Shown one piece after another: positions 1-64,000 of a DNA stretch of 64,000 nucleotides (position 1 is the stretch's first letter; every line of letters begins with the position of its first letter). Below the pieces are notes generated by a model. It worked only from the letters and a program-made list of their open reading frames with translations. It searched no databases and was not told the origin of the DNA. The DNA is from Urbifossiella limnaea (GTDB lineage: Bacteria; Planctomycetota; Planctomycetia; Gemmatales; Gemmataceae). The position numbers and the translations under genes were made by a program. The stretch is from the NCBI RefSeq assembly GCF_007747215.1, contig NZ_CP036273.1, positions 5,440,322-5,504,321 of the forward strand. Direction: 5' to 3'.

Positions 1-3000
1 CGCTCCCGCCGACCGGCACCGCGAACCGCACCTCGACGGCGTGCCGCCCCGGCCCCGGCAGCGGCACCGCGTACCTCCCACCGCCCAGCGCGGCCGGGTT
101 CGCTGCCGCGCCGTTCACGGCCACCCGTTCCAGCCGCACGTCGGCAAGCGGCAGCAGAACCGATTGCTCCCCGCCGCCGAACGCCTGCACGGTGTAAGCC
201 GCCGTGACTCGAGCCAGGCCGTCGTCGACGCGCCCGTCGTAGGCCGCGGAGGCGACCACCGGCGCCGGCGCGGCCGGGTTCGCCAGTGCCTCTAGCCGGT
301 CGAGCAGAGCCGGCGGCGCGAGCACGGTCTCGCCGTCGGCGCCGGTCAGGACGAGCACCACGTCCGCCCCGCCGGTCTGGGCCGAAACGCCGACCGCCGC
401 CGTGATGATCGTCGCGACCGCAGCGGCCCGCCGCGGCAACCGCCCGCGCACGAGTACGACGGCCAAGGCCGCCGGTAGGCCGACGCCGAGCACCGGCCAG
501 CCGACGCGCGCCCACGCCGCGGGCCCGACCGAGACCGCCACGCCGGCCGCCGCCAGCAGCGTCAGCAGCGCGAATCCGGCGGACCGATGCGCGCTGCGCA
601 CGCCCACCCAGCCAAGCCCGAATACCAGCGCCGCCAGCCCGAACCCGGCCGCAGTCGCCAGCGGGACGGGGATCACGACCGCGGTGTCGTCGGCGTCCCG
701 GCCGAACGGCCACGCGGCGGTGACGCCCGGCCCGTACAGCCACGCGCGCCGCGCGCCGTCGGTCGCGCCGGCGACTTCGGGCAGCGGGCTCGTCACCTGC
801 CACGCCACGCCGCGCGGCTCTCGCGGCAGCCGGTAGCGTAGTTCGACCGCCACCGGTCCGTCCCCGGTGGGCACCGGCAGTCGCAGGTCGGTCCGAGCCA
901 GCGACGCCGGATCGACCAGCTTGCCCGCCACGGTCGCCCACCGCACTGCCGCGCCCGGCGGAATCCGGACGGGCAGTTCGTTCCCGCCGCGGCCGCTGAC
1001 CGTACCGCGAAGTGTGGCCGACTGGTCGTGCGTGCCGCACTCGGTGGTCAACACCAGGTCGCCGACCACCCACTCGGCCCGCTCGGGGGCCGCGTGGGCG
1101 GCACCGCCCAGCGCCGGCGGCAAGTCGGTCCGCGTCGCCCGGGAAGACGCGCCGAAGACGGCCAATCCGGTCCACGCCGCGGCCCGGCGGGCGGCCTCGG
1201 TGTGCGACAGGCCGGTGCCGAGCACCGCCGTCGTCTCCAGGACCAGTTCGCCTTCGACGGGCCGCGCGAACCGCACGAGCCAAGTCGTCCCCGGTTCGAG
1301 GCGCCCGGCTGCGGCCGACGCGGCGAAGGGGCCGAGTCCGTTGCCGCCGAGCAGTGCCATTGCCGCGGAGAGGCCGCCGAGGCGGGCGGAGGTCGCGGCG
1401 GCGACGGTGTTCGACCCGTCGGCCACCTTCCACGTCCGGCCGGTGCCACCCGCCGGGTCGACCACGGCGACTCCGCCGACCAGACCCGCGGACACGTCTA
1501 GTCGCACGACCGAAGTGGCTGTCATCTGCCCGTTCGTGAAGTCGATCCGCGTGTCGACCGACGACGCGAATGACGGCCTGACCGCCGCTAGGAGGAGGTA
1601 ACCGGCCGGTTCCGGGCCGCGGTACGCGTGGCGGAAGGACTCGTGCGGCAGGTGTGGCACGTCGGCCGGCTCGGCGTGCGGCACGGGCAGTACCGGCACG
1701 ACCGGGTACGCCTCCCACGCCGGGGCGGCGACGACTCGAACGCACCCCTGCCGCTCCGCGGCCCCGACCACAGCGACGCCCGGAAAGGGGAGCCGCGCCA
1801 CCGGCCCGGCCGGGACCGCCGGGCCTCGGAACTCCAGCGTCAGCCCGATCTCCTGACCGGCCGCGAGCGGCCGCGCGAACTCGACCGTCACGGCACCCGC
1901 GGGACCAGGGCGGGCGGACGCCAACCCGTCGGCGGGGTCGGTCGTGACCCGACCGAGCGTGAAGCCCGGCGTGGGGCGGACGGTCACGCGGAACAGCGGC
2001 CCGCGCCGCACCCGTAGCCGCACGATCGCGTTCAGGTGCGTCGGTCCGGCGTCCGCCACCCACACCACGTCTTCCGTCGAGTCGAACAGCGGTCCCGCGT
2101 CGGAGACGCGGACCGCCGGCGGCCGCCGCGTCGGCTGGTCGCTGCCGGCCGGCAGCAGCGTGCCCGCCATCGCTAGAACGCGGCCGCCGTCCGCTCCCGT
2201 CGCCGCGTCGGTGATGCGGAAGTCGCCAGGCTCCCAGCCCGCCAGGTCGAGCCCAGCGGCGACGTGCACATCGGCCTGCTCCTGTGTCGGCAGCCCGTCC
2301 ACCGGCCGCAACGTCGGAAGTGGGGCGGGCGCCCCCGCACCAGCCCGCAGCGCGGCCACGGCCGTGACCCGCACCTTCGCCGACGCCGCCGGCTGGCGGA
2401 GCGACACCCGGAGCTCATTGGTGACGGCATCGGTCCGCCAACCGGCGCGGTTGTTGACCGTCACTTCGAGGACGCGCAGGCCGGGCGACGGCGCGAACGC
2501 CCATTCGGCGAGCGGCTCGCGGGCGGCGCGCAGGTCCAGGTCGAACTCGCACGCCACCTCGCCGGGCGTCAGATCGTACCGAGTCGCGGCGACGTACACG
2601 ACCGGCATGCCACTACCCGCACCCGCCGGGCCGCGCACGACCAGATCGGGCCGCGCCTTTTCGCCGAAGCGGAGTCGCCAGCTCTTCTTCCCCGCAGGAG
2701 CCCCGTGCAGGGGACCGGTGAGGAGCACGTCCGGGCCGGCGGTCGGAGTGCGGTCGGCGGCGAGTTCCAGATCGAGGACGGAGGCAGGGCACGGCGGCAG
2801 GCGGAGGTCGAAAACCCGCTCGGCGGGCGGGCCGCTGGCGGCGGCGGTCCATTTGGCCCGCAGGACGTGCCGGCCGGGGCCGGGCACCCACACGCCGACG
2901 CCGCCGGGAAGGCCGGTGAAGGCGCCGACCGCGGCGGGGGCGCCGTCGGCCCACACCGGTTCACCGAGGGCCAGTTTCAACGGGTCGAGCGGGAGCAAGG

Positions 3001-3403
3001 CTGGGCCGCGGCCGCCGTGGGTGATCGTCCACTCGACCGTACCAGCGAGCGACGCGCCGGCCGCGGCGGCGGTGTACCTGGCCTCGACGAGTCGCGGTTG
3101 TGCCTTGCCGGCCAGCACGGCGTTGCCGGCGGCGCGGACCTTCGCCTCGAACACGGAGCGCGGCAGGCGGGTGAGCGGGCCGGGGGCGAGCGCCTTCGCG
3201 GCGTCCGCCAGCTGCGCCTCGGTGACACGGACGCGCGCGATCGGGAACGGGTCGGGCAGGTCGGTCGTCATGCCGACGACGACGGGGGCACCGGCGGCAG
3301 CCATACCGGCCGGCCCGCGCGCGGCCGGCGGGGATGCGGTGGCGACGGCCGCGATCACCGCCGCCACACCGATCAGCAACAACCTCGGGCGGGACATGAG
3401 CAT
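1..3403 (-). CDS. Large secreted/membrane-anchored protein, unknown function (3' end beyond the window)
   Basis: The minus-strand frame starting at ATG 3403 (alternative ATG 3397) is open to the left edge, giving at least 1,134 residues with no stop. The N-terminus has a hydrophobic signal segment (RPRLLLIGVAAVIAAVA). The central part alternates V/T/L-rich strands with P/G/A-rich turns, which suggests repeated beta-sandwich domains. Around positions 350-720 it encodes several hydrophobic helices (for example AAVATIITAAVGV), then returns to a beta-rich segment at the edge. It lies 22 bp downstream of a similar large gene on the same strand, so the two are probably co-transcribed. I do not recognise a catalytic motif or named family. 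The size, export signal and strand-rich composition suggest an envelope protein, which is inference. Confidence 0.8.
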   Translation of the reverse strand, partial: MLMSRPRLLLIGVAAVIAAVATASPPAARGPAGMAAAGAPVVVGMTTDLPDPFPIARVRVTEAQLADAAKALAPGPLTRLPRSVFEAKVRAAGNAVLAGKAQPRLVEARYTAAAAGASLAGTVEWTITHGGRGPALLPLDPLKLALGEPVWADGAPAAVGAFTGLPGGVGVWVPGPGRHVLRAKWTAAASGPPAERVFDLRLPPCPASVLDLELAADRTPTAGPDVLLTGPLHGAPAGKKSWRLRFGEKARPDLVVRGPAGAGSGMPVVYVAATRYDLTPGEVACEFDLDLRAAREPLAEWAFAPSPGLRVLEVTVNNRAGWRTDAVTNELRVSLRQPAASAKVRVTAVAALRAGAGAPAPLPTLRPVDGLPTQEQADVHVAAGLDLAGWEPGDFRITDAATGADGGRVLAMAGTLLPAGSDQPTRRPPAVRVSDAGPLFDSTEDVVWVADAGPTHLNAIVRLRVRRGPLFRVTVRPTPGFTLGRVTTDPADGLASARPGPAGAVTVEFARPLAAGQEIGLTLEFRGPAVPAGPVARLPFPGVAVVGAAERQGCVRVVAAPAWEAYPVVPVLPVPHAEPADVPHLPHESFRHAYRGPEPAGYLLLAAVRPSFASSVDTRIDFTNGQMTATSVVRLDVSAGLVGGVAVVDPAGGTGRTWKVADGSNTVAAATSARLGGLSAAMALLGGNGLGPFAASAAAGRLEPGTTWLVRFARPVEGELVLETTAVLGTGLSHTEAARRAAAWTGLAVFGASSRATRTDLPPALGGAAHAAPERAEWVVGDLVLTTECGTHDQSATLRGTVSGRGGNELPVRIPPGAAVRWATVAGKLVDPASLARTDLRLPVPTGDGPVAVELRYRLPREPRGVAWQVTSPLPEVAGATDGARRAWLYGPGVTAAWPFGRDADDTAVVIPVPLATAAGFGLAALVFGLGWVGVRSAHRSAGFALLTLLAAAGVAVSVGPAAWARVGWPVLGVGLPAALAVVLVRGRLPRRAAAVATIITAAVGVSAQTGGADVVLVLTGADGETVLAPPALLDRLEALANPAAPAPVVASAAYDGRVDDGLARVTAAYTVQAFGGGEQSVLLPLADVRLERVAVNGAAANPAALGGGRYAVPLPGPGRHAVEVRFAVPVGGS

Positions 3404-3425
3404 CCAGAGTGAAGAGTCACCGTGG

Positions 3426-6400
3426 TCACCCCGAGGCAGCGGCGCCGAGGTCGCCGGTCGAGCCGGTCGGCACCGGCCGCGGCTTCACCGACGGCGTCGG
3501 CCGCGGGGTCGCGTCGTCGGCCACCGGCCCGCGGGCGAAGCCCGGCAGGTGCGTCACCCGCCGCCGAGCCGCGCGTCGGGTTAGCGCCCGCGCCGCCAGC
3601 ACCAGCACCAGCACCGCCAAGCCCGGAAGCGCCGCCGCGGCCGCCGCGCCAGCCGGCTGCGGCGCCAGGGCCGCCGCCACGGCCACCGCCCCGGCCACGA
3701 CCGTCACCACCGGACCCGCGGCCGAGCCCGGCAGCCGAACCGCCAACAGCCCCAGGACCAGCACCACCGCCGAGCACGCCGTGATCAGCGCGACGAGAGG
3801 CACCGCCGCGGCGCGCACCGGGCCGTCCGCCCGCACCGCCGCCGCGTGCAGCGCCACTCCATTCCACTTCGGCTCGATCCCCTTCAACAGCCAGTCGTCC
3901 AGCTCGTCCGCGGCCGGGGCGTACGGCGCGAAGGTGAACCCGCGTAGCGCCCAGCGCTGTTCCGGGTGGCCGCCTAGTAGCAGCGGCACGGCGTCCGGCG
4001 CGGTCACCTGCACGCGTACGACCTCGACCGCGGCGCCGGCCAGTTCCGGAACCGCGAGCGGGCGCCACCCGCCCGCCGCGAACTGGTACTGCAGGTCGAG
4101 CACCGCCGTCCGCCCGGCCTTTGCCTCCGGCAGCGGCACGCGCAGCCCGTACGGCCCCACGCCGGCGGGCGCCTCATTTCCGTCTACCGCGACCTTCACG
4201 ACCGTGCCCGACACCAGCGGCGGCAGCGACACGTCGATCCCGTCCGCGGGCCACCTCGACAGCACGAACCGCGCCCGCCCCGTGGCCGTGCCGTCGGCGC
4301 CGAGCCACACTTGAACGAGCCCGCGGTCGGCCCGCGCCGTCGCGCCGCTCAGGTCGGCCGGTGCGGCCAGCGACAGCGTCAACGGCAGGTCGGAGCCGGA
4401 CCCGGCGAGGGTGCGAACGGGGAGCACGTCGCGGCCCGGCGCCGGTTCCGGGGGCAACTCGCGCCAGGGGCCGGCGTCCACGCCGACGGCCCGGTCGGCG
4501 GTGCCGTTCCATACGCGAACGATACTCTCGACGCGGGTAGCGGAGGCCGGCCACAGCAGGTCCACGGGGGCGGCCGCGTCGCGGGTCGGCAGCGCGTAAG
4601 TGGCCGTCAGCGTCGCCTCCTTCGCGTCCGCGGCCACCGGTAGCGTCCACTCGCCCGGGCCGGCCGGGGTCAGCGGCGGGCTCGTCTTCAGCCCCTTCGG
4701 CACCGCCGGCCCGCGAAGCCGGACCGCCTTGCCGAAGCCCTCCGGGGCCCTCAGCCGCAGCGTCTCGGTCACCACCACCTGCGTCGCCTGCGCCGTCACC
4801 TCGGCCCGCAACTCGGCCGTCAACTCGACGCGGTCCGGCGACCAGTTCAGATCGACCCGGGCCAGTCCGCCGTCGGTGCGGCCGGTGATCGCGGGCGGCC
4901 CCTTCGCCGCCTTCGGGTCGGCGGCGAGCGGCTGGCCCCACCCGGCCGGCTGGTCGCCGTCCCACTCGCGCGCCGCGCCGCGCACGTCCAACCCGTCCGC
5001 CACCGTCGCCGTCACCGCCGCGTCGCGCTCCGTCGCTCCGGGGAAGCGCAGCAACGACACCTGCGCCGACGACGCACCCGGCGGTACGGAGAGCGTCGCG
5101 GTCAGTACCAGGTCGATGGGCTGCTTGTGCGCCGCCGCGAGGCGGACGGTCAGCGTCCGCCGCGGGCCGCCGTCCTTACCGGGTTCCACGCCGTCGACCA
5201 GGTCCGGCGGCGTCACGGCTGGCGCCCGCCAGTCGGCCGGCACGTCGATCGTCAGCGTCTCCAAGTCCCGGCGGACCGGAGTAACCTTTAACTCGGCGCG
5301 CACGCGCCACCCGCCCTCGGTGAGTGTCAGCCGGTAGGACGGCCGGACTTCGACGAGGCCGGTGGTCGGCCGCGCCTCCACCTCCGCGAGCGGCGCCGGC
5401 GGGGGTGCCGGGCCGGCGGCGCCGCTCGCGAAGCGGAAGAAGCTCACGGCCTCGTCGGTGGCCGGGCCGGGGGGCACGTCCTGCCGCACGTCGGGGCCGT
5501 GGCGCACCGACAGGCGGGTGTGGGCGGCGGCGGCCACGCGGAGGGTGCCGGTCTGCCGCGCGGCGTCGAGCAGGGCGAACGGGCCGACGGCGTACGGGCC
5601 GGCGTGCGTCGGGTCGTCGGACTTCGGCCGGGACGTGCGCACGACCGCCGTCAGCCCCCAATCGGCGGGGCTGGTGCCGGCGGGGAACTCGACCGTCCAC
5701 ACAGCCTTCTTCGCGTCGGTCGGACGGAGGATCGTCGGGGCGTCGGACGGGGTGGCGTCGCCGACGGCGGGTGCGACGCGCTCCGGCGTCACGACCGCGT
5801 CGGCGGGGGCGGCCACCTTCCACACGCGGGCCGGCCCGCGCGGGCGGAGCTTCGCCGCCGTCTCCACGAACCCCGCCCCGATGACGGTGACCACTTCCCA
5901 GTCGGCGGTCAACGCCGCCTCGGTGGGCGGGGCGGCGGCCGGCGGCTCCCAGGTCACGTCGAGCGATTCCACCGGCCCGACCGGGTAGCCGTCGCGGCCC
6001 GGCTGCGCGGCCAACTGCTTCACGTCGACCCCGCGGCGGGTGTCGGCCGTCTTCGCGTCCGGCAGGCGCGTCGCCAGTGACACCCGGCCGACACCGGGCG
6101 GCGCGTCCAGTGCCAGCGTGGTGATCGCGGCCCGCGGCAGGCCCAGCTCGAACCCGACCTCCGCCTTGTTGGCCCGGCCCGCAACCGGGCATTCGAGTTC
6201 CAGCGTGACCGTGTGGTCGCCCGCCGCTTCGACCAGGGCGACGAGCCCGTCCTCGGCCGTCTCCAGTACCGGCGCCGGCCCGTCGTCGAGCTTCGCGGAC
6301 ACGAGGAAGCCCTTCTTCCCGCCAAGAGCGACCGCCGAGTTCGGGGCCGTGGTGCGGAACGTGACCTTCAACGACAGCGCGGCGACGAGCGTGTCGCCGC

Positions 6401-6677
6401 GCTTCTCGACCTTGCCGCGGACGGCGCATCCACTGGGCGGACCGGGCTTGCGGGCGGCGAGTTGCTTCTTCAGCTGGTCGATCTGCGCCTGCAGCTTCGC
6501 ATAGTCGTCCGGCGACAGGACGACACCCCCGCCGGCGGCGGGCGGAAGGGTGAATGTGCCGTCGGGGAGTTTGGGGCCGAGCTTCGGCGGATCGGGTTGC
6601 CGCCCGGCGGTGGTCGAGGCCAACGCCAGAGCGACGGCGAGGGCCGCGAGCCGGGCGGTTGGCGGGGCGGCCGGCAT
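3426..6677 (-). CDS. Large secreted, C-terminally membrane-anchored protein, unknown function
   Basis: This 1,083-residue protein starts with a signal peptide (ARLAALAVALALASTTAG), then a short helical stretch at about residues 53-78 (LSPDDYAKLQAQIDQLKKQL). About 850 residues of beta-rich, Pro/Gly/Ala-rich sequence follow, without catalytic signatures I can name. Three hydrophobic helices lie near residues 955-1030 (for example VPLVALITACSAVVLVLGL), followed by a basic, Pro-rich tail, so most of the chain should lie outside the cytoplasmic membrane. It is the first gene of a two-gene operon; the next gene starts 22 bp downstream and has the same architecture. The upstream neighbour, an ECF sigma factor, is divergently transcribed. 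The function is unknown. Confidence 0.82.
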   Translation of the reverse strand: MPAAPPTARLAALAVALALASTTAGRQPDPPKLGPKLPDGTFTLPPAAGGGVVLSPDDYAKLQAQIDQLKKQLAARKPGPPSGCAVRGKVEKRGDTLVAALSLKVTFRTTAPNSAVALGGKKGFLVSAKLDDGPAPVLETAEDGLVALVEAAGDHTVTLELECPVAGRANKAEVGFELGLPRAAITTLALDAPPGVGRVSLATRLPDAKTADTRRGVDVKQLAAQPGRDGYPVGPVESLDVTWEPPAAAPPTEAALTADWEVVTVIGAGFVETAAKLRPRGPARVWKVAAPADAVVTPERVAPAVGDATPSDAPTILRPTDAKKAVWTVEFPAGTSPADWGLTAVVRTSRPKSDDPTHAGPYAVGPFALLDAARQTGTLRVAAAAHTRLSVRHGPDVRQDVPPGPATDEAVSFFRFASGAAGPAPPPAPLAEVEARPTTGLVEVRPSYRLTLTEGGWRVRAELKVTPVRRDLETLTIDVPADWRAPAVTPPDLVDGVEPGKDGGPRRTLTVRLAAAHKQPIDLVLTATLSVPPGASSAQVSLLRFPGATERDAAVTATVADGLDVRGAAREWDGDQPAGWGQPLAADPKAAKGPPAITGRTDGGLARVDLNWSPDRVELTAELRAEVTAQATQVVVTETLRLRAPEGFGKAVRLRGPAVPKGLKTSPPLTPAGPGEWTLPVAADAKEATLTATYALPTRDAAAPVDLLWPASATRVESIVRVWNGTADRAVGVDAGPWRELPPEPAPGRDVLPVRTLAGSGSDLPLTLSLAAPADLSGATARADRGLVQVWLGADGTATGRARFVLSRWPADGIDVSLPPLVSGTVVKVAVDGNEAPAGVGPYGLRVPLPEAKAGRTAVLDLQYQFAAGGWRPLAVPELAGAAVEVVRVQVTAPDAVPLLLGGHPEQRWALRGFTFAPYAPAADELDDWLLKGIEPKWNGVALHAAAVRADGPVRAAAVPLVALITACSAVVLVLGLLAVRLPGSAAGPVVTVVAGAVAVAAALAPQPAGAAAAAALPGLAVLVLVLAARALTRRAARRRVTHLPGFARGPVADDATPRPTPSVKPRPVPTGSTGDLGAAASG

Positions 6678-6954
6678 CGCGGGCCTCGACCGGGTGACGG
6701 GATTGTTCCGTACCTCTCAGTATACCCAAACCCCGCAGCCGCACCGACCCGCAGGGGCGGAATGTCTTCTCGCGCCGGCCGCACGACCCGTGTAGGCGGT
6801 GCGACCCCCCGGCGAGCGACTAGGCGTCTGCCCAGCGGGCGCTCCGACCCCCGACTGGTCGGCTCCGAGGCCGGTTCGCCGATTTCGCCGACGCGCCGCC
6901 CCGGCGGCGGGGATTACCTCCTCGACGAGCGCTCCCCACCCACCCCGGGGCCGC

Positions 6955-8778
6955 ATGACCGCCAAGCTGTCCGCCCTGGTTCACCGGATCGCCGGCGCGG
7001 ACCCGGGCGACGCCGCCGACGCCGACCTCCTCGCCCGGTTCGTCGCCGGCCGCGACGCCGCCGCGTTCGCCGAACTCGTCCGGCGGCACGGGCCGGCCGT
7101 GCTCGGCGTCTGTCGGCGCGTCACCGGCGATCACCACCTCGCGGAAGACGCCTTCCAGGCGGTGTTCGTTGTGCTCGCCGCGAAGGCGGATTGCGTTCGG
7201 CCGGCGGCGGCGCTCGGCGGCTGGCTGTACGGGGTCGCCCACCGCACTGCGCTGAGGGCCCGGACCATGCGCGACCGCCACCGCCGGCGGGAACGGGCCG
7301 CCGCCCGGCCGGAAGCCGTTCCCGCGGACCCGCCCGACGACCTGGCCGCGGTGCTCGACGCCGAGATCGCCCGCCTGCCCGACGCCCAGCGGGCGGCGGT
7401 CGTGCTGTGCGAACTCGGCGGCCGGTCGCGGGCCGAGGCGGCGGCCGAACTCGGGGTGAAGGAGGGGACGCTTTCCAGCCGGCTGGCGGCCGCCCGCAAG
7501 GCGCTCGCCGCCCGGTTGCGTTCGCGGGGGCTTTCGCTCCCGGCGGCGCTCGCTCCGGCGGTTCTGGCGGCGGTGCCGCCGGACTTGTCGGCGCGGGCGG
7601 CCGCCGCGGCGACGACCCCGCACCTCTTACCGGCCGCCGTCTCGGCCCTGTCTCAGGGAGTGCTGCGCGTCATGTTCCTTCAGAAACTCAAGTACGTCCC
7701 GCTGGCGCTGGCTGCGTCCGCGGCGCTGGCCGCCGGCCTGCTCGCCTCGCCCACGCCGCAGCCACCACCCGCGGCGCCACCGGCCCGCGTCGCGGCCGAC
7801 CCACCGAAAGCCGCGCCCAAGGGGGTGACGGGGCCGAACCGCATCCTGCTGTGGCAGAACGGGCAGGTCGTCTCGATGGACCCGACCGGCGCTAACCCAA
7901 AGCCCGCGCTGCCGACCAGCCTGGGCACGCACCCGAGCATGTTCGTGGTGTCGCCGGACGGGAAGCGCGTCGCGGCGGTGATGGCCCCCGACGGGGTCAA
8001 GAAGGCCGGCGCGGCGGGGGTGGGGAAGCTGCACCTTGTCGACCTCGGCACGGCCGACGCCAAGCCCGAGGAGGTCGGGGACGCCGCGATAGCCGCGTGG
8101 TCGGCGGACGGGACGCAGTTGGTCGTGTGCTCGTTTACCGACGGGCCGAGCCCGAAGGACGTGAAATCGACCACGACGGTGTACACCGTGGCGACCAAGA
8201 CCCACATCCCGGTGAAGCTGCCGGACAACCACATCCTCACCGACTGGTCCCGCGACGGCCGGCACTTCCTGACGGCGGAGCTCGGCACGGAGAAGGACGC
8301 CACGTTGGCCGGGCTGTGGGTGACGAACCGAGACGGGTCGCCGCACAAGAAGCTGGCCGGGCCGGACGCCGCAGTGTTCATGGGGCGGTTCTCGCCGGAC
8401 GCGCGGCGGGTACTCGGGGGAGTGCTGAAGGCGTTACCCGATGAGACGCCGAAGGAGCAGGCCGAGCGGCAGAAGCTCGGGGCGGCCCGACCCCGCCCGC
8501 AACCCGTATTGACTGTGTTCGACGTGGCCGCAGCAAAGGGGATGCCGGTGCGGGACGTGCCGCTGAACGCCGAACTGTTGGGCTTCTGCTGGTCGCCCGA
8601 CGGCCGGCGGATCGCGTACACGTGGCGCGAGACGCACCCGGCCGACACCGACCCGGACACCGAGACACAAAGCCACCTGACGGTGTGCGACCCCGACGGC
8701 GGCAACCAGCGGACCATCCTGACGGACAAGGGGCGGAGCACGCGCGAGATCGTACTCGGCGGCGTGGACTGGCGGTAG
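6955..8778 (+). CDS. ECF sigma factor fused to a membrane segment and a TolB/WD40-like beta-propeller
   Basis: The 607-residue protein starts with an ECF sigma factor. Region 2 is at about residues 25-95 (RHGPAVLGVCRRVTGDHHLAEDAFQAV, then GGWLYGVAHRTAL, shown in parts) and region 4 at about 135-190 (LPDAQRAAVVLCELGGRS, VKEGTLSSRLAAARKAL). A single hydrophobic helix follows at about 245-262, then a Pro/Ala-rich linker. Residues from about 280 to the end carry beta-propeller motifs (MFVVSPDGKRVA, AAWSADGTQLV, FCWSPDGRRIAY). Planctomycete ECF factors with C-terminal membrane and WD40-like sensor domains are a known group, usually read as sigma factors controlled in cis. I chose ATG 6955 over an upstream in-frame start because the sigma homology begins about 20 residues later. 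Confidence 0.9.
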   Translation: MTAKLSALVHRIAGADPGDAADADLLARFVAGRDAAAFAELVRRHGPAVLGVCRRVTGDHHLAEDAFQAVFVVLAAKADCVRPAAALGGWLYGVAHRTALRARTMRDRHRRRERAAARPEAVPADPPDDLAAVLDAEIARLPDAQRAAVVLCELGGRSRAEAAAELGVKEGTLSSRLAAARKALAARLRSRGLSLPAALAPAVLAAVPPDLSARAAAAATTPHLLPAAVSALSQGVLRVMFLQKLKYVPLALAASAALAAGLLASPTPQPPPAAPPARVAADPPKAAPKGVTGPNRILLWQNGQVVSMDPTGANPKPALPTSLGTHPSMFVVSPDGKRVAAVMAPDGVKKAGAAGVGKLHLVDLGTADAKPEEVGDAAIAAWSADGTQLVVCSFTDGPSPKDVKSTTTVYTVATKTHIPVKLPDNHILTDWSRDGRHFLTAELGTEKDATLAGLWVTNRDGSPHKKLAGPDAAVFMGRFSPDARRVLGGVLKALPDETPKEQAERQKLGAARPRPQPVLTVFDVAAAKGMPVRDVPLNAELLGFCWSPDGRRIAYTWRETHPADTDPDTETQSHLTVCDPDGGNQRTILTDKGRSTREIVLGGVDWR

Positions 8779-8783
8779 CGGCG

Positions 8784-9137
8784 TCAGTCGCCGAGCACCT
8801 GTCGGTACGCCGCCTCGCTGTACCCAACCACGAGCGTGGTGCCGACGCGGGCCGTCGGCGCCCGCAGGTTGCCGGTCGGCCCCATCAGCCGGGCCAGCAG
8901 TTCCGCGTCGGTCGGCCGCTCCGTCTTCAGGTCAAACGTCTCCAGCTTCTTCCCCTTCGCCGCGACGAGCGTGCGAACGCCGTCAAGGAGGGCGAGCGCC
9001 TCGTCCGGGCCGAGGCGAACTTTCGAGGCGTCGACGGTTTCGCCCACCGCGACGCCGGCCGGCCCGAGGAACCCCCGGGCATTCTGGCACGTCACTCAGG
9101 ACCGGCGGAAGTACAGCCAGTCGATGTCACGCGGCAC
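8784..9137 (-). CDS. ArsC/Spx-family protein, probable selenoprotein (in-frame TGA = Sec14, UxxC motif)
   Basis: From GTG 9137 the frame reads 117 residues if the TGA at 9096-9098 is decoded as selenocysteine. Residues 7-20 read WLYFRRS-U-VTCQNAR, which aligns with the active-site segment of ArsC/Spx proteins (compare SCTSCRKAR in Spx-like proteins), so the TGA sits exactly at the catalytic cysteine. Cys17 completes a UxxC redox motif. The C-terminus (NLRAPTARVGTTLVVGYSE) matches the cis-proline and RLLVGF-like end of the fold. A SECIS-like hairpin begins 15 nt after the TGA. Without readthrough the protein would begin at a GTG just after the TGA and lack its first strand and nucleophile. ArsC-family selenoproteins are known in bacteria. 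The role is probably thiol/selenol reduction; the substrate is unknown. Confidence 0.85.
9062..9080 (-). promoter_or_regulatory. SECIS-like hairpin downstream of the Sec TGA
   Basis: On the minus strand, after the TGA and 15 nt, an 8-bp stem forms between 9080-9073 and 9069-9062 (one G-U pair), closed by a GUU loop at 9072-9070. The apical loop lies 23 nt after the TGA. Bacterial SECIS elements typically have a small loop with G among its first bases about 16-37 nt after UGA. This hairpin meets both conditions and lies inside coding sequence, as expected in bacteria. SelB binding is inferred. Confidence 0.72.
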
Positions 9138-9161
9138 GGCAGCCCCCCAGGAAGAAAACCC

Positions 9162-9242
9162 AATCTCGTGCGAAGGCGCAAGGCCGCCAGAGAGAATGAT
9201 CGGCTCCGCCCTTCTGGCGGCTTTGCGCCTTCGCGCGAGATT
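9162..9242. repeat. Imperfect inverted repeat, 29-bp arms
   Basis: The arms at 9162-9190 and 9214-9242 pair with two mismatches around a 23-nt spacer. It lies between the end of the propeller gene (minus strand) and the start of the selenoprotein gene, so it may terminate the former. The spacer is not recognisable as a gene. Confidence 0.7.
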
Positions 9243-9251
9243 CTTGTTCAC

Positions 9252-10589
9252 CTACTCCGCGGCCAGCGACACGCAGACCACTTCCTTGTCGTTCCGCACG
9301 AACGCGCAGCGCTCTGCGAACGCCGGCGGCGCCCACGCGACCCGCCGGCCGAACGACGGCCCCGTCGGCGCCAGCACCTTCGCCCGGCTCACTTCCTCGT
9401 ACCCGGCGGGCGACATCTTTGCCACGGCCAGCTCGCCCGTCTCCGAGAACAGGTAGAAGCGGTCGCCGTTCTTCACGACATAGACCGTGCCGCTCGTCGC
9501 CTTGCCGTAGTCCTCTTCCTTATCCTCCCCGATCACCGGCTTGAACGTGCTCCAAAGCCGCTTCCCGGTCGCCATCTCGACGGCCCGGAACTGCCCCGGC
9601 TGGTCGGCCCCGTAGATCACGCCGTTCTCGGCGAACGGCGTCATATTCACGGGGTAAAGCCCCTCCTTCACCCGCGGGCCGCCCTTACCGCGCCACACCT
9701 CTTTCACCGCGGGCTTCGTGGCGTCGAGCCGGAGCGTGACGGCGACGTTGCCGATGCCGCCGACGTAGACCAGGTCGCCGTCCTGCCGCGGCGACATGAT
9801 CGACATGCCGTACTCCGGCTGGAGCGGCACGTCCCAGTACTTGCTACCGGTGGTCGGGTTCAGGCCGTGGAGCGCCTTCGGGGTCCACACGACCAACTGG
9901 TCGGTGCCGCCGCCCTTCATGACGGCCGGCGTGTTATACCCCTGGTCGGTCGCAGAAAGTGCCTTCCACACTTCCACGCCGCTGTCCTTGTCGAACGCCA
10001 CGACCGTGCTCCCCTCGCCGCCGACGAGGCAGACGACGAGGTTCTGGTACACCAGCGGGTGCCCGGCGAAGCCCCACACCGGCACCTTGGCCCCGTAGTC
10101 CTTCGGGAAGTTTTTCGCCCACAGCTTCTTCCCGGAAGCGGCGTCGAGGCAGAGGAAGTCGCCCATCGCGCCGAGCACATACACCTTGCCGCCGCTGACC
10201 GTCGGCACGCACCGCGGCCCGGCCGGGTACTGGATCGCGTACGTCACCGGCCACTCGTGCTTCCACACCTCCTGACCGGTCTTCGCGTCCAGGCACAGCA
10301 CGCGCTCGGTGGTGGCCGTCTTGACGATCTCGAAGGGGTCGGAGGGGTCTTTAGCGCCCTCCTTCATGACCTTGTCGGCAACGTACACCTTACCGCCGGC
10401 GACCGCCGGCCCGGCGTACCCGCCGCCGACGGACGCCCGCCACAGCACCTTGGGACCGCCCTTCGGGAACTCCTTCAGGACGCCGGGTTCGGCCCAAACG
10501 CTGTTGTGCGTCGGCCCAAGGTACTGCGGCCAGTCGGCAGCCAGGAGCGCGGGAAGGAGCAGGAGAAGGATCGCGGCGCGGCGGGTCAT
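9252..10589 (-). CDS. Secreted PQQ-type beta-propeller protein (BamB/quinoprotein-like repeats)
   Basis: The 445-residue protein has a signal peptide (MTRRAAILLLLLPALLAADW) followed by PQQ-like propeller blades. The recurring G-x-V-Y / D-x-x-T-G-x-x-x-W pattern appears as GGKVYVADK, CLDAKTGQEVWKHEW, GGKVYVLGAMGDFLCLDAASG, TVVAFDKDSGVEVWK and RAVEMATGKRLWS. Such proteins are common in planctomycetes and often bear no PQQ. No dehydrogenase-specific Cys pair or catalytic Asp was seen, so an enzymatic role is not supported and a scaffold or binding role is likely. I chose ATG 10589 because the longer frame adds 61 unrelated basic residues before the signal peptide. It lies 55 bp downstream of the DUF3754-like gene. 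Confidence 0.88.
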   Translation of the reverse strand: MTRRAAILLLLLPALLAADWPQYLGPTHNSVWAEPGVLKEFPKGGPKVLWRASVGGGYAGPAVAGGKVYVADKVMKEGAKDPSDPFEIVKTATTERVLCLDAKTGQEVWKHEWPVTYAIQYPAGPRCVPTVSGGKVYVLGAMGDFLCLDAASGKKLWAKNFPKDYGAKVPVWGFAGHPLVYQNLVVCLVGGEGSTVVAFDKDSGVEVWKALSATDQGYNTPAVMKGGGTDQLVVWTPKALHGLNPTTGSKYWDVPLQPEYGMSIMSPRQDGDLVYVGGIGNVAVTLRLDATKPAVKEVWRGKGGPRVKEGLYPVNMTPFAENGVIYGADQPGQFRAVEMATGKRLWSTFKPVIGEDKEEDYGKATSGTVYVVKNGDRFYLFSETGELAVAKMSPAGYEEVSRAKVLAPTGPSFGRRVAWAPPAFAERCAFVRNDKEVVCVSLAAE

Positions 10590-10644
10590 GCGAGTCGGCT
10601 CCGAGCAGGTGGACCGGAGAGGATACCGGGCGCAACGCCAGCGT

Positions 10645-11895
10645 TTACGCGCCCCCGGAGGCGGGGATGCCCCGAGACGGGTATTGTTGCCACATTTGGT
10701 CGAGCGTCGCCTGCGCGGCCTCCAGCGGCACCGCCCGGTAGCGGTCGCCGGTCTTCGACACGATCCCTGCACGCTCCAGCTTGGCCAGCGCGTCCGCGAT
10801 CTCGAAGTCCACTTCCATGTTCAGCCGCCGCTCCAGGTCGAGTTCGACGTAGTCGTCCAGCTCGGCGGCCGTCCACCCCCGGTCGGCGGCGTACCGCCAC
10901 AGGTAGAAGTAGCTCAAAAGCGTCTCCCGGCACTCCTGCTCCTCGGCCTCGTCCAGCAGCCGATACATCACGCCGGCGTTGTTGTCGAGGTTCTGGTAGT
11001 AGAGGCTCTGCGTCAGTTGCAGCGAGTACGTCTGCTTCGACACCTGGAAGCTGTACCACGTCTTGTACCCGTACCCGAGCACGAGCGCGACGGGGGCGTA
11101 CAGCGCCAGCAGGGCGGCTGTCGAGCCGGCGAACAGCGCCGCGGCCAGGCCGCCGAGGTTGGCCGCACTCAGCTTCCACCCGACGTACCCGACGGTGCTG
11201 GACAGCGACCCGCCGAGCTTCACCCGCTCGAACCAGGGCATCTTGACCCGCCCCCCCGGCAGGAGCATCTCGATGTCCATCTGCGGGATGTCCTTGAACA
11301 GCTTCAGGAACACGCTGTCGGTGTCGGCCTCCTTCCCGAGCCGCTTGTGCGGCCGCTGCTTGAAGATGACCGCGACGCGGTTGAACGTCGGGACGCGGAC
11401 CTCCTCGAGCCGGAACCGGTTCCGCCAGTTCCGCTTGAACCGCTTGCTCATGCCCTTCCCGCGGACGAACACCTCGACCTGGTCGAAGGCGCCCCACGGG
11501 ATGTCCATGTCGATGCCCCAGTCGCTGGCCCCGGCCATCACGACTTCGAGTTCCGGCCGCGACAGGTGCGTGTAGTTGGCCCGGCCCATCAGGTGCGTGA
11601 ACGTGCCGAACAGCTCCTTCTGGGCCGCGGCCGACGCCCCGGGGTCGAGCTTCTTCAGCGGCTTCGGGTCGCCGTCCGGGTCGAACGAGGCGTAGCTGTC
11701 TTCGAGCTGCCGCAGCTCGGCGTGGTACAGGGCGTGGATGTGGAGGGTGACGGCGCGGGCGAAGCGGCGGAAGCGGGTCTGGTCGTCGGGGGTCAGCGGC
11801 TGCCCGCCGGCCGGGCCGGCGTCGGAGGCGAGGTAGTCGATCAGGTCCGTAACGCGGACGGGGATGTAGTGCTCGCGGTCGGCGTACTCGGCCAC
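10645..11895 (-). CDS. DUF3754-like membrane protein
   Basis: The 416-residue protein has a soluble N-terminal part rich in charged residues ([33 protein letters not shown]). A signature-like stretch at about residues 205-225 ([20 protein letters not shown]) is followed by two hydrophobic segments near 235-280 ([31 protein letters not shown]). The C-terminal region ([33 protein letters not shown]) looks like a helical, winged-helix-like tail. This layout matches DUF3754 (the TMEM143-like family), whose function is unknown. It is followed after 55 bp by the propeller gene and preceded after 18 bp by a 54-residue membrane protein. Confidence 0.72.
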
Positions 11896-11913
11896 GGGAT
11901 CACCTGGGGCGGA

Positions 11914-12078
11914 TCAGCGGATGAACACGAGCGCGGCCGCGGCGGCGAGGATGACGGCGGCGGCGACCGCGACGACGAAGTTGAGCCCGCGGGGAACGTC
12001 GGACCGGCCGGGGTGGAGGCCGCCTTCGCGGTCGCGGGTGTCCTGGTAGTCGGCGAAGTCGTCTTCGACATCGGCCAC
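11914..12078 (-). CDS. Small single-pass membrane protein, 54 residues
   Basis: GTG 12078 opens a 54-codon frame with an acidic N-terminus (VADVEDDFADYQDTRDREGG) and one C-terminal hydrophobic helix (LNFVVAVAAAVILAAAAALV) ending in FIR. It lies in the same direction between Uma2 (32 bp upstream) and the DUF3754-like gene (18 bp downstream), which supports a real gene in an operon. It is probably an inner-membrane protein with a cytoplasmic acidic head. No family was recognised. Confidence 0.6.
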   Translation of the reverse strand: MADVEDDFADYQDTRDREGGLHPGRSDVPRGLNFVVAVAAAVILAAAAALVFIR

Positions 12079-12110
12079 GGCGGGCTCCTGCGGGCGGGCG
12101 CTCTGCCCCG

Positions 12111-12737
12111 CTATTCGCCACCCGCGGCCGGAGCTTGCAGCGGGATCGGCGGGAAGCGGAACAGGTCGGCGACCGCGACGGCGAAGCCGGGAAGCAGGAC
12201 GGGCGAGGTGATCGTGTCGCCGGGGCGCAGCAGTTCCGATGCCCCTCCGCCATGGCAGACCAGGACGGTTTCGGTGTCGGGGTTCAACACCCACACATCT
12301 TTCACCCCGGTGCGGAGCCACTCGTCTCGCTTGAGGTCCACCTCGCGGGCCAAATCCTTCGGCGAAATCACCTCCACCACGATGTCGGGCACCACCTCGC
12401 AGAACCCGTCGCGCTTGTACCGGCTAGGCGGAAGGGTTGCGTAGGACACGTATGCTGCGTCCGGCTTCCGCACGCGACCGGGGTCCGTGGGGTCGGCGGC
12501 GAAGCATCGAAAACCCGTCTCTTGCGGGAACACCGTTCCGAGCGGGTTCCGTGCGAGGAACGTCCGGATGTGGAAGTGGACCTCGCCGCCGACCCGCGAC
12601 GACTCGGTGCTCATGTTCAACTCCTGAAGTCGGCCGCGGACCAATTCGTACCCCTTCCCGGCGTCTCCCATGCGCAACAGGTCGTCGGACGTCAGCGGCG
12701 GCGCGGGGGCTGGGCGGGGGGCGGCGGCGGTCGTCAT
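12111..12737 (-). CDS. Uma2-family (DUF820) putative PD-(D/E)XK endonuclease-like protein
   Basis: The 208-residue protein shows the Uma2 layout: LTSDDLLRM and KGYELVRGRLQEL near the N-terminus, then RKPDAAYVS, VPDIVVEVISPKD and DVWVLNPDTETV. The two Asp and the Glu of PD..(x)n..E-V fit the restriction-endonuclease-like active site. The family is expanded in planctomycetes and cyanobacteria and its cellular role is unsettled. I chose ATG 12737 rather than a start 13 codons upstream because the family usually begins with a short Ala/Pro-rich stretch before the first conserved helix. It lies at the head of a small minus-strand group with the 54-residue and DUF3754-like genes. Confidence 0.85.
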   Translation of the reverse strand: MTTAAAPRPAPAPPLTSDDLLRMGDAGKGYELVRGRLQELNMSTESSRVGGEVHFHIRTFLARNPLGTVFPQETGFRCFAADPTDPGRVRKPDAAYVSYATLPPSRYKRDGFCEVVPDIVVEVISPKDLAREVDLKRDEWLRTGVKDVWVLNPDTETVLVCHGGGASELLRPGDTITSPVLLPGFAVAVADLFRFPPIPLQAPAAGGE

Positions 12738-12787
12738 TGGTCGCACCTCACGGGCGGGCACCGGGAATCGTACCAAGGGCGGCGCGG

Positions 12788-14119
12788 CTACTCAATCCGC
12801 CGCGTGATCGACATGCTCCGCACCACCCGCTCCAGGTCAGCCCGCAGCTCCGCCGCCGGCCCCAGCGGCAGCCGGGCGGCCACCGTCGCTCCGCCGTCGG
12901 TCTGCTTCAGCACGGCGTACTCCATCTTCGCCAGCTCGGTGCCGAACGCCACGTCCAGCGCGAACCGGTCTACCGTGATCGGCTCCGCCCGGATGCGCGC
13001 CGGCCGCGCCGCCACCGACACGCGGGCCTTCTCCTTCTCCAGGAACGCCGTCGTCTCGCGCAAGTAATCGTCCACCGCCGGCGTCTTCGCCGCCGTCTCG
13101 ACCGTCACCAGGATGCCGCCGCCGAGGCGGGAGTGGTCGAGCGTCACCTGCTTCCCCTGCACCGCCCCCACCCGCCAGCTGCGCGGGTAGAGGAACCGCA
13201 CCCCGAGCCGCTGGTCGTCGTACAGGAGGAGCGTGTTCTCCGCGTCCGGCTTCAGCGCCAGCCCGCGGAGCGAGGCGTCGGAGAGGTCCGGCGGGAGCGC
13301 CGCGAGCGGGGTGCGCGTCAGGATGAAGGAGCCTTCGATGGCGCCGGTCGTCTGCCCGGAGGTGCCGTCGAGCAGTTCGTGGGTGCCCTTCACCGACAGG
13401 TACGTGAGGAACTTGGCGTCCAGGTCGAAGAATGCGGTGCCTTCGAGCTTCTGGCGGTTGGGGCCGTCCTCGTTCACGCCGCGGACGGTGCCGCTGATCC
13501 GCAGCCGCGCCAGCCGCTTGCCGTCGGTGTTGGCGACGCCTTGGAACTCGACCGTCAGGCCGCCGTCGTCCACCTTCTCCATGTCAGTGAGCTCGGCGAC
13601 CGCGGCCGCCGACGCGGCCCACTTCTCGCCGGTCTTCACGGCGTTCGCCGGGAGAAGGCCCGGCACCGTGGCCGGGAGGAAGACGTCCGTACGGACCACG
13701 TCGATCTCGCCCCAGGTGAGCGGGCCGTCGGGCGAGAACGGGGCGCGGCGGTCGTTGGCCCGGATCAGCACCATCCGCCGCACCGACGGGCGTACGACCG
13801 CGTCCTGGGTGACGTTGCCGACCATGCGGCGGAACTCGACGTCGCGGTACGTGCGGACGGTTTTCTGGGCGTTCGCCTCGTCGGGCTCCAGGACGCGTTC
13901 GTCGTACACGACCTTGCTCGACCCGAGTACCGGCAGCAGCTGCGGCGCCTTGTCCTTCCCCTGTGGGACGGCCAACTTGCCGGACAGCTGCACCCGCACG
14001 TCCACCTTGTAGGCGTGGTTCGGGCGAAACCCCTCCGACAGCGCGACGGCCTCCTGGGCGTCGGCACGTGTCGCCCAGCCGACACAGACGACGGCGAACA
14101 GGGTGCGAATGTGACGCAT
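12788..14119 (-). CDS. Secreted protein of unknown function with PsbP-like C-terminal part
   Basis: The 443-residue protein begins with a signal peptide (MRHIRTLFAVVCVGWATRADA). The middle (EGFRPNHAYKVDVRVQLSG; LPANAVKTGEKWAASAAAV; GTAFFDLDAKFLTYLSVKG) resembles a planctomycete extracytoplasmic beta-rich domain. The last about 150 residues (LLYDDQRLGVRFLYPRSWRV, ALDVAFGTELAKMEYAVLK) resemble the lipid-free PsbP/Mog1-like alpha/beta fold. No catalytic residues are evident. It is the most upstream gene of the minus-strand run at 8.8-14.1 kb, and the region upstream (14120-14739) is shared with the divergent sigma factor. Confidence 0.75.
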   Translation of the reverse strand: MRHIRTLFAVVCVGWATRADAQEAVALSEGFRPNHAYKVDVRVQLSGKLAVPQGKDKAPQLLPVLGSSKVVYDERVLEPDEANAQKTVRTYRDVEFRRMVGNVTQDAVVRPSVRRMVLIRANDRRAPFSPDGPLTWGEIDVVRTDVFLPATVPGLLPANAVKTGEKWAASAAAVAELTDMEKVDDGGLTVEFQGVANTDGKRLARLRISGTVRGVNEDGPNRQKLEGTAFFDLDAKFLTYLSVKGTHELLDGTSGQTTGAIEGSFILTRTPLAALPPDLSDASLRGLALKPDAENTLLLYDDQRLGVRFLYPRSWRVGAVQGKQVTLDHSRLGGGILVTVETAAKTPAVDDYLRETTAFLEKEKARVSVAARPARIRAEPITVDRFALDVAFGTELAKMEYAVLKQTDGGATVAARLPLGPAAELRADLERVVRSMSITRRIE

Positions 14120-14739
14120 ACTGGTGAAGGGGTTACAGGGGAAGGCTTTCCGCCGCCAGCGGCGGTGCAGCGCCGCTAGCGGCGACGCACCCGATTCTAC
14201 CCCCTGCCCGGAACCCCTACGGCGACGTTGCCAGAAAGGCTTGCAGCAAAACTCACCACGAACCTGTAAATCCGACCACTGTCGTGATTAATTCAAGGCG
14301 CCGACAATCGGTGTCGCAAAAATGTCGGACACGACCGGAGCCACAACCCCCTGTCATTTCAGGAGATCGCGACTGGTCGGCGGCGAATCGTAGGGTCGGA
14401 CCGCGGCTTCGGCAACCTCTTTGCTGCGTAAGAGATCGCACCTTCGAGTCGGCACCCCTGACAACGCGGATCGCCCAATCCCTGCCGGATCGCATTCCCG
14501 GCTGTCGATCGGACGAGCCCACGAGCGAAACGCCGAGAGAAGTCGTACACCGGGTGTCCTGTCCTGAATACGCAGGACATCCGGGCGAACCCCGATCGGG
14601 CCGGGTGTATCTAATCGGGGCAGGCACTGCAACCCCGAAAGCCCGGCGGCGTCGGAAAGGGAGGGGGCCGGAAACGGTATCCCCTGACACACCGAACACA
14701 CCCGGTGCCGCGGAGCGGCCCGTGGCGGGAGGAACGGCG
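14120..14739. other. 620-bp divergent intergenic region, leader of the sigma factor gene
   Basis: No convincing gene lies here; the short frames lack the G/C-ending codon bias of their neighbours. The section near 14225-14345 is less G+C-rich than its surroundings. At 14149-14186 there is a small GC-rich inverted repeat. At 14560-14579 there is a perfect 7-bp inverted repeat with a 6-nt spacer (TGTCCTG-aatacg-CAGGACA). The 3' end carries GGGAGGA before GTG 14740. It could hold promoters for both genes and a regulated leader. Confidence 0.6.
14560..14579. repeat. Perfect 7-bp inverted repeat in the sigma factor leader
   Basis: TGTCCTG and CAGGACA flank six bases, 160 bp before the sigma factor start. 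It has the form of a dimeric operator or a small RNA hairpin; neither can be decided from the sequence. Confidence 0.5.
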
Positions 14740-16440
14740 GTGAGCGCCTTCAAGGTTTCAGCGCTGCGAGAGCTGACGGAGCAACAAACCCGCTTCGCCC
14801 CGCCGGCACGCCGGCAGGAGCAGGTGGGTCGCGCCGAGCGGCTCGTCGCCGAGATCGACCCGGGCAAGCAGTACCCGTACCAGTGGGTCTGCTTCAAGCT
14901 CACCGAGTACCGCTCGGACGCGCACCCGGACCTGCTCATCCCCGGCCCGTTGCTGCGGCACGACCTGGCCCTGTTCGCCCGGCGCGTCGAGCGGTCGATC
15001 CCGGCGGTGCCGGCGGAGCAGGTCGTCGAGCCGATGCTCACCCTCGAACAGGTGAGCGAGCGGTTCCGGGTGTCCACGAAGACGATCGGCCGGTGGCGCC
15101 TCCGCGGGCTGACCGCCCGCCGCATGAAAGTCGCCGGCCGCAGCCAGCTGGGGTTTCCGACTGCGGCGGTGGAGCGGTTCGTCGCCGAGCACCCGAACCT
15201 CGTCAGCCGCGGGGCAAAGTTCTCGCACCTGAGCGAGGGCGAGAAGGACGAGATTCTGAAGGCGGCACGCGACATGCGAGCCGCCGGGCTGTGCCTCACC
15301 GAGGCGACCCGACGGATCGCCGCGGGACTGGGTCGCTCGACGGAGTCGGTACGGACTACCATCAAGAGCCACGACCGCGCCCACCCGGCGCACGCCCTGT
15401 ACCCGGCCGCCGGCCGGCTGACCAATACGGACAAGGACGCGATCTACGAAGCGAAGCGCCAGATGGACCTGACCCGAGTGACAGCCAACCACACAGGTGA
15501 TACCGTGAATACCCTTGCCACCCGCTTCGGCCGCACCCGGTCGTCCATGTACCGGGTGGTGAACGAAGTCCGGGCGCGCGAGCTCATCGCCCGCCCCGTG
15601 GACTACATCGACAGCCCCGAGTTCGCCGACGAGGGCCGCGACGCCGAGTTCCTGGCTGAGATGCCCGGGAAGGCCGAGTTCGACGCGAAGCTGCTGTCCA
15701 TGCGGCCGCCGAAGGACGTGCCGCCGCAGATGGCCCACCTGTACGAGTGGCCGCTGTTGACGAAGGACCAGGAGCAGCACCTGTTCCGCAAGATGAACTA
15801 CCTGAAGCACAAGCTCCGCAAGCTCGGTGAGGCCGTGGACCCGGCCCGGGCGCGCGTCAGCGAACTGCGGCAGGCCGAGCAGCTGCGCGAGGGCGTTAAG
15901 GCCGTCCGCGACGTGCTCATCAACTGCAACCAGCGGCTGGTGTACAACAACGCCAAGAAGCACCTGGCCAGCGGCCTGGAGAACATCGACGACCTGGTGA
16001 GCGACGGCAACCTGTCGCTGATGCGGGCGGTCGAGAAGTTCGACTACAGCCGCGGTAACAAGTTCAGCACGTACGCGACGTGGGCCATCATCAAGAACTT
16101 CGCCCGGAGCATTCCGGACGAGAAGACGCACAAGCAGCGTTACATGACCGGCCACGACGAGGTGTTCGAGGCGAAGGCCGACGTGCGGACGGACGAGCAG
16201 GAGGTGCTGGCCGTGGCCGACGCCGCGAAGGCCCGGGTGAGCAAGCTGCTGGACCACCTCGACCCGCGGACGCGCGAGGTGATCCGGATGCGGGTGGGGC
16301 TCGACGGCAGCCGCGAGATGACGCTGGAGCAGATCGGCCAGCACTTCGGCATCACGAAGGAGCGGGTGCGGCAGATTAACGTCCGCGGGATGAAGCAACT
16401 CCGCGAGTGGGCCGCGAAGGAGAACGGCGACGGGGTGTGA
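14740..16440 (+). CDS. Sigma-70 family RNA polymerase sigma factor with N-terminal DNA-binding-like extension
   Basis: The 566-residue protein has its sigma core in the C-terminal half. Region 1.2/2 begins around residue 335 (YEWPLLTKDQEQHLFRKMNY) and includes NIDDLVSDGNLSLMRAVEKF and RGNKFSTYATWAIIKNFAR near 415-460. Region 4 is at about 502-560 (LDPRTREVIRMRVGL; MTLEQIGQHFGITKERVRQI). Region 3 is short or degenerate. The N-terminal half holds an excisionase/MerR-like helix-turn-helix at about 99-150 (TLEQVSERFRVSTKTIGRW) and two further HTH-like stretches near 165-215 and 230-285 (LATRFGRTRSSMYRVVNEV). GTG 14740 follows GGGAGGA by about 6 nt; the frame upstream looks non-coding. It is followed by a strong intrinsic terminator. 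Promoter specificity is unknown. Confidence 0.9.
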   Translation: MSAFKVSALRELTEQQTRFAPPARRQEQVGRAERLVAEIDPGKQYPYQWVCFKLTEYRSDAHPDLLIPGPLLRHDLALFARRVERSIPAVPAEQVVEPMLTLEQVSERFRVSTKTIGRWRLRGLTARRMKVAGRSQLGFPTAAVERFVAEHPNLVSRGAKFSHLSEGEKDEILKAARDMRAAGLCLTEATRRIAAGLGRSTESVRTTIKSHDRAHPAHALYPAAGRLTNTDKDAIYEAKRQMDLTRVTANHTGDTVNTLATRFGRTRSSMYRVVNEVRARELIARPVDYIDSPEFADEGRDAEFLAEMPGKAEFDAKLLSMRPPKDVPPQMAHLYEWPLLTKDQEQHLFRKMNYLKHKLRKLGEAVDPARARVSELRQAEQLREGVKAVRDVLINCNQRLVYNNAKKHLASGLENIDDLVSDGNLSLMRAVEKFDYSRGNKFSTYATWAIIKNFARSIPDEKTHKQRYMTGHDEVFEAKADVRTDEQEVLAVADAAKARVSKLLDHLDPRTREVIRMRVGLDGSREMTLEQIGQHFGITKERVRQINVRGMKQLREWAAKENGDGV

Positions 16441-16458
16441 GCCGTGTCAGAAGCGCGA

Positions 16459-16489
16459 AGCCCAGCCGCCGCGACGGCTGGGCTTTTTC
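16459..16489. terminator. Rho-independent terminator after the sigma factor
   Basis: A 10-bp perfect stem (AGCCCAGCCG / CGGCTGGGCT) with a 6-nt loop is followed by TTTTC on the plus strand, 18 bp after the stop codon. It separates the gene from a convergent one and may act in both directions. Confidence 0.88.
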
Positions 16490-16496
16490 GTTTCCC

Positions 16497-16877
16497 TTAC
16501 TTCCCAGTCACGCGGACGAGCGTGTCTTTTCTCTCCCCCTTCTCATCCGAGCTGACGAGTTCCGTCTTGGTGAGCGAGTGGACGGTCCGCGTCTGCGTCT
16601 TCTCCTTCTCACCCATCTTCAGCAACAGGGTCAGTTTGTCGCCGTCGAGTTTGTAGGTGCCCTCGGCCTTGAAGGCCTTCCCGTCGCCGGCCTCGAGCTT
16701 CACCTTGCCGTCCTTAATGAACTCGATGAGGAAGTCGCCACTCTTCCCGGCGTCCTTCGGCGTCCACTTGCCGAGGAGGAGGCTGGCGTCGATCTTCTCC
16801 GGTTGCCGCCCGTCCGCGCCGCCACCGACCACCGCGACCAGCAGTGCCACCACCACGCCGACCACGACCGCGCGCAT
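16497..16877 (-). CDS. Small secreted protein of a Gemmata paralogous family (TIGR03066-like)
   Basis: The 126-residue protein has a signal peptide (MRAVVVGVVVALLVAVVGGG) and a compact lipocalin-like beta domain: SLLLGKWTPKD, FLIEFIKDGKVKL, GTYKLDGDKLTLLLKM, TKTELVSSDEKGE. It is clearly homologous to the next gene upstream (GKWTPDD, IIEFTKDGKL, CTYKLDGDKL), so the pair arose by duplication. The GKW...DG.G..KY.LDGD pattern fits the family that TIGRFAMs described as paralogous in Gemmata obscuriglobus. Function is unknown; binding of a small hydrophobic ligand in the periplasm would fit the fold but is a guess. Confidence 0.8.
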   Translation of the reverse strand: MRAVVVGVVVALLVAVVGGGADGRQPEKIDASLLLGKWTPKDAGKSGDFLIEFIKDGKVKLEAGDGKAFKAEGTYKLDGDKLTLLLKMGEKEKTQTRTVHSLTKTELVSSDEKGERKDTLVRVTGK

Positions 16878-16949
16878 GACCCACCCCCCGGGTTTGAGGA
16901 CTCGGCCGCATCCGTCTTATTCGGGACGAGTGCCGCGGGCCAAACGAAG

Positions 16950-16973
16950 CCGCCCGGGGGTGACCCCGGGCGG
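16950..16973. terminator. GC-rich hairpin (10-bp stem, GTGA loop)
   Basis: CCGCCCGGGG and CCCCGGGCGG enclose GTGA just downstream of the stop of the TIGR03066-like gene at 16995 (minus strand). There is only a weak T run, so termination is probable rather than certain. Confidence 0.65.
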
Positions 16974-16994
16974 TGACGGCGTCGGCGGCGGTCG

Positions 16995-17390
16995 TCAGTC
17001 CTTCTTCTCGCTCTTGGCCGCGACGCGGAGGAGCGTGTCCTTCTTCCCCTTCTCGTCGGTCGTGACCAGCGTCTTGGCGTTGAGCGTGTTGACCGTCATG
17101 ACCTCGCTCTTCTCCTCGCCCATGAACGCCATCTTGATCGCCAGCTTGTCGCCGTCCAGCTTGTAGGTGCAGTCCAGCTTCAGCTCCTTGCCGTTGAAGT
17201 TGATGGCGATCGCCAGCTTGCCGTCCTTGGTGAACTCGATGATCATCTTGTCGCGCTTGGCGTCGTCGTCCGGCGTCCACTTGCCGACCAGGAGCTTGGC
17301 GTCGAGCTGCTTGGCGTCCTGCCCGACGGTCGTCCCGCCGACCGCCAGGACCAGGAACGCACCCGCCAGCCCGACCGTGACCGTCCGCAT
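16995..17390 (-). CDS. Small secreted protein, paralogue of the next gene (TIGR03066-like)
   Basis: The 131-residue protein has a signal peptide (MRTVTVGLAGAFLVLAVGG) and the same beta-rich domain as the downstream paralogue: KLLVGKWTPDDDAKRDKM, IIEFTKDGKLAIAINFNGK, CTYKLDGDKLAIKMAFMGE, NAKTLVTTDEKGKKDTLLRV. I chose ATG 17390 because the longer frame adds 16 residues before the signal peptide. The two paralogues are 117 bp apart with a hairpin between them, so they may be separate transcripts. Function is unknown. Confidence 0.82.
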   Translation of the reverse strand: MRTVTVGLAGAFLVLAVGGTTVGQDAKQLDAKLLVGKWTPDDDAKRDKMIIEFTKDGKLAIAINFNGKELKLDCTYKLDGDKLAIKMAFMGEEKSEVMTVNTLNAKTLVTTDEKGKKDTLLRVAAKSEKKD

Positions 17391-17456
17391 CGCCGCACCT
17401 CGGGGTGAGTAGGGGAACCAACCCGCTCGTTGTAGCAACTGCGCCTGCGAAACGAG

Positions 17457-17484
17457 CGACGCCCCGGGAACACCCGGGGCGTCG
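17457..17484. terminator. Perfect 12-bp hairpin
   Basis: CGACGCCCCGGG and its complement flank AACA, 27 bp beyond the stop of the coiled-coil gene (minus strand). It is a likely terminator, with a short T-rich stretch on the minus-strand 3' side. Confidence 0.7.
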
Positions 17485-17510
17485 TGTGGGGGAGCCGGAG
17501 GCGACTCGGC

Positions 17511-18329
17511 TCAGTCGGTCTGGGCCGCCGGCACGGCCGGGGCGGCCGGCCGCGGGGTCGTCACCGGGGCCATGATCTCGTCCACCGTCTCGCCGGCACC
17601 CGCCGGGCGGCCGTCGGACTGGAGCAGGTTCAGCTCGATCCGCTTCTCCTGCAGCCGCTTCCGGGCCGCGGCGATCGACTCCTTGATCTGCGCCGCCCGG
17701 GTGCCGTCGGTCTGGTAGCGGCTCTCCATCTGCTGCAGGTTCAGGGCGTGGACCTGCTCCTCCAGCTCGTCGATGGCGGCGTCCAGGTCGGCCTTCAGCC
17801 GGCCGAACGCGGCCCGCTGCCGCTCCAGCTGCTCGATGATCCGGCTCTGCGACTCCAGCTTCGCCCGGGTGCGGGTCAGGCTCTGGTCGACGTCCACGTA
17901 CGTCGACACGGCGTCCTTGAGGCGGGTGCGGCCGGCGGCGAGCGAGTAGCTCTGGTCGCCGATCGACACGGACACGTTCACCTCGCCGGCCTTGGCCTTC
18001 TCCTCGGCCGCGCGGACGGCCGTCTCGCGGGCCCGCATCACCTCGGCGACCTCGCCCTTCCGCTTCGTGAGGGCGGCGACGCGGTCGCGGGTCTCGACCT
18101 GCTCGGCCATGACGTGGGCCAGCTGCTTCACGACCTTGACGTGATCCCCGTCGAGGTTACGGACCTCGGCGCGGAGGCGGGCGATCTCGCGCTCCGGCGG
18201 AATTTGCTCCTCGGCGGCCTCGCGGACGGAGCGGATTTCGTTGCGGACGAACGACCCGACGCGGGTCCCCTTCAGGGCGGCGACGGCGACCCCGCCGACG
18301 ACGGCCATCAGGATGAGCTTCTTAATCAT
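17511..18329 (-). CDS. Membrane-anchored coiled-coil protein
   Basis: The 272-residue protein has an N-terminal hydrophobic helix (KKLILMAVVGGVAVAALKG), then long heptad-like helices at about residues 35-105 (REIARLRAEVRNLDGDHVKV, VETRDRVAALTKRKGEVAEV) and 130-235 (RTRAKLESQSRIIEQLERQR, AAIDELEEQVHALNLQQME). A Pro/Ala-rich tail ends the chain. This layout, one membrane anchor plus an extended coiled coil, suggests a structural or spacer protein at the cytoplasmic membrane. No named family was recognised. It is divergently transcribed from the phosphoesterase, 148 bp away. Confidence 0.78.
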   Translation of the reverse strand: MIKKLILMAVVGGVAVAALKGTRVGSFVRNEIRSVREAAEEQIPPEREIARLRAEVRNLDGDHVKVVKQLAHVMAEQVETRDRVAALTKRKGEVAEVMRARETAVRAAEEKAKAGEVNVSVSIGDQSYSLAAGRTRLKDAVSTYVDVDQSLTRTRAKLESQSRIIEQLERQRAAFGRLKADLDAAIDELEEQVHALNLQQMESRYQTDGTRAAQIKESIAAARKRLQEKRIELNLLQSDGRPAGAGETVDEIMAPVTTPRPAAPAVPAAQTD

Positions 18330-18477
18330 CAGCGCCTCCCGGATGTGGGCCGGGGGACCACCCCGGCCGGCATATGGGGAGGATTCGCGTGTCGACGGAA
18401 GTTCTTGCGCCGATTTTTCGGGCGGAACCGCGCCGCCAGCCGTCCCCGGGCTTCCGGGCGCCCCGTATCTTGCCCGG

Positions 18478-19632
18478 ATGGGGAAGCAAGTGCTGTTGTG
18501 GGCGGCGTTTCTGGTCGCGTGGGTAGGTCACGCCTGCGTACTGACGGCGCTGCTGAACAACGCCTACGGCCGGCCCTTCCCGAAAGCCTTCCTCAAGCCG
18601 CTGCGGCTGGTCACGGGCGCCGTCATCCTGGCGTTCCCGCTGCTGAACCTGGCCACGGCCGACGCCCTCGGCCCGGCATTCGACGCGGTCGTCGCGTACT
18701 ACGGCGTCTGCCTCGTGTTCGGCGGCGTGGTCTTCCCCGTCATCACAGCGGTCCGCCTGCTCCGGGCGCGGCCGGGGGCACTAGTGTCGGAGACGACGCA
18801 CACCCTCGACGTACGGGCCGATTTGGGGCCGGCGGTGGTCGGCGACGGGAAGTGGCGGCGGGTGGCGACGCTTCTGCTGAACGACGTGTTCCGCGTGGAC
18901 TTCACCGACTGGACGCTTGCCGTCCCGGAGTTGCCGCCGGCGTGGGAGGGGCTCACGGTGTTGCTCCTGAGCGACCTCCACTTCCACGGCACGCCGAGCC
19001 GGGCGTTCTTCGAGCGGGTGCTGGCCGAGGTGCGAACCCGGTGGCCGACGCCGGACGTGGTTTGCCTTGGCGGAGACTACGTGGACACGGACACGCACCA
19101 CACGTGGATCGCCCCGCTGCTTGGGGGGGTGTCCGCAACCGAAGGAAAGTTCGCCATCCTCGGCAACCACGACGACCACCACCGGCCGGAGGCGCTGCGC
19201 GCGGAGCTGGAGGCGGCGGGCTACACGGTCGTGAGCAACCGCTGGCGCGAGGTGACGGTCCGCGGCGTGCCGACGGTGCTGGTCGGCCACGAGGGGCCGT
19301 GGTTCGGCCCGCCGCCGGACCTGAGCGGGGCGCCGGCCGGGCTGTTCCGCTGGTGCCTGAGCCACACGCCGGACAACGTCTACTGGGGCGGCGCGAACGG
19401 GGTGCGGTTGATGCTGTCCGGCCACGTCCACGGCGGTCAGATTCGGCTGCCGGTGGTGGGGTCGATCTTCGTGCCAAGCGTCTACGGCCGGCGGTTCGAC
19501 GCGGGCGTGTTTCAGGCGGGCCGGACGGTGCTGGCGGTCGGTCGCGGCCTTAGCGGCAAGGAGCCGCTGCGGTTCCGCTGCCGGCCGCAGGTGGTGCGAA
19601 TCACCCTCACCACCGCGGAGCGAGCCGGGTGA
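18478..19632 (+). CDS. Membrane-anchored metallophosphoesterase
   Basis: The 384-residue protein has an N-terminal membrane domain with about four hydrophobic helices in residues 1-105 (VLLWAAFLVAWVGHACVLTA; GVCLVFGGVVFPVITAV). A calcineurin-like phosphoesterase domain follows, with all metal-ligand motifs: LLLSDLHFHG, LGGDYVD, LGNHDDHH and LSGHVHGGQ. The order D-x-H, G-D, G-N-H-D, G-H-x-H fits the YkuE/LpxH-like branch with two metal ions, so a phosphodiester or phosphomonoester of a lipid or nucleotide is a likely substrate, not determined here. ATG 18478 was chosen because the hydrophobic N-terminus starts there. Confidence 0.92.
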   Translation: MGKQVLLWAAFLVAWVGHACVLTALLNNAYGRPFPKAFLKPLRLVTGAVILAFPLLNLATADALGPAFDAVVAYYGVCLVFGGVVFPVITAVRLLRARPGALVSETTHTLDVRADLGPAVVGDGKWRRVATLLLNDVFRVDFTDWTLAVPELPPAWEGLTVLLLSDLHFHGTPSRAFFERVLAEVRTRWPTPDVVCLGGDYVDTDTHHTWIAPLLGGVSATEGKFAILGNHDDHHRPEALRAELEAAGYTVVSNRWREVTVRGVPTVLVGHEGPWFGPPPDLSGAPAGLFRWCLSHTPDNVYWGGANGVRLMLSGHVHGGQIRLPVVGSIFVPSVYGRRFDAGVFQAGRTVLAVGRGLSGKEPLRFRCRPQVVRITLTTAERAG

Positions 19633-19692
19633 GCCACGTTGCCGCTTGCGGCTTCGCGTCGGGCAGCGCGGAGCTGCGCGCCGCAACGTGGC
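19633..19692. repeat. Intergenic inverted repeat (10-bp perfect outer arms)
   Basis: GCCACGTTGC at 19633-19642 pairs with GCAACGTGGC at 19683-19692; the interior is GC-rich and partly paired. It lies directly after the phosphoesterase stop. The rest of the gap to 19848 shows no gene; GGAGG precedes the next start. Confidence 0.55.
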
Positions 19693-19848
19693 CTTCCCGC
19701 GACCCCTCTGACCGCTACAGTGATCCCACGACGACCGTGACCCGTGGCAGCGGCGCCACCGGATTCCGGTATCAACCGGCGGCCGGCGCGGTGTAAACTG
19801 GTTGTGGCTCTCCCCGTCCCCCGCTCATGTCACACGGCGGAGGCTGAC

Positions 19849-20658
19849 GTGACGACGGCTCCGGACGCACCGAACAACGACACCGCCGGCTTCGCGCTCG
19901 CGCCGGACGCGCCTCTGCCGGAGGTGTTCCGGCGCGTCTGCGAGGCCGCGGCCGACGCCGTTCGGGTCGAGCGTGTCGGTGTGTGGCTGTTCGTCAACGG
20001 CGACCGGGCGCTGCGGTGCGTCAGCCTGTTCGAGCGGTCGAAGCGGCGGCACTCGAAGGGCGCGTGCGTGCCGCTGGCGGTGCCGTCGGAGTACGTCCGG
20101 GCGGTGGCGATGACCCCGCTCCTGGCCGCCCCCGAGGCCCGCACCGACCCGCGCACCGCCGAACTCGGCGACGCCTACCTCGCCCCCAACGGCATCACGT
20201 CCGTCCTCGACGCCCCGCTGATGCGCGACGACCGGCTCGTCGGCGTGTTGTGCCACGAGCACGTCGGCCCGCCGCGGGTGTGGTCGGACCCCGAGCGCCG
20301 CGCGGCCCGCGCCGCCGCGGACGTCGTGGTCGCCCGCATGACCGCGGCCGAGTCGGCGCTGCGGTCGCCGAACCGCGTGGAAGCGCCGCCGACCCCGCGA
20401 GCGGAACGGAACGCCGGCCACGACTTCCGCAACGTGCTGAGCGAGATTCTGGCGCACGCCGAGCTCGTGGCCCGGACGCCGGGCCTGCCGCCGTCCGCGG
20501 CCGCGCGCGTCGAGAAGCTGATCGCCGCCACGCACCGCGGCTCGGCCCTGTTGCACAAGCTGCTCGGCGAACCCGCCCAGCCGGCGTCAGAGGCGCCGAC
20601 CGCGACCGGCCTGTCGGACGACACCGGCGAGCACGAGCCGCTCGTGGAGGCGCAGTGA
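19849..20658 (+). CDS. GAF-domain protein with HisKA-like helices and no kinase domain
   Basis: The 269-residue protein has a GAF sensor domain at about residues 20-170 (EVFRRVCEAAADAVRVERVG, ITSVLDAPLMRDDRLVGVLC). A helical segment at about 190-240 resembles a histidine-kinase dimerisation domain (NAGHDFRNVLSEILAHAELV), with His in the expected H-box position. No HATPase (N/G box) domain follows, so it cannot phosphorylate itself alone; it may act as an adaptor or phosphotransfer module. GTG 19849 follows GGAGG by 5 nt. Its stop overlaps the next gene's start (GTGA), so translation is probably coupled. Confidence 0.8.
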   Translation: MTTAPDAPNNDTAGFALAPDAPLPEVFRRVCEAAADAVRVERVGVWLFVNGDRALRCVSLFERSKRRHSKGACVPLAVPSEYVRAVAMTPLLAAPEARTDPRTAELGDAYLAPNGITSVLDAPLMRDDRLVGVLCHEHVGPPRVWSDPERRAARAAADVVVARMTAAESALRSPNRVEAPPTPRAERNAGHDFRNVLSEILAHAELVARTPGLPPSAAARVEKLIAATHRGSALLHKLLGEPAQPASEAPTATGLSDDTGEHEPLVEAQ

Positions 20659-20948
20659 TCCGCTTCAGCGGCCCCGTCTTGGTGTGCGGTCTCGCGTCCA
20701 CCGGGATGGGGGTGATGCTCCTCGCCGTGGCCGGGGGCATCGACGGACTCGTCTGGCTCGCCGCGGCGGTATTGGTGCTCGGTCTCGTACTCCTGGGCAT
20801 GTGGGTCCGCGAGAAGCGCAGGCCGCCCCCGCCGCCAGACACGCCCGAATCGGTGGCCGCGAGCGTACCGGGGATCTGGTACCCGTTCGCCCTGCTGGGC
20901 ATTCTGGCGGCGCAGGCCGTGTGGTTCGTCATCTGGTCGAAGCGCTGA
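20655..20948 (+). CDS. Small polytopic membrane protein, 97 residues
   Basis: GTG 20655 overlaps the TGA of the GAF gene. The protein has about three hydrophobic helices: GPVLVCGLASTGMGVMLLAV, VWLAAAVLVLGLVLLGMWV and WYPFALLGILAAQAVWFVIW, with a basic, proline-rich loop (REKRRPPPPPDT) between the second and third. It sits between the GAF/HisKA-like protein and the PAS/AAA protein in one transcription unit. Its role may be to place that pathway at the membrane, which is inference. No family was recognised. Confidence 0.72.
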   Translation: MIRFSGPVLVCGLASTGMGVMLLAVAGGIDGLVWLAAAVLVLGLVLLGMWVREKRRPPPPPDTPESVAASVPGIWYPFALLGILAAQAVWFVIWSKR

Positions 20949-20960
20949 CGGAGTGACCCG

Positions 20961-22301
20961 GTGGCCGACCCGCCGCGGAAGGGCCGACCCAAGGGCGCCG
21001 CCGGGTTCGGCTGGCGGGCGTTCTTCCACGGCAGCACCACACCCGTCTTTGTCCTCGGCCGCAACCGTCGGCTTCGGTACGCCAACCCGGCGTGGGAGCG
21101 GCTGGCCGGGGCCACACTCGCCGAGTCGCTCGGCCTCGTCTGCTCGGCCCGCCGCCACAGCTCGCCCCTCGCCGCGGCGCTGGCCCCCACCCCCGAAGCC
21201 CTCGCCGGCCGCGCCGACACCAGTCGCCGGGCCGCGCCGCCGAACCGCACCGGTCCGCCGTGGTGGGACGTGTCGTTCGTGCCGCTCGCCGCGGCCGACG
21301 GGCTGCACGGCATCGTCGCCACCGTCCGCGTCGTCGGCACGCCGGTGCGGGCAGCCGAGCGCGTCATCCCGGCGGCGGTCGCGGCGCTGCGCGAGACGCA
21401 CGCCGCGACGTTCACGCCCGACCTGTTCCCGCCACGGCTTGCGGCGCAACTCCGGCTCGCTGGGCAAACGGCGGCCCCGGTGTGGCTCGTCGGCGAACCC
21501 GGCTCGGGGAAGCAAACGGCGGCGCGGGCGATCCACCACAGTGGGGCGGCGCGGGAGCGGATGTTCGTCCGCGTCGGGTGCGGCGAGTTGCAGCCGTATT
21601 TGGTCGAGAGCCTGTTCTGGGGCCACGGCGGGCTGGCCGGCACCAACCAAATCGGCACCGTGTTCCTCGCCGACCCCGCGGCCCTGTCCCGCGACGTGCA
21701 GCAGCAGCTCGTCGATCTGTTCACCGACGACCGCCCCGACACGCCTCGCCTGATCTGCGGTTCCGCCCGTAGCGCGGCCGCCGACGTGGACGCGGGGCGG
21801 CTCCTGCCCGAATTTCACGCGCAGCTGTCGGTGTTGGAGCTCACGATCCCGCCGCTGCGCGAACGGACTGCCGAGTTGCCGCGGATCACATCACGAGTGC
21901 TGGACGCGATCGGCGCTCCGCCCGACGTCGACGACGCCACTCTGGCGGTGCTGGCGGCGCAGCCGTGGCCGGGGAACGTGCGCGAACTGGCCGGCGTGAT
22001 CGCGGGTGTGGGCGGGCCACTGACGCGCGAGTCGCTCCCCCGGGAGTTGCGAGTTCGTGCGGGGCTGGAGAAGCCGCCCACGGAGCCGCCGCTGACGCTG
22101 GAGCCGGCGCTGGCGGCGCTCGAAAAGCGCTACGTCGAGCGGGCGCTGGCCCGCACCCGCGGCAACGCGGCGAAGGCGGCCGAGTTGCTGGGGCTGTCGC
22201 GTGCGGCGCTGCTGCGACGGATCGTGGCCCTGGGGATAAAGCCCGGCGCCGGCCCCGACAGGGGTCGGGGCCTTCCGCACGCCGAACACTTCGACCCCTG
22301 A
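20961..22301 (+). CDS. PAS/AAA+/Fis-type regulator lacking GAFTGA and Walker B
   Basis: The 446-residue protein has a PAS-like sensor at about residues 20-130 (GSTTPVFVLGRNRRLRYANP). An AAA+ domain at about 150-345 carries a Walker A motif (GEPGSGKQTAARAIH), a Walker-B-like position reading GTVFLAD, and a WPGNVREL motif. A Fis-type HTH closes the chain (RTRGNAAKAAELLGLSRAALL). This is the NtrC/sigma-54 activator architecture. However, the GAFTGA loop that touches sigma-54 is missing and the usual L-D-E of Walker B reads L-A-D, so ATPase-driven sigma-54 activation is unlikely. GTG 20961 follows the membrane gene by 12 bp. The last about 15 codons are encoded by an intergenic-type repeat. Confidence 0.85.
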   Translation: MADPPRKGRPKGAAGFGWRAFFHGSTTPVFVLGRNRRLRYANPAWERLAGATLAESLGLVCSARRHSSPLAAALAPTPEALAGRADTSRRAAPPNRTGPPWWDVSFVPLAAADGLHGIVATVRVVGTPVRAAERVIPAAVAALRETHAATFTPDLFPPRLAAQLRLAGQTAAPVWLVGEPGSGKQTAARAIHHSGAARERMFVRVGCGELQPYLVESLFWGHGGLAGTNQIGTVFLADPAALSRDVQQQLVDLFTDDRPDTPRLICGSARSAAADVDAGRLLPEFHAQLSVLELTIPPLRERTAELPRITSRVLDAIGAPPDVDDATLAVLAAQPWPGNVRELAGVIAGVGGPLTRESLPRELRVRAGLEKPPTEPPLTLEPALAALEKRYVERALARTRGNAAKAAELLGLSRAALLRRIVALGIKPGAGPDRGRGLPHAEHFDP

Positions 22302-22313
22302 CGGGGCCGGCTC
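22250..22313. repeat. Imperfect inverted repeat sharing a 22-bp core with 63553-63574
   Basis: The left arm starts at about 22250 and the right arm at 22292-22311 pairs with it with one mismatch. The 22 bases at 22292-22313 are identical to 63553-63574. The repeat covers the stop codon and the last codons of the AAA/Fis gene. Confidence 0.7.
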
Positions 22314-22423
22314 TGGCCGGCTGCTGCACTTCTCATCGCGTTTTCCGCAGCCCCACCCCTTCCGCAATCGTCACCCGTCGGGTAAACTTTCAACATCCCT
22401 CCCGCCCCCGGGGCCGTCCCGCC

Positions 22424-24133
22424 ATGTTCCGTCTGTCCAGTTGCGCTCTCGCGCTTGTCCTTTGCGTTACCGCGTCGTCCGCCCAGGACGCGCTCCCTGC
22501 CCCACGGCCGAAGGCCGCCCCGACACCGACCGGGCCGGCCCCGAAGGCCGACAAGATGCCGCTGTCCGGGCTCGCGCCGGCGGTCCCAATGCCGAACGCG
22601 TGCACCTACAGCTACCCGGTCGGCACCACGAACCCGCAGTGTCAGGCGTTCGTGGACCAGGCGCTCGGCATGTACTACTCCTACGTCTGGATCGAGGCCG
22701 TCCGCGGCTTCGAGACGGCGCTGAAGCACGACCCCGAGTGTGCCTACGCCTGGCTCATGCTGTCGCGGTCGCTGGAGAAGTGGGGCCGCACCGGCACCGC
22801 ACCGAGCGTGCTGCCCTACGTCGCGGCTCTCGGCGGCCCGGCCCACGTCAAGCTGCCGGACCGCGTCGGCCGCAACGCTGCGGAGTATGCCCTGGAGAAG
22901 GCCAAGCAACTGGCCCCGAAGGCGACCCACCGCGAGCGGCTGCTCGTGCAGGCCCGGCTGCAAGAGAAAGGGATGTGGCCGGACACCCCCGCCGACGCCC
23001 GCAACAAGAAGGCCGCCGCGACGCTCGACGAGCTCCTGACGCTCCACGACGACGACCAGGAGGGTTGGTTCTGGCGGGCGCAGCTGGCCGAGGGGGTGAA
23101 CGGCAAGGCGCCGTTCTACAAGGCGCTGCTCCGCGTCAACCCGAACAACCCCGGGGCGAACCACGAGCTGGTTCACTTCTACGAGAACATCAGGCGGCCG
23201 GCGCTCGGCTGGCCGTACGCCGAAGGCTACATCCGCTCGTCGCCCGGCATCCCGCACGCGCTGCACATGCAGGCCCACCTCGCCATGCGGATCGGCAAGT
23301 GGGGGCCGACCACCGACTGGAGCTCGCGGGCCGTCGAGTTGCAGAAGGACTACCACGCCCTCCAGAAGGTGACGCCCGGCGAGGACCACCAGTTTAACCA
23401 CCACATGGAGACGCTGACGCGCAGCCTCGTCCACGACGGCCGGTTCTACGAGGCGGAGAGACTGAAGAAGGAAGCCGAGGGCTACAAGTACAGCTACCGC
23501 CCCGAGTGGTTCCGCATGGCGCTGGCCGAGGGCGACTGGGACGGGGCGACGAAGCTGGTCGAGCAGTTCCGCAAGGGAAACAAGGCCGACGGGGCGTACT
23601 ACGCGGCCCTGCTCTACCTGGAAAAGGGCGAGACGGAGCGGGCCGGCGCCGAGGTGGACGCGCTGAAGCAGGCTCCGAGCGGCGGGATGCTGAAGAAGTC
23701 GGACAAGCGGGCCGAGTTGCGGCAGTGGGAGGTGCAGGGCCGCCACCTGTGCCAGAGCGGACAGGGCGAGGCGGGGCTGAAGCTGCTCAAGAAGGCCGTG
23801 GACGCGACCAAGAACGACTACGGACACCACGCCTGGGGCAACGGCTCCGTGCTGATGGAGGCGTGGGGCGTCGGGGCGCTGGAGGCCGGCGACGCGGTGC
23901 AGGCGGAGGAAGCCTTCCTGGAGGCCTTGGCCCACGACAGCGGCAGCGTCCGCGGGGCGCTCGGCATGTGGGCCGTGTGCGACCGCCTCGGCCGCGCTAC
24001 GGAGGCGGAGCGCTTCCTGGCGCTGGCGCAAAGGCTTTGGAGCCGGGCCGACCCCGACGACTTCCTCCGGCTGAAGAATGTACTTGCCTCGAAAGCAACC
24101 CGCCTGAGCACGATGGCCGCGGGGCGGGAGTAA
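22424..24133 (+). CDS. Secreted TPR-repeat protein
   Basis: The 569-residue protein has a signal peptide (RLSSCALALVLCVTASSAQ), a Pro-rich linker, and then TPR-like helical repeats through the whole chain. Examples are VWIEAVRGFETALKHDPECA, YAWLMLSRSLEKWG, NPNNPGANHELVHFYENI, GRFYEAERLKKEAEGY, AAYYAALLYLEKGETERAG-like repeats near residue 390, and VQAEEAFLEALAHDSGSVRG. It contains CTYSYPVGTTNPQCQ near residue 60, a possible disulfide. No catalytic domain was seen, so it is probably a protein-interaction scaffold in the periplasm. The start is ATG 22424; longer frames lack a signal peptide. Confidence 0.85.
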   Translation: MFRLSSCALALVLCVTASSAQDALPAPRPKAAPTPTGPAPKADKMPLSGLAPAVPMPNACTYSYPVGTTNPQCQAFVDQALGMYYSYVWIEAVRGFETALKHDPECAYAWLMLSRSLEKWGRTGTAPSVLPYVAALGGPAHVKLPDRVGRNAAEYALEKAKQLAPKATHRERLLVQARLQEKGMWPDTPADARNKKAAATLDELLTLHDDDQEGWFWRAQLAEGVNGKAPFYKALLRVNPNNPGANHELVHFYENIRRPALGWPYAEGYIRSSPGIPHALHMQAHLAMRIGKWGPTTDWSSRAVELQKDYHALQKVTPGEDHQFNHHMETLTRSLVHDGRFYEAERLKKEAEGYKYSYRPEWFRMALAEGDWDGATKLVEQFRKGNKADGAYYAALLYLEKGETERAGAEVDALKQAPSGGMLKKSDKRAELRQWEVQGRHLCQSGQGEAGLKLLKKAVDATKNDYGHHAWGNGSVLMEAWGVGALEAGDAVQAEEAFLEALAHDSGSVRGALGMWAVCDRLGRATEAERFLALAQRLWSRADPDDFLRLKNVLASKATRLSTMAAGRE

Positions 24134-24137
24134 CCAC

Positions 24138-24206
24138 TCGTTCGGCCGGGGCGCAAACCCCGGTCGACATACGAACCACGACGAGGCTTGCGCCCCGGCT
24201 GAACGA
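24138..24206. repeat. Inverted repeat, 19-bp arms
   Basis: Arms at 24138-24156 and 24188-24206 pair with one mismatch, between two co-directional plus-strand genes. It may end the TPR transcript. Confidence 0.7.
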
Positions 24207-24229
24207 TCGACCACAAACCCACGACTCTC

Positions 24230-24775
24230 ATGATCCGCACCGCGTTCGTCGCTCTCGTGTTCGCGTCCGCCGCCGTCGCCGCCGATCCGGTGCAGTCCGG
24301 GATTCCGGTCGGCAAGCGGCCGGGGCCGTATAGCTTCCTCGTCGCCACCGGGCCGCAGCGCGGCCAGCCGACGTGCTACGTCTGCGAGCAGCACGAGGGC
24401 GGCAAGCCCGCCGCCGTCGTGTTCGCCCGGTCGCTGTCCGACCCGCTCGGCAAACTGCTGACAAAGCTCGACGCCGCCGGCGCCGGGAAGGACGCCACCG
24501 GCTACAAGGTGTGGATGACGCAAGTGACGCCGACCGCCGACCTCGACGGCCTGGCCGCGTGGTCGCAGAAGCAGGGGCTCAAAGGCGTACCGGTGGGCGC
24601 GTTCGAGGGGCCGGACGGCCCGCCGGCGTACCGCCTGAACCCGGATGCCGACGTGACGGTGATGCTGTTCGTGAAGACGCAGGTGGTCGCGAACTTCGCC
24701 TTCCGCAAGGGCGAACTCACCGACAAGGTCGTCGAGCAGGTCGTGGCCGCGACGCCGCAACTCTTCAAGAAGTGA
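24230..24775 (+). CDS. Secreted thioredoxin-like fold protein with CxxC
   Basis: The 181-residue protein has a signal peptide (MIRTAFVALVFASAAVAAD) and a thioredoxin-like domain: GPYSFLVATGPQRG, PTCYVCEQHEGGKPAAVVFA, GVPVGAFEGPDGP and DADVTVMLFVKTQVVANFAF. CYVC (near residues 49-52) gives a possible redox pair. A distant relative without CxxC is cut by the right edge of the window (63585-64000), with matching DAHVTVVVADKGKVAKSFAF. A periplasmic redox or chaperone role is plausible but not shown. Confidence 0.75.
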   Translation: MIRTAFVALVFASAAVAADPVQSGIPVGKRPGPYSFLVATGPQRGQPTCYVCEQHEGGKPAAVVFARSLSDPLGKLLTKLDAAGAGKDATGYKVWMTQVTPTADLDGLAAWSQKQGLKGVPVGAFEGPDGPPAYRLNPDADVTVMLFVKTQVVANFAFRKGELTDKVVEQVVAATPQLFKK

Positions 24776-24777
24776 CC

Positions 24778-24817
24778 CCGCTCGCGGCGTTGCACCGCGG
24801 TGCAACGCCGCGAGCGG
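24778..24817. terminator. 40-nt perfect palindrome between convergent genes
   Basis: The 20-bp arms meet without a spacer, 2 bp after one stop and 6 bp before the other gene's stop. It is a likely bidirectional terminator. Its core (CTCGCGGCGTTGC) recurs in other intergenic palindromes of the window. Confidence 0.75.
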
Positions 24818-24823
24818 CGGAAC

Positions 24824-26068
24824 TCATTCCTCGTCCGGGCGGTACGACTTGCCGCGGTGCCGCTGGTGCGACTCGTACTTCGCCTGCTTGCGGAACTTCG
24901 CCTCGTCGTCCACGAGTAGGGCGTCGAGCTGGTCGAGCGCGGCCAGCTCGGCCGCGGTCGCCGGCGTCCCCGGGACGGCACAGGTAGCCTCGCGGGCCAT
25001 CGCGAGGAACGCCGCCGTGCCCGCCCGGTCGCCGGCCTCCGACGCCCGCGTCGCAGCCTTCTTCGCCCGCGCCGCCACCAGTAGCGCCGCCTGCTCCTTC
25101 ACCTCGGGGTTCTCCGGCAGCGCGTCCCACACCGCCGACGGCACCGCCGGCAGTGTCAGCCCCGCCACCGCGACGCGCTTGCCGTCGCCGTTCGCCGGCG
25201 TCCACTCGACGCGGAACCGGGCCACCGGCACCTCCCCTTCCCCGCCGGGCACCGTCACCCGCACGACCACGCTCACCGGCATCCCGCCGATCAGGTTCGG
25301 CAGCCGGTAGCGGCCGTCGGGGGTGGTGTCGAGTTCGTTCAGCACCTCGCTGAACACCACGCCGGGGGCCGACTCCACGGCGAACGTCGCGTCGGTGCCG
25401 ACGGTCGCGCTCAGGCCGCGCAACTCGGCCCCGAACAGCCCCGGCAGCTGGGCCGGGCTCTCGACGTAGTAGTAATTCCCGTCGCCGCTGCGGGCCATCG
25501 CCTCGAGCAGGTCCTCGTTGTAGTCGGCCCCCAGGCCGATCGCCGACGTGCTCACGCCGGCGGTCGCCGCCTTGTGAACCTCGGTGGCGATCACGTCCGG
25601 CCGGCTCTCGCCGACGTTGGCCAGGCCGTCGGACAGGAGCAGCACGCGGTTCAGCCCGCCGGCCACGTGGCCGGCCCTCACCTGCGCCGCCCCCTCGGCC
25701 CACCCGCCGAACAGGGCCGTGCTGCCGCGCGGCGCCACCGACTCGATCAGCCCGGCGACGCGGGTCTTGTCCGGGACGCCGTTCGGCACGATCGTCTCGA
25801 CGCGGTCGTCGAAGATGGTGACGCTGACGCGGTCGCCGTCGGCCAGTTCGCGGACGGCGAACACGGCGGCCTGCTTGGCGAACGCCAGCTTGCGGACCTC
25901 CCCCATCGAGCCCGAGCGGTCGAGGACGAGGCCGAGGTTCAGCCGCGGGCGGCCGGCCGCGGGGGCGGCGGCGGGCGGGGTGATCGTCACGAGCAGGTCG
26001 AGAGTGCAGGCGCCGTCGGCGCGGACGGCCGGGCGAGACGGCAGCACGCTGACGCGGGCGTCGGGCAT
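24824..26068 (-). CDS. VWA-domain protein
   Basis: The 414-residue protein has a von Willebrand factor A domain at about residues 40-220 with an intact MIDAS: LGLVLDRSGSMGE (D-x-S-x-S from Asp50), GSTALFGG and LLLSDGLANVG. C-terminal of it is a beta-rich region (VAVAGLTLPAVPSAVWDA) and a helical part (EQAALLVAARAKKAATRASE). It lacks a signal peptide, so it is probably cytoplasmic, unlike the secreted VWA proteins common in the phylum. It is divergent from an ECF sigma factor 126 bp away. Confidence 0.87.
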   Translation of the reverse strand: MPDARVSVLPSRPAVRADGACTLDLLVTITPPAAAPAAGRPRLNLGLVLDRSGSMGEVRKLAFAKQAAVFAVRELADGDRVSVTIFDDRVETIVPNGVPDKTRVAGLIESVAPRGSTALFGGWAEGAAQVRAGHVAGGLNRVLLLSDGLANVGESRPDVIATEVHKAATAGVSTSAIGLGADYNEDLLEAMARSGDGNYYYVESPAQLPGLFGAELRGLSATVGTDATFAVESAPGVVFSEVLNELDTTPDGRYRLPNLIGGMPVSVVVRVTVPGGEGEVPVARFRVEWTPANGDGKRVAVAGLTLPAVPSAVWDALPENPEVKEQAALLVAARAKKAATRASEAGDRAGTAAFLAMAREATCAVPGTPATAAELAALDQLDALLVDDEAKFRKQAKYESHQRHRGKSYRPDEE

Positions 26069-26194
26069 GACGGACTCCGGGTTGGGAAGGAAGTGACGGG
26101 AACCGGACACGCCCGGCGGCGCGGCGGTTCGCGGGTGGTGATTCGCCCGCGCCCCGCCGGCATTGTACCGTCCGGGCGTTCGTACAATTCCGGC

Positions 26195-26836
26195 ATGTGG
26201 CCGAACCGCGACTCGACCGACCGCCTCCTCGACGACGCCCGCGCCGGCGACCCGGCCGCGGTGGACCGGCTGCTGGGCGAATTCCGCGAACCGCTGCGCC
26301 GCGTCATCGGCCTGCGGCTCGACCCCGCGGTGGCACGTCGGGTGGACGCCTCCGACATCGTCCAGGACGTGCTCATCGAGGCGAACCAGCGCCTGACGGA
26401 CTACCTGAAGAAGCCGGACATGCCGTTCCACCTGTGGCTGCGGCACCTGGCCCAGGACCGCATCATCGACACGCACCGCCGCCACCGCCTGGCCCAGCGC
26501 CGCAGCGTGGACCGCGAACAACCCATCGCCCGGCCGGCGTGGGCCGAAGAGAGCAGCGCCTCGCTCGTCGCCCAGCTAATCGACACCGAACGGACGCCGA
26601 CGTCCGAGGCCATCGCCCACGAACTACGCCGGCGGCTTGAGGCGGCCGTGGACCAGCTGGGTGACGACGACCGCGAGGTGGTGCTGATGCGCCACACCGA
26701 GGGCCTGTCGAACCAGGAGGTGGCACACGCGCTCGGCCTGACGGAGGCAGCGGCGTCGATGCGCTACCTGCGGGCCCTCCGGCGGCTCCGCGGGGTGCTG
26801 GTGCCGGACGGGAGTGCGGGCGAGGCGGACTTGTAG
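26195..26836 (+). CDS. ECF-type RNA polymerase sigma factor
   Basis: The 213-residue protein has sigma region 2 at about residues 10-105 (AGDPAAVDRLLGEFREPLRR, VDASDIVQDVLIEANQRLTD, HLWLRHLAQDRIIDTHRRH) and region 4 at about 150-205 (LGDDDREVVLMRHTEGLSNQ, LGLTEAAASMRYLRALRRL). The DASDIVQDVL and MRH..GLSN..VA..LG features fit the planctomycete-type ECF group. No anti-sigma gene is adjacent; the divergent VWA gene is the only nearby partner. Confidence 0.9.
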   Translation: MWPNRDSTDRLLDDARAGDPAAVDRLLGEFREPLRRVIGLRLDPAVARRVDASDIVQDVLIEANQRLTDYLKKPDMPFHLWLRHLAQDRIIDTHRRHRLAQRRSVDREQPIARPAWAEESSASLVAQLIDTERTPTSEAIAHELRRRLEAAVDQLGDDDREVVLMRHTEGLSNQEVAHALGLTEAAASMRYLRALRRLRGVLVPDGSAGEADL

Positions 26837-26895
26837 TTCGGTTCCCGCTCGTGGCTTCTCGTCGGGCGACGCCACGCCGCAAGCGGGAACCGAAC
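26836..26895. terminator. Inverted repeat between convergent genes
   Basis: 14-bp perfect arms at 26836-26849 and 26882-26895, with an inner CGTGGC/GCCACG pair, separate the sigma factor stop from the receiver gene stop at 26906. It probably acts as a bidirectional terminator. Confidence 0.65.
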
Positions 26896-26905
26896 CGGAC
26901 CCACG

Positions 26906-27274
26906 CTACCCCGCGGGCTCCAGCCATTCCCGCAAATCCGTCTCCAGCTCCTGCACGAACTTGCTCCGCGGCAGCACCCGGTTACACCCCGCCTCGCGCG
27001 CCGCCCGCAGCGTCTCGGCCTCGACGTGCGACCCGAACGCCACCGTCGTCGGCATCACCGGGCACGCCTCGCGCAACCCCGCCAGGAGCGCCGGCACGTC
27101 GAGCCCGTCCGCGTGCAAATCGAGAATCACCCCACCGGGCGGCTCCTGACGCGCCAGCGCCAGTAGCGCCGCGGTCGTGCGGGCCTGCTTCACGGTCAAT
27201 CCGGCGGCGCGGGCGGTCGCGGCCACGCGGCTGAAGAAGATCAGGTCGTCGCACAGCATCACGCCGTTCGTCAT
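26906..27274 (-). CDS. Stand-alone receiver (CheY-like) domain protein
   Basis: The 122-residue protein follows the receiver fold: MLCDDLIFFSRVAATARAAG (acidic pair), GGVILDLHADGLDV (phospho-acceptor Asp at the end of beta-3), TTVAFGSHVEAETLRAAREA (Ser/Thr switch position) and CNRVLPRSKF (Lys after beta-5). These are the expected active-site positions of a response regulator, with unusual surroundings. It has no output domain and no adjacent kinase. It starts 53 bp from the divergent FGGY kinase. Confidence 0.7.
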   Translation of the reverse strand: MTNGVMLCDDLIFFSRVAATARAAGLTVKQARTTAALLALARQEPPGGVILDLHADGLDVPALLAGLREACPVMPTTVAFGSHVEAETLRAAREAGCNRVLPRSKFVQELETDLREWLEPAG

Positions 27275-27327
27275 TCCGTCTTTATACTCTGAACTGCGAC
27301 CGCCGAACTCGAACCCCCCGCTCTCCC

Positions 27328-28857
27328 ATGCCCGAACCGCTCCGCCGCGTCCCCGCGTCCGCCCTCGTGTCCGGGTGGGACTTCAGCACCGGGGCCGTGA
27401 AGGCGCTCGCCTTCGACCTCGCCGGCAACGTCGTCGCCGAATGCCGCTTCCCCACCGACCTGTGGACCGAGGGCGGCGTCTCCGAGCTGAACCTGATGAC
27501 GCTCGAAGGCCAGGCCCGCGCCAGCACCCGCGCCCTCGCCGCGCGGCTCAGGGAACTCGGCCGGCTCGACGACTGGCTCGTCGGCGGCATCTCCGCGACC
27601 CACCACAGTGCCGGCCGAGTGGATACCGACGGTAATCCGGTACGCCGCGCCATCTGCTGGAACGACCAGACGCTCGCCCGGTACCACGCCGACGGCCTGA
27701 AGCGCCTCGGCGGGCCGGACGTGCCGCGCGACCTCACCGGCGGCCCGTGGGCGGTCCGCTACTCGCTCAGCCACTTCGTGAAGGACGAAGCTACGCTTTC
27801 GCCCGCCGACTGGAAGCGGACGCGCTGGACGCTCGGCCACGGCCCGCTCGCCGCGGCGTACCTCACGGGGAGGTTCGGCGTCACGAGCGTGTCGAGCGCC
27901 GCGTCCACCGGCATCATGGACCTGCGCACGAACCAGTGGCGCCGCGAGATGCTGAACGCCCTCGCCAGCCCGGGGTACCGCGACCAGGCGTGGGACAGCC
28001 TGCCGCAGATCATCGACATGAACGAGGCCGTCGGCGCGCTCGCGGAGCACGTCGCCCTCGACGCCCGGCTGCCGCCCGACGTGCGGCCGTTCGTCTTTCC
28101 CACGCTCGACGACCAGGCCGCGGGGCTCGTCGGCGGCGGGGCCACCGACGCCGGCCACGTCGCCGTCATCCTCGGCAACTCGGCCGTCGTCAACTCTTCA
28201 TCGGCGGCGCTGCCGAGCGGCGGCTCGCTCGACGCGATGAAGTTGAACTGGGGGCCGTACCTGTGGATGCGCTGCTACTCGAACGGGGCGCAGTTCCTCG
28301 ACCGCGTCGTCGGCGCGAACCCCGACTGGCCGAAGCTCGAAGCGGCGGCGGCCGCCGTGCCCGCGGGGTGCGGCGGCGTGGCGGTGCTGCCGTTCGTGCT
28401 CAGCGAGCCGTCGGTCGGCGTGCCGGCGCCGCGCGTGGAGTGGTTCCCGAAACAACCCGACGGCGCCGGCCTGAGGCTGCGGGCGGCGTTCGAGGCCATC
28501 GCGTACCTGATCGCGCTCGGCGTGCGGGAACACGAGGCGGCCGGGCAGTCCATCACCCGCGTGACCGTCAGCGGCGGCATCGCCCGGTCGCCGTTGATGG
28601 TGGAAATTCTCGCCAGCGTGCTGAACAAGCCGCTGGAGTTGCTGGTGTCTTCGGAGGGGCCGGCGCTGGGGGCCGCGGTCACGGCGCTGGCCGGGTACGA
28701 GACGAGCCTGCGGGCGGCGGTCGGCGAGGGGGTTCCGTTCACCGTCGCGGACGCGGTGGCGACGATGGTGAAGTTCCGCGGTCGCGTGGAGCCGCGGCGC
28801 GAGTGGGTAGCGGACTACGCGACGGGGTTGGCGACGTTCGCGGGGCGGATCAAGTAG
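27328..28857 (+). CDS. FGGY-family carbohydrate kinase (xylulokinase-like)
   Basis: The 509-residue protein has the two FGGY ribonuclease-H-like halves. The N-terminal one has GWDFSTGAVKALAFDLAGN, GISATHHSAGRVDTDGN and AICWNDQTLA. The C-terminal one has TLDDQAAGLVGGGATDAGHV, ILGNSAVVNSS, VTVSGGIARSPLMVEILASV and ALGAAVTALAGYE. The DQAAGLVG and GG.ARS motifs fit ATP and sugar binding. It probably phosphorylates a pentulose or related polyol; the exact sugar cannot be read. No sugar isomerase is adjacent. ATG 27328 is the first start of the frame. Confidence 0.9.
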   Translation: MPEPLRRVPASALVSGWDFSTGAVKALAFDLAGNVVAECRFPTDLWTEGGVSELNLMTLEGQARASTRALAARLRELGRLDDWLVGGISATHHSAGRVDTDGNPVRRAICWNDQTLARYHADGLKRLGGPDVPRDLTGGPWAVRYSLSHFVKDEATLSPADWKRTRWTLGHGPLAAAYLTGRFGVTSVSSAASTGIMDLRTNQWRREMLNALASPGYRDQAWDSLPQIIDMNEAVGALAEHVALDARLPPDVRPFVFPTLDDQAAGLVGGGATDAGHVAVILGNSAVVNSSSAALPSGGSLDAMKLNWGPYLWMRCYSNGAQFLDRVVGANPDWPKLEAAAAAVPAGCGGVAVLPFVLSEPSVGVPAPRVEWFPKQPDGAGLRLRAAFEAIAYLIALGVREHEAAGQSITRVTVSGGIARSPLMVEILASVLNKPLELLVSSEGPALGAAVTALAGYETSLRAAVGEGVPFTVADAVATMVKFRGRVEPRREWVADYATGLATFAGRIK

Positions 28858-28860
28858 CCC

Positions 28861-28906
28861 CGCCGCGTGCGGCGTAGCGTGGTGCATCGCTACGCCGCAC
28901 GCGGCG
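28861..28906. terminator. Perfect 19-bp inverted repeat between convergent genes
   Basis: Arms at 28861-28879 and 28888-28906 flank an 8-nt loop. It is 4 bp after the kinase stop and 9 bp from the stop of the opposing gene. The arm contains GCGGCGTAGC, shared with the palindrome at 32482-32525. Confidence 0.75.
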
Positions 28907-28914
28907 AAATCTCA

Positions 28915-31900
28915 TCACTTCTTCGCGGCCGCGGCGTCGATCATCCGCAGGTACACGGGCGCCACCGGCGGTACCAGCTCGGGAATCTCCCACGCCGGGA
29001 TCGGCGGCCGCCGCGACGCCGCGAACCGAAGGCGGGCGCCCTCGATGTCACCCTCCAGCAGAGCCAGGTAGCCGCGGCGGAAAAAGAACGCCGCCTGCTG
29101 GTCCGACTGGGTGAGGACGTTCTGCCGCACCTGCAGGTACATCCCGACCCGCTGCTGGTAGAACCGCCCGAGTTCGGTCGTGGTGTTGAGCGACGGCACC
29201 ACCGTCGCCGCCGGCCAGCCGAACGGCAGGGCGTCGGCGGGCGGCGGCGCCGCCGGCAACAGCGCCACCCTCCCCTCCGTCTCTTCCAGCATCCGTCCGG
29301 CGCCGTCGTAGTTGCCGGTCACCACGAGCAGTTGGCTCTCCACCATCCGAAGGTACGCCTTGTTCACGGCCGCGCCCGGCACCGGCGGCTGGGCCGCGGC
29401 CAGTTTGTCGAACGACTCGCGCAAGCCTTCCAGGTCGGCCGCCGCGTCCTCGACCCGGCCGACGGCCAGTTCCAGGCCGACGACCTGAAGGTAGCGCCGC
29501 CCCAGGTCGGCGCCGAACTCGGCCTGGGCCTCGCCCTCGGACAGGTCCTTCACCATCTGGATCGCCGCCCCGGTCAGCCGCAGCGACACGGCCGCGTCGA
29601 ACTGGTCCTTCTTCGCCGGCTTCAGTTCGCTGACCCGGCGGAAGTTGTCGATCGCTTGCTGGCGGGCGGCCCCGAGCCGGTCGGCCTGCGCCTTGAGCCC
29701 CTTCAGAATTTGCTCGCGGCGCTCGCGGCCCTCCTTGTCCTCGGGCCGGGCCTGCACCTCGCGGTCGGCGTACCGGCCGGCCAGGATCACGGCTTCGTGG
29801 GCCAGGTCGATCGGGTAGTGGTACGGCACCTTCACGACCTGCCCGCCCTGGGTCTGCACGGACTGCGCGGCCAGGTCGCTGAGGCCGGGCAGGTCCACCG
29901 GCAGGCCGGGGACGCCGCCGTTCCGCTGCGGGTTGCCGGAATAGATCGCGGCCAACTGCCGGGCCACGGACCACCCCTCGGTGGTGGTCACGCCCGGCTC
30001 GATCTCCTCGGGCGGGGGGAGTCGCGACAGGCACTGCCGCAGGGCGCACACCACGCCGACGGCGCGCTCGCTGTCGTTGACCGGCAGTTCGGGGTCGCCC
30101 AGCGCCCTGGCCAGCGCGCTGTACCCGTCGGGGTGGTCGGGGTTGTCGGCGATCGCCTTGCGGGCCGCCTTCAGGGCCAGGACCGGCGCCGCCCGCAGGC
30201 TCCCGTCGGCCGGTTGAATCGACCGCGAGTTCCCCTGCGCGTACTGGTTCTCCATCACCATCTGGAACATGTTCGCGCCGAGCGGCGGGTCGAAGCCGAG
30301 CGGCGCGATGCGGCCCATCAGTACGGCCGCCTGGAACGCCGGGGCGAACCGCGACGCCATCATGATTTCCTTGTACTCGAGCCACGCCAGCGCCTCCTCG
30401 GCGGCCGGCGGGGCGGGGCGGACGGGGTGCGTGAAGTCGGTCTCCCACGACCGCGGCGGCGGCACCGGCACGACCTGCCCCGGCGGCAGCTTCTCGGCGT
30501 CGGGGCCGAACGCCAGCGCTACCGGGTCGACGCGGAGGCGGTCGAACGACGCGGCGCCGGCGCCCCGCCACCCGCACAGGGTGCTGCGACCGTCGAGGTA
30601 CCACGCCGCGCAGCGGGCCTCGTTCGCCCACAACTGGTGGCTCGCCACCTTCGTCAGCAGCCGCGCCAGCGGCGTGTCCGCGGCGGACGCCGACACGGAC
30701 ACGTAGCTCACCTTCGCGTCGTCGAACACCGCGACGGCGTCCTTGAAATTGACGCCCTCGGCCGCGCGGGTGACGCCGAGCCCCTGGCGGGCCTTGACGA
30801 ACGCCGGCCACTCGGCGCGGTGGTGGTTGTACCGGCCGTTCACGAACACCCGCTCGCCGGGGGCGTACCAGGCCAGGTAGTTCGACAGGTCGAGCGCGGC
30901 CACGAACCCGCGGTCGTCCGGCCCGAGCCGGCCGTCGGCGCGCCACTTCCCGACCTGCGCGGCGGCGCGGGCCAGCGCCGGGTCGGGCACCACCTCCCAC
31001 CCCACACGCCGGGCCGTCGCCGGGTTCGACGACTGCGGGTGGAGCCACCCGGGCCAGGCGCACGCGCCGAGCGCCACCAGCACGATCACCGACGCGACGC
31101 GGCCCACGGTCGAGAGGGCCAGCGCCATGCGGGTGCCGGTGTCGTCCTCGGAGCCGAGTTCGACGCGGGCGGAGTATTCGTTCAGCCGGCTGGCCAGGAG
31201 CGGGATGCTGACGGCGGCGAGGAACGGCACGGCGAAGATGCTCTTGAGCGCCAGCGCCGCGATCCCGAACCACAGGAGTGCGTGCGGCAGCGGCAGCGGC
31301 TCCACGTCCCACGGCTTTCCCGCCAGCCGGGCGACGATGCCGGTGAGGGCGACGGCGTACAGCCCGCCGAACAGGAGCACGGCCAGTGCCAGGCCGTTGC
31401 CGTTGTAGCCGAGCGCGGGGTTGTCCCAGTACTCGCCGGTCATCGGGGCCAGGAGGAGCCGGCGGAGGTACGGGTCTTCGGTGCCGGGGCCGCCGACGAG
31501 TTCGTAGGGCAAGTCCCAGACGCGGACGTGGTGCGGGTTCAACATGCACGCCAGCACGCCGACGCCGAGCGCCTTCGCCAGCGTCGTCGCGTCCGGCAGC
31601 GGGCCGAGCGGGTCGTCCGGCGGCAGCGCCGGGCCGTCGGCGTTGAACGCCTTCGTGCGCACCACCTCGCCGACCAGCAGCAGCAGCAGAGACAGCGGCC
31701 CGACGAAGAACCAGGCGTCGCAGTTGGCCCAGAACCAGAACGTGACGCCGATTGAAATGGGAAGCCGCCACGACCCGGGCGGGCTCGGCACGCGGAAGAT
31801 CAGGAACAGCGTGACCGACAGGAAGAAGAACGACGCCGTCAGTGGCGTGAGCGTGAGCCGTGGCCCCGCGGCGACGACGGCGACCGCGGCGACCACGGCC

Positions 31901-32394
31901 CACGGCCACAGCGCGTGCGGCGTGCGGCGGATGCCGATCAGCAGCCCGACGGCCACGGCCACGGCCAGCGCCTTGGCGAACACGAGGGCGAACCCGTCGC
32001 TGCGGTACAGGACGTAGGCGCCGAGGTCGAACAGCCACGCGTGGTTGACCCACGGCCGGTCGGCGGCGGTGTAGCTGAACGGGTCCGTGCCGGGTGTGTA
32101 GTCGCCGGTGGTGAGCATCCGCCCGGCGGCGAGGTGAACCCACAGGTCCGAGTTGCGGGCGGCGAACGACGCGACGAGGAACGCCAGCGCCACCGCCAGC
32201 GCGACGAGCAGGGTGTCGGCCCCGGAGTACCACTGCGGCCACTTCGCCGGCTTGGTCGCGACCGGCGGCGGCGGTGGGAGCGGCGGCAGTTCGGCCGGGG
32301 CGGCGGCGTCCGGCCCCGGCGGCGCCTCGGCGCCGGGCGGGTCACCGGGGGTCGGCGGCTCCGGCGGGGTCGGCGGCGGGGCGGTCAACTTCAC
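28915..32394 (-). CDS. Giant membrane protein: GT-C-like multi-TM half plus helical C-terminal half
   Basis: The 1,159-residue protein begins with a Pro-rich cytoplasmic head (residues 1-50). About ten hydrophobic segments follow from about 58 to 445 (for example ADTLLVALAVALAFLVASFA, WPWAVVAAVAVVAAGPRLTL). Residues about 80-125 read NSDLWVHLAAGRMLTTGD, then DPFSYTAADRPWVNHAWLF; this D-L-W-x-H-L / D-P-F-S / P-W-x-x-H-x-W-L pattern is typical of a GT-C-like family of unknown substrate. The region near 500-520 (YAPGERVFVNGRYNHH) belongs to the same family. The last about 450 residues are helical and TPR-like. It may be an envelope glycosyltransferase or scaffold; the activity is inference. Confidence 0.8.
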   Translation of the reverse strand: MKLTAPPPTPPEPPTPGDPPGAEAPPGPDAAAPAELPPLPPPPPVATKPAKWPQWYSGADTLLVALAVALAFLVASFAARNSDLWVHLAAGRMLTTGDYTPGTDPFSYTAADRPWVNHAWLFDLGAYVLYRSDGFALVFAKALAVAVAVGLLIGIRRTPHALWPWAVVAAVAVVAAGPRLTLTPLTASFFFLSVTLFLIFRVPSPPGSWRLPISIGVTFWFWANCDAWFFVGPLSLLLLLVGEVVRTKAFNADGPALPPDDPLGPLPDATTLAKALGVGVLACMLNPHHVRVWDLPYELVGGPGTEDPYLRRLLLAPMTGEYWDNPALGYNGNGLALAVLLFGGLYAVALTGIVARLAGKPWDVEPLPLPHALLWFGIAALALKSIFAVPFLAAVSIPLLASRLNEYSARVELGSEDDTGTRMALALSTVGRVASVIVLVALGACAWPGWLHPQSSNPATARRVGWEVVPDPALARAAAQVGKWRADGRLGPDDRGFVAALDLSNYLAWYAPGERVFVNGRYNHHRAEWPAFVKARQGLGVTRAAEGVNFKDAVAVFDDAKVSYVSVSASAADTPLARLLTKVASHQLWANEARCAAWYLDGRSTLCGWRGAGAASFDRLRVDPVALAFGPDAEKLPPGQVVPVPPPRSWETDFTHPVRPAPPAAEEALAWLEYKEIMMASRFAPAFQAAVLMGRIAPLGFDPPLGANMFQMVMENQYAQGNSRSIQPADGSLRAAPVLALKAARKAIADNPDHPDGYSALARALGDPELPVNDSERAVGVVCALRQCLSRLPPPEEIEPGVTTTEGWSVARQLAAIYSGNPQRNGGVPGLPVDLPGLSDLAAQSVQTQGGQVVKVPYHYPIDLAHEAVILAGRYADREVQARPEDKEGRERREQILKGLKAQADRLGAARQQAIDNFRRVSELKPAKKDQFDAAVSLRLTGAAIQMVKDLSEGEAQAEFGADLGRRYLQVVGLELAVGRVEDAAADLEGLRESFDKLAAAQPPVPGAAVNKAYLRMVESQLLVVTGNYDGAGRMLEETEGRVALLPAAPPPADALPFGWPAATVVPSLNTTTELGRFYQQRVGMYLQVRQNVLTQSDQQAAFFFRRGYLALLEGDIEGARLRFAASRRPPIPAWEIPELVPPVAPVYLRMIDAAAAKK

Positions 32395-32481
32395 GGCAAC
32401 CTCGTGCTGCGGGAGGGGTCAGGCTAGCTCCCCCCGTTCTACGGTCAAGCGACCCCGGTGGGTCGGTGGCGCGGTCCGGTT

Positions 32482-32525
32482 GCCGCTCGCGGCGTAGCAG
32501 GGGGCCCCGCTACGCCGCGAGCGGC
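32482..32525. repeat. Perfect 17-bp inverted repeat with a GGGGCCCC core
   Basis: Arms at 32482-32498 and 32509-32525 lie between the end of the DUF1080 gene (32541) and the start of the giant membrane protein, both minus strand. It probably ends the DUF1080 transcript. Confidence 0.7.
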
Positions 32526-32540
32526 GAAGCCCCGAGCCTT

Positions 32541-33281
32541 TCACTTCGTCGGGCGAATCCGCACCGCCCGGAACGCCACCGGGCCGTGGTCCGCCTGGAG
32601 CATGAGCGGCCCGGTCGGCGTCTCGGCCTTCGGGTAGTTGTTCCCGGTCGGCGTTCGCAGCTCCTGGTTCTCGTGAATCACCTGCCCGTTCAGTACGGCG
32701 CGGACCACGGCCGCGTTCGCCGACTTCTTGCCGTCCGCACCGAACCGCGGGGCGCGCCACGTCAGGTCGAGCGTGTTCCACTCCCCGGCCGGGCGACCGG
32801 CGTTCGCCTTCGGGGCGATCCCCTTGTCGATGTGGTGGTAGTTCGGCGTCGTGTCCGCGCGCGGGTAGATGCCGCCCATCGAGTCGCCGGTGGGCTCCTT
32901 CGGCGGGGTGCGGTCGATGAACTGGATTTCGTACACGCCCTGGAGCTTGACGCCGCTGTTGCTGTTCTTGGCGACCATGAACTCGACGTGAACGTCGCAG
33001 TCACCGAAGCTGGCGCGCGTGTACAGGTCGGCGATGCGGCCCTTGTCGCCGTTCACCCAAATCGTGCCGCCGGCGGCCTTCTCGGCCTTCAGCTTCGTCG
33101 CCTTCTCGGGGTCGAGGCTGACGCGGTCGGTGACGATCCAGCCCGGATCGACCTTCTTCCACGCCTCGGGCTTCATCAGGTCGATCCAGCCGGCCGGGGC
33201 GGGCGCGTCCGAGCCGGGTGCGTCAGCCCCCGGAGTCCAACCCAAGACGGCGGCGACCAGGCAGCACGCGGCGAGACGCAT
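32541..33281 (-). CDS. Secreted DUF1080 (3-keto-disaccharide hydrolase-like) protein
   Basis: The 246-residue protein has a signal peptide (MRLAACCLVAAVLGWTPG) and a concanavalin-like beta-sandwich: WKKVDPGWIVTDRVSLD, LYTRASFGDCDVHVEFMVAK, NSNSGVKLQGVYEIQFIDR, GEWNTLDLTWRAPRF and GPLMLQADHGPVAFRAVRIR. The NSNSGV...YEIQ...D and Q.DHG.V.FR.I motifs define DUF1080, some members of which hydrolyse 3-keto-disaccharides. The family is common in planctomycetes that degrade complex glycans. It is divergent from the lactonase gene, and the 105 bp between them must hold both promoters. Confidence 0.9.
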   Translation of the reverse strand: MRLAACCLVAAVLGWTPGADAPGSDAPAPAGWIDLMKPEAWKKVDPGWIVTDRVSLDPEKATKLKAEKAAGGTIWVNGDKGRIADLYTRASFGDCDVHVEFMVAKNSNSGVKLQGVYEIQFIDRTPPKEPTGDSMGGIYPRADTTPNYHHIDKGIAPKANAGRPAGEWNTLDLTWRAPRFGADGKKSANAAVVRAVLNGQVIHENQELRTPTGNNYPKAETPTGPLMLQADHGPVAFRAVRIRPTK

Positions 33282-33386
33282 GGGCGGTCCTTTCGGGGTG
33301 AATTCGGTACCCGGTGCGGGTCGGGGTCATTATCATCAGTCCGCCCCGACCGGGGGCCGAATTTCCGCACGCTCCGGAGGAACCCC

Positions 33387-34544
33387 ATGCCGCTCTCCCG
33401 TCGCGCCCTCGCCGCCGGCCTGTTCGCCCTCGCCGCACTCGCGCCCCGGCTCGCCCCCGCCGCCGACGAGGCCGCCCCGACCGCGTACTGGGTGTACTTC
33501 GGCACCTACACCGGCGCCAAGGCCGGCGACAGCAAGGGGATTTACCGCGCGAAGCTGGACATCAAGACGGGCAAGTTGTCGCCCGCCGAGCTTGCCGCGG
33601 AAGTCGCCAGCCCGTCGTTCCTGGCGGTGAACGCGCCGGGCACCGCACTGTACGCCGTCGGCGAGACTGGTGGAAAGGACGGAGGCGGTGTCTTCAGCTA
33701 CAGCGTCGACCGCAGGACCGGCGCCCTGAAGAAGACCGGCGAGAGCACCAGCGGCGGGTCGGGGCCGTGTTACGTGTCGGTCGGCGCCGGCGGGAAACTC
33801 CTCGGCGTGGCGAACTACGGCGGCGGCAGCACGGCGCTGCTGGCGGTCGACAAGACCGGCGCGGTCGGTAAGCGGGTCGCGTTCTTCCAGCACGCCGGCA
33901 ACGGGCCGAACTCGGGCCGGCAGAAGGAGCCGCACGCGCACTGCACGCAGTTCAGCCCGGACGGCAAGTACGCCCTCACCGTGGACCTGGGCATCGACCG
34001 CGTGAAGGTCTTCGCCCTGACCGCGGACGGGGCGACCGAGCAGCCGGAGAAGGACGTCGTGATCCCGCCCGGGTCCGGCCCGCGGCACATCGCCATCGCC
34101 CCGGACGGGAAATTCGCTTACGCTTGCGGCGAGCTGGACATGACCGTAAACGTGGTGCGGCTGAACCTGGCCGGCAAGAGCGAGGTGATCCAGACGCTGA
34201 GCACCGTGCCGATGAAAGCGGCGGGTCAGTCCACGGCTGAGTGCGTGCTGCACCCGAGCGGCAAGTTCGTGTACGTGTCCAACCGCGGGCACCACAGCGT
34301 CGCCGTGTTCAAGGTGAACGACGACCGCAAACTAACCGCGGCCGGGCACATCACCGGCGACATCAAGACGCCGCGGAACTTCGCCATCGACCCGACCGGA
34401 AAGTGGATGCTGATCGCCGGCCAGGACGGCGGCAAGGTCGGCGTGTGGGAACTCGACCCGACGACCGGGGCCGGGAAGGAGACGGGCAGCACCACCGCGG
34501 TGAGCCGGCCGGTGTGCGTGCGGTTCGTGCCGGTCGAGGAGTAA
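33387..34544 (+). CDS. Secreted lactonase-family (6-phosphogluconolactonase-like) beta-propeller
   Basis: The 385-residue protein has a signal peptide (RRALAAGLFALAALAPRLAP) and a seven-bladed propeller of the YbhE type: YFGTYTGAKAGDSKGIYRAK, VASPSFLAVNAPGTALYAVG, GPCYVSVGAGGKLLGVANYG, KEPHAHCTQFSPDGKYALTV, GPRHIAIAPDGKFAYACGEL and KTPRNFAIDPTGKWMLIAGQ. The blade pattern F-x-x-x-P-D-G-K fits the family. Because it is exported, the substrate is probably an extracytoplasmic lactone rather than 6-phosphogluconolactone. ATG 33387 follows GGAGG by 6 nt; the longer frame has no coding support. Confidence 0.9.
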   Translation: MPLSRRALAAGLFALAALAPRLAPAADEAAPTAYWVYFGTYTGAKAGDSKGIYRAKLDIKTGKLSPAELAAEVASPSFLAVNAPGTALYAVGETGGKDGGGVFSYSVDRRTGALKKTGESTSGGSGPCYVSVGAGGKLLGVANYGGGSTALLAVDKTGAVGKRVAFFQHAGNGPNSGRQKEPHAHCTQFSPDGKYALTVDLGIDRVKVFALTADGATEQPEKDVVIPPGSGPRHIAIAPDGKFAYACGELDMTVNVVRLNLAGKSEVIQTLSTVPMKAAGQSTAECVLHPSGKFVYVSNRGHHSVAVFKVNDDRKLTAAGHITGDIKTPRNFAIDPTGKWMLIAGQDGGKVGVWELDPTTGAGKETGSTTAVSRPVCVRFVPVEE

Positions 34545-34549
34545 TTCTG

Positions 34550-34601
34550 TTCCGCCGCTTGCGGCGTTTCGTTGCCCAGTGCAACGCCGCGAGCGGCGGA
34601 A
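34550..34601. terminator. Inverted repeat (19-bp arms) between convergent genes
   Basis: Arms at 34550-34568 and 34583-34601 pair with one mismatch, between the lactonase stop and the oxidoreductase stop at 34604. The core CGCGGCGTT matches the palindrome at 24778-24817. Confidence 0.72.
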
Positions 34602-34603
34602 CC

Positions 34604-37522
34604 CTAATCGCTCACCAGCTCTCCCAGCGGCGACCGCAGCCGCGCCCCCAGCTCCGGCAGCAGCCCGTAGGCGTGGGCCAGGTACTGCACCGGGTGGAAC
34701 GCCCGCTTCCCCGTCCCCTCCTGCATCTGCAGCCGGCACGACCCGCACTCCGTCGCCCCGAGCAGCAGGCCCGGCCGGTCGAACGCCTCGATCATCCGCC
34801 GGCCGGCGCGCAGCGAGGCGTCGTAGTTCGCCTCCGCGAGCCCCCACGGCCCGGCCATCCCGGAGCAGCCCACGTCGATCGGCTGCACCGTTATTCCGGG
34901 GATGAGCCCGAGCAAGCCGGGGCCCGACACCGGCCCGCGCAGCGCCTTCAGGTGGCACGGCACGTGATGGCCCAGCTCCAGGTTCAGCGGGCGGAAGTCG
35001 GTGCGCAGCAGGCCGTCCGCGTGGAGGCCGCCGAGAAACGTGGTCAGCTCGGTTGTGGCGGCCGCGACCGCGGCGGCGTCGGCGTCGTCGAGCAGGAGCA
35101 GGTAATCCTGCGTGAGCGTCATCGCCGCGGTGGGCTCCGAGCAGACGATGCGGTACCCGTCGCGGGCGTAGTCGGCGAGGGCGCGGACGTTTCGCACGGC
35201 CAGTTCGCGGGCCGTCTCCAGGTCGCCCTGCGCGAGCGGGGCGGCCCCGCTGCCGACCTGCCGCTGCGGCACCACGACCGTGATGCCGTTGTGCCGCAGC
35301 ACCGCCACGGCCGCGGCCCCGACCGACGGGTCGAAGACGTTGGCGAACGTGTCCGCGAAGTACGCCACCTTCGGCGCCTCCGGGTTCACCGGCCCCCGCC
35401 GCTCGCCGCGAGCCGCCCGTAAGAACGTCTGGTGCGCCAGCGACGGGAGCCGCCGACGGCGCGACAGGCCGATGAGCTTCTCGATCACCCACCGGGCCGG
35501 CCGATTCCCCAGAACAGCGTTCGACAGCGGCGCCAGCCGCGACGCGAACGCGGCGAGCCGGTCGGCGCGGGCGAGCACCCACGAGACGCGGTCGAGGCCG
35601 TGGTCGGCGTGGCGGCGGGCTTTGGCCTCGATCATGAGCCGTGGCACGTCCACCCGCGACGGGCACTCGTCCCGGCACATCTTGCAGTTGACGCACCGCG
35701 ACACCACCGGCCGGGCGTCGTCCGAGCCGAGGTCGGCGTGCCCACGAACGAGGTTGGCCATGGCCCGCGGCGCGGCCTCCTCGAGCCCCGCGGCGGTGAA
35801 CGCCGGGCACATCCGCGCCGCCCCGCCGCGCGGCCGGCAGTCCCCACAGCCGGAGCACTTCCCCGCTTCCGCGGTCGGCTCCGTCTCCTTCCAGACCAAC
35901 AGTGACGCCCGCGGCGCGGCCGGTCCCTCGACCACAGGCTCCAGGCTCCCGGCTCCCGTCTCCTGTCCCGCCCCCCGCAACGGCCACGCCGGGCGGCTCG
36001 GGTCGGGGCCGATGATCTTGCCGGGGTTCAGTACGTTCTTCGGGTCGAACACGCGCTTCAGTTCGCGGAACACAGGCAGGATCGGGCCGTACTGCCGCTC
36101 CACCCACGGCGTGCGCGCGATGCCGGTGCCGTGCTGCGTGCTGACCGTCCCGCCCAGCGCGAGCGCGAGTGCGTGAACGGCCTCGGCGACCGGCCACATC
36201 TTCGCGCGGTCGGCCGGGTCGGCGAGGTCGATCAGCGGCCGGGTGTGAACCTGCCCGGCGAGCGCGTGGACCAGGAACGACGCACTGAGTTCGAACCGCT
36301 TCAGCACGTCCTGGGTGCCGGCCAGGAACTCGGCGACGGCCGCCGGCGGGACACCCACGTCCTCGACGAACGCCGCCGGCCGCGGCCCGCGGCCGATGCC
36401 GTACAGGCCGTTCACCGCGGCCTCCCGCACCGCCCGCACGCGGGCGACGCCGTCGGGGTCGCACGTCGGCTCGGCGAGCACGACCAGCTTGTGCGTCTCT
36501 TTCAACTTCTCGACGGCGCCCCAGGCGCGTTCGGCGGCCTCGCGCTCGGTGTCGGCCTCGAACGCGACCAGCAGCGCCGCCCCGACCGCCGGTGGCACGG
36601 CGTCGACCCCGCGGCCGGAGAGCGACAGCAGCCGGCGGTCGAGCAGGTCGGCGGCGGTCGGCTCGAACGGGTGCAGGTCGGCGGCCGCGCCCACCGCGGC
36701 GTCGAGCGTCGGGAAGCCGAGCAACGCCAGGCACGTGCCGCCGGCGAGCGGCACGGTGGCGACCGTGGCTTCGGTGAGGAAGCCGAGCGTGCCCTCGGAG
36801 CCGCACAGCAGTCGCGGCAGGTCGAGGCCGGCGTCGGTGAGCACGTCGTGGAGGAGGTAGCCGCAGCGGTTGAACGGCGTCTGCGGCCGCGCGAGGTGGA
36901 TCAGGTCGCGGTTGGCGCGCAGCAGTTTTGCGGTGCCTTCGACCAGCGTGAGCGTCCGCACCGTGAGCCCGGTCGCCGCCGGGCTGCCGGGCGAGAAGAG
37001 GGCATCGCGGGTGCCGTCGTCCCACACGACGCCGAGGCCGCGGACGTGGTCGCGGGTGTAGCCGTGGCGAACGGCGTTGCCGCCGCTGGCGTTCGTCGCC
37101 ACCATCCCGCCGACGGTGCAACTGGCCCCGCTGGCCGGGTCCGGGGCGAACCGCCGGCCGACCTTCGCCAGTGCCGCGTTCAATTCCGCCAGCACCACCC
37201 CCGGCTCGACCGTCGCCGTGTCCGCGCCGACGTGGAGGATGCCGCGGAACTCGGCGCTGAGATCGACAACGAGGCCCGGCCCGAGCGACTCGCCGGCGAC
37301 GCCGGTGCCGGCGCCGCGCGGCACCAGCGGCAGGGCGTGCTCGTGGCAGTACCTCACGAGGACGGCGAGGTCTTCGGCGTCCTCGGGGAAGGCGACGCCG
37401 AACGGGGCGACCTGGAACGGCGAGGCGTCGGTGGCGTACAGCATGCGCCGCACGGCGTCGAACGCCAGCCGCCCGCGAAACTCGCCGCGGAGGTCGTCGG
37501 CGATCTGGGTGGGCTCGGGCAC
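34604..37522 (-). CDS. FAD-binding oxidase fused to Fe-S and CCG domains (D-lactate/glycolate dehydrogenase-like)
   Basis: The 972-residue protein has three parts. An FAD-binding PCMH domain is at about residues 45-225 (VPRGAGTGVAGESLGPG, SCTVGGMVATNASGGNAVRH). An FAD-oxidase C domain runs to about 490 (VKRVFDPKNVLNPGKI-like end). Two 4Fe-4S sites lie near 545-625 (CSGCGDC, CVNCKMCRDECP). A CCG cysteine-rich domain closes the chain (HVPCHLKAL, DVGCSGMAGPWG, ECGSCRLQM). This fuses what GlcD/GlpC or LdhF-type systems keep apart. A membrane-linked 2-hydroxyacid dehydrogenase is likely; the substrate is not set. GTG 37522 sits at the edge of a heptamer repeat. Confidence 0.9.
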   Translation of the reverse strand: MPEPTQIADDLRGEFRGRLAFDAVRRMLYATDASPFQVAPFGVAFPEDAEDLAVLVRYCHEHALPLVPRGAGTGVAGESLGPGLVVDLSAEFRGILHVGADTATVEPGVVLAELNAALAKVGRRFAPDPASGASCTVGGMVATNASGGNAVRHGYTRDHVRGLGVVWDDGTRDALFSPGSPAATGLTVRTLTLVEGTAKLLRANRDLIHLARPQTPFNRCGYLLHDVLTDAGLDLPRLLCGSEGTLGFLTEATVATVPLAGGTCLALLGFPTLDAAVGAAADLHPFEPTAADLLDRRLLSLSGRGVDAVPPAVGAALLVAFEADTEREAAERAWGAVEKLKETHKLVVLAEPTCDPDGVARVRAVREAAVNGLYGIGRGPRPAAFVEDVGVPPAAVAEFLAGTQDVLKRFELSASFLVHALAGQVHTRPLIDLADPADRAKMWPVAEAVHALALALGGTVSTQHGTGIARTPWVERQYGPILPVFRELKRVFDPKNVLNPGKIIGPDPSRPAWPLRGAGQETGAGSLEPVVEGPAAPRASLLVWKETEPTAEAGKCSGCGDCRPRGGAARMCPAFTAAGLEEAAPRAMANLVRGHADLGSDDARPVVSRCVNCKMCRDECPSRVDVPRLMIEAKARRHADHGLDRVSWVLARADRLAAFASRLAPLSNAVLGNRPARWVIEKLIGLSRRRRLPSLAHQTFLRAARGERRGPVNPEAPKVAYFADTFANVFDPSVGAAAVAVLRHNGITVVVPQRQVGSGAAPLAQGDLETARELAVRNVRALADYARDGYRIVCSEPTAAMTLTQDYLLLLDDADAAAVAAATTELTTFLGGLHADGLLRTDFRPLNLELGHHVPCHLKALRGPVSGPGLLGLIPGITVQPIDVGCSGMAGPWGLAEANYDASLRAGRRMIEAFDRPGLLLGATECGSCRLQMQEGTGKRAFHPVQYLAHAYGLLPELGARLRSPLGELVSD
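35921..35968. repeat. Repeat-like insert in the linker of the oxidoreductase gene
   Basis: This T/C-rich stretch shares the 12-mer GTCTCCTGTCCC with the intergenic repeat near 37598. It encodes a Gly/Ala-rich linker (GAGQETGAGSLEP) between the FAD and Fe-S parts. Confidence 0.5.
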
Positions 37523-37562
37523 AGGGGACAGGGGACAGGGGACAGGGGACAGGGGACAGGAG
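37521..37562. repeat. Heptamer tandem repeat (ACAGGGG, five perfect copies plus one imperfect)
   Basis: Five perfect copies from 37521 to 37555 and an imperfect sixth lie directly at the start of the oxidoreductase gene. At about 37597-37621 the opposite strand carries TGTCCCC-like units, so the region can fold into a hairpin; the G runs could also form a quadruplex. Confidence 0.85.
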
Positions 37563-37619
37563 TCAAGATACGGGATGAATTCGTCCCCTGGCCTCTGGTC
37601 TCCTGTCCCCCGTCCCCTG

Positions 37620-38279
37620 TCAGCCCCGGCCCAACGCCAGCGACATGAACTCGGCCCGGGTGCTGGCGTTGGTCTTCACCAACCCGCGGACGGCGCTGGT
37701 CACGGTCAAGGCGCCGGGCTTGCGCACGCCGCGGATCGACATGCAGCTGTGCGTCGCCTCCACCACCACGCCGACGCCGCGGGGCTTCAACTCGTTCATC
37801 ACCAGGTCGGCGATCGTCTCCGTCATCCGCTCCTGCACCTGCGGCCGGCGGGCGACGGCGTCCACCACCCGGGCCAGCTTCGACAGGCCGACCACCTGGC
37901 CGTCGGGCAGGTAGCCGACGTGGGCCTTGCCGAGGAACGGCAGCAGGTGGTGCTCGCAGCACGACGCGAACTCGATGTCCTTGACCAGCACCAACTCGTC
38001 GGCCGACTGCGTGAACGTCTTGGCGAGGAAGACCGCGGGGTCGGTGTGGAGGCCGGCGAACACCTCGGCGTACATCCGGGCCACGCGGTCGGGCGTCTCC
38101 TGCAACCCCTCGCGGTCCGGGTCCTCGCCGACGGCGTACAGGATTTCGCGGACCGCGTTCTTGATCCGCGCGTGGTCGACGGGGCCGAACGGGGCGGCGG
38201 CCAGCTGCGCCAGCGCCGCGAGCGTCACCGGGTCGTCGTCGTCGCAGCCGGGGTAAGGCTTGGGGGTCGCACTCGACAC
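37620..38279 (-). CDS. folE: GTP cyclohydrolase I
   Basis: The 219-residue protein catalyses the first step of tetrahydrofolate or pterin synthesis (GTP to dihydroneopterin triphosphate) in the cytoplasm. Diagnostic motifs are [37 protein letters not shown] (zinc-binding Cys and His) and [20 protein letters not shown] (second zinc Cys). [20 protein letters not shown] is also typical. The length fits the family. The start appears to be GTG 38279. The gene ends 97 bp before the oxidoreductase start, with the heptamer repeat in between, so the two are probably not coupled. No other folate gene is nearby. Confidence 0.97.
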
Positions 38280-38396
38280 ACGGGCTCTCCGGGAGGGAAA
38301 TCTTCCTACATTCTAGCCCCTGGCGGGCGACGCCGGCCGGGGTTACCATCGAGGTGGGATGCCGGACGCACCCCACACCCGCGCCGGAGGCCGCTC

Positions 38397-38825
38397 ATGG
38401 TTCCTCTCCCGACCCTCGACCTGGTCCCCGCCCTCCACGACGCCTTCGTCCGCGGAGACGCCGCCGAGCTCGACGCCCTCCTCGGCCCGGCCGACCCCGC
38501 CGCCGACCTGCGCGCCCTGCTGTCGCTCGCCGACGCGCCGCGCCTCCACCGCCTCCGCGACAAGCTGTACGACGGCCGCGTCGTCGCGCACTGCTTCCGC
38601 CGCGGCGCCGGCGCCGCCACCGAGGGCTGCGTGGCCTTTTGGCTCACCGGCGTCACGTCGGTGGCGGAACTGCTGGCGCTCGACTTCCCGAGCGACGACC
38701 ACCGGCGGGCGGCGTGCCGCTCGCTCCGCGCCTGGGGCGACGGCACCCTGACCCGCGACATGGTGTTCGCCGGCCTCGAAGGCGCGATCTGGGACACCGT
38801 CCACACCGACGACCCGCTGGGGTGA
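38397..38825 (+). CDS. Hypothetical protein, 142 residues
   Basis: ATG 38397 follows CCGGAGG and precedes the sulfatase by only 7 bp (stop 38825, next start 38833), which suggests translational coupling. The sequence is helical and Asp/Ala-rich (LVPALHDAFVRGDAAELDAL, ADLRALLSLADAPRLHRL, TVHTDDPLG), without a signal peptide or catalytic motif that I recognise. Central features are VAHCFRRGAGAATEGCVAFW and LALDFPSDDHRRAACRSL. It could assist the sulfatase, but nothing in it shows that. Confidence 0.6.
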   Translation: MVPLPTLDLVPALHDAFVRGDAAELDALLGPADPAADLRALLSLADAPRLHRLRDKLYDGRVVAHCFRRGAGAATEGCVAFWLTGVTSVAELLALDFPSDDHRRAACRSLRAWGDGTLTRDMVFAGLEGAIWDTVHTDDPLG

Positions 38826-38832
38826 CCGCCGC

Positions 38833-40206
38833 ATGACCCGCGCCCTCTTCGCCCTCGTGGTGCTCGCCTCGCCCGCCGCGGCCCGCCCGCCGAACGTCGT
38901 GTTCGTCCTCGCCGACGACCTCGGCTACGGCGACCTCGGCTGCTACGGCCAGGCCCGCGTCCGCACGCCGGTCCTCGACCAACTGGCGAAGGACGGCGTG
39001 CGTTTCACGCAGTGCTACGCCGGCAGCACGGTGTGCGCCCCGAGCCGGTGCGCGCTGATGACCGGGCTGCACACCGGCCACTGCCGGGTGCGCGGGAACG
39101 GCGGCGGCGGCGGCCCGCGGGCGAACGTGCCGCTGCGGCCCGACGACCCGTGCGTGGCCGATATCCTGAAGCGGGCCGGGTACGCCACCGCCCTCGTCGG
39201 CAAGTGGGGGCTCGGCGAGGAGGGGAGCGTCGGCGTCCCGACGCGGAAGGGCTTCGACCATTTCTTCGGCTACCTGAACCAGCACCACGCCCACAACTAC
39301 TACCCCGATTTCCTGTGGCGCGGCGCCACGCGGGAGCCGGTCGCCAACCCTCAGAGCGCGACCGAGAACGTGGCCGCGAAGTTCGCGCACTACGCACCCG
39401 ACCTGCTGCGCCAGGACGCGCTGCGGTTCATCACGGCCAACAAGGACCGGCCGTTCTTCCTGTACTTCGCCACGACCGCGCCACACGCCAACAACGAGCG
39501 CACCCGCGCCACCGGCGAGGGGAACGAGGTGCCGACCGACGCCCCGTACACGGCCGAGGCGTGGCCGCAGGCGGAGAAGAACAAGGCGGCGATGATCACC
39601 CGGCTGGACGCCGACGTGGGGGTGCTGTTGGCGAAGCTCCGCGAGTTGGGCCTGGAGCGGGACACGCTGGTGGTCTTCAGCAGCGACAACGGCCCGCACC
39701 GCGAGGGCGGGAACGACCCGGCGTTCTTCCGCAGCAGCGGCCCGTTCCGCGGCATCAAGCGCGCCCTCACCGACGGCGGCATCCGCGTGCCGGCCATCGC
39801 CCGCTGGCCCGGCACGATCCGCCCCGGGGCCACTTCCGAGCACGTGTGGGCGTTCTGGGACGTCCTGCCGACGGCGTGCGACCTCGCCGGCGTGCCGACG
39901 CCAGCGGGCCTCGACGGCATCTCCATCACCCCGACGCTGACCGGGAGGGGGGAGCAGCGGCGGCACGACTTCCTGTACTGGGAGTTCCACGAGGGCGGTT
40001 TCAAGCAGGCGGTCCGGCACGGCAACTGGAAGGCGTTGCGGCAGGCACCGGGTGCGGCGCTGGAACTGTACGACGTGGTGACCGACCCGGGCGAATCGCG
40101 CGACGTGGCGGCCGCGAACGCGGACGTGGTAGCGCGCGTCGAGGCGTACCTGCGAACGGCGCGGACCGAGTCGCCTGAGTTCCCGGTTCGCGCCGCGAAG
40201 AAGTGA
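38833..40206 (+). CDS. Secreted sulfatase (formylglycine-dependent)
   Basis: The 457-residue protein has a signal peptide (MTRALFALVVLASPAAARP) and the full alkaline-phosphatase-like fold. PNVVFVLADDLGYGDLGCYG supplies metal ligands, VCAPSRCALMTGLHTG is the sulfatase signature whose first Cys becomes formylglycine, VGKWGLGEE and FSSDNGPHREGG add further active-site residues. The C-terminal ELYDVVTDPGESRDVA is typical of the family. Substrates in planctomycetes are usually sulfated polysaccharides. It needs a formylglycine-generating enzyme encoded elsewhere. It follows a hypothetical gene by 7 bp. Confidence 0.95.
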   Translation: MTRALFALVVLASPAAARPPNVVFVLADDLGYGDLGCYGQARVRTPVLDQLAKDGVRFTQCYAGSTVCAPSRCALMTGLHTGHCRVRGNGGGGGPRANVPLRPDDPCVADILKRAGYATALVGKWGLGEEGSVGVPTRKGFDHFFGYLNQHHAHNYYPDFLWRGATREPVANPQSATENVAAKFAHYAPDLLRQDALRFITANKDRPFFLYFATTAPHANNERTRATGEGNEVPTDAPYTAEAWPQAEKNKAAMITRLDADVGVLLAKLRELGLERDTLVVFSSDNGPHREGGNDPAFFRSSGPFRGIKRALTDGGIRVPAIARWPGTIRPGATSEHVWAFWDVLPTACDLAGVPTPAGLDGISITPTLTGRGEQRRHDFLYWEFHEGGFKQAVRHGNWKALRQAPGAALELYDVVTDPGESRDVAAANADVVARVEAYLRTARTESPEFPVRAAKK

Positions 40207-40221
40207 CCCCTGCTCGCGGCG

Positions 40222-40977
40222 TTACTTCCCCCGCCGCTGCGCGAACACCCACGTCCACAACTCGCGCTCGCGGAACGCCGGCGCCCAGCTGTTGTGCCCG
40301 ACGCCGGGGTACTCGGTGTAGCGCGGCTGCGCCCCCGCCGCCCGCAGCGCCGCCACCGCCTCCCGCGACCCGCTCGGCGGCACCACCGTGTCCTTGTCGC
40401 CGTGGAACGCCCACACCGCGACCTTCGCCACGTCCTTCGACTTCGACACGTCCATCGCCCCGCACACCGGCACCGCGGCGGCGAACAGCCCCGGCCGCCG
40501 CTGGATCGCGTCGAAGGTGCCGTACCCGCCCATGCTCAGGCCCATCACGTACACCCGGTCCGGGTCGATCGGCAACTCCTTCAGGCTGGCGTCGACCAGT
40601 TGCAGCGCCAGGTCGAGCGGCTCGCTCACGGCCGGCGACGTGTAGCTCCCCTTCGCCCACGGCACGTTCACCCACTGCTTGCCGTCCGGGCACTGCGGCA
40701 GCAGCGCGAACGCCTTCGCCTCCTTGACCTCGGCGCGGCCGAGCGGGCCGGTCCCCTTCTCCCACACATGGATGAGTTGCTTCGTGTTGTCGCTGCCGCG
40801 CTCGCCGGCGCCGTGGAGGACGAGCACGAGCGGGTACTTCTTCCCCGGCTCGACGCCGGCCGGGCGGATCAGCCGGTACGGCAGCGCCTTGCCGCCGGGG
40901 GCCGTAAACGTCTTCGCCTCGGGCTCCGCGGGTTGGCCGGGGGTCGCGAGCGCGAGCATGAGCACGGCGGGGGTCAT
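40222..40977 (-). CDS. Alpha/beta hydrolase (esterase, PHB-depolymerase/dienelactone-hydrolase-like)
   Basis: The 251-residue protein has the hydrolase core: PLVLVLHGAGERGSDN (oxyanion region), DPDRVYVMGLSMGGYGTFDA (nucleophile Ser in G-x-S-x-G), AVWAFHGDKDTVVP (acid Asp) and TEYPGVGHNSWAPAF (His). The N-terminus (MTPAVLMLALATPGQPAEP) may be a short signal peptide. LIRPAGVEPGKKYPLVL is typical of the exported esterase/PHB-depolymerase-like group. Its substrate is probably a short ester, perhaps an acylated sugar. It is convergent with the sulfatase, 15 bp apart, and divergent from the next gene. Confidence 0.87.
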   Translation of the reverse strand: MTPAVLMLALATPGQPAEPEAKTFTAPGGKALPYRLIRPAGVEPGKKYPLVLVLHGAGERGSDNTKQLIHVWEKGTGPLGRAEVKEAKAFALLPQCPDGKQWVNVPWAKGSYTSPAVSEPLDLALQLVDASLKELPIDPDRVYVMGLSMGGYGTFDAIQRRPGLFAAAVPVCGAMDVSKSKDVAKVAVWAFHGDKDTVVPPSGSREAVAALRAAGAQPRYTEYPGVGHNSWAPAFRERELWTWVFAQRRGK

Positions 40978-41033
40978 GGGGGTGCCTCGGGGTTGGGATC
41001 GGGTATGATCTTACAACCCGCGGAGGGCGGCCC

Positions 41034-41393
41034 GTGCGGATCGTCGGCTACCTGTGGGCGGCGCCGGTCACGCTCGTCGGCCTGCCGCTCGCGCTCCTCG
41101 CGGCGGCGACCGGCGGCGGTGTCCGGGCGCGCGGCGGGGTCGTGGAAGTGTGGGGCGGCGCGGCCGGCCGGCTCCTCCGCGGCGGGGCGGCGATGGCCCT
41201 CGGGCACGTGATACTGGCGCGGGACGCGGCCTGCCTGGAACGAAGCCGGCGGCACGAGTTGGTGCACGTCCGCCAGTACGAGCAGTGGGGGCCGCTGCTC
41301 CTGCCGGCGTACTGGCTTGTCGCAATGTGGCTGAGGTGGCGCGGGCTGCACCCGTACCTGGATCACCCGCTGGAGCCGCCGCCGCTCACCTGA
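41034..41393 (+). CDS. Membrane protein with an HELVH motif
   Basis: GTG 41034 follows GGAGGG by 7 nt. The 119-residue protein has an N-terminal hydrophobic helix (VGYLWAAPVTLVGLPLALLA), a middle segment (GGAAMALGHVILARDAACLE), the motif RHELVHVRQYEQWGPLLLPA, and a last hydrophobic stretch (YWLVAMWLRWRG). HELVH has the H-E-x-x-H form of zinc proteases, but a third ligand is not obvious and the protein is very small, so activity is uncertain. It overlaps the convergent subtilase gene by 8 bp. Confidence 0.68.
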   Translation: MRIVGYLWAAPVTLVGLPLALLAAATGGGVRARGGVVEVWGGAAGRLLRGGAAMALGHVILARDAACLERSRRHELVHVRQYEQWGPLLLPAYWLVAMWLRWRGLHPYLDHPLEPPPLT

Positions 41394-43149
41394 CCAACTC
41401 GGACAACTGCCGCGGAGTCGGTGTCGTCCACGCGGCGTGCGGCGGCGCCGGGCGGCGCGACGGCGCCGATTCATCCGGCGCCTGCGCCCGTGCCACCGGC
41501 TGCGGCGCGGGCAGCGGTAGTGGTTGCACACCCGGCGGCGTGTACCGCACCGGCGGCGAGCCGCCGCGCTGCACGGTGAAGGTGCCGGCCGGCGTGCTCA
41601 CGATCACCCCGCCGGCGTTCGCCGGCCGGTACGGCTCCTTCAGCGTCGATTCGGCGTACCGCAGCGCCCGCTCCGTGTTCGGCGACAGCGGGGGGTTCGG
41701 CCCCGCCATCAGCCCCGGCACGGTCCTCGGGATCGGCTGGCCCACCGGCACCGGCGGCGGAGGAACCGCCTTCCCCACCGGCAGCGGCGCCGGCGGCATC
41801 TCGCCCGTCGCCACAGCGAGTGTGTCCAGCCGCCGCACCCACGCCCGCACGTGGCCCGTGGTCAGCGCCGGCGCCTTCGCCCGCATCACCGCCAGCACGC
41901 CCGCGAAATAGGCCGCCGCGTTCGACGACCCGGCCGTCTCGTCGCCGCCGGTGAACCGCGCCACCCCGGCCCGCAACAGCACGTCCGGCTTCACCCGCCC
42001 GTCGGCCGTCGGCCCCACTGCCGACGACGCCGACGTGTCGCCCACGGTCAGCACGCCGGGGTGGTCCGCCGGCGGGTAGATTTCGCCGCCCGCACTCGCG
42101 TCCAGCAGTTCGACCGGCAGCGCCTGCTTGCCGGTAGCCGGGTCGGCGAACGGGGCGTCCTTCGCCGGGGCGATCTGCACCCGCAGCCGGTCGCGCGGGC
42201 CGAACGCGCCGGCCTTCGACTTCACGCGGATGCGGTACTCCTGCCCCGCGAGGACAGCGGGGAGGTCGGTGAGTACGACGCGCTCGCGCGGGTTCCGCGT
42301 CTCACCCTGGCCGGCCGCCTTCGCCGCGGTCACCTGCACGAGGTCGCTCTTGCCCACCACTGTCCCGCGGGCGTCCTCCACGATCAGGTCCAGGTCCTTG
42401 TCGGTGCCGGCGTCCTCGGCGTCCTTGTAGTCGTTCCACGTGAGCGTGACCGTGACCGCGCTCTCGTCGAAGCGGTTGCTGAACCGCAGAGCCGTGCCCA
42501 GCGGCGCCCCGCGGAAGCGGACGTAGCCGTCGGGGCCGACGTCCACGGGGCCGTTGAACACCTTGCCGCCGTTGTTGCCGGCGGCGTTCACCCACAGGAT
42601 GCCGCCGGCGACCGCTTCATCCACGGCGGCGTTGACCGGCCCGCGGCCGTCGTAGTTGCCGGCGCCCTCGAACGTGCCGCTGAAAAGGATCACGTCCGCC
42701 TTCTGCTCGATCGCGTACTTCACGGCGCGGCGGAACAGCGTCGGCCCGTTGGCGTTCAGGAGCAGGAACTTCGGCCCCTCGGGCTTGTTGCCGCTGACCG
42801 CCCACACGAGCTGCGCCATGAGCCGGCCGTGGGCGTCGCCGGGGGCGAACGGCCGCTGGAAGGCCGGGTCGCCGAGGTTGTTCCGCTGCACGAAGTCGGC
42901 CGGGTAGTGCTCCACGACCGCGGCCGTGGCGGGGAGGTACGGCCGCTTGCCGTCGACGCCGGCGAACCCGGTGTCGAGGACGGCGACGGTGACGTTGGCG
43001 AGGTTCTCGGGGGCGGCGTAGTCGGGGAGGAGGCCGAGCTGCTTGCGCGCCTCGTCGGCGTTGGCGGGGCGGGACACCGCGGGGGCGTCGGCCGCGGCGG
43101 CGAGCCCGGCGAGGAGCGACCCGGCGGCGAAGGCGAGGAGGCGCGTCAT
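41386..43149 (-). CDS. Secreted subtilisin-like (S8) protease with Pro-rich tail
   Basis: The 587-residue protein has a signal peptide (MTRLLAFAAGSLLAGLAAA), then a subtilase domain: VTVAVLDTGFAG (Asp59), PGDAHGRLMAQLVWA (His107), NAAGNNGG (oxyanion region) and TAGSSNAAAYFAGVLAV (Ser near 408, in place of the usual G-T-S-M-A). A jelly-roll-like region is inserted (VTVTLTWNDYKDAEDAG; LVAGQEYRIRVKSKAG-like near 300). A Pro-rich C-terminal tail of about 130 residues follows. The catalytic triad seems intact but the Ser motif is unusual, so specificity may differ. The 3' end overlaps the opposing gene by 8 bp. Confidence 0.87.
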   Translation of the reverse strand: MTRLLAFAAGSLLAGLAAAADAPAVSRPANADEARKQLGLLPDYAAPENLANVTVAVLDTGFAGVDGKRPYLPATAAVVEHYPADFVQRNNLGDPAFQRPFAPGDAHGRLMAQLVWAVSGNKPEGPKFLLLNANGPTLFRRAVKYAIEQKADVILFSGTFEGAGNYDGRGPVNAAVDEAVAGGILWVNAAGNNGGKVFNGPVDVGPDGYVRFRGAPLGTALRFSNRFDESAVTVTLTWNDYKDAEDAGTDKDLDLIVEDARGTVVGKSDLVQVTAAKAAGQGETRNPRERVVLTDLPAVLAGQEYRIRVKSKAGAFGPRDRLRVQIAPAKDAPFADPATGKQALPVELLDASAGGEIYPPADHPGVLTVGDTSASSAVGPTADGRVKPDVLLRAGVARFTGGDETAGSSNAAAYFAGVLAVMRAKAPALTTGHVRAWVRRLDTLAVATGEMPPAPLPVGKAVPPPPVPVGQPIPRTVPGLMAGPNPPLSPNTERALRYAESTLKEPYRPANAGGVIVSTPAGTFTVQRGGSPPVRYTPPGVQPLPLPAPQPVARAQAPDESAPSRRPAPPHAAWTTPTPRQLSELVR

Positions 43150-43173
43150 GGTGTGGGGCGGGCAAGGGATGAG

Positions 43174-43202
43174 CCGGCCGGGTGAGCGGGACACCCGGCC
43201 GG
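43174..43202. terminator. Hairpin after the Gly/Tyr-rich gene
   Basis: 10-bp arms (CCGGCCGGGT / ACCCGGCCGG) with a 9-nt loop lie 7 bp beyond the stop of the gene at 43209 (minus strand). It is probably a terminator. Confidence 0.68.
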
Positions 43203-43208
43203 GGAGGG

Positions 43209-43619
43209 TCACCACCAGCAGCCGGGGCCGCCGTAGCCGTACCCGAAGCCGCCGCCGTAGTACGACGTGTACCCGATGCTGATCCCGACCGGGCGGTAGC
43301 CGTAGCCGCCGAACCCGCCGTAGTACGCCGGGTAGCCGAACCCGACGCCGTAGTACGGCCGGTAGCCGTAGCTGACGCTGAACCCGCCGTAGTAGGGCCG
43401 GTAGGCGTAGCCGCCGTAGTAGCCGTGGCCGTGGCCCCAACCGCCGTGGTAGCGGTGGGCCGCGGTCGGCGACTCGGCGTCCAGCTCGCTGCCGCCCGGG
43501 GCCGCCGTCACGAGCGGGGCCGGGGCGGGTGCCTTCGGCGCCTCCCTGTCCAGCTCGCCGGCGCGGGCGACGGTCGTCGCCCCGGCCAGCGTAAGCACAC
43601 ACGCTGCGATGCGAAACAT
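43209..43619 (-). CDS. Secreted Gly/Tyr-rich repetitive protein
   Basis: The 136-residue protein has a signal peptide (MFRIAACVLTLAGATTVARA), a short spacer (ELDREAPKAPAPAPLVTA), and a low-complexity region of YGGY/PYYGGF-like repeats (HGYYGGYAYRPYYGGFSVSY, YPAYYGGFGGYGYRP), ending GYGYGGPGCWW. Such Gly/Tyr/His-rich exported proteins occur repeatedly in planctomycetes, and an envelope or matrix role is possible. The DNA repeat was not checked for phase variation. ATG 43619 was chosen for the signal peptide; longer frames read out of the gene. Confidence 0.78.
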   Translation of the reverse strand: MFRIAACVLTLAGATTVARAGELDREAPKAPAPAPLVTAAPGGSELDAESPTAAHRYHGGWGHGHGYYGGYAYRPYYGGFSVSYGYRPYYGVGFGYPAYYGGFGGYGYRPVGISIGYTSYYGGGFGYGYGGPGCWW

Positions 43620-43773
43620 GGTTGAACCCTCCGTGTGGTGCCGACCGGCGACCGACGTGCCGCCGGCGAACAACCCCCGTACCCAGGACGCCCCGACCGG
43701 CCCGACTTGCGCGGCCGACCGGGTCGTGCAGCCTTCCGGTATGGTAGCATGGAAGGGAAGCGGGAAATAGTTT

Positions 43774-44658
43774 ATGCCGGAGCCGCCGGTCATGCGCCTC
43801 GCCGTCCCTGCGCTGATTCTGTTCACCGCAACGGCCCCCGCCGCCGCCCCCGTCCGCCTCACCACCGACGGCAGCTTCCGCCAGAACCTCCAGTGGTCGC
43901 CCGACGGCGCCCGGCTGCTGTTCACCCGCATCCACGACGGCAAGATGGCCCTGTGGACGATGGCGGCCGACGGCACCGACGCCAAGCGGCTGCTGCCCCA
44001 GCACAAGGAACCGCACTTCGACGGCCACTGGTCGCCGGACGGCAAGCGCGTCGTGTACGTGTACGACCGCCTCGAAGGGACCGACGGCAAGCTGCAAATC
44101 AACCACTGTGCCGCTGACGGCTCGGACGACAGGGTGTTGGTGCCGCACAAGGCGTTCGAGGAGTCGCCGCGGTGGAGCCCGGACGGCGGCCGCGTGCTGT
44201 GGGTGTCCACCCGCGACAAGAACCCGGAGCTGTACACCGTCGGCGCCGACGGCAAAGGTGTCGTGCGGCTGACGACGGAGGTGGCTTACGACCTGCACCC
44301 GGCGTGGAGCCCGGACGGCAAGCGGATCGCCTTCGCCAGCGGCCGCAGCGGCAAGCAGAAGCTGTACGTGATGAGCGCCGACGGCAGCGGCACCAAGAAG
44401 CTGACCGACGGCGACGGCCTGGACGCCTGGCCGGCGTGGAGCCCGGACGGCAAGCGGATCGCCTTCGTGTCGCACCGCACGGGCAACAACGACGTCTGGC
44501 TCGTGAACGCCGACGGCACCGGCCTGCGGAACCTGACGGCTCATCCGGCGCAGGACACGAGCCCCACGTGGAGCCCCGACGGCCGGCGAATCGCGTTCGT
44601 GTCCACCCGTCACGGCGGCAGTGACGTGTACGTGGTCCCCGTGGAGCCCACCCCGTGA
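43774..44658 (+). CDS. Secreted TolB-like beta-propeller (PD40 repeats)
   Basis: The 294-residue protein (ATG 43774; ATG 43792 also possible, both before the signal peptide) has an export signal (VPALILFTATAPAAAP) and about six PD40 blades with the repeated W-S-P-D-G-K/R motif: NLQWSPDGARLLF, GHWSPDGKRVVYV, PRWSPDGGRVLWV, PAWSPDGKRIAFA and PTWSPDGRRIAFV. These match the TolB propeller, but the N-terminal TolB domain is missing, so it is a free propeller. It is the first gene of the seven-gene operon; its TGA overlaps the GTG of the next gene. Confidence 0.88.
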   Translation: MPEPPVMRLAVPALILFTATAPAAAPVRLTTDGSFRQNLQWSPDGARLLFTRIHDGKMALWTMAADGTDAKRLLPQHKEPHFDGHWSPDGKRVVYVYDRLEGTDGKLQINHCAADGSDDRVLVPHKAFEESPRWSPDGGRVLWVSTRDKNPELYTVGADGKGVVRLTTEVAYDLHPAWSPDGKRIAFASGRSGKQKLYVMSADGSGTKKLTDGDGLDAWPAWSPDGKRIAFVSHRTGNNDVWLVNADGTGLRNLTAHPAQDTSPTWSPDGRRIAFVSTRHGGSDVYVVPVEPTP

Positions 44659-45839
44659 CTGACCGCGACGCCCTGTACGCGGCGGTGCTGGCCGCCCCCG
44701 ACGACGACACCCCGCGGCTGGTGTTCGCCGACTACCTGGACGACACCGGCGTCCGCGCCGACGCCATCCGCGCGCGGTTCATCCGCAACCAGGTGGCGCT
44801 GGCGCGGGCCGAGCCGTGGTCGGACGAGCACGAGACGCTCTACCGCGCCACGGCACCGGTCGAACAGCAGTACAAGGCGGATTGGGCGACGCCGAACCTC
44901 GAGAACCCTAAGTCCGCTACCTTCAGCCGTGGCTTCGTTGGGTGGGTGGCTTGCGGGTCGCAGTGGTTCGTCGATCACGGGTCACGGATGCTCGATTCGC
45001 ACCCAATTGACAACGTGATGTTCAACGATCTGTTCGACGAGGCATCCCGGCCGGCCGTCGAACGCCTCCTGGCCTGCGCGCCGTTTGAACGGCTGCGGGT
45101 CACCGACTTTGGGGGCGAGTTGGTCGATGACACCTTCGTCGCCGCCCTGGCTGCTTCACGCGCCGCCCGCTCTCTCCGCCGGCTCGGGTTCGATTTCACT
45201 CGGCTCACACCCGGCGGTGTCACTGCCCTTCTCGGGGGTCGGCTGCCGGAGTTGACCGGTTTTGATCTGTCGTTCCATTACGACGAACTCGCCGGCCGTG
45301 ACGACGAGATGATCGAGACACTGGTCCGAGCCCCCGGGGCCGCGGGGCTGGACCGCCTCCGCCTCGGTCGTGTGCGTTCGGCCCCCGTGGTCGCCCGGGC
45401 CTTGGCAGGATCGCCACTCCTCCGGGGGTTGACCGACCTCGCGCTCGACGGCACCGACGACGGTGTCGAGGGGTGGGCCGCGCTCGATCGCGGCGGAGTC
45501 GTCGCGCTCGCCGAATCGACGACACTACGCGGCCTCACATCCCTCAGCCTGGATTTCTTCGGGCTCGATGAACCGGCGGCGGTGGCGTTCGCCGAGGTCT
45601 ACGCCTGGCCCGGACTCAAGCGCCTCTCGCTCCGCGGCAACGCCATCCCGGGCCGCGCCGTGGCTGCCTTCGCCGCCAACCCTCAGCTCCGCTCGCTGGC
45701 GGAACTCGATCTCCTGTCCAACCGGTTGACGGTGGAAGACTTCGACTCGCTCCGGCAGGCGCTGCCGGGCACCCGCATCCTGGCCGACGGCATGGAGTGG
45801 CGGCCCCCACCGACGCTCGCCCCGGAGGACGCCCCGTGA
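44655..45839 (+). CDS. TIGR02996-domain protein with leucine-rich repeats (1 of 3)
   Basis: The 394-residue protein starts with the Gemmata repeat-companion domain (TDRDALYAAVLAAPDDDTPR, LVFADYLDDTGVRADAIRAR, FIRNQVALARAEPW). LRR-like repeats follow (LRVTDFGGELVDDTFVAALA, LRGLTSLSLDFFGLDEPAAV, LKRLSLRGNAIPGRAVAAFA, LAELDLLSNRLTVEDFDSL). The fold suggests cytoplasmic protein binding. GTG 44655 lies in GTGA with the previous stop. The first about 165 bp are nearly identical to the next gene, with synonymous differences only in places, which indicates recent duplication or gene conversion. Confidence 0.88.
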   Translation: MTDRDALYAAVLAAPDDDTPRLVFADYLDDTGVRADAIRARFIRNQVALARAEPWSDEHETLYRATAPVEQQYKADWATPNLENPKSATFSRGFVGWVACGSQWFVDHGSRMLDSHPIDNVMFNDLFDEASRPAVERLLACAPFERLRVTDFGGELVDDTFVAALAASRAARSLRRLGFDFTRLTPGGVTALLGGRLPELTGFDLSFHYDELAGRDDEMIETLVRAPGAAGLDRLRLGRVRSAPVVARALAGSPLLRGLTDLALDGTDDGVEGWAALDRGGVVALAESTTLRGLTSLSLDFFGLDEPAAVAFAEVYAWPGLKRLSLRGNAIPGRAVAAFAANPQLRSLAELDLLSNRLTVEDFDSLRQALPGTRILADGMEWRPPPTLAPEDAP

Positions 45840-46924
45840 CCGACCGTGACGCGCTGTACGCGGCCGTGCTGGCCGCCCCCGACGACGACACGCCGCGGCT
45901 GGTGTTCGCCGACTACCTCGACGACACCGGCGTCCGCGCCGACGGCATCCGCGCCCGGTTCATCCGCAACCAGGTGGCGCTGGCGCGGGCCGAGCCGTGG
46001 TCGGAGGAAGCCGACCGGTTGCTCCGCGACACGGAACCGGTCGAGGTTCACTACCGCAAAGCGTGGGTGACCGGGGTCGACGGCATCGTGATCCCCGACG
46101 GCAACGCCTTCGAGCGCGGATTCCTCGGGCGGGTGACGTGCTTCTCGAAGCGGTTCGTGGCCGACGGCGCGAAGCTGTTCGATCTCCACCCCATCCGCGG
46201 GGTGAAGTTTGCGAAGATGAACTCCGCCCGCGGCGCCGCGACGGCCGCGGAACTGGCCGCGTCCCCACTCCTCGCCCGACTCCACACCGTCCACCTGAGC
46301 GGACGCGCGGTGGACGACGCCTACGTCTCCGTGGTCGGACAGTCGCCGCACGCGGCGGGCGTTCGGTGCCTGACGCTCGGCGACTGCGGCGCGACCGCCG
46401 CCACGGTCGGTCGGTTCGGCGGACGATGCTTCCCCGGGCTCCGCGAACTGGAGCTCTGGAACGTCGTGTACGGGACGAACGATGCGAAGGCGGTGGCGAA
46501 GTCACGTTCGCTCGCCGCCCTGACCGCGCTGCGGGTCTGCCACGGCGGCGAGGCGGCGGACGTGCCCCTCCGCGGTCCGGGGGCCGTCGCACTGGCGGAG
46601 TCGACGCACCTCCGCGGGCTGATCGAACTTGAGCTGCGCAACCAAGAACTACGCAAGAAGGGGGCCGAGGCGTTCGCGGCAGCCTTCGCCTGGCCGGGGC
46701 TGAAGCGGCTCGGCCTCCGCGGCAACGGTATCCCGGCGTCGGCGCTCCACGCGTTCGCCGCCAACCCGGGGCTCGCGTCGCTGTCCGTCCTCGACCTGCG
46801 TGGCAACGACGTAAAGGCCGACGACCTCGGCCCGCTCCGCGCCGCCTTCCCGCACCTGCGCGTCCTCACCGACGACGCCGAGCACCCGGTGCGGCTCGCG
46901 CTCCTGCCGGAGGACGAGCCGTGA
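45836..46924 (+). CDS. TIGR02996-domain protein with leucine-rich repeats (2 of 3)
   Basis: The 362-residue protein has the same N-terminal companion domain (TDRDALYAAVLAAPDDDTPR, ADGIRARFIRNQVALARAEP) and diverged LRR-like repeats (LARLHTVHLSGRAVDDAYVS, LRELELWNVVYGTNDAKAVA, LKRLGLRGNGIPASALHAFA, LSVLDLRGNDVKADDLGPLR). GTG 45836 overlaps the TGA of gene 1 of 3. The N-terminal 165 bp are almost the same as gene 1, whereas the rest has diverged, so the conserved part may be held by gene conversion or strong function. The ligand is unknown. Confidence 0.88.
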   Translation: MTDRDALYAAVLAAPDDDTPRLVFADYLDDTGVRADGIRARFIRNQVALARAEPWSEEADRLLRDTEPVEVHYRKAWVTGVDGIVIPDGNAFERGFLGRVTCFSKRFVADGAKLFDLHPIRGVKFAKMNSARGAATAAELAASPLLARLHTVHLSGRAVDDAYVSVVGQSPHAAGVRCLTLGDCGATAATVGRFGGRCFPGLRELELWNVVYGTNDAKAVAKSRSLAALTALRVCHGGEAADVPLRGPGAVALAESTHLRGLIELELRNQELRKKGAEAFAAAFAWPGLKRLGLRGNGIPASALHAFAANPGLASLSVLDLRGNDVKADDLGPLRAAFPHLRVLTDDAEHPVRLALLPEDEP

Positions 46925-48024
46925 CCGACGAGGCAGCGCTGCGGGCGGCCGTGCTCGCCCACCCCGGCGACGACACCCCCCGGCTCGTCTACGCCGACTG
47001 GTGCGACGACGCCGGCGACGCCGACCGGGCGGCGTTCATCCGCGCGCAGGTGGAGGCGGCGCGGGCGGAACCGTGGAGCCCCGCGGCGCGCGACGCCGAG
47101 GCACGGGCGGCGGCACTACTCGCACAAATGGAGTTCGAGTGGTCGCAGTCGAGCAACAGGTACCGCAGGCCCGAGTTCGTCCGCGGGTTCGTCGAGGGCG
47201 TGGAACTGCTCGCGGAAGACCTCGGCGACCGGCTCCGCGATTTCCGCGCGTCCGACCCCGTCCGCCGCGTCCGCCTCCTGGGGTTCGTCGGCAGCAGCAC
47301 CTTCGAGGCGAGCCTCCTGAACATCGCCGAGGTGCTCGCGGCGCCGGCGGTGGCCGGCATCACTGGCCTCGACGCGAGCCACGCGAGCCTCTACAGTTCA
47401 GCCGACTTCGAGGAGTTGGCTGCCGCACCCACGCTGGCCGGGCTCTCGGAACTGTCGTTCGCCGGCCGGCTCGTGCCCCCGGAGTGGTTGACACGCTTCC
47501 TGCAAGGTCCGGAGCTGCCGGCGCTCGCGGCGCTCGACCTCTCGGACATCGCCAACCTCGGCCTCGCGCTCGGAGACGGCCTCCGGACGGCGGCGCACCG
47601 GACGTTCACGCGCCTCAACGTCACCGGCGTTCGGTTGCTGTCCCGCGACCTGCACCGGCTGCTGAAGAGCCCCGCGGTCGCCGCCGTCGAGGAACTGCGG
47701 CTCGGGTGGACGTTCACCCCGCCTGGCCCGGCCACGATGATCGACCTCGGCTGGCTCCTGCCGTGGGCGAAGCTGCGGCTCCTCGACCTGGCCGGGCACG
47801 GGCTCGGCGACGACGGCGTGCGCGAAATCACCGACCGCCGCGAGGCGGCGGGCCTCCGCTGGCTCGGGCTGGCGCGGAACCACCTCGGCAACGGCGGCGC
47901 AAGTCGTCTGCTGGAGTCGCGGCACCTGCACCTCTACCACCTCGACGTGACCGGCAACGACATCTCGCCGCCGCTGCTGGCCGAACTGCGGGCGCGGTTC
48001 CCGGAGGCGGTCGTCGTCGGCTGA
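46921..48024 (+). CDS. TIGR02996-domain protein with leucine-rich-like repeats (3 of 3)
   Basis: The 367-residue protein has a companion domain of the same family but clearly diverged (TDEAALRAAVLAHPGDDTPR, LVYADWCDDAGDADRAAFIR). The repeats are less regular (LSELSFAGRLVPPEWLTRFL, LPALAALDLSDIANLGLALG, LRWLGLARNHLGNGGASRLL, LYHLDVTGNDISPPLLAELR). GTG 46921 lies in GTGA with the previous stop. 53 bp separate it from the PP2C gene. It is probably an older duplicate than genes 1 and 2. Confidence 0.86.
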   Translation: MTDEAALRAAVLAHPGDDTPRLVYADWCDDAGDADRAAFIRAQVEAARAEPWSPAARDAEARAAALLAQMEFEWSQSSNRYRRPEFVRGFVEGVELLAEDLGDRLRDFRASDPVRRVRLLGFVGSSTFEASLLNIAEVLAAPAVAGITGLDASHASLYSSADFEELAAAPTLAGLSELSFAGRLVPPEWLTRFLQGPELPALAALDLSDIANLGLALGDGLRTAAHRTFTRLNVTGVRLLSRDLHRLLKSPAVAAVEELRLGWTFTPPGPATMIDLGWLLPWAKLRLLDLAGHGLGDDGVREITDRREAAGLRWLGLARNHLGNGGASRLLESRHLHLYHLDVTGNDISPPLLAELRARFPEAVVVG

Positions 48025-48077
48025 GTGGCACCCGAGTTGCTCAACTCCTGGCCACCGTCACCCCGGAGGGCCCGCAC

Positions 48078-48962
48078 GTGGGCGTCGCGTTCGACTGCTT
48101 CGGACTCACCGACCGCGGCCGCGTTCGCAGCCGCAACGAGGACCAGTTCCTCGTCGCCGACCTGACGAAGTCCCTCCGCGTCCGCGCCACGTCGGTGCCG
48201 GAAGAAGTCTCCGGCGCGCTCGGCGGTAAGGAGCACGGCAAGCTGTTCCTCGTCGCGGACGGCATGGGCGGGCAGGCCGGCGGCGAACTCGCCAGCGGCG
48301 TCGCCACCGAGACGATCGCGCGGTACGTCCTGCACACGATGCCGTGGTTCTTCCGCCTCCACGACGACGGCGCGGACGACCTGGAGCAGCAGCTCCGCGC
48401 CGCGCTGCACGCCTGCCGCGAGGAGGTGACCGCCGTCGGCCGGGCCAGCGGGTACGCCGACATGGGCACGACCCTCACCCTCGGGTACCTGATGTGGCCG
48501 TGGCTGTACGTCGTTCACGTCGGCGACAGCCGGGCGTACCTGTTCCGCGACGGCGAGGCCCGGCAGTTGACGACCGACCACACGGTCGCGCAGCGGATGG
48601 TCGAGAAGGGGCTGCTGTCGCCCGACCAGGCGGCCGCGTCGCGGTGGGGGCACGCGCTGATGCGGTGCGTCTCGGCCGGGACGCCCGAGGCGGACGTGGA
48701 CGTGCTCAAGGTGAAGCTGCGGACCGGCGACGCCCTCCTGTTCTGCACCGACGGGCTGAGCAAGTACCTGGCGCCGGCCGCGATCGCCTCCTCGCTGGCG
48801 AAGGGGGAGTCGGCCGAGGCGACCGCGCGGGAGCTGGTGGCGGCGGCGAACGAGGCCGGCGGCAGCGACAACGTCACGGTCGTGGTCGTGCGGGCGGCTC
48901 CGGACCCGGCGGCGGTGGCGCAGACGCCGGCGGACGGCACCGCACTGCTGCCGCCGGCATGA
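48078..48962 (+). CDS. PP2C-type serine/threonine phosphatase
   Basis: The 294-residue protein has the PPM metal-binding motifs: GRVRSRNEDQFLVADL (motif 1), LFLVADGMGGQAGGELASGV (DGMGG), MGTTLTLGYLMW, VVHVGDSRAYLFRDGEAR, LLFCTDGLSKYL and GGSDNVTVVVVR. These residues coordinate two Mn/Mg ions, so it should dephosphorylate Ser/Thr of proteins, probably cytoplasmic, with no extra sensor domain. GTG 48078 follows GGAGGG by 7 nt. Its position in an operon with propeller and LRR proteins suggests that it acts in their pathway; no Ser/Thr kinase is in this window. Confidence 0.93.
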   Translation: MGVAFDCFGLTDRGRVRSRNEDQFLVADLTKSLRVRATSVPEEVSGALGGKEHGKLFLVADGMGGQAGGELASGVATETIARYVLHTMPWFFRLHDDGADDLEQQLRAALHACREEVTAVGRASGYADMGTTLTLGYLMWPWLYVVHVGDSRAYLFRDGEARQLTTDHTVAQRMVEKGLLSPDQAAASRWGHALMRCVSAGTPEADVDVLKVKLRTGDALLFCTDGLSKYLAPAAIASSLAKGESAEATARELVAAANEAGGSDNVTVVVVRAAPDPAAVAQTPADGTALLPPA

Positions 48963-48986
48963 CTCCGGGCCGCGTATCATGGCGGA

Positions 48987-49751
48987 ATGTCCGCCGACCC
49001 CCCGCCGCCGTGGTGGGTGCTGCCGAACGTCGCCGCCCTGGACGCCCCCGCCGTCGCCGCCGTGTGGCAGCGCTTCCTCGCCGACCGGTTCGGCGTCGAC
49101 GTGCCGTGGGCGGCGACCGCCGCGCTTGCCGCCGCGGTGTGGGCCGTCTACCTCGCCGACCGCCGGCTCGACGCCCGCCGCGGCGACCCGCGCTCCGACC
49201 GCCATCGCGTCGCCGCCCGCTCCCCCCGGCTGTTTGCGGCCGGGGCCGGGCTCGCTGCCGCACTCGCGCTCGCGTTCGCCACCCAACTCCCGGAGTCCTA
49301 CGTGCTGTTCGGGGCGGGTGTGGGCGGCGGCGTCGCCGCGTACCTGGCCGTCGTCCACGCCGCGGCTGGCGGCCTCGGGCGGCTGCCGGGGGCGAAGGAG
49401 TTCCTGGTCGGAGTGGGTTTCGCGGCCGGGGTGGCGGTGCCGCTCATGGCCGAGGGCTCGCCGGCCGCGTGGCCGCCGGCGGTCGCCGCCTTCGCCGCGC
49501 TGTGCTGGCTCAACTGCCGGCTCATCGACCGCTGGGAATCCGGCGCCCGTCCGACCCGGGCCGACGCGCTCCTGGCGGCCGGCGTCCTGGTCGCGGCGAC
49601 CTGGCCGCCGCCGGTGGTCGGCGGCGCGGTCGGCGCGGCGGTCGGGGCCCTGGTGGTGGTCCACGTCGCGGCCGGGTCGGCGCCCCGGGCGGCACGGGTG
49701 CTGGCCGATGTCGTGCTGCTCACGCCGCTCGCCGCGTGGGGGCTGGCGTGA
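48987..49751 (+). CDS. Polytopic membrane protein, UbiA-prenyltransferase-like
   Basis: The 254-residue protein is almost wholly hydrophobic with about seven helices (AATAALAAAVWAVYLADRRL, GAGVGGGVAAYLAVVHAAAG, VGVGFAAGVAVPLMAEG, FAALCWLNCRLIDRWE, GAAVGALVVVHVAAGSA). AVYLADRRLDARRGD and the spacing to a second acidic stretch (LNCRLIDRWESGA) resemble the two Asp-rich motifs of UbiA-type prenyltransferases, though the match is weak. Next to it is a methyltransferase, a common pairing in lipid or quinone modification. The family call is tentative. Its stop overlaps the methyltransferase start (GTGA). Confidence 0.65.
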   Translation: MSADPPPPWWVLPNVAALDAPAVAAVWQRFLADRFGVDVPWAATAALAAAVWAVYLADRRLDARRGDPRSDRHRVAARSPRLFAAGAGLAAALALAFATQLPESYVLFGAGVGGGVAAYLAVVHAAAGGLGRLPGAKEFLVGVGFAAGVAVPLMAEGSPAAWPPAVAAFAALCWLNCRLIDRWESGARPTRADALLAAGVLVAATWPPPVVGGAVGAAVGALVVVHVAAGSAPRAARVLADVVLLTPLAAWGLA

Positions 49752-50386
49752 CGCCGCCTCGCTTCGACTGGCTCGCCCCGCACTACGCCCGGGTCGAAGC
49801 CGTCACCTTCGGCGGCCTGCTCCAGTGGTGCCGCACCGCGTTGCTGCCGGACGTCGCCGACGCCCGCCGGGTGCTGATCCTCGGCGAAGGCGACGGCCGG
49901 TTCCTGGCGGCGTTCCTGGCGGCGAATCGCGTTGCGTCCGTGCACGTGGTCGACGCCAGCGCCGCGATGGTGGCGCTGGCCCGCCGCCGCGTCGCGGCCG
50001 ACGGCCGGGTCCGGTGGCACGTCGCCGACGCGCGCCGCCTCGACTGGCCGGCCGCGGCGTACGACCTGATCGTCACCAACTTCTGGCTCGACTGCTTTCC
50101 CGCGGCGGAGTTGGCGCGGCTGGTCCCGCGGCTAGCGGGGGCGCTGGAACCGAGCGGCCGCTGGCTGGTCGGCGACTTCGCGGTGCCTCCAGGCACGTGG
50201 GTGCGCCGGGCGGCCGCGCGCGGGGCACTGGCGGGTATGTACGCCGCGTTCCGGCTGACGACGCGCATCCCGGCCGGTCGGCTCGCCGACCCGGCGCCGG
50301 CGCTCCGCGCCGCGGGGCTGGACGTCGTGCGCGCCGAGCGGCGGCTCGGCGGCTTCCTCGCGGCGACGCTGTGGCGGCGGGCGTGA
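49748..50386 (+). CDS. Class I SAM-dependent methyltransferase
   Basis: The 212-residue protein starts PPRFDWLAPHYARVEAVTFG and has the Rossmann methyltransferase motifs: VLILGEGDGRFLAAF (motif I, E-x-G-x-G), VHVVDASAAMVALARRR (motif II Asp), VRWHVADARRLDWPAAAYDL and GRWLVGDFAVPPG. The WLAPHYARVE start is like that of UbiE/COQ5-type enzymes, so a small hydrophobic acceptor such as a quinone or lipid precursor is plausible. GTG 49748 overlaps the TGA of the membrane gene. It is the last gene of the seven-gene operon; a GC-rich hairpin follows. Confidence 0.85.
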   Translation: MTPPRFDWLAPHYARVEAVTFGGLLQWCRTALLPDVADARRVLILGEGDGRFLAAFLAANRVASVHVVDASAAMVALARRRVAADGRVRWHVADARRLDWPAAAYDLIVTNFWLDCFPAAELARLVPRLAGALEPSGRWLVGDFAVPPGTWVRRAAARGALAGMYAAFRLTTRIPAGRLADPAPALRAAGLDVVRAERRLGGFLAATLWRRA

Positions 50387-50395
50387 AACGAACGA

Positions 50396-50421
50396 CGCCC
50401 GGGGGGTGGTCCCCGGGGCGC
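50396..50421. terminator. GC-rich imperfect hairpin after the methyltransferase
   Basis: CGCCCGGGG and CCCCGGGGCG can pair around a short loop just after the operon end and before the remnant gene on the opposite strand. There is no T run. Confidence 0.5.
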
Positions 50422-50441
50422 CGCGTGGGCTTCGCCCCGCG

Positions 50442-51475
50442 TCAGCCGACGGCGATGCCGCCGAGCAGGGTGCCGTTGAGGACGTCGTCCACGTCCTGGA
50501 AGCTCGGAGCGGCGAACGACCGCAGGCCGCCGGTGCCCGACGCCGCCACCAGCGCCGTACCGCCGGTCGAGAGCGGCCGGACCGCCACCGTCACCCCGCC
50601 GTAGTCCGACGGGGCGAAGGCGAAGAACTGGGCCTTCGACGCGGCCGTCACGCCGTCGTACACGCCGACGTGGGGGCCGCCGGTGGCCCCGGCCCCGGTG
50701 ACGATCTCGGCCCGGCCGTCGCCGTCGGCGGGCTGTTCGTGGCGCCGACGGCGACCTGGATGGTGAACGTCTGCGCGGCCGATGTGTTCGCCCCGCCGCC
50801 GTTGTCGCGCACCTGCACGGTCACCGTGACGATGTCGGCGAGCGTCGGGGGGTTGGCGTCGGGGGCCGGGGTGAACGTCAGCGTGCCGTCCGGGGAGACG
50901 GCCGGCTGGCCGCCGGCGGTGAACAGCGCGGGGTGGTTGTTGGACACGATGAACGAGACGGTCTGGCTCACCTCGTCGGCCGGGCCGGTGCTGACGCCGC
51001 GCGCCCACCCGGCGAACGTCCGCAGGCCCGAGTCCTCGGTCACCGCGACGTCCGCGCCGCGGCTGAACGACGGGGCGTCGTTGACCGGGTTCACGTTGCC
51101 CGTGAACGAGTCGGTGTCGGTCAGGGCCGCCCCGTGGCTGCCGCCCTGGTCGTCGGACACGACGGTGATGATGGCCGACCCAACGAAGTTGGTCGCCGGA
51201 GTGAACGTGAGCGCGCCGAGGGCCGCGTTCACCGCCGCGACCGGCCCCTCGACCGTCACCGGGCGGAGTCGTTGCCCGTCACCGTGACGCCGGCGGTGCC
51301 GACGGTCAGCACGCCGTCCACGGCGCTCACCGTCAGCTGCAGCGGGGCGGCGCCGAGGTCGATGTCCGACACCGACACGCCCGGCACCGACACATGTTGC
51401 TCCTCGAACGTGGTCGGCGAGCCGACCACCACGGCGGTCACCGGCGCGTCGTTCCGCCCCTCCACGAACACCGAC
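50442..51475 (-). pseudogene. Remnant of a large cadherin/VCBS-type repeat protein with FG-GAP end (two frameshifts)
   Basis: On the minus strand three frames join into one broken protein. The first (from about 51475) reads GRNDAPVTAVVVGSP and AGVTVTGNDSA and stops at 51256. The second continues VTVEGPVAAVNAALGALTF, FVGSAIITVVSDDQGG and PVNDAPSFSRG up to VGATNSPP near 50730. The third reads DGDGRAEIVTGAGATGGPHV, FFAFAPSDYGGVTVAVRPL and ends GGIAVG before 50442. These are cadherin-like/VCBS repeats followed by an FG-GAP-type unit. The first shift lies near 51262, next to a C run; the second (about 50730) may be a frameshift or a deletion joint. No start codon and no N-terminal part remain. Confidence 0.78.
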
Positions 51476-51478
51476 CGG

Positions 51479-51710
51479 CTGCCGGTGGAGGAGCGGGCGT
51501 GCGGCATGTGGGTGGTGGACATCGACCGCGGCGAGACGGTGGCGTTCCTCCGCTTCGAGGCGGGGGTACAGGCAGGTGTTCGCGGTGCGGGTGCTGCCCG
51601 GGGTGCGATTCCCGGAACTGCTGAACGAGCCGGGGGATGAGGCGATCGAGAACTCGTTCGTACTCCCGGACGAGGCGCTGAAGGACGCCCCCGGTGCGGT
51701 GCGTGTGTAG
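51479..51710 (+). pseudogene. C-terminal remnant of a TIGR03032-like protein, with a frameshift
   Basis: The plus strand reads LPVEERACGMWVVDID, RGETVAFLRFEAGVQ, then a single extra base near 51575 shifts the frame. In the next frame it continues VFAVRVLPGVRFPELLNE, SFVLPDEALKDAPGAVRV and stops at TAG 51708-51710. This matches the C-terminal part of the TIGR03032 family as I know it. The other ~300 residues are absent; upstream sequence belongs to an unrelated remnant on the other strand. It therefore looks like debris of a deletion or rearrangement. Confidence 0.72.
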
Positions 51711-51874
51711 CGAGCGACGCTCGTCTCTCAAACCGCGTGACATGTTTCGGCGACCCGACCCTCCGTTGCCGGAAACAATGATCTGCACCCGAATGACGAC
51801 CCCGGCCGGTTCCGCCGGGGCGGCGGGGGCGTAAAACAGTCGCCTGCCGTCTCCTCTGCCGATTGGGGTGCGCC

Positions 51875-53761
51875 GTGGGGCTCGTGGTTCAGAAGTTCGG
51901 CGGGTCCAGCCTCAAGGACGCCGAAAACGTCATGGAAGCCGCCCGCAAGGCCGTCCGCGCCAAGCACGCCGGCGACCAGGTCATCGTCGTCGTGTCCGCT
52001 CAGGGGAGCACGACCGACGACCTCATCGCCAAGGCCGCCGAGATCAGCGCCGCGCCCGACGCCCGCGAGATGGACGTGTTGCTGGCGACGGGCGAGCAGA
52101 TCAGCATCGCCCTGACGGCGATGGCCATTCAGGAGCTCGGCGAGAAGGCGGTCAGCCTGACGGGGCCGCAGATCGGCGTGGTGACGGACCGCACCCACCG
52201 CAAGGCCCGCATCCGCAGCATCGACACCCGCCGCCTCAAGGACGCCCTCGACGCCGGGAACATCGTCGTCGTCGCCGGCTTCCAGGGGCACGACGAGCTC
52301 GGCGACATCAGCACGCTGGGCCGCGGCGGCAGCGACACCACCGCCGTGGCCGTGGCCGCGGCGCTGAAGCTCGCCGGGCTCGAAGTCGAGTGCGAGATTT
52401 ACACCGACGTGGACGGCGTGTACACGACCGACCCGCGGCTCGTGCCCGACGCCCGCAAGATGGACGCGATCAGTTACGACGAGATGCTCGAGATGGCGAG
52501 CATGGGCGCCGGCGTGATGCACTCGCGGAGCATCGAATTCGCCAAGAAGTTTGACGTGCCGCTGATGGTCCGCAACAGCCGGTCCGACGCCGTGGGGACG
52601 TGGATCATGCCGGAAGCCGAGTGGATGCGCGAGTTCCCGGCGTGCGGCGTCGCGCTCGCCACCGACGAGGCGCGGGTGGTGCTGGACGGCGTGCCGGACG
52701 TGCCGGGCGTCAGCCACCGCGTGTTCGCGGCGCTGGCCGGCGCGAACCTGGCGGTGGACATGATCGCCCAGAGCGCCGGCGGCGGCGGCAAGGCGACGAT
52801 CGGGTTCACCGTGCCCGGCGTGGAGCTGGACCGCACCCGGCGCGTGCTGCAACCACTGGCGACGGAGCTGGGAGCGACGTTCCGCGAGACGGGGAAGGTG
52901 AGCAAGGTGTCGGTGGTGGGGGCGGGGATGCGGACGGTGGCGGGCGTGGCCGAGCGGATGTTCGCGGCGCTGGCGGCCGAGGGGGTGAACATGAAGATGA
53001 TCACCACCGGCGACATCAAGATCAGCGTCCTGATTGAGGAGGACGGCAGCGGCGACCCGCCGCCGGAGGCGGTGCCGGGGGAAAAGATCAAGCAGGCGCA
53101 CCTCGACGCCCGCAAGGCGGTGCTGGGGCGGAAGGCGCTGCGGGCCGTTCACAGGGCGTTCGCCCTGGCCGACGCCCGAAAGGGCGCCGGCGTGCCTGCA
53201 GCCGGCGAATTCCGCCACAAGCCGGCGCCGGCGGTGGTGCCCGGCGAACGCGACCGCGAAGCGGCCGTGGCCCGGCTCGGCGGCATGGAGGACGTTCTCG
53301 TCAGCAGCGTCCACCTGAACACCGATCAGAGCCGGGTGACGATCTTCGACCTGCCGGACCTGCCCGGGAACTGCTCGCGGGTGTTCAGCGCCGTGGCCAC
53401 CGGCGGCGTGCTCGTGGACATGATCGTGCAGAACCTGACGGCACACGGGCGGGCCGAGCTGTCGTTCACCGTGCCCGCCGCCGACCTGACGCGGGCGCTG
53501 AAGCGGACGCAGGACGTGGTGCGCGGCATTGACCCGGCGTGCCGGGTGTCGGGCGACGCCGACATCGCGGTGCTGTTCGTGCTGGGCGTGGGGATGCGGA
53601 CGCACACCGGCGTGGCCCGGACGATGTTCGGGGCGCTGGCTGAGCGCGGCATCAACATCAGCATGATCAACACGAGCGAAGTGTGCGTGAGCGTGGTGGT
53701 CGAGCGGAGCCGCGGGGAGGAGGCGCTGGCCTGCCTCCGCGAGGCCTTCCGCATCGGGTAA
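51875..53761 (+). CDS. lysC: Aspartate kinase with four ACT domains
   Basis: The 628-residue enzyme phosphorylates aspartate, the first step of the Lys/Thr/Met pathway. The kinase part (residues 1-260) has [47 protein letters not shown] and [20 protein letters not shown]. Two ACT domains are at about 265-400 ([36 protein letters not shown]). A 65-residue linker ([17 protein letters not shown]) leads to two more at about 470-625 ([39 protein letters not shown]). Usual enzymes have two, so this resembles the cyanobacterial type with four. GTG 51875 gives the family-like start GLVVQKFGG. kbl follows by 14 bp. Confidence 0.94.
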
Positions 53762-53775
53762 CTCCTGGAGTCGTC

Positions 53776-54966
53776 ATGCCGCTGGACGCGATCAACGCCC
53801 ACCTCCGCCGCGAGCTCGACGGGCTCAAGGCCGCCGGGCTGTACAAGGCCGAGCGCCGGATCGAGACGCCGCAGAACACCGGCATCGCCGTCGCCGGCCG
53901 CGACGTGGTGAACTTCTGCGCCAACAACTACCTCGGCCTCGCCAACCACCCCGACATCGTCGCCGCCGCGTTCGAGGGCCTCAAGACGTGGGGCTACGGC
54001 CTGTCTAGCGTGCGGTTCATCTGCGGCACGCAGGACATCCACAAGCAGGCTGAGCGGCAGGTCGCTGACTTCTTCGGCAAGGGCGACACCATCCTGTACA
54101 TCTCGGCGTTCGACGCCAACGGCGGCCTGTTCGAGCCGCTGCTCGGCGAGGCCGACGCGGTGCTGTCCGACGAGCTGAATCACGCCTCCATCATCGACGG
54201 CGTGCGGCTCTGCAAGGCGAAGCGGTTCCGCTACAAGCACAACGACATGGCCGACCTCCGCGCCAAGTTGGAGGAGGCGAAAGGGTGCCGGTTCAAGCTG
54301 ATCTTCACCGACAGCGTCTTCAGCATGGACGGCGACCTGGCGAAGCTCCCCGACATCTGCGCGCTCGCGGACGAGTACGGGGCCGCGGTCGGCATCGACG
54401 ACTGCCACGCGACGGGGCACCTGGGCGCGACCGGCCGCGGCGCGGCCGAGGAGTTGGGCGTGCTCGACCGCATCGACGTCATCACCGGCACACTCGGCAA
54501 GACGCTGGGCGGCGCGAGCGGCGGGTTCACGGTGTCGTCGGCCGAGGTCGTGGACTGGTTGCGGAACCGGAGCCGGCCGTACCTGTTCTCGAACTCGGTG
54601 CCGCCGGCGCTCGTGGCCGCGGGGATGAAGGCGTTCGAGCTGGCGGCGACGGCGACGGACCTGCGCGCGACGCTCAAGGCGAACACGGCCCGGCTGCGCG
54701 GCGGGCTCGAAGCCGCAGGCTTCACCGTGAAGCCGGGGCCGACGCCGATCCTGCCGGTAATGCTCGGCGACGCCGCGTTGGCAACTCGGATGGCCGACGA
54801 GTTGCTGAAGCGCGGCATCTACTGCATCGGGTTCAGCTTCCCCGTCGTGCCGCAAGGACAGGCGCGCATCCGGCTCCAGGTTTCGGCGGCGCACACGACG
54901 GAGCAGATCGACCAGGCGGTGGCGGCGTTCACGGAGGTGGGGCGGCTGGTGGGGGCGATCCGCTGA
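53776..54966 (+). CDS. kbl: Glycine C-acetyltransferase (2-amino-3-ketobutyrate CoA ligase)
   Basis: The 396-residue PLP enzyme cleaves 2-amino-3-ketobutyrate with CoA to glycine and acetyl-CoA (threonine degradation). Family motifs are [93 protein letters not shown] and [16 protein letters not shown], the last with the PLP-binding Lys. Length and motifs fit Kbl rather than BioF or ALAS. It starts 14 bp after lysC with GGAG before ATG, so the two are probably co-transcribed; threonine dehydrogenase is not present here. Confidence 0.94.
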
Positions 54967-55171
54967 ATTAATAGGCAGTGGGATAACGACTTAGATGTTG
55001 CTGGTGTTCCGCGGACCGCCGCGGAATCGCTCCGACAATCTTTTGTGGCATCGACTCAATTCGTGCCTCGACCCCCCGGGGGGGAGCCGTACACACAATG
55101 AGGGCGGCCCGAACGTCGCCGCCCAGTGCGGAGTGATCTACACTTCGGCGCCCGCCGGAATCCGGAGCGCC

Positions 55172-56443
55172 ATGACCGCCCGCTACCGTACCCTCGACGC
55201 CTGGCGCGGGCTGGCCTGCCTCATGGTCGTGGTCAGCCACGCGACCGTCTTCGCCAGCCACGTCCCCGGCGTCGCCGACAACGGCATCTGGGGGCGGCTC
55301 GTCGGTGCGTGCGGGTGGATGGTCGTCGGCGTGCCGCTGTTCTTCGTCATCAGCGGCTACTGCATCGCCGCCACCGCGGACGCCACGATTCAGCGCGGCG
55401 GCAGCGTCGGGGGCTACTTCGCGCGGCGGTTCCGTCGCATCTTCCCACCGTACCTCATGGCCGTGGCGCTGGTCGCGGCCTTCGCGCTCGTTGTCGAGCG
55501 GGGCGTGTCGCCGGGGTTGGTCGGCGCCGACTTCGGGCCGATCGCGCCGGTGCCGGACCCGGCCACGCTGTCGCCGCTGCAATGGCTCACGAACCTGACG
55601 CTGACGGAGAGTTGGCGGCCGCTGATCGACCCGAGCCGGCCCAACCGCTACCAGGTCGGCCCGGCGTGGACGCTGTGCTACGAGGAGCAATTCTACGCGG
55701 TCACCGGCGTTGTGTTGCTGCTGGCCCGGCGGTGGTTCTTCGCGGGGTGTCTAGCCGTCACCGCGGTCGTGGTCGGTGGCGTGTTGACGCGGTGGAACGG
55801 CGTTGACCTGACGGGCACGTTCCTCGACGGCCGGTGGCTGATGTTCGCCGCGGGCGTCGGCGTGTACTGGGCGGTCACCCGCGGCGGCCGGAGGCGGAAT
55901 GCGCTCATGGTCGCGGCGCTGGTCGCGGGATTGGCGTACTCGCTGCGCGAGCCCGCGAGGTTTCTCGACACGCGCTTCTACGACCCCGTTGCGGAGCCGC
56001 GCGAGCAGGCGCCGGCGTTCGCCTTCGCGCTCCTGCTGCTGGCACTGAAGCGGTGGGACGGCGGCATCGCCGCGAGCGGCGTCGGGAAGCGGCTGGGGGC
56101 GGTGGGGGCGTACAGCTACAGCCTGTACCTGGTGCACTACCCGATTTGCATCACGGTCGGGCACCTGGGCCTGCGAGCCGGCGGCAGCGACCCGCGGGCG
56201 GTGTTGTTCGGCGTCGTGCCGGTCTGCGTGGTGCTGTCATTGGTGGTGGCGAAGTGGTTCCACGCGCGGGTGGAGTCGAAGTGGCTGCCCGACGCGAAAA
56301 GCCCGGGGACGGCCGTCCCCGGGCTTTCGGTGTCACCTACGTCGGACCTCAGTTCGTGCCGAACTCGCCCTTCCGCTTGTGCAGGTGCGCCTGGAGCCGC
56401 TGCACGATGCTCGAGTGCATCTGGCTCACCCGGCTCTCGCTGA
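55172..56443 (+). CDS. Acyltransferase 3 family membrane protein (OafA-like)
   Basis: The protein has the acyltransferase-3 features: YRTLDAWRGLACLMVVVSHA (conserved His), GVPLFFVISGYCIAATAD, GYFARRFRRIFPPYLMAVAL, then about eight more hydrophobic helices, ending SYSLYLVHYPICITVGHLG. It transfers acyl groups to sugars or lipids at the membrane. The last about 55 codons look unlike the family: they run through a 30-bp palindromic terminator (56298-56327) and into the antisense of the WhiG-type sigma gene. The original stop was probably lost or the true C-terminus lies near 56297. ATG 55172 follows GGAG by 5 nt. Confidence 0.85.
   Translation: MTARYRTLDAWRGLACLMVVVSHATVFASHVPGVADNGIWGRLVGACGWMVVGVPLFFVISGYCIAATADATIQRGGSVGGYFARRFRRIFPPYLMAVALVAAFALVVERGVSPGLVGADFGPIAPVPDPATLSPLQWLTNLTLTESWRPLIDPSRPNRYQVGPAWTLCYEEQFYAVTGVVLLLARRWFFAGCLAVTAVVVGGVLTRWNGVDLTGTFLDGRWLMFAAGVGVYWAVTRGGRRRNALMVAALVAGLAYSLREPARFLDTRFYDPVAEPREQAPAFAFALLLLALKRWDGGIAASGVGKRLGAVGAYSYSLYLVHYPICITVGHLGLRAGGSDPRAVLFGVVPVCVVLSLVVAKWFHARVESKWLPDAKSPGTAVPGLSVSPTSDLSSCRTRPSACAGAPGAAARCSSASGSPGSR
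56298..56327. terminator. 30-nt perfect palindrome (AAAGCCCGGGGACGG and its complement)
   Basis: Fully self-complementary with A/T ends on both sides, so it can terminate in both directions. It lies inside the 3' part of the acyltransferase frame and 21 bp beyond the stop of the sigma gene (minus strand). Confidence 0.8.
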
Positions 56444-57137
56444 GGTTCAACGTCGCGCCGATCTCCTTCATCGTCATCTCCTCGTAGTAGTAGAGGATGA
56501 CGATGAGCCGCTCGTTCCGGTTCAGGCCGCGGGTCACGAGCCGCATCAGGTCGCGGTTCTGGAGGCGGTGCGTCGGGTCTTCCGCCTTCTTGTCCTCGAG
56601 GATGTCGATCTCGCGGACGTCCTTGTAGCTGTCGGTCTCGTACCACTTCTTGTTCAGCGACACCAGGTTCACCGCGGTCGCCTCGCCCATGTGGGCGTCG
56701 AGCTGCTCCAGCGGGATGCCGAGCCGCGCCGCCATCTCCTCGGGCCGCGGCGGGCGCCCGAGCGTCGCTTCCAGCTCCTTGCGGGCGGCTTCCGTCTTGC
56801 TCGCCTTGCTGCGAACCAACCGCGGCACCCAGTCCATCGTGCGCAGCTCGTCCAGCATGGCCCCGCGGATGCGGGGGACGCAGTACGTCTCGAACTTGAC
56901 GCCGCGGGTGAGGTCGAAGGCGTCGATGGCGTCCATCAGGCCGAACACGCCGGCCGAGATCAGGTCGTCGAGCTCCACGCCGTCGGGCAGCCGGGCCCAG
57001 ATGCGCTCGGCGTTGTACTTGACCAGCGACAGGTAGCGCTCGACCAGCCGGTTCCGCATTTCCAGCGTCGGCCGGTCGCGGTACTCCTGCCACACGGCCG
57101 ACATGTCGGTGTCGACCGGCGTCTGGGTCTGGATCAC
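56349..57137 (-). CDS. FliA/WhiG-type sigma factor
   Basis: The 262-residue protein has regions 2 to 4. Region 2 is LVERYLSLVKYNAERIWARL, ELDDLISAGVFGLMDAIDAF and GVKFETYCVPRIRGAMLDEL. Region 3 is VRSKASKTEAARKELEATLG and RPEEMAARLGIPLEQL. Region 4 is RNERLIVILYYYEEMTMKEI and LNLSESRVSQMHSSIVQRLQ. The WVPRLVRSK and YYEEMT...LSESRVSQ signature is that of FliA/WhiG. GTG 57137 follows GGAGG by 8 nt. No flagellar genes are in the window, so it may control another stress or developmental set. Confidence 0.93.
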   Translation of the reverse strand: MIQTQTPVDTDMSAVWQEYRDRPTLEMRNRLVERYLSLVKYNAERIWARLPDGVELDDLISAGVFGLMDAIDAFDLTRGVKFETYCVPRIRGAMLDELRTMDWVPRLVRSKASKTEAARKELEATLGRPPRPEEMAARLGIPLEQLDAHMGEATAVNLVSLNKKWYETDSYKDVREIDILEDKKAEDPTHRLQNRDLMRLVTRGLNRNERLIVILYYYEEMTMKEIGATLNLSESRVSQMHSSIVQRLQAHLHKRKGEFGTN

Positions 57138-57749
57138 GCTTCCATCCTCCCTGATCTCGGGCGAACCGGGGCGACGACGAACGGCGAGCCGTTCCCGTCA
57201 CCCGGTTCGATCGCCACCGCCCGCCCCCGGTCCGCCGGATTCGCCCCCGCCGCGGCTTCCCCTGCCCGCGGCGGTTCGGTTGTTCCGGTCGTCCCCGGGC
57301 GGCGGCGCTCGGCCCGCCCGTCCCCCGTGGCATCGGGTCGAAAGACACCGACGCTACTCTGCTCCCCTATCGACCCGGCCCGCGGGCATCCTGCACGGAT
57401 TCCGCGGTTCGGCCCCACCCGCCCCCGCCCCGACCGGCGCCCGGGGCGCGAGTCCGACGAACGGTCCCCCTTCGCTCGCCGGCGGAACCGGTGGCGTCGG
57501 CGCGGGCGACGGGCCGGGCACCGTTCCCCAACGGTGTTCCGACTCGCTCGCCCCACGGGTGCGGGTGAGTGGGCGTGTCTATGCCGGCGAAGATGACCGA
57601 TGAACAGGGCAAGATTTACAAATCCCCCTGCGGGTTCGGTGGTTCCGGCCGCGCGGCTTACCCGTCTTCACTCCGTCTCGTACAGGCCGGGCCGGTTCGG
57701 TAAGATGGGCGGCAGTGGACGACCCGCGGGTGCCGCAGGAGGGGTGAGG
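57138..57749. other. 612-bp divergent intergenic region without a gene
   Basis: The longer frames here have irregular codon use and no recognisable protein. It is the upstream region of both the WhiG-type sigma gene and the M28-type lipoprotein gene. A locally A/T-richer stretch at about 57604-57625 is the only clear compositional feature. No promoter could be assigned with confidence. Confidence 0.55.
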
Positions 57750-58754
57750 ATGAACCGTCCGACCGGGGCCGTACTCGCGGGGCTCGTCGCCGCCGCGGGG
57801 CTGGCGGCCGGCTGCTCCGCGGGGGCGCAGTCGCCGACGAAGAAGTCCGGGTTCGCCGAGGACGCCGTGCCGAAGGCCATCCCCGCCGTCGAGTTCCCGT
57901 TCGACCAGACCCGCGCCGTCGGGTACGTCAAGCAGCTGTGCGACATCGGCCCCCGCGTCAGCGGCACCGACGGCATGGCGAAGCAGATCGAGCTGGTGGA
58001 GAAGCACTTCAAGGCGCACGGCGCCACGGTCACCCGGCAGGAGTTCAAGGCCCGCCAGGCCAGCAAGCGCGAGCCGACGAACTTCACGAACCTGATCGTG
58101 TCGTGGCACCCGGAGAAGGCCAAGCGGGTGCTGTTCTGCGCCCACTACGACACGCGCCCGATCGCGGACCAGGAGCCGGACCGGGCCAGCTGGAACCGGC
58201 CGTTCGTGAGCGCCAACGACGGGGCCGGCGGGCTGGCCCTGTTCATGGAACTGGCCCACCACATGAAGGGCGTCAAGAGCGAGGTCGGCATCGACTTCGT
58301 CCTGTTCGACGGCGAGGAGTACGTGTTCGAGCCGCGGCAGTTCGGCGGCAGCGACCGCTACTTCTTCGGCTCCGACCACTTCGCCGACGAGTACCAGCGG
58401 ACGCGCGACACCCGCAAGCACGCGTACGCCGGCGGCGTGCTGCTGGACCTGGCCACGGCGAAGGGGGCGGTGCTAAGGGTGGAAGGGAACTCGTGGGCGC
58501 TCGCGCCGGACCTGGTGAAGCAGGTGTGGGCGGTGGCGGGGGCGGTGAACGCGAAGTCGTTCCGGGCCGAGCCGGGGCACGAGGTGCAGGACGACCACCT
58601 GGCGCTGAACCGCGTCGGCATCCCGTGCGTGGACGTGATCGACTTCGACTACCCGCACTGGCACAAGCTGACCGACACGCCGGACAAGATTTCGGGAGAG
58701 CAGATGGCCGAGGTCGCCAAGGTGCTCGTCAGCTGGGCGGGGATCGTTCGCTGA
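57750..58754 (+). CDS. M28-family peptidase / glutaminyl-cyclase-like lipoprotein
   Basis: The 334-residue protein has a lipoprotein signal (LVAAAGLAAGCSAG, lipobox LAAGC). The M28 fold follows: RAVGYVKQLCDIGPRVSGTD, RVLFCAHYDTRPIADQEPDR (His and Asp of the zinc site), ANDGAGGLALFMELAHHM, DFVLFDGEEYVF (catalytic and zinc Glu), GGVLLDLATAKGA and DDHLALNRVGIPCVDVIDFD. GIPCVDVIDFDYPHWH is typical of the glutaminyl-peptide cyclotransferase branch, so pyroglutamate formation is as likely as peptidase activity. ATG 57750 follows GGAGGGG by about 6 nt. It ends in a strong inverted repeat. Confidence 0.9.
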   Translation: MNRPTGAVLAGLVAAAGLAAGCSAGAQSPTKKSGFAEDAVPKAIPAVEFPFDQTRAVGYVKQLCDIGPRVSGTDGMAKQIELVEKHFKAHGATVTRQEFKARQASKREPTNFTNLIVSWHPEKAKRVLFCAHYDTRPIADQEPDRASWNRPFVSANDGAGGLALFMELAHHMKGVKSEVGIDFVLFDGEEYVFEPRQFGGSDRYFFGSDHFADEYQRTRDTRKHAYAGGVLLDLATAKGAVLRVEGNSWALAPDLVKQVWAVAGAVNAKSFRAEPGHEVQDDHLALNRVGIPCVDVIDFDYPHWHKLTDTPDKISGEQMAEVAKVLVSWAGIVR

Positions 58755-58756
58755 CG

Positions 58757-58852
58757 CCGAATGACCAATCACCAATGACCCACCACTGACCAAGGAAGGA
58801 GGGGCCGTTTCTTCCTTGGTCAGTGGTGGGTCATTGGTGATTGGTCATTCGG
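58757..58852. terminator. 42-bp perfect inverted repeat with a 12-nt spacer
   Basis: Arms at 58757-58798 and 58811-58852 match exactly. It lies between two convergent genes and reaches 8 bp into the CbiQ-like gene's 3' end. The arms contain the ATGACCAAT/ACCAATGACC words, less G+C-rich than the surroundings. It is a strong bidirectional hairpin. Confidence 0.88.
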
Positions 58853-59603
58853 GGAGTCGATCCCACGCCATCAGTACCGCAGTAAGCAATACCAGAGCCA
58901 AGAAACCCAGTACGTCCCACCTCGTCGAGCGGAACGCGGTAATCGTGTGGAAGCGGCCGTCGAAGCCGCGTGCGCGCATCGCCTCGGCCACGCGGTCGGC
59001 GCGGTCGGCGCCGCGCACCAGCACCGCCCCCACGGCGTGCCCCGCGGTGCTGTAGCCGTGGCGGTCCGGCTTCAGGCGGAAGCCGCGCACCCGCAGCGCC
59101 ACCCGCAGCCGCCGTAGCTCGTCGGCGAGGAGGAAGGCATAGCGGTACGCCAGCAGCGTCACCAGCACCAGCAGCCCCGGCACTCGCAGGCGGTGGGCTG
59201 CGGCAAGTGTGTGGTGCGCCGGCGCCGTGCCGACGAGCACCAGCGCGAGCGCCCCGATCGCCACGCCGCGGCACACCACGCCGGCACCGACCGTCACGCC
59301 GCGCTCGGAGAGCCGGAGCAGCCCCAAGTCCCAGGTCGGGCCTTCGAGAGTGAACGGCAGCACGATCAGGAACGGAAGTGCCGCCAGCGCGAACGCCCCG
59401 AGCCGGACGCGCACCCACGCGCCGCGGAGGTTGCCGAGCCGCAGCAGCGCTAGACCCAGCAGCAGCGCCGCGGCCGACGGAAGCGGTTGCCGGAGGGTGG
59501 CGACGGCGGCCGCGGCGAGGAGGACGGCGGCGAGTTTCCAGCGGGCGTCCCACCGCGCCAGCGGGGACGGCGGAACAGGGCGGTAGCGGAACCCAAAGGC
59601 CAT
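58845..59603 (-). CDS. CbiQ/EcfT-like energy-coupling transporter T component
   Basis: The 252-residue protein is rich in membrane helices (WKLAAVLLAAAAVATLRQPL, AAALLLGLALLRLGNLRG, LGAFALAALPFLIVLPFT, LLVLVTLLAYRYAFLLADE) and ends with VLGFLALVLLTAVLMAWD. DPR-like D-A-R-W-K near the start and ADRVAEAMRARGFDGRF near residue 210 match the EcfT/CbiQ coupling helices. It should join an ECF-type importer for cobalt, nickel or a vitamin, but no ATPase (CbiO) or substrate-binding component is adjacent. The start is ATG 59603. Its stop lies in the arm of the large inverted repeat. Confidence 0.85.
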   Translation of the reverse strand: MAFGFRYRPVPPSPLARWDARWKLAAVLLAAAAVATLRQPLPSAAALLLGLALLRLGNLRGAWVRVRLGAFALAALPFLIVLPFTLEGPTWDLGLLRLSERGVTVGAGVVCRGVAIGALALVLVGTAPAHHTLAAAHRLRVPGLLVLVTLLAYRYAFLLADELRRLRVALRVRGFRLKPDRHGYSTAGHAVGAVLVRGADRADRVAEAMRARGFDGRFHTITAFRSTRWDVLGFLALVLLTAVLMAWDRLPE

Positions 59604-59628
59604 GCCAGAAGGGTACGACCGCCGCCGG

Positions 59629-60435
59629 TCAGCGGCCCTTCAGCAGTGAATCGACGGACAGCCGCACTTCCTTCGTGTCGGCCGCCTTCACGACCGCGGC
59701 GTTGGCCTTCGCCAGCAGGTCGCGCTCCAACTGCGGCTTCACCCGCCGCACGGTCTCGATCACCGCGTCGCCGAGGACGCGGGCGCCGTCACCGCCGATG
59801 CCGGCGGTGTGCTCGACCACCAGCTTCTCGTAGAAGAGTTGCGCGTCGGTCACCTTCAGCCGACACACAACGTCGGGGATGATGCCGCCGTCCTTCCGCT
59901 CGACGCGGGTGACGGCCTCGCACTTCATCGCCACCGCGGCCCGGCAGCGGGCGCGGGTCTCGCCGCTGTACAGCCGCGTGCCGTTCCGCCAGAGTTGCTG
60001 CTCGAACTTGATGGCGCAGTCGGTGCCGACGTGGGCCGTGAACGTGGCCCGGCCCGGCTCCGGGTACGCCGCCTCGACGATGCCGAGGCCGAGCGTGTGC
60101 GACGGGTTCACCGCCCGCAGTTCGATCTTGCGCCAGGTGCCGTCGTTGCGCATCCCACGCAACTGCTCCGTCCGCAGCCGCAGGCCGTCTTTGTGGAACT
60201 TGTGCCCGACCACGCCCTCGGCCTGCCGACCCCAGTCGTCGGACGACGAGACGAGTGGCTCGGGCAGGTTCTTCAACAACAGCGCGCGCAGGGTGCTTTC
60301 GAGCGCCTTCACATCGGCCGGATCGGGCTGCCGACCGGGCGCCGCGGCGCGGGCGACGACCACGGCGTCGGCGGTAGGCCGGTACGCGGCGCAGCCGACG
60401 GCCAGCGCGAACATCAGCACGACGGCGCGGGTCAC
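59629..60435 (-). CDS. Exported protein of unknown function
   Basis: The 268-residue protein has an export signal (TRAVVVLMFALAVGC-like; the Cys could be lipidated but the lipobox is weak). The rest is a mixed fold (ALESTLRALLLKNLPEPLVS, VVGHKFHKDGLRLRTEQLRG, LGLGIVEAAYPEPGRATFTA, TDCAIKFEQQLWRNGTRLYS, VTDAQLFYEKLVVEHTAGIG). No motif points to a known enzyme. GTG 60435 follows GGAGG by 8 nt; the longer frame lacks a signal. It lies 25 bp upstream of the CbiQ-like gene on the same strand, so co-transcription is likely. Confidence 0.75.
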   Translation of the reverse strand: MTRAVVLMFALAVGCAAYRPTADAVVVARAAAPGRQPDPADVKALESTLRALLLKNLPEPLVSSSDDWGRQAEGVVGHKFHKDGLRLRTEQLRGMRNDGTWRKIELRAVNPSHTLGLGIVEAAYPEPGRATFTAHVGTDCAIKFEQQLWRNGTRLYSGETRARCRAAVAMKCEAVTRVERKDGGIIPDVVCRLKVTDAQLFYEKLVVEHTAGIGGDGARVLGDAVIETVRRVKPQLERDLLAKANAAVVKAADTKEVRLSVDSLLKGR

Positions 60436-60641
60436 GGGCGGCCTCCGGAGCGACAACGCGATTATTCGGCCCGGCGTGCGGCGCCGCGACCGTGACCCGT
60501 CGAACGCCGGCCACGCCGGACCGTGCGCCACCCGCACAACCGGCACCGCTTGCGCCGCCAACCGTGCTTCGCGCCGCCGCGGCGTGGTTCGGCGGCGCCG
60601 AAGGTGGTAGGGTAGTGCGGCCCACCCACCGCCGGTGCCCG

Positions 60642-61250
60642 ATGACGAAGCTGATCCTCGGCAGCCGCAACAAGAAGAAGCTGCGCGAGATGCTGGACCT
60701 GCTCGGCGACCTGAAGCTGGAATTGTCCGACCTGTCGCCGTACCCGCACGCCCCTGAAGTCGCCGAGACGGCGGGCACGTTCGTCGGCAACGCCACCCTC
60801 AAGGCTGTCACGCTCGCCCCGGCGCTGAACGCCTGGGTGATCGGCGAGGACAGCGGCCTCGTCGTCCCCGCACTGAATGGCGACCCGGGCGTCGATTCGG
60901 CGCTGTACGCCGGCACGCACGGCGACGACGCCGGCAACAACGCCAAGCTGCTGGCGGAGCTGGCGAAGCTGCCGCCGGGCACCGACCGTGCCGCGTACTA
61001 CGTCAGCACCGCCGTCCTGGCCGACCCCACGGGCAAGGTGGTGGCGACGGCCGAGGGGCGGTCTCACGGCGTCATCGTGGACGCCCTCCGCGGCGCCGGC
61101 GGCTTCGGCTACGACCCGCTGTTCCTGGTGCCAGAGTACGACAAGACGTTCGGCGAACTGCCGCCCGAGGTGAAGCAGCGGATGAGCCACCGGGCGAAGG
61201 CGTTCGCGCAGCTCCGGCCCGCTCTGGAACGGATCGCCGCGTCATGCTAA
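60642..61250 (+). CDS. rdgB: RdgB/HAM1-type XTP/dITP diphosphatase
   Basis: The 202-residue enzyme removes non-canonical purine nucleoside triphosphates (XTP, dITP, ITP) in the cytoplasm. Motifs are LILGSRNKKKLREMLDLLG (S/T-x-N-x-x-K), ETAGTFVGNATLKAVTLAPA, VIGEDSGLVVPALNGDPGVD, GFGYDPLFLVPEYDKTFGEL and RMSHRAKAFAQLR. All are typical of the family and the length fits. The stop overlaps the next gene's start by 7 bp, so it is probably translated together with the recombinase. The start is ATG 60642. Confidence 0.95.
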   Translation: MTKLILGSRNKKKLREMLDLLGDLKLELSDLSPYPHAPEVAETAGTFVGNATLKAVTLAPALNAWVIGEDSGLVVPALNGDPGVDSALYAGTHGDDAGNNAKLLAELAKLPPGTDRAAYYVSTAVLADPTGKVVATAEGRSHGVIVDALRGAGGFGYDPLFLVPEYDKTFGELPPEVKQRMSHRAKAFAQLRPALERIAASC

Positions 61251-62161
61251 ACGAACTGCAATCGGACCTCGGCGCCTTCCGCCACTACCTCCGCGCCGAG
61301 CGCGGCATGGCCGACAACACCGTCCAGGCCTACGGCCGCGACCTGGAACGCTTCGCCAGGTGGTGCGCCCTCGTCCGCTACGACGGCTACACCTCCCCCA
61401 CCCTGAAAGACCTGGCTCGCTACCTCGCGTTCCTGCACGACGAACAGCTCGCCGTGCCGAGCATCGCCCGGCACCTCGTGTCGCTCAAGATGTTCTACCG
61501 CTTCCTCAAGCTGGAAGAGAAAGCCGACGCCTCCGCGGTCGATCTGCTCGCCTCGCCCAAACTGTGGGAACGCATCCCGTCGGTACTGCCGCCCAACGCC
61601 GTGGACGAACTCCTGAAGGCGCCGCAGCCCGGCGACCGCTTCTTCCTCCGCGACCGGGCCATCCTCGAAACGCTGTACGCCACCGGCTGTCGGGCCTCCG
61701 AAGTCGTCGGGCTGAAGGTGCAGGACGTGTACCTCGACGCCGCGTTCCTCAAGTGCTTCGGGAAAGGGAGCAAGCAGCGCGTCGTGCCGCTCGGCCGCCC
61801 CGCCATCGCGGCGCTGCGGGCCTACCTCGCCGACGGCCGCGCCGCCAAGCCTGCCGACGGCCCCGAGTCGGTGTTCGTCAGTAAGTCCGGCCGGCCGCTC
61901 GACCGCATCTTCCTGTGGGGGCTCGTCAAGAAGTACTGCCAGCGGGCCGGCCTGCCGGCGACCACCAGCCCACACACGCTGCGGCACAGCTTCGCCACGC
62001 ACGTCCTCGCCGGCGGCGCCGACCTGCGGAGTGTTCAGGAGATGCTCGGGCACGCCTCCATCAGCACCACCCAGCACTACACCCACGTCGACCGCGACCG
62101 GCTCAAGGCCATCCACAAGCAGTTCCACCCACGCGGCAAGCCTGCCGACGGGGCCGCCTGA
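61244..62161 (+). CDS. Tyrosine recombinase XerC/XerD-type
   Basis: The 305-residue protein has the N-terminal SAM-like core-binding domain (FRHYLRAERGMADNTVQAYG) and a catalytic domain with the full set: Arg150 (YATGCRASEVVGL), Lys in GKGSKQRVVPL, His244/Arg247 (HTLRHSFATHVLAGG), His270 (LGHASISTTQHYTHV) and the nucleophile Tyr279. It should resolve chromosome dimers at dif or act as an integrase; length and neighbours fit XerC/D better. XerC and XerD cannot be told apart here. ATG 61244 overlaps rdgB by 7 bp. Confidence 0.93.
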   Translation: MLNELQSDLGAFRHYLRAERGMADNTVQAYGRDLERFARWCALVRYDGYTSPTLKDLARYLAFLHDEQLAVPSIARHLVSLKMFYRFLKLEEKADASAVDLLASPKLWERIPSVLPPNAVDELLKAPQPGDRFFLRDRAILETLYATGCRASEVVGLKVQDVYLDAAFLKCFGKGSKQRVVPLGRPAIAALRAYLADGRAAKPADGPESVFVSKSGRPLDRIFLWGLVKKYCQRAGLPATTSPHTLRHSFATHVLAGGADLRSVQEMLGHASISTTQHYTHVDRDRLKAIHKQFHPRGKPADGAA

Positions 62162-62396
62162 CCTGCCCGACGCTCACTGACTACTGCCGACACTCACCCC
62201 GTGTCGCGAGCAGCTCCGAGTCAACAATGAGAACGATAGTCAGAGCAAAATCCGCCCCGTACTTTTCACCGATCTCTATTTTGCAAAACGAGTTACGACT
62301 CGCTTCGTGATTGGCCACAATTTTCGCGTTCGCTATTATGCCATCTTGCCACTTGTGAAGCACAGGAACGCACTCGCCTGCGTCGGAGCTGCCCCC
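62162..62396. other. Locally A/T-richer intergenic region upstream of the GntR-LacI-type gene
   Basis: This stretch has more A and T than any other in the window (for example 62220-62340) and no gene. It includes a possible promoter at 62311-62339 and GGAG before the chosen TTG start. Confidence 0.6.
62311..62339 (+). promoter_or_regulatory. Possible sigma-70-type promoter
   Basis: TTGGCC (62311-62316) and TATTAT (62334-62339) are separated by 17 bp, with 4/6 and 5/6 matches to the -35 and -10 consensus. A start site near 62346 would place transcription just upstream of the coding start. Confidence 0.4.
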
Positions 62397-63500
62397 TTGA
62401 CCGTTCCCGCATCCACTGCCGCGACGCCGAAGTATCTTGACGTGTCCGAATCGCTCGAGGCCGAGGTGCAAACCGGGCGGTGGGACGGCGGCAAGATGCC
62501 GAGCGTCCGCTGGGTTGCTCGGCACTACCGCGTCTCGGCGGTCACCGCGTCGCGGGCGCTGCAGGTGCTCCGCGACAAGGGACTCGTCCGCACCGTCGAG
62601 CGGTCCGGGTCGTTCCGCCAGCCGCCCGCGTCGGCCGACCGGTGGGCGCTCGTGCTCCGCACGACGGCGGGGCCGTGGCAGGCTGATACGCGCACCCTCG
62701 CCCGCGCCGGGTTCGAGGCGGTGGCCCGCCGCCGGCCGATGCACCTGGAGCCGGACCTGTTCCCCGCCGGCTTCGCCGCCGACGACGTGCCGGCGCTGAC
62801 ACGGCAGGCGAAGGAGCGCGGCGTGAGGGGCGTGTTCCTCCTGCCCTCGCGTGCCTGCGCGGCCGAAATGGCGACCGACGAGGCGCTACTGGCCGCGTGC
62901 CAGGCCGAAGGGCTGGCCGTGGTGCTGCTCGAACGCAACCTCCGCGGCGACGACCGGGTGCTGTCCGCCGACCTGGTCGCGGTGGACGACGTGGCCGGGG
63001 CCGCGTGCGCGACACGGCACTTGCTGGAAGGTGGGCGGACGCGGGTGGCGGTGGTGGTGGCGTCGCCGACGAGCAGCCATTACGACCGGGTGGCCGGCTA
63101 CCTGGTGGCACTGCACGCGGCCGGGCCGGGGTTCGAGCCGGTGGTGATTCGCCAGCCGGACGGGCTGGCGCCGGAGGAAGCCGCGTTGAAGTTGGCCGAC
63201 GAGGTGACGGCGCGGGGCCTCGACGGCGTGGTCTGCTACGCCGACTACGCCGCGGCGGGGTTGATCGCCGAGCTGACGGCGCGGGGCCGGGCGGTGCCCC
63301 GGGACGTGGCGGTGGTGGGGTTCGATGACCTGCCAGCGGGTTCGGGCGCGGTGGGGGTCACGAGCTACGCATACCCGGCGGAGGCGATGGCCGAGCAGGC
63401 GGTCCGGCTGATGGCGGAGCGGCTGGCGAACCCAGGACGGCCGGCGGTCAAGGTGCAGGTGCCGGGGCGGCTGGTGGTGCGGGGGAGCAGCGCGAGTTGA
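62397..63500 (+). CDS. GntR-LacI hybrid transcription regulator (AraR-like architecture)
   Basis: The protein has an N-terminal GntR-type winged HTH (PKYLDVSESLEAEVQTGRWD, MPSVRWVARHYRVSAVTASR, LQVLRDKGLVRTVERSGSF). A LacI/periplasmic-binding-type domain follows (FLLPSRACAAEMATDEALLA, GLAVVLLERNLRGDDRVLSA, VAVVVASPTSSHYDRVAGYL, DVAVVGFDDLPAGSGAVGVT). This fusion is that of AraR-like sugar-responsive regulators. The inducer is unknown. I chose TTG 62397, which follows CGGAG by 8 nt; GTG 62355 and GTG 62307 are also in frame. It gives 367 residues. Confidence 0.85.
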   Translation: MTVPASTAATPKYLDVSESLEAEVQTGRWDGGKMPSVRWVARHYRVSAVTASRALQVLRDKGLVRTVERSGSFRQPPASADRWALVLRTTAGPWQADTRTLARAGFEAVARRRPMHLEPDLFPAGFAADDVPALTRQAKERGVRGVFLLPSRACAAEMATDEALLAACQAEGLAVVLLERNLRGDDRVLSADLVAVDDVAGAACATRHLLEGGRTRVAVVVASPTSSHYDRVAGYLVALHAAGPGFEPVVIRQPDGLAPEEAALKLADEVTARGLDGVVCYADYAAAGLIAELTARGRAVPRDVAVVGFDDLPAGSGAVGVTSYAYPAEAMAEQAVRLMAERLANPGRPAVKVQVPGRLVVRGSSAS

Positions 63501-63508
63501 TTCACCGG

Positions 63509-63572
63509 GCCGGCCCCGTCAGGGGTCGGAGGCCTGCCGCGCGGCAGGCCTCCGACCCCTGACGGGGCCGGC
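63509..63572. terminator. 64-nt perfect palindrome between convergent genes
   Basis: Two 32-bp arms meet without a spacer, 8 bp after one stop and 12 bp before the other. The right half holds the 22 bases also present at 22292-22313. It can terminate in both directions. Confidence 0.8.
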
Positions 63573-63584
63573 TCCGAGGGCACC

Positions 63585-64000
63585 TTACTTCTTCTCGCCC
63601 TTCACCGCCGCCAGCACCGACCGTACGTCCGTCTCGTTCACCGACACGAACGCGAACGACTTCGCCACCTTCCCCTTGTCGGCCACCACCACCGTGACGT
63701 GCGCGTCGGCGTTGAGCCCCCACCCGTTCGGGCCGGACTTCTCGCCCTCGTGCGCGGCGTAGGCCGTGTTCTCCAGCTTCAGCGACATCTGCACCCGCGG
63801 CAGGTAGTCCTTGTTCTTCGTGAACGCCTCCTTGTCGCCGATCCACACCGCCACCACGCCGGCCTTCTCGTTCGCCGTCTTCAGCTTCTCGTCGAGCACC
63901 TTGATGAACCGCGCCATCGGCCGGCCGAAGTGCTCGGACTGCACGAACAGGTAAACCGTGGGGTCGTTCTTCCGCTCGGCGGCGAAGTCGGCCTCCTTCC
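63585..64000 (-). CDS. Thioredoxin-like fold protein, 5' end beyond the window
   Basis: The frame is open to the right edge and ends at 63585, giving at least 138 residues. It reads EADFAAERKNDPTVYLFVQS, RFIKVLDEKLKTANEKAGVV, AVWIGDKEAFTKNKDYLPRV and DAHVTVVVADKGKVAKSFAF, ending VLAAVKGEKK. The strand pattern and the last part are homologous to the CxxC protein at 24230-24775 (DADVTVMLFVKTQVVANFAF). No CxxC is in the visible part. The true start, and any signal peptide, lie to the right of the window; a GTG at 63944 is internal. Confidence 0.75.
   Translation of the reverse strand, partial: KEADFAAERKNDPTVYLFVQSEHFGRPMARFIKVLDEKLKTANEKAGVVAVWIGDKEAFTKNKDYLPRVQMSLKLENTAYAAHEGEKSGPNGWGLNADAHVTVVVADKGKVAKSFAFVSVNETDVRSVLAAVKGEKK

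Follow-up and report, generated by a model that had tools for sequence, protein, structure and literature searches.

A predicted ArsC/Spx-like selenoprotein with a UxxC active site encoded by the planctomycete Urbifossiella limnaea

ArsC-like selenoproteins were reported in 2006, with an example in Desulfotalea psychrophila (PMC1794560), and an 'Arsenate reductase 2' (cd03032) carrying a UxxC motif was described in the Global Ocean Sampling selenoproteome of 2008 (PMC2398784). The family NF041106, also with UxxC, is listed in a 2026 review (PMC13188914), which cites reference 61 for this family; going by its position among the references, this is the same 2008 study (PMC2398784). For Planctomycetes, selenoproteins have been on record since 2016 (PMC4807772). 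The gene described here has in common with the 2006 proteins a selenocysteine in an ArsC-like protein, although the subfamily may differ, and with 'Arsenate reductase 2' an ArsC-type fold with UxxC, the latter being represented by marine metagenome sequences whereas the present gene lies in a complete planctomycete genome. Its closest counterpart is NF041106 itself (ArsC_rel_Se_1), with a full-length match, UxxC at the same place, and no notable difference. There is very little doubt in our view that the gene encodes a selenoprotein of this ArsC/Spx-like family in which UGA is read as selenocysteine at the active site; selenocysteine insertion is near certain, by inference. The family is already catalogued, and the finding is correct and known in kind.

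The window, a stretch of 64,000 nucleotides from the U. limnaea genome (contig NZ_CP036273.1), contains the ArsC/Spx-like frame on the minus strand, running from 9137 to 8784 and encoding 117 residues with the selenocysteine at position 14 (Sec14) counted. It begins with a GTG codon at 9137–9135, which aligns with the ATG of two relatives of the same genus (L067 and L068), and closes with a terminal TGA at 8786–8784. The internal TGA at 9098–9096 is codon 14 and is the sole in-frame TGA before the terminal one; together with the Cys17 codon (9089–9087) it forms the motif U14-V-T-C17. Re-reading of the frame reproduced exactly the coordinates, strand and in-frame TGA given by the original prediction, which had also warned that an annotation stopping at TGA would overlook the protein or trim its active site. 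A standard open reading frame listing indeed keeps just the part after the TGA (8784–9095, 103 amino acids), and any annotation that reads UGA as a stop would shorten the gene in this way.

When translated through the TGA, the product matches the NCBIfam model NF041106, 'ArsC family (seleno)protein', with 131–132 bits (131.1 and 132) over 107 of 107 positions, compared to a curated cut-off of 85 bits, and the UxxC/CxxC position of the family is filled by the TGA at codon 14 and by Cys17. The match to Pfam ArsC (PF03960) is 24.8 bits, barely above the cut-off of 24. An ArsC/Spx-family selenoprotein with UxxC had been proposed from the letters of the DNA, and these matches support it, the family being catalogued as a UxxC selenoprotein. 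In an alignment of 59 sequences the invariant residues are R11, C17, G86, G89, L91, P94, and G105; Cys17 is the likely resolving cysteine.

The AlphaFold2 model, computed with 59 homologues, has a thioredoxin-like fold (mean pLDDT 91.7, pTM 0.81) in which residue 14 immediately precedes helix 1 (residues 15–27); the original prediction had placed the TGA at the catalytic cysteine of the fold. Foldseek comparison with the PDB ranks Spx and ArsC-related structures first, with E values from 2e-4 and modest TM scores of about 0.5. Spx (PDB 6gho, 3ihq, and 1z3e) and YffB (1rw1) share the predicted fold and, where helix 1 begins, have an active site of CxxC type, but carry Cys where the window protein has Sec, and identity is just 19–26% over the alignments. 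The 117-residue product is predicted to fold as an ArsC/Spx domain of thioredoxin-like type with Cys17 one turn after Sec14, in which Sec14 would probably be the attacking selenolate and Cys17 would resolve the reaction via a selenenylsulfide.

The family is present in 66 of 294 genomes sampled from the phylum and in 42 of 59 close-relative genomes by whole-genome family search; none of the plasmid records searched encodes a homologue. Among 104 planctomycete homologues the position of codon 14 is TGA in 84, Cys in 19, and Asp in one, and the occurrence of TGA in 84 of 104 genes at one codon is far beyond chance. Relatives thus carry TGA or Cys at this codon, the exchange to be expected of a selenoprotein, and homology extends on both sides of it; a true stop in all close relatives, or a lack of homology upstream of the TGA in them, would have counted against the original prediction, and neither was found. 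Mapped onto a tree built without the codon-14 column, a tree that draws on few columns and is in part poorly resolved, the Sec/Cys label has changed at least 11 times, with seven changes forced by well-supported branches. A search for SelA covering 80 genomes was positive for 51 of the 52 Sec-bearing genomes it included, versus 10 of 19 Cys-only genomes. With Sec and Cys exchanged repeatedly, and with the covarying hairpin described below, the set of 104 homologues makes a tidy case of Sec/Cys replacement, the principle of which has already been described.

The one Sec-bearing genome where SelA was not found is G315, with the Sec gene L117; G315 is a 95% complete draft of about 280 contigs, and the absence is likely an assembly gap, or else reflects a decaying Sec system. 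The homologue in which Asp replaces Sec (L081:1606–1941) reads D-x-x-C and belongs to genome G045, where a Sec copy (L092) is present as well; the redox role of the Asp copy has presumably been altered or lost.

The genome containing the window, a single contig of 7.80 Mb, encodes all of the components that the original prediction depends upon, as seen from family searches for selA, selB, selD, and tRNA-Sec (selC). The SelA (542.6 bits), SelB (370.3 bits, across two pieces in one frame), and SelD (384.1 bits) matches are each over the family cut-off, as is a tRNA-Sec of 78 bits with a UCA anticodon; one further RNA match exceeds the gathering score, and this is an ordinary tRNA-Ser. The gene and this machinery indicate that selenocysteine is used in this planctomycete. 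A second selenoprotein was sought via FdhA, and the best FdhA-like gene (L131, genome positions 703297–705420) is without an internal stop and does not look like one.

Downstream of the internal TGA is a bacterial SECIS-type hairpin (9080–9062, minus strand), GCCCGGGG-GUU-CCUCGGGC, with an 8-bp stem and a loop that begins 23 nt past the UGA; it is the minimum-energy fold, it is located shortly after the UGA, and a G stands early in its apical loop. An Rfam search of the window gave no match at gathering thresholds. In the proposed mechanism, suggested by the machinery and the hairpin, SelB carrying Sec-tRNA(UCA) would recognise this structure and decode the UGA at 9098–9096 as selenocysteine. 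The hairpin is present just as first described, with its 8-bp stem, GUU loop and 23-nt spacing, and it covaries in relatives, but as an argument from a single sequence it is weak because its folding energy is unexceptional for a sequence this rich in GC (not significant relative to dinucleotide shuffles, z −0.58). Against synonymous codon shuffles the z is −2.78, with 13% of the shuffles still forming a SECIS-like hairpin.

The significance of the hairpin comes from comparison across relatives. Compensatory changes are seen in seven of the eight stem pairs among 38 Sec relatives, with 46 two-sided cells compared to 15.5 in shuffles and none of 500 shuffles as high; 29 of these 38 are Sec genes taken from the close-relative search regardless of hairpin, while the other nine were chosen by eye because their hairpins looked similar, a selection that biases the set toward this result. 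With all 84 Sec genes placed in the register of the window, 4.71 of 8 pairs form versus 4.19 for swapped arms (sd 0.07), whereas Cys genes in the same register pair no better than their swapped arms (3.28 versus 3.23, sd 0.16). A similar distinction is apparent against synonymous shuffles, where the 84 Sec homologues have a mean folding z of −1.82 and a SECIS-like hairpin in 71% versus 36% expected, and 18 Cys homologues have a mean z of −0.90 and such a hairpin in 39%, the same as the 39% expected. In many other Sec genes this hairpin has a loop of four bases, AGUU.

Another kind of hairpin follows the UGA in some Sec genes, among them L045, L046, L047, L085, L086, L092, and L098, with the loop about 25–27 nt downstream and without GUU. 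These alternative hairpins, found in some planctomycete families, often have strongly negative z values against synonymous shuffles, and we tentatively consider that the lineages concerned may use a differently built SECIS stem-loop, although this is rather doubtful; if true, it would suggest a lineage-specific SECIS code that co-evolves with SelB.

A conventional reading of the locus takes the UGA as a true stop, with the downstream frame being either a pseudogene remnant or a shorter, separate protein initiated after the TGA, and we note that the standard open reading frame (8784–9095) does begin with a GTG directly past it. We regard this as very improbable and have rejected it, since the relatives keep both the TGA, at the same codon in 84 homologues, and the conserved flanks on either side. 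The presence of the Sec machinery in the genome also speaks against a stop, and according to the AlphaFold2 model the truncated form would be without strand 1 and the catalytic residue.

With UGA read as selenocysteine, the alternatives that follow concern function only and would be refinements of the assignment. We somewhat favour a role as a small selenol/thiol oxidoreductase, in which Sec14 and Cys17 would act in the way proposed above. The protein could instead be a selenium-dependent arsenate reductase, in which Sec14 would attack arsenate, with the reduction then finished by Cys17 or by a partner thiol; the Pfam ArsC match, the ArsC structures among the fold matches and the published name 'arsenate reductase-like' all point in this direction, but no ars genes were recognised directly adjoining the gene (flanking frames judged by eye), and Spx and generic ArsC-related proteins are better matches than true arsenate reductases, such that we consider this role unlikely. 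Less likely still is an Spx-like redox-sensing regulator that would bind the RNA polymerase alpha subunit and use the UxxC pair as a switch. Spx tops the fold matches, and 54 of 59 members of the alignment reach E ≤ 0.001 with TIGR01617, the Spx/MgsR model; however, the window protein itself scores 20.7 bits with this model, far below the cut-off of 75.05, and differs in this respect from the Spx family proper.

The frames flanking the gene resemble, by eye, a PQQ-type beta-propeller protein and a sigma-factor-type protein, and in nine relatives neither of these two frames was found within about 1.5 kb of the homologue. Just upstream of the GTG is an inverted repeat (9162–9242) with 30-nt arms that are 93% complementary and 21 nt apart. 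A search of the genome for its 22-nt core at up to two mismatches recovered no other copy, with one weak similarity only; the repeat may serve the upstream gene as a terminator, or it may be a regulatory stem.
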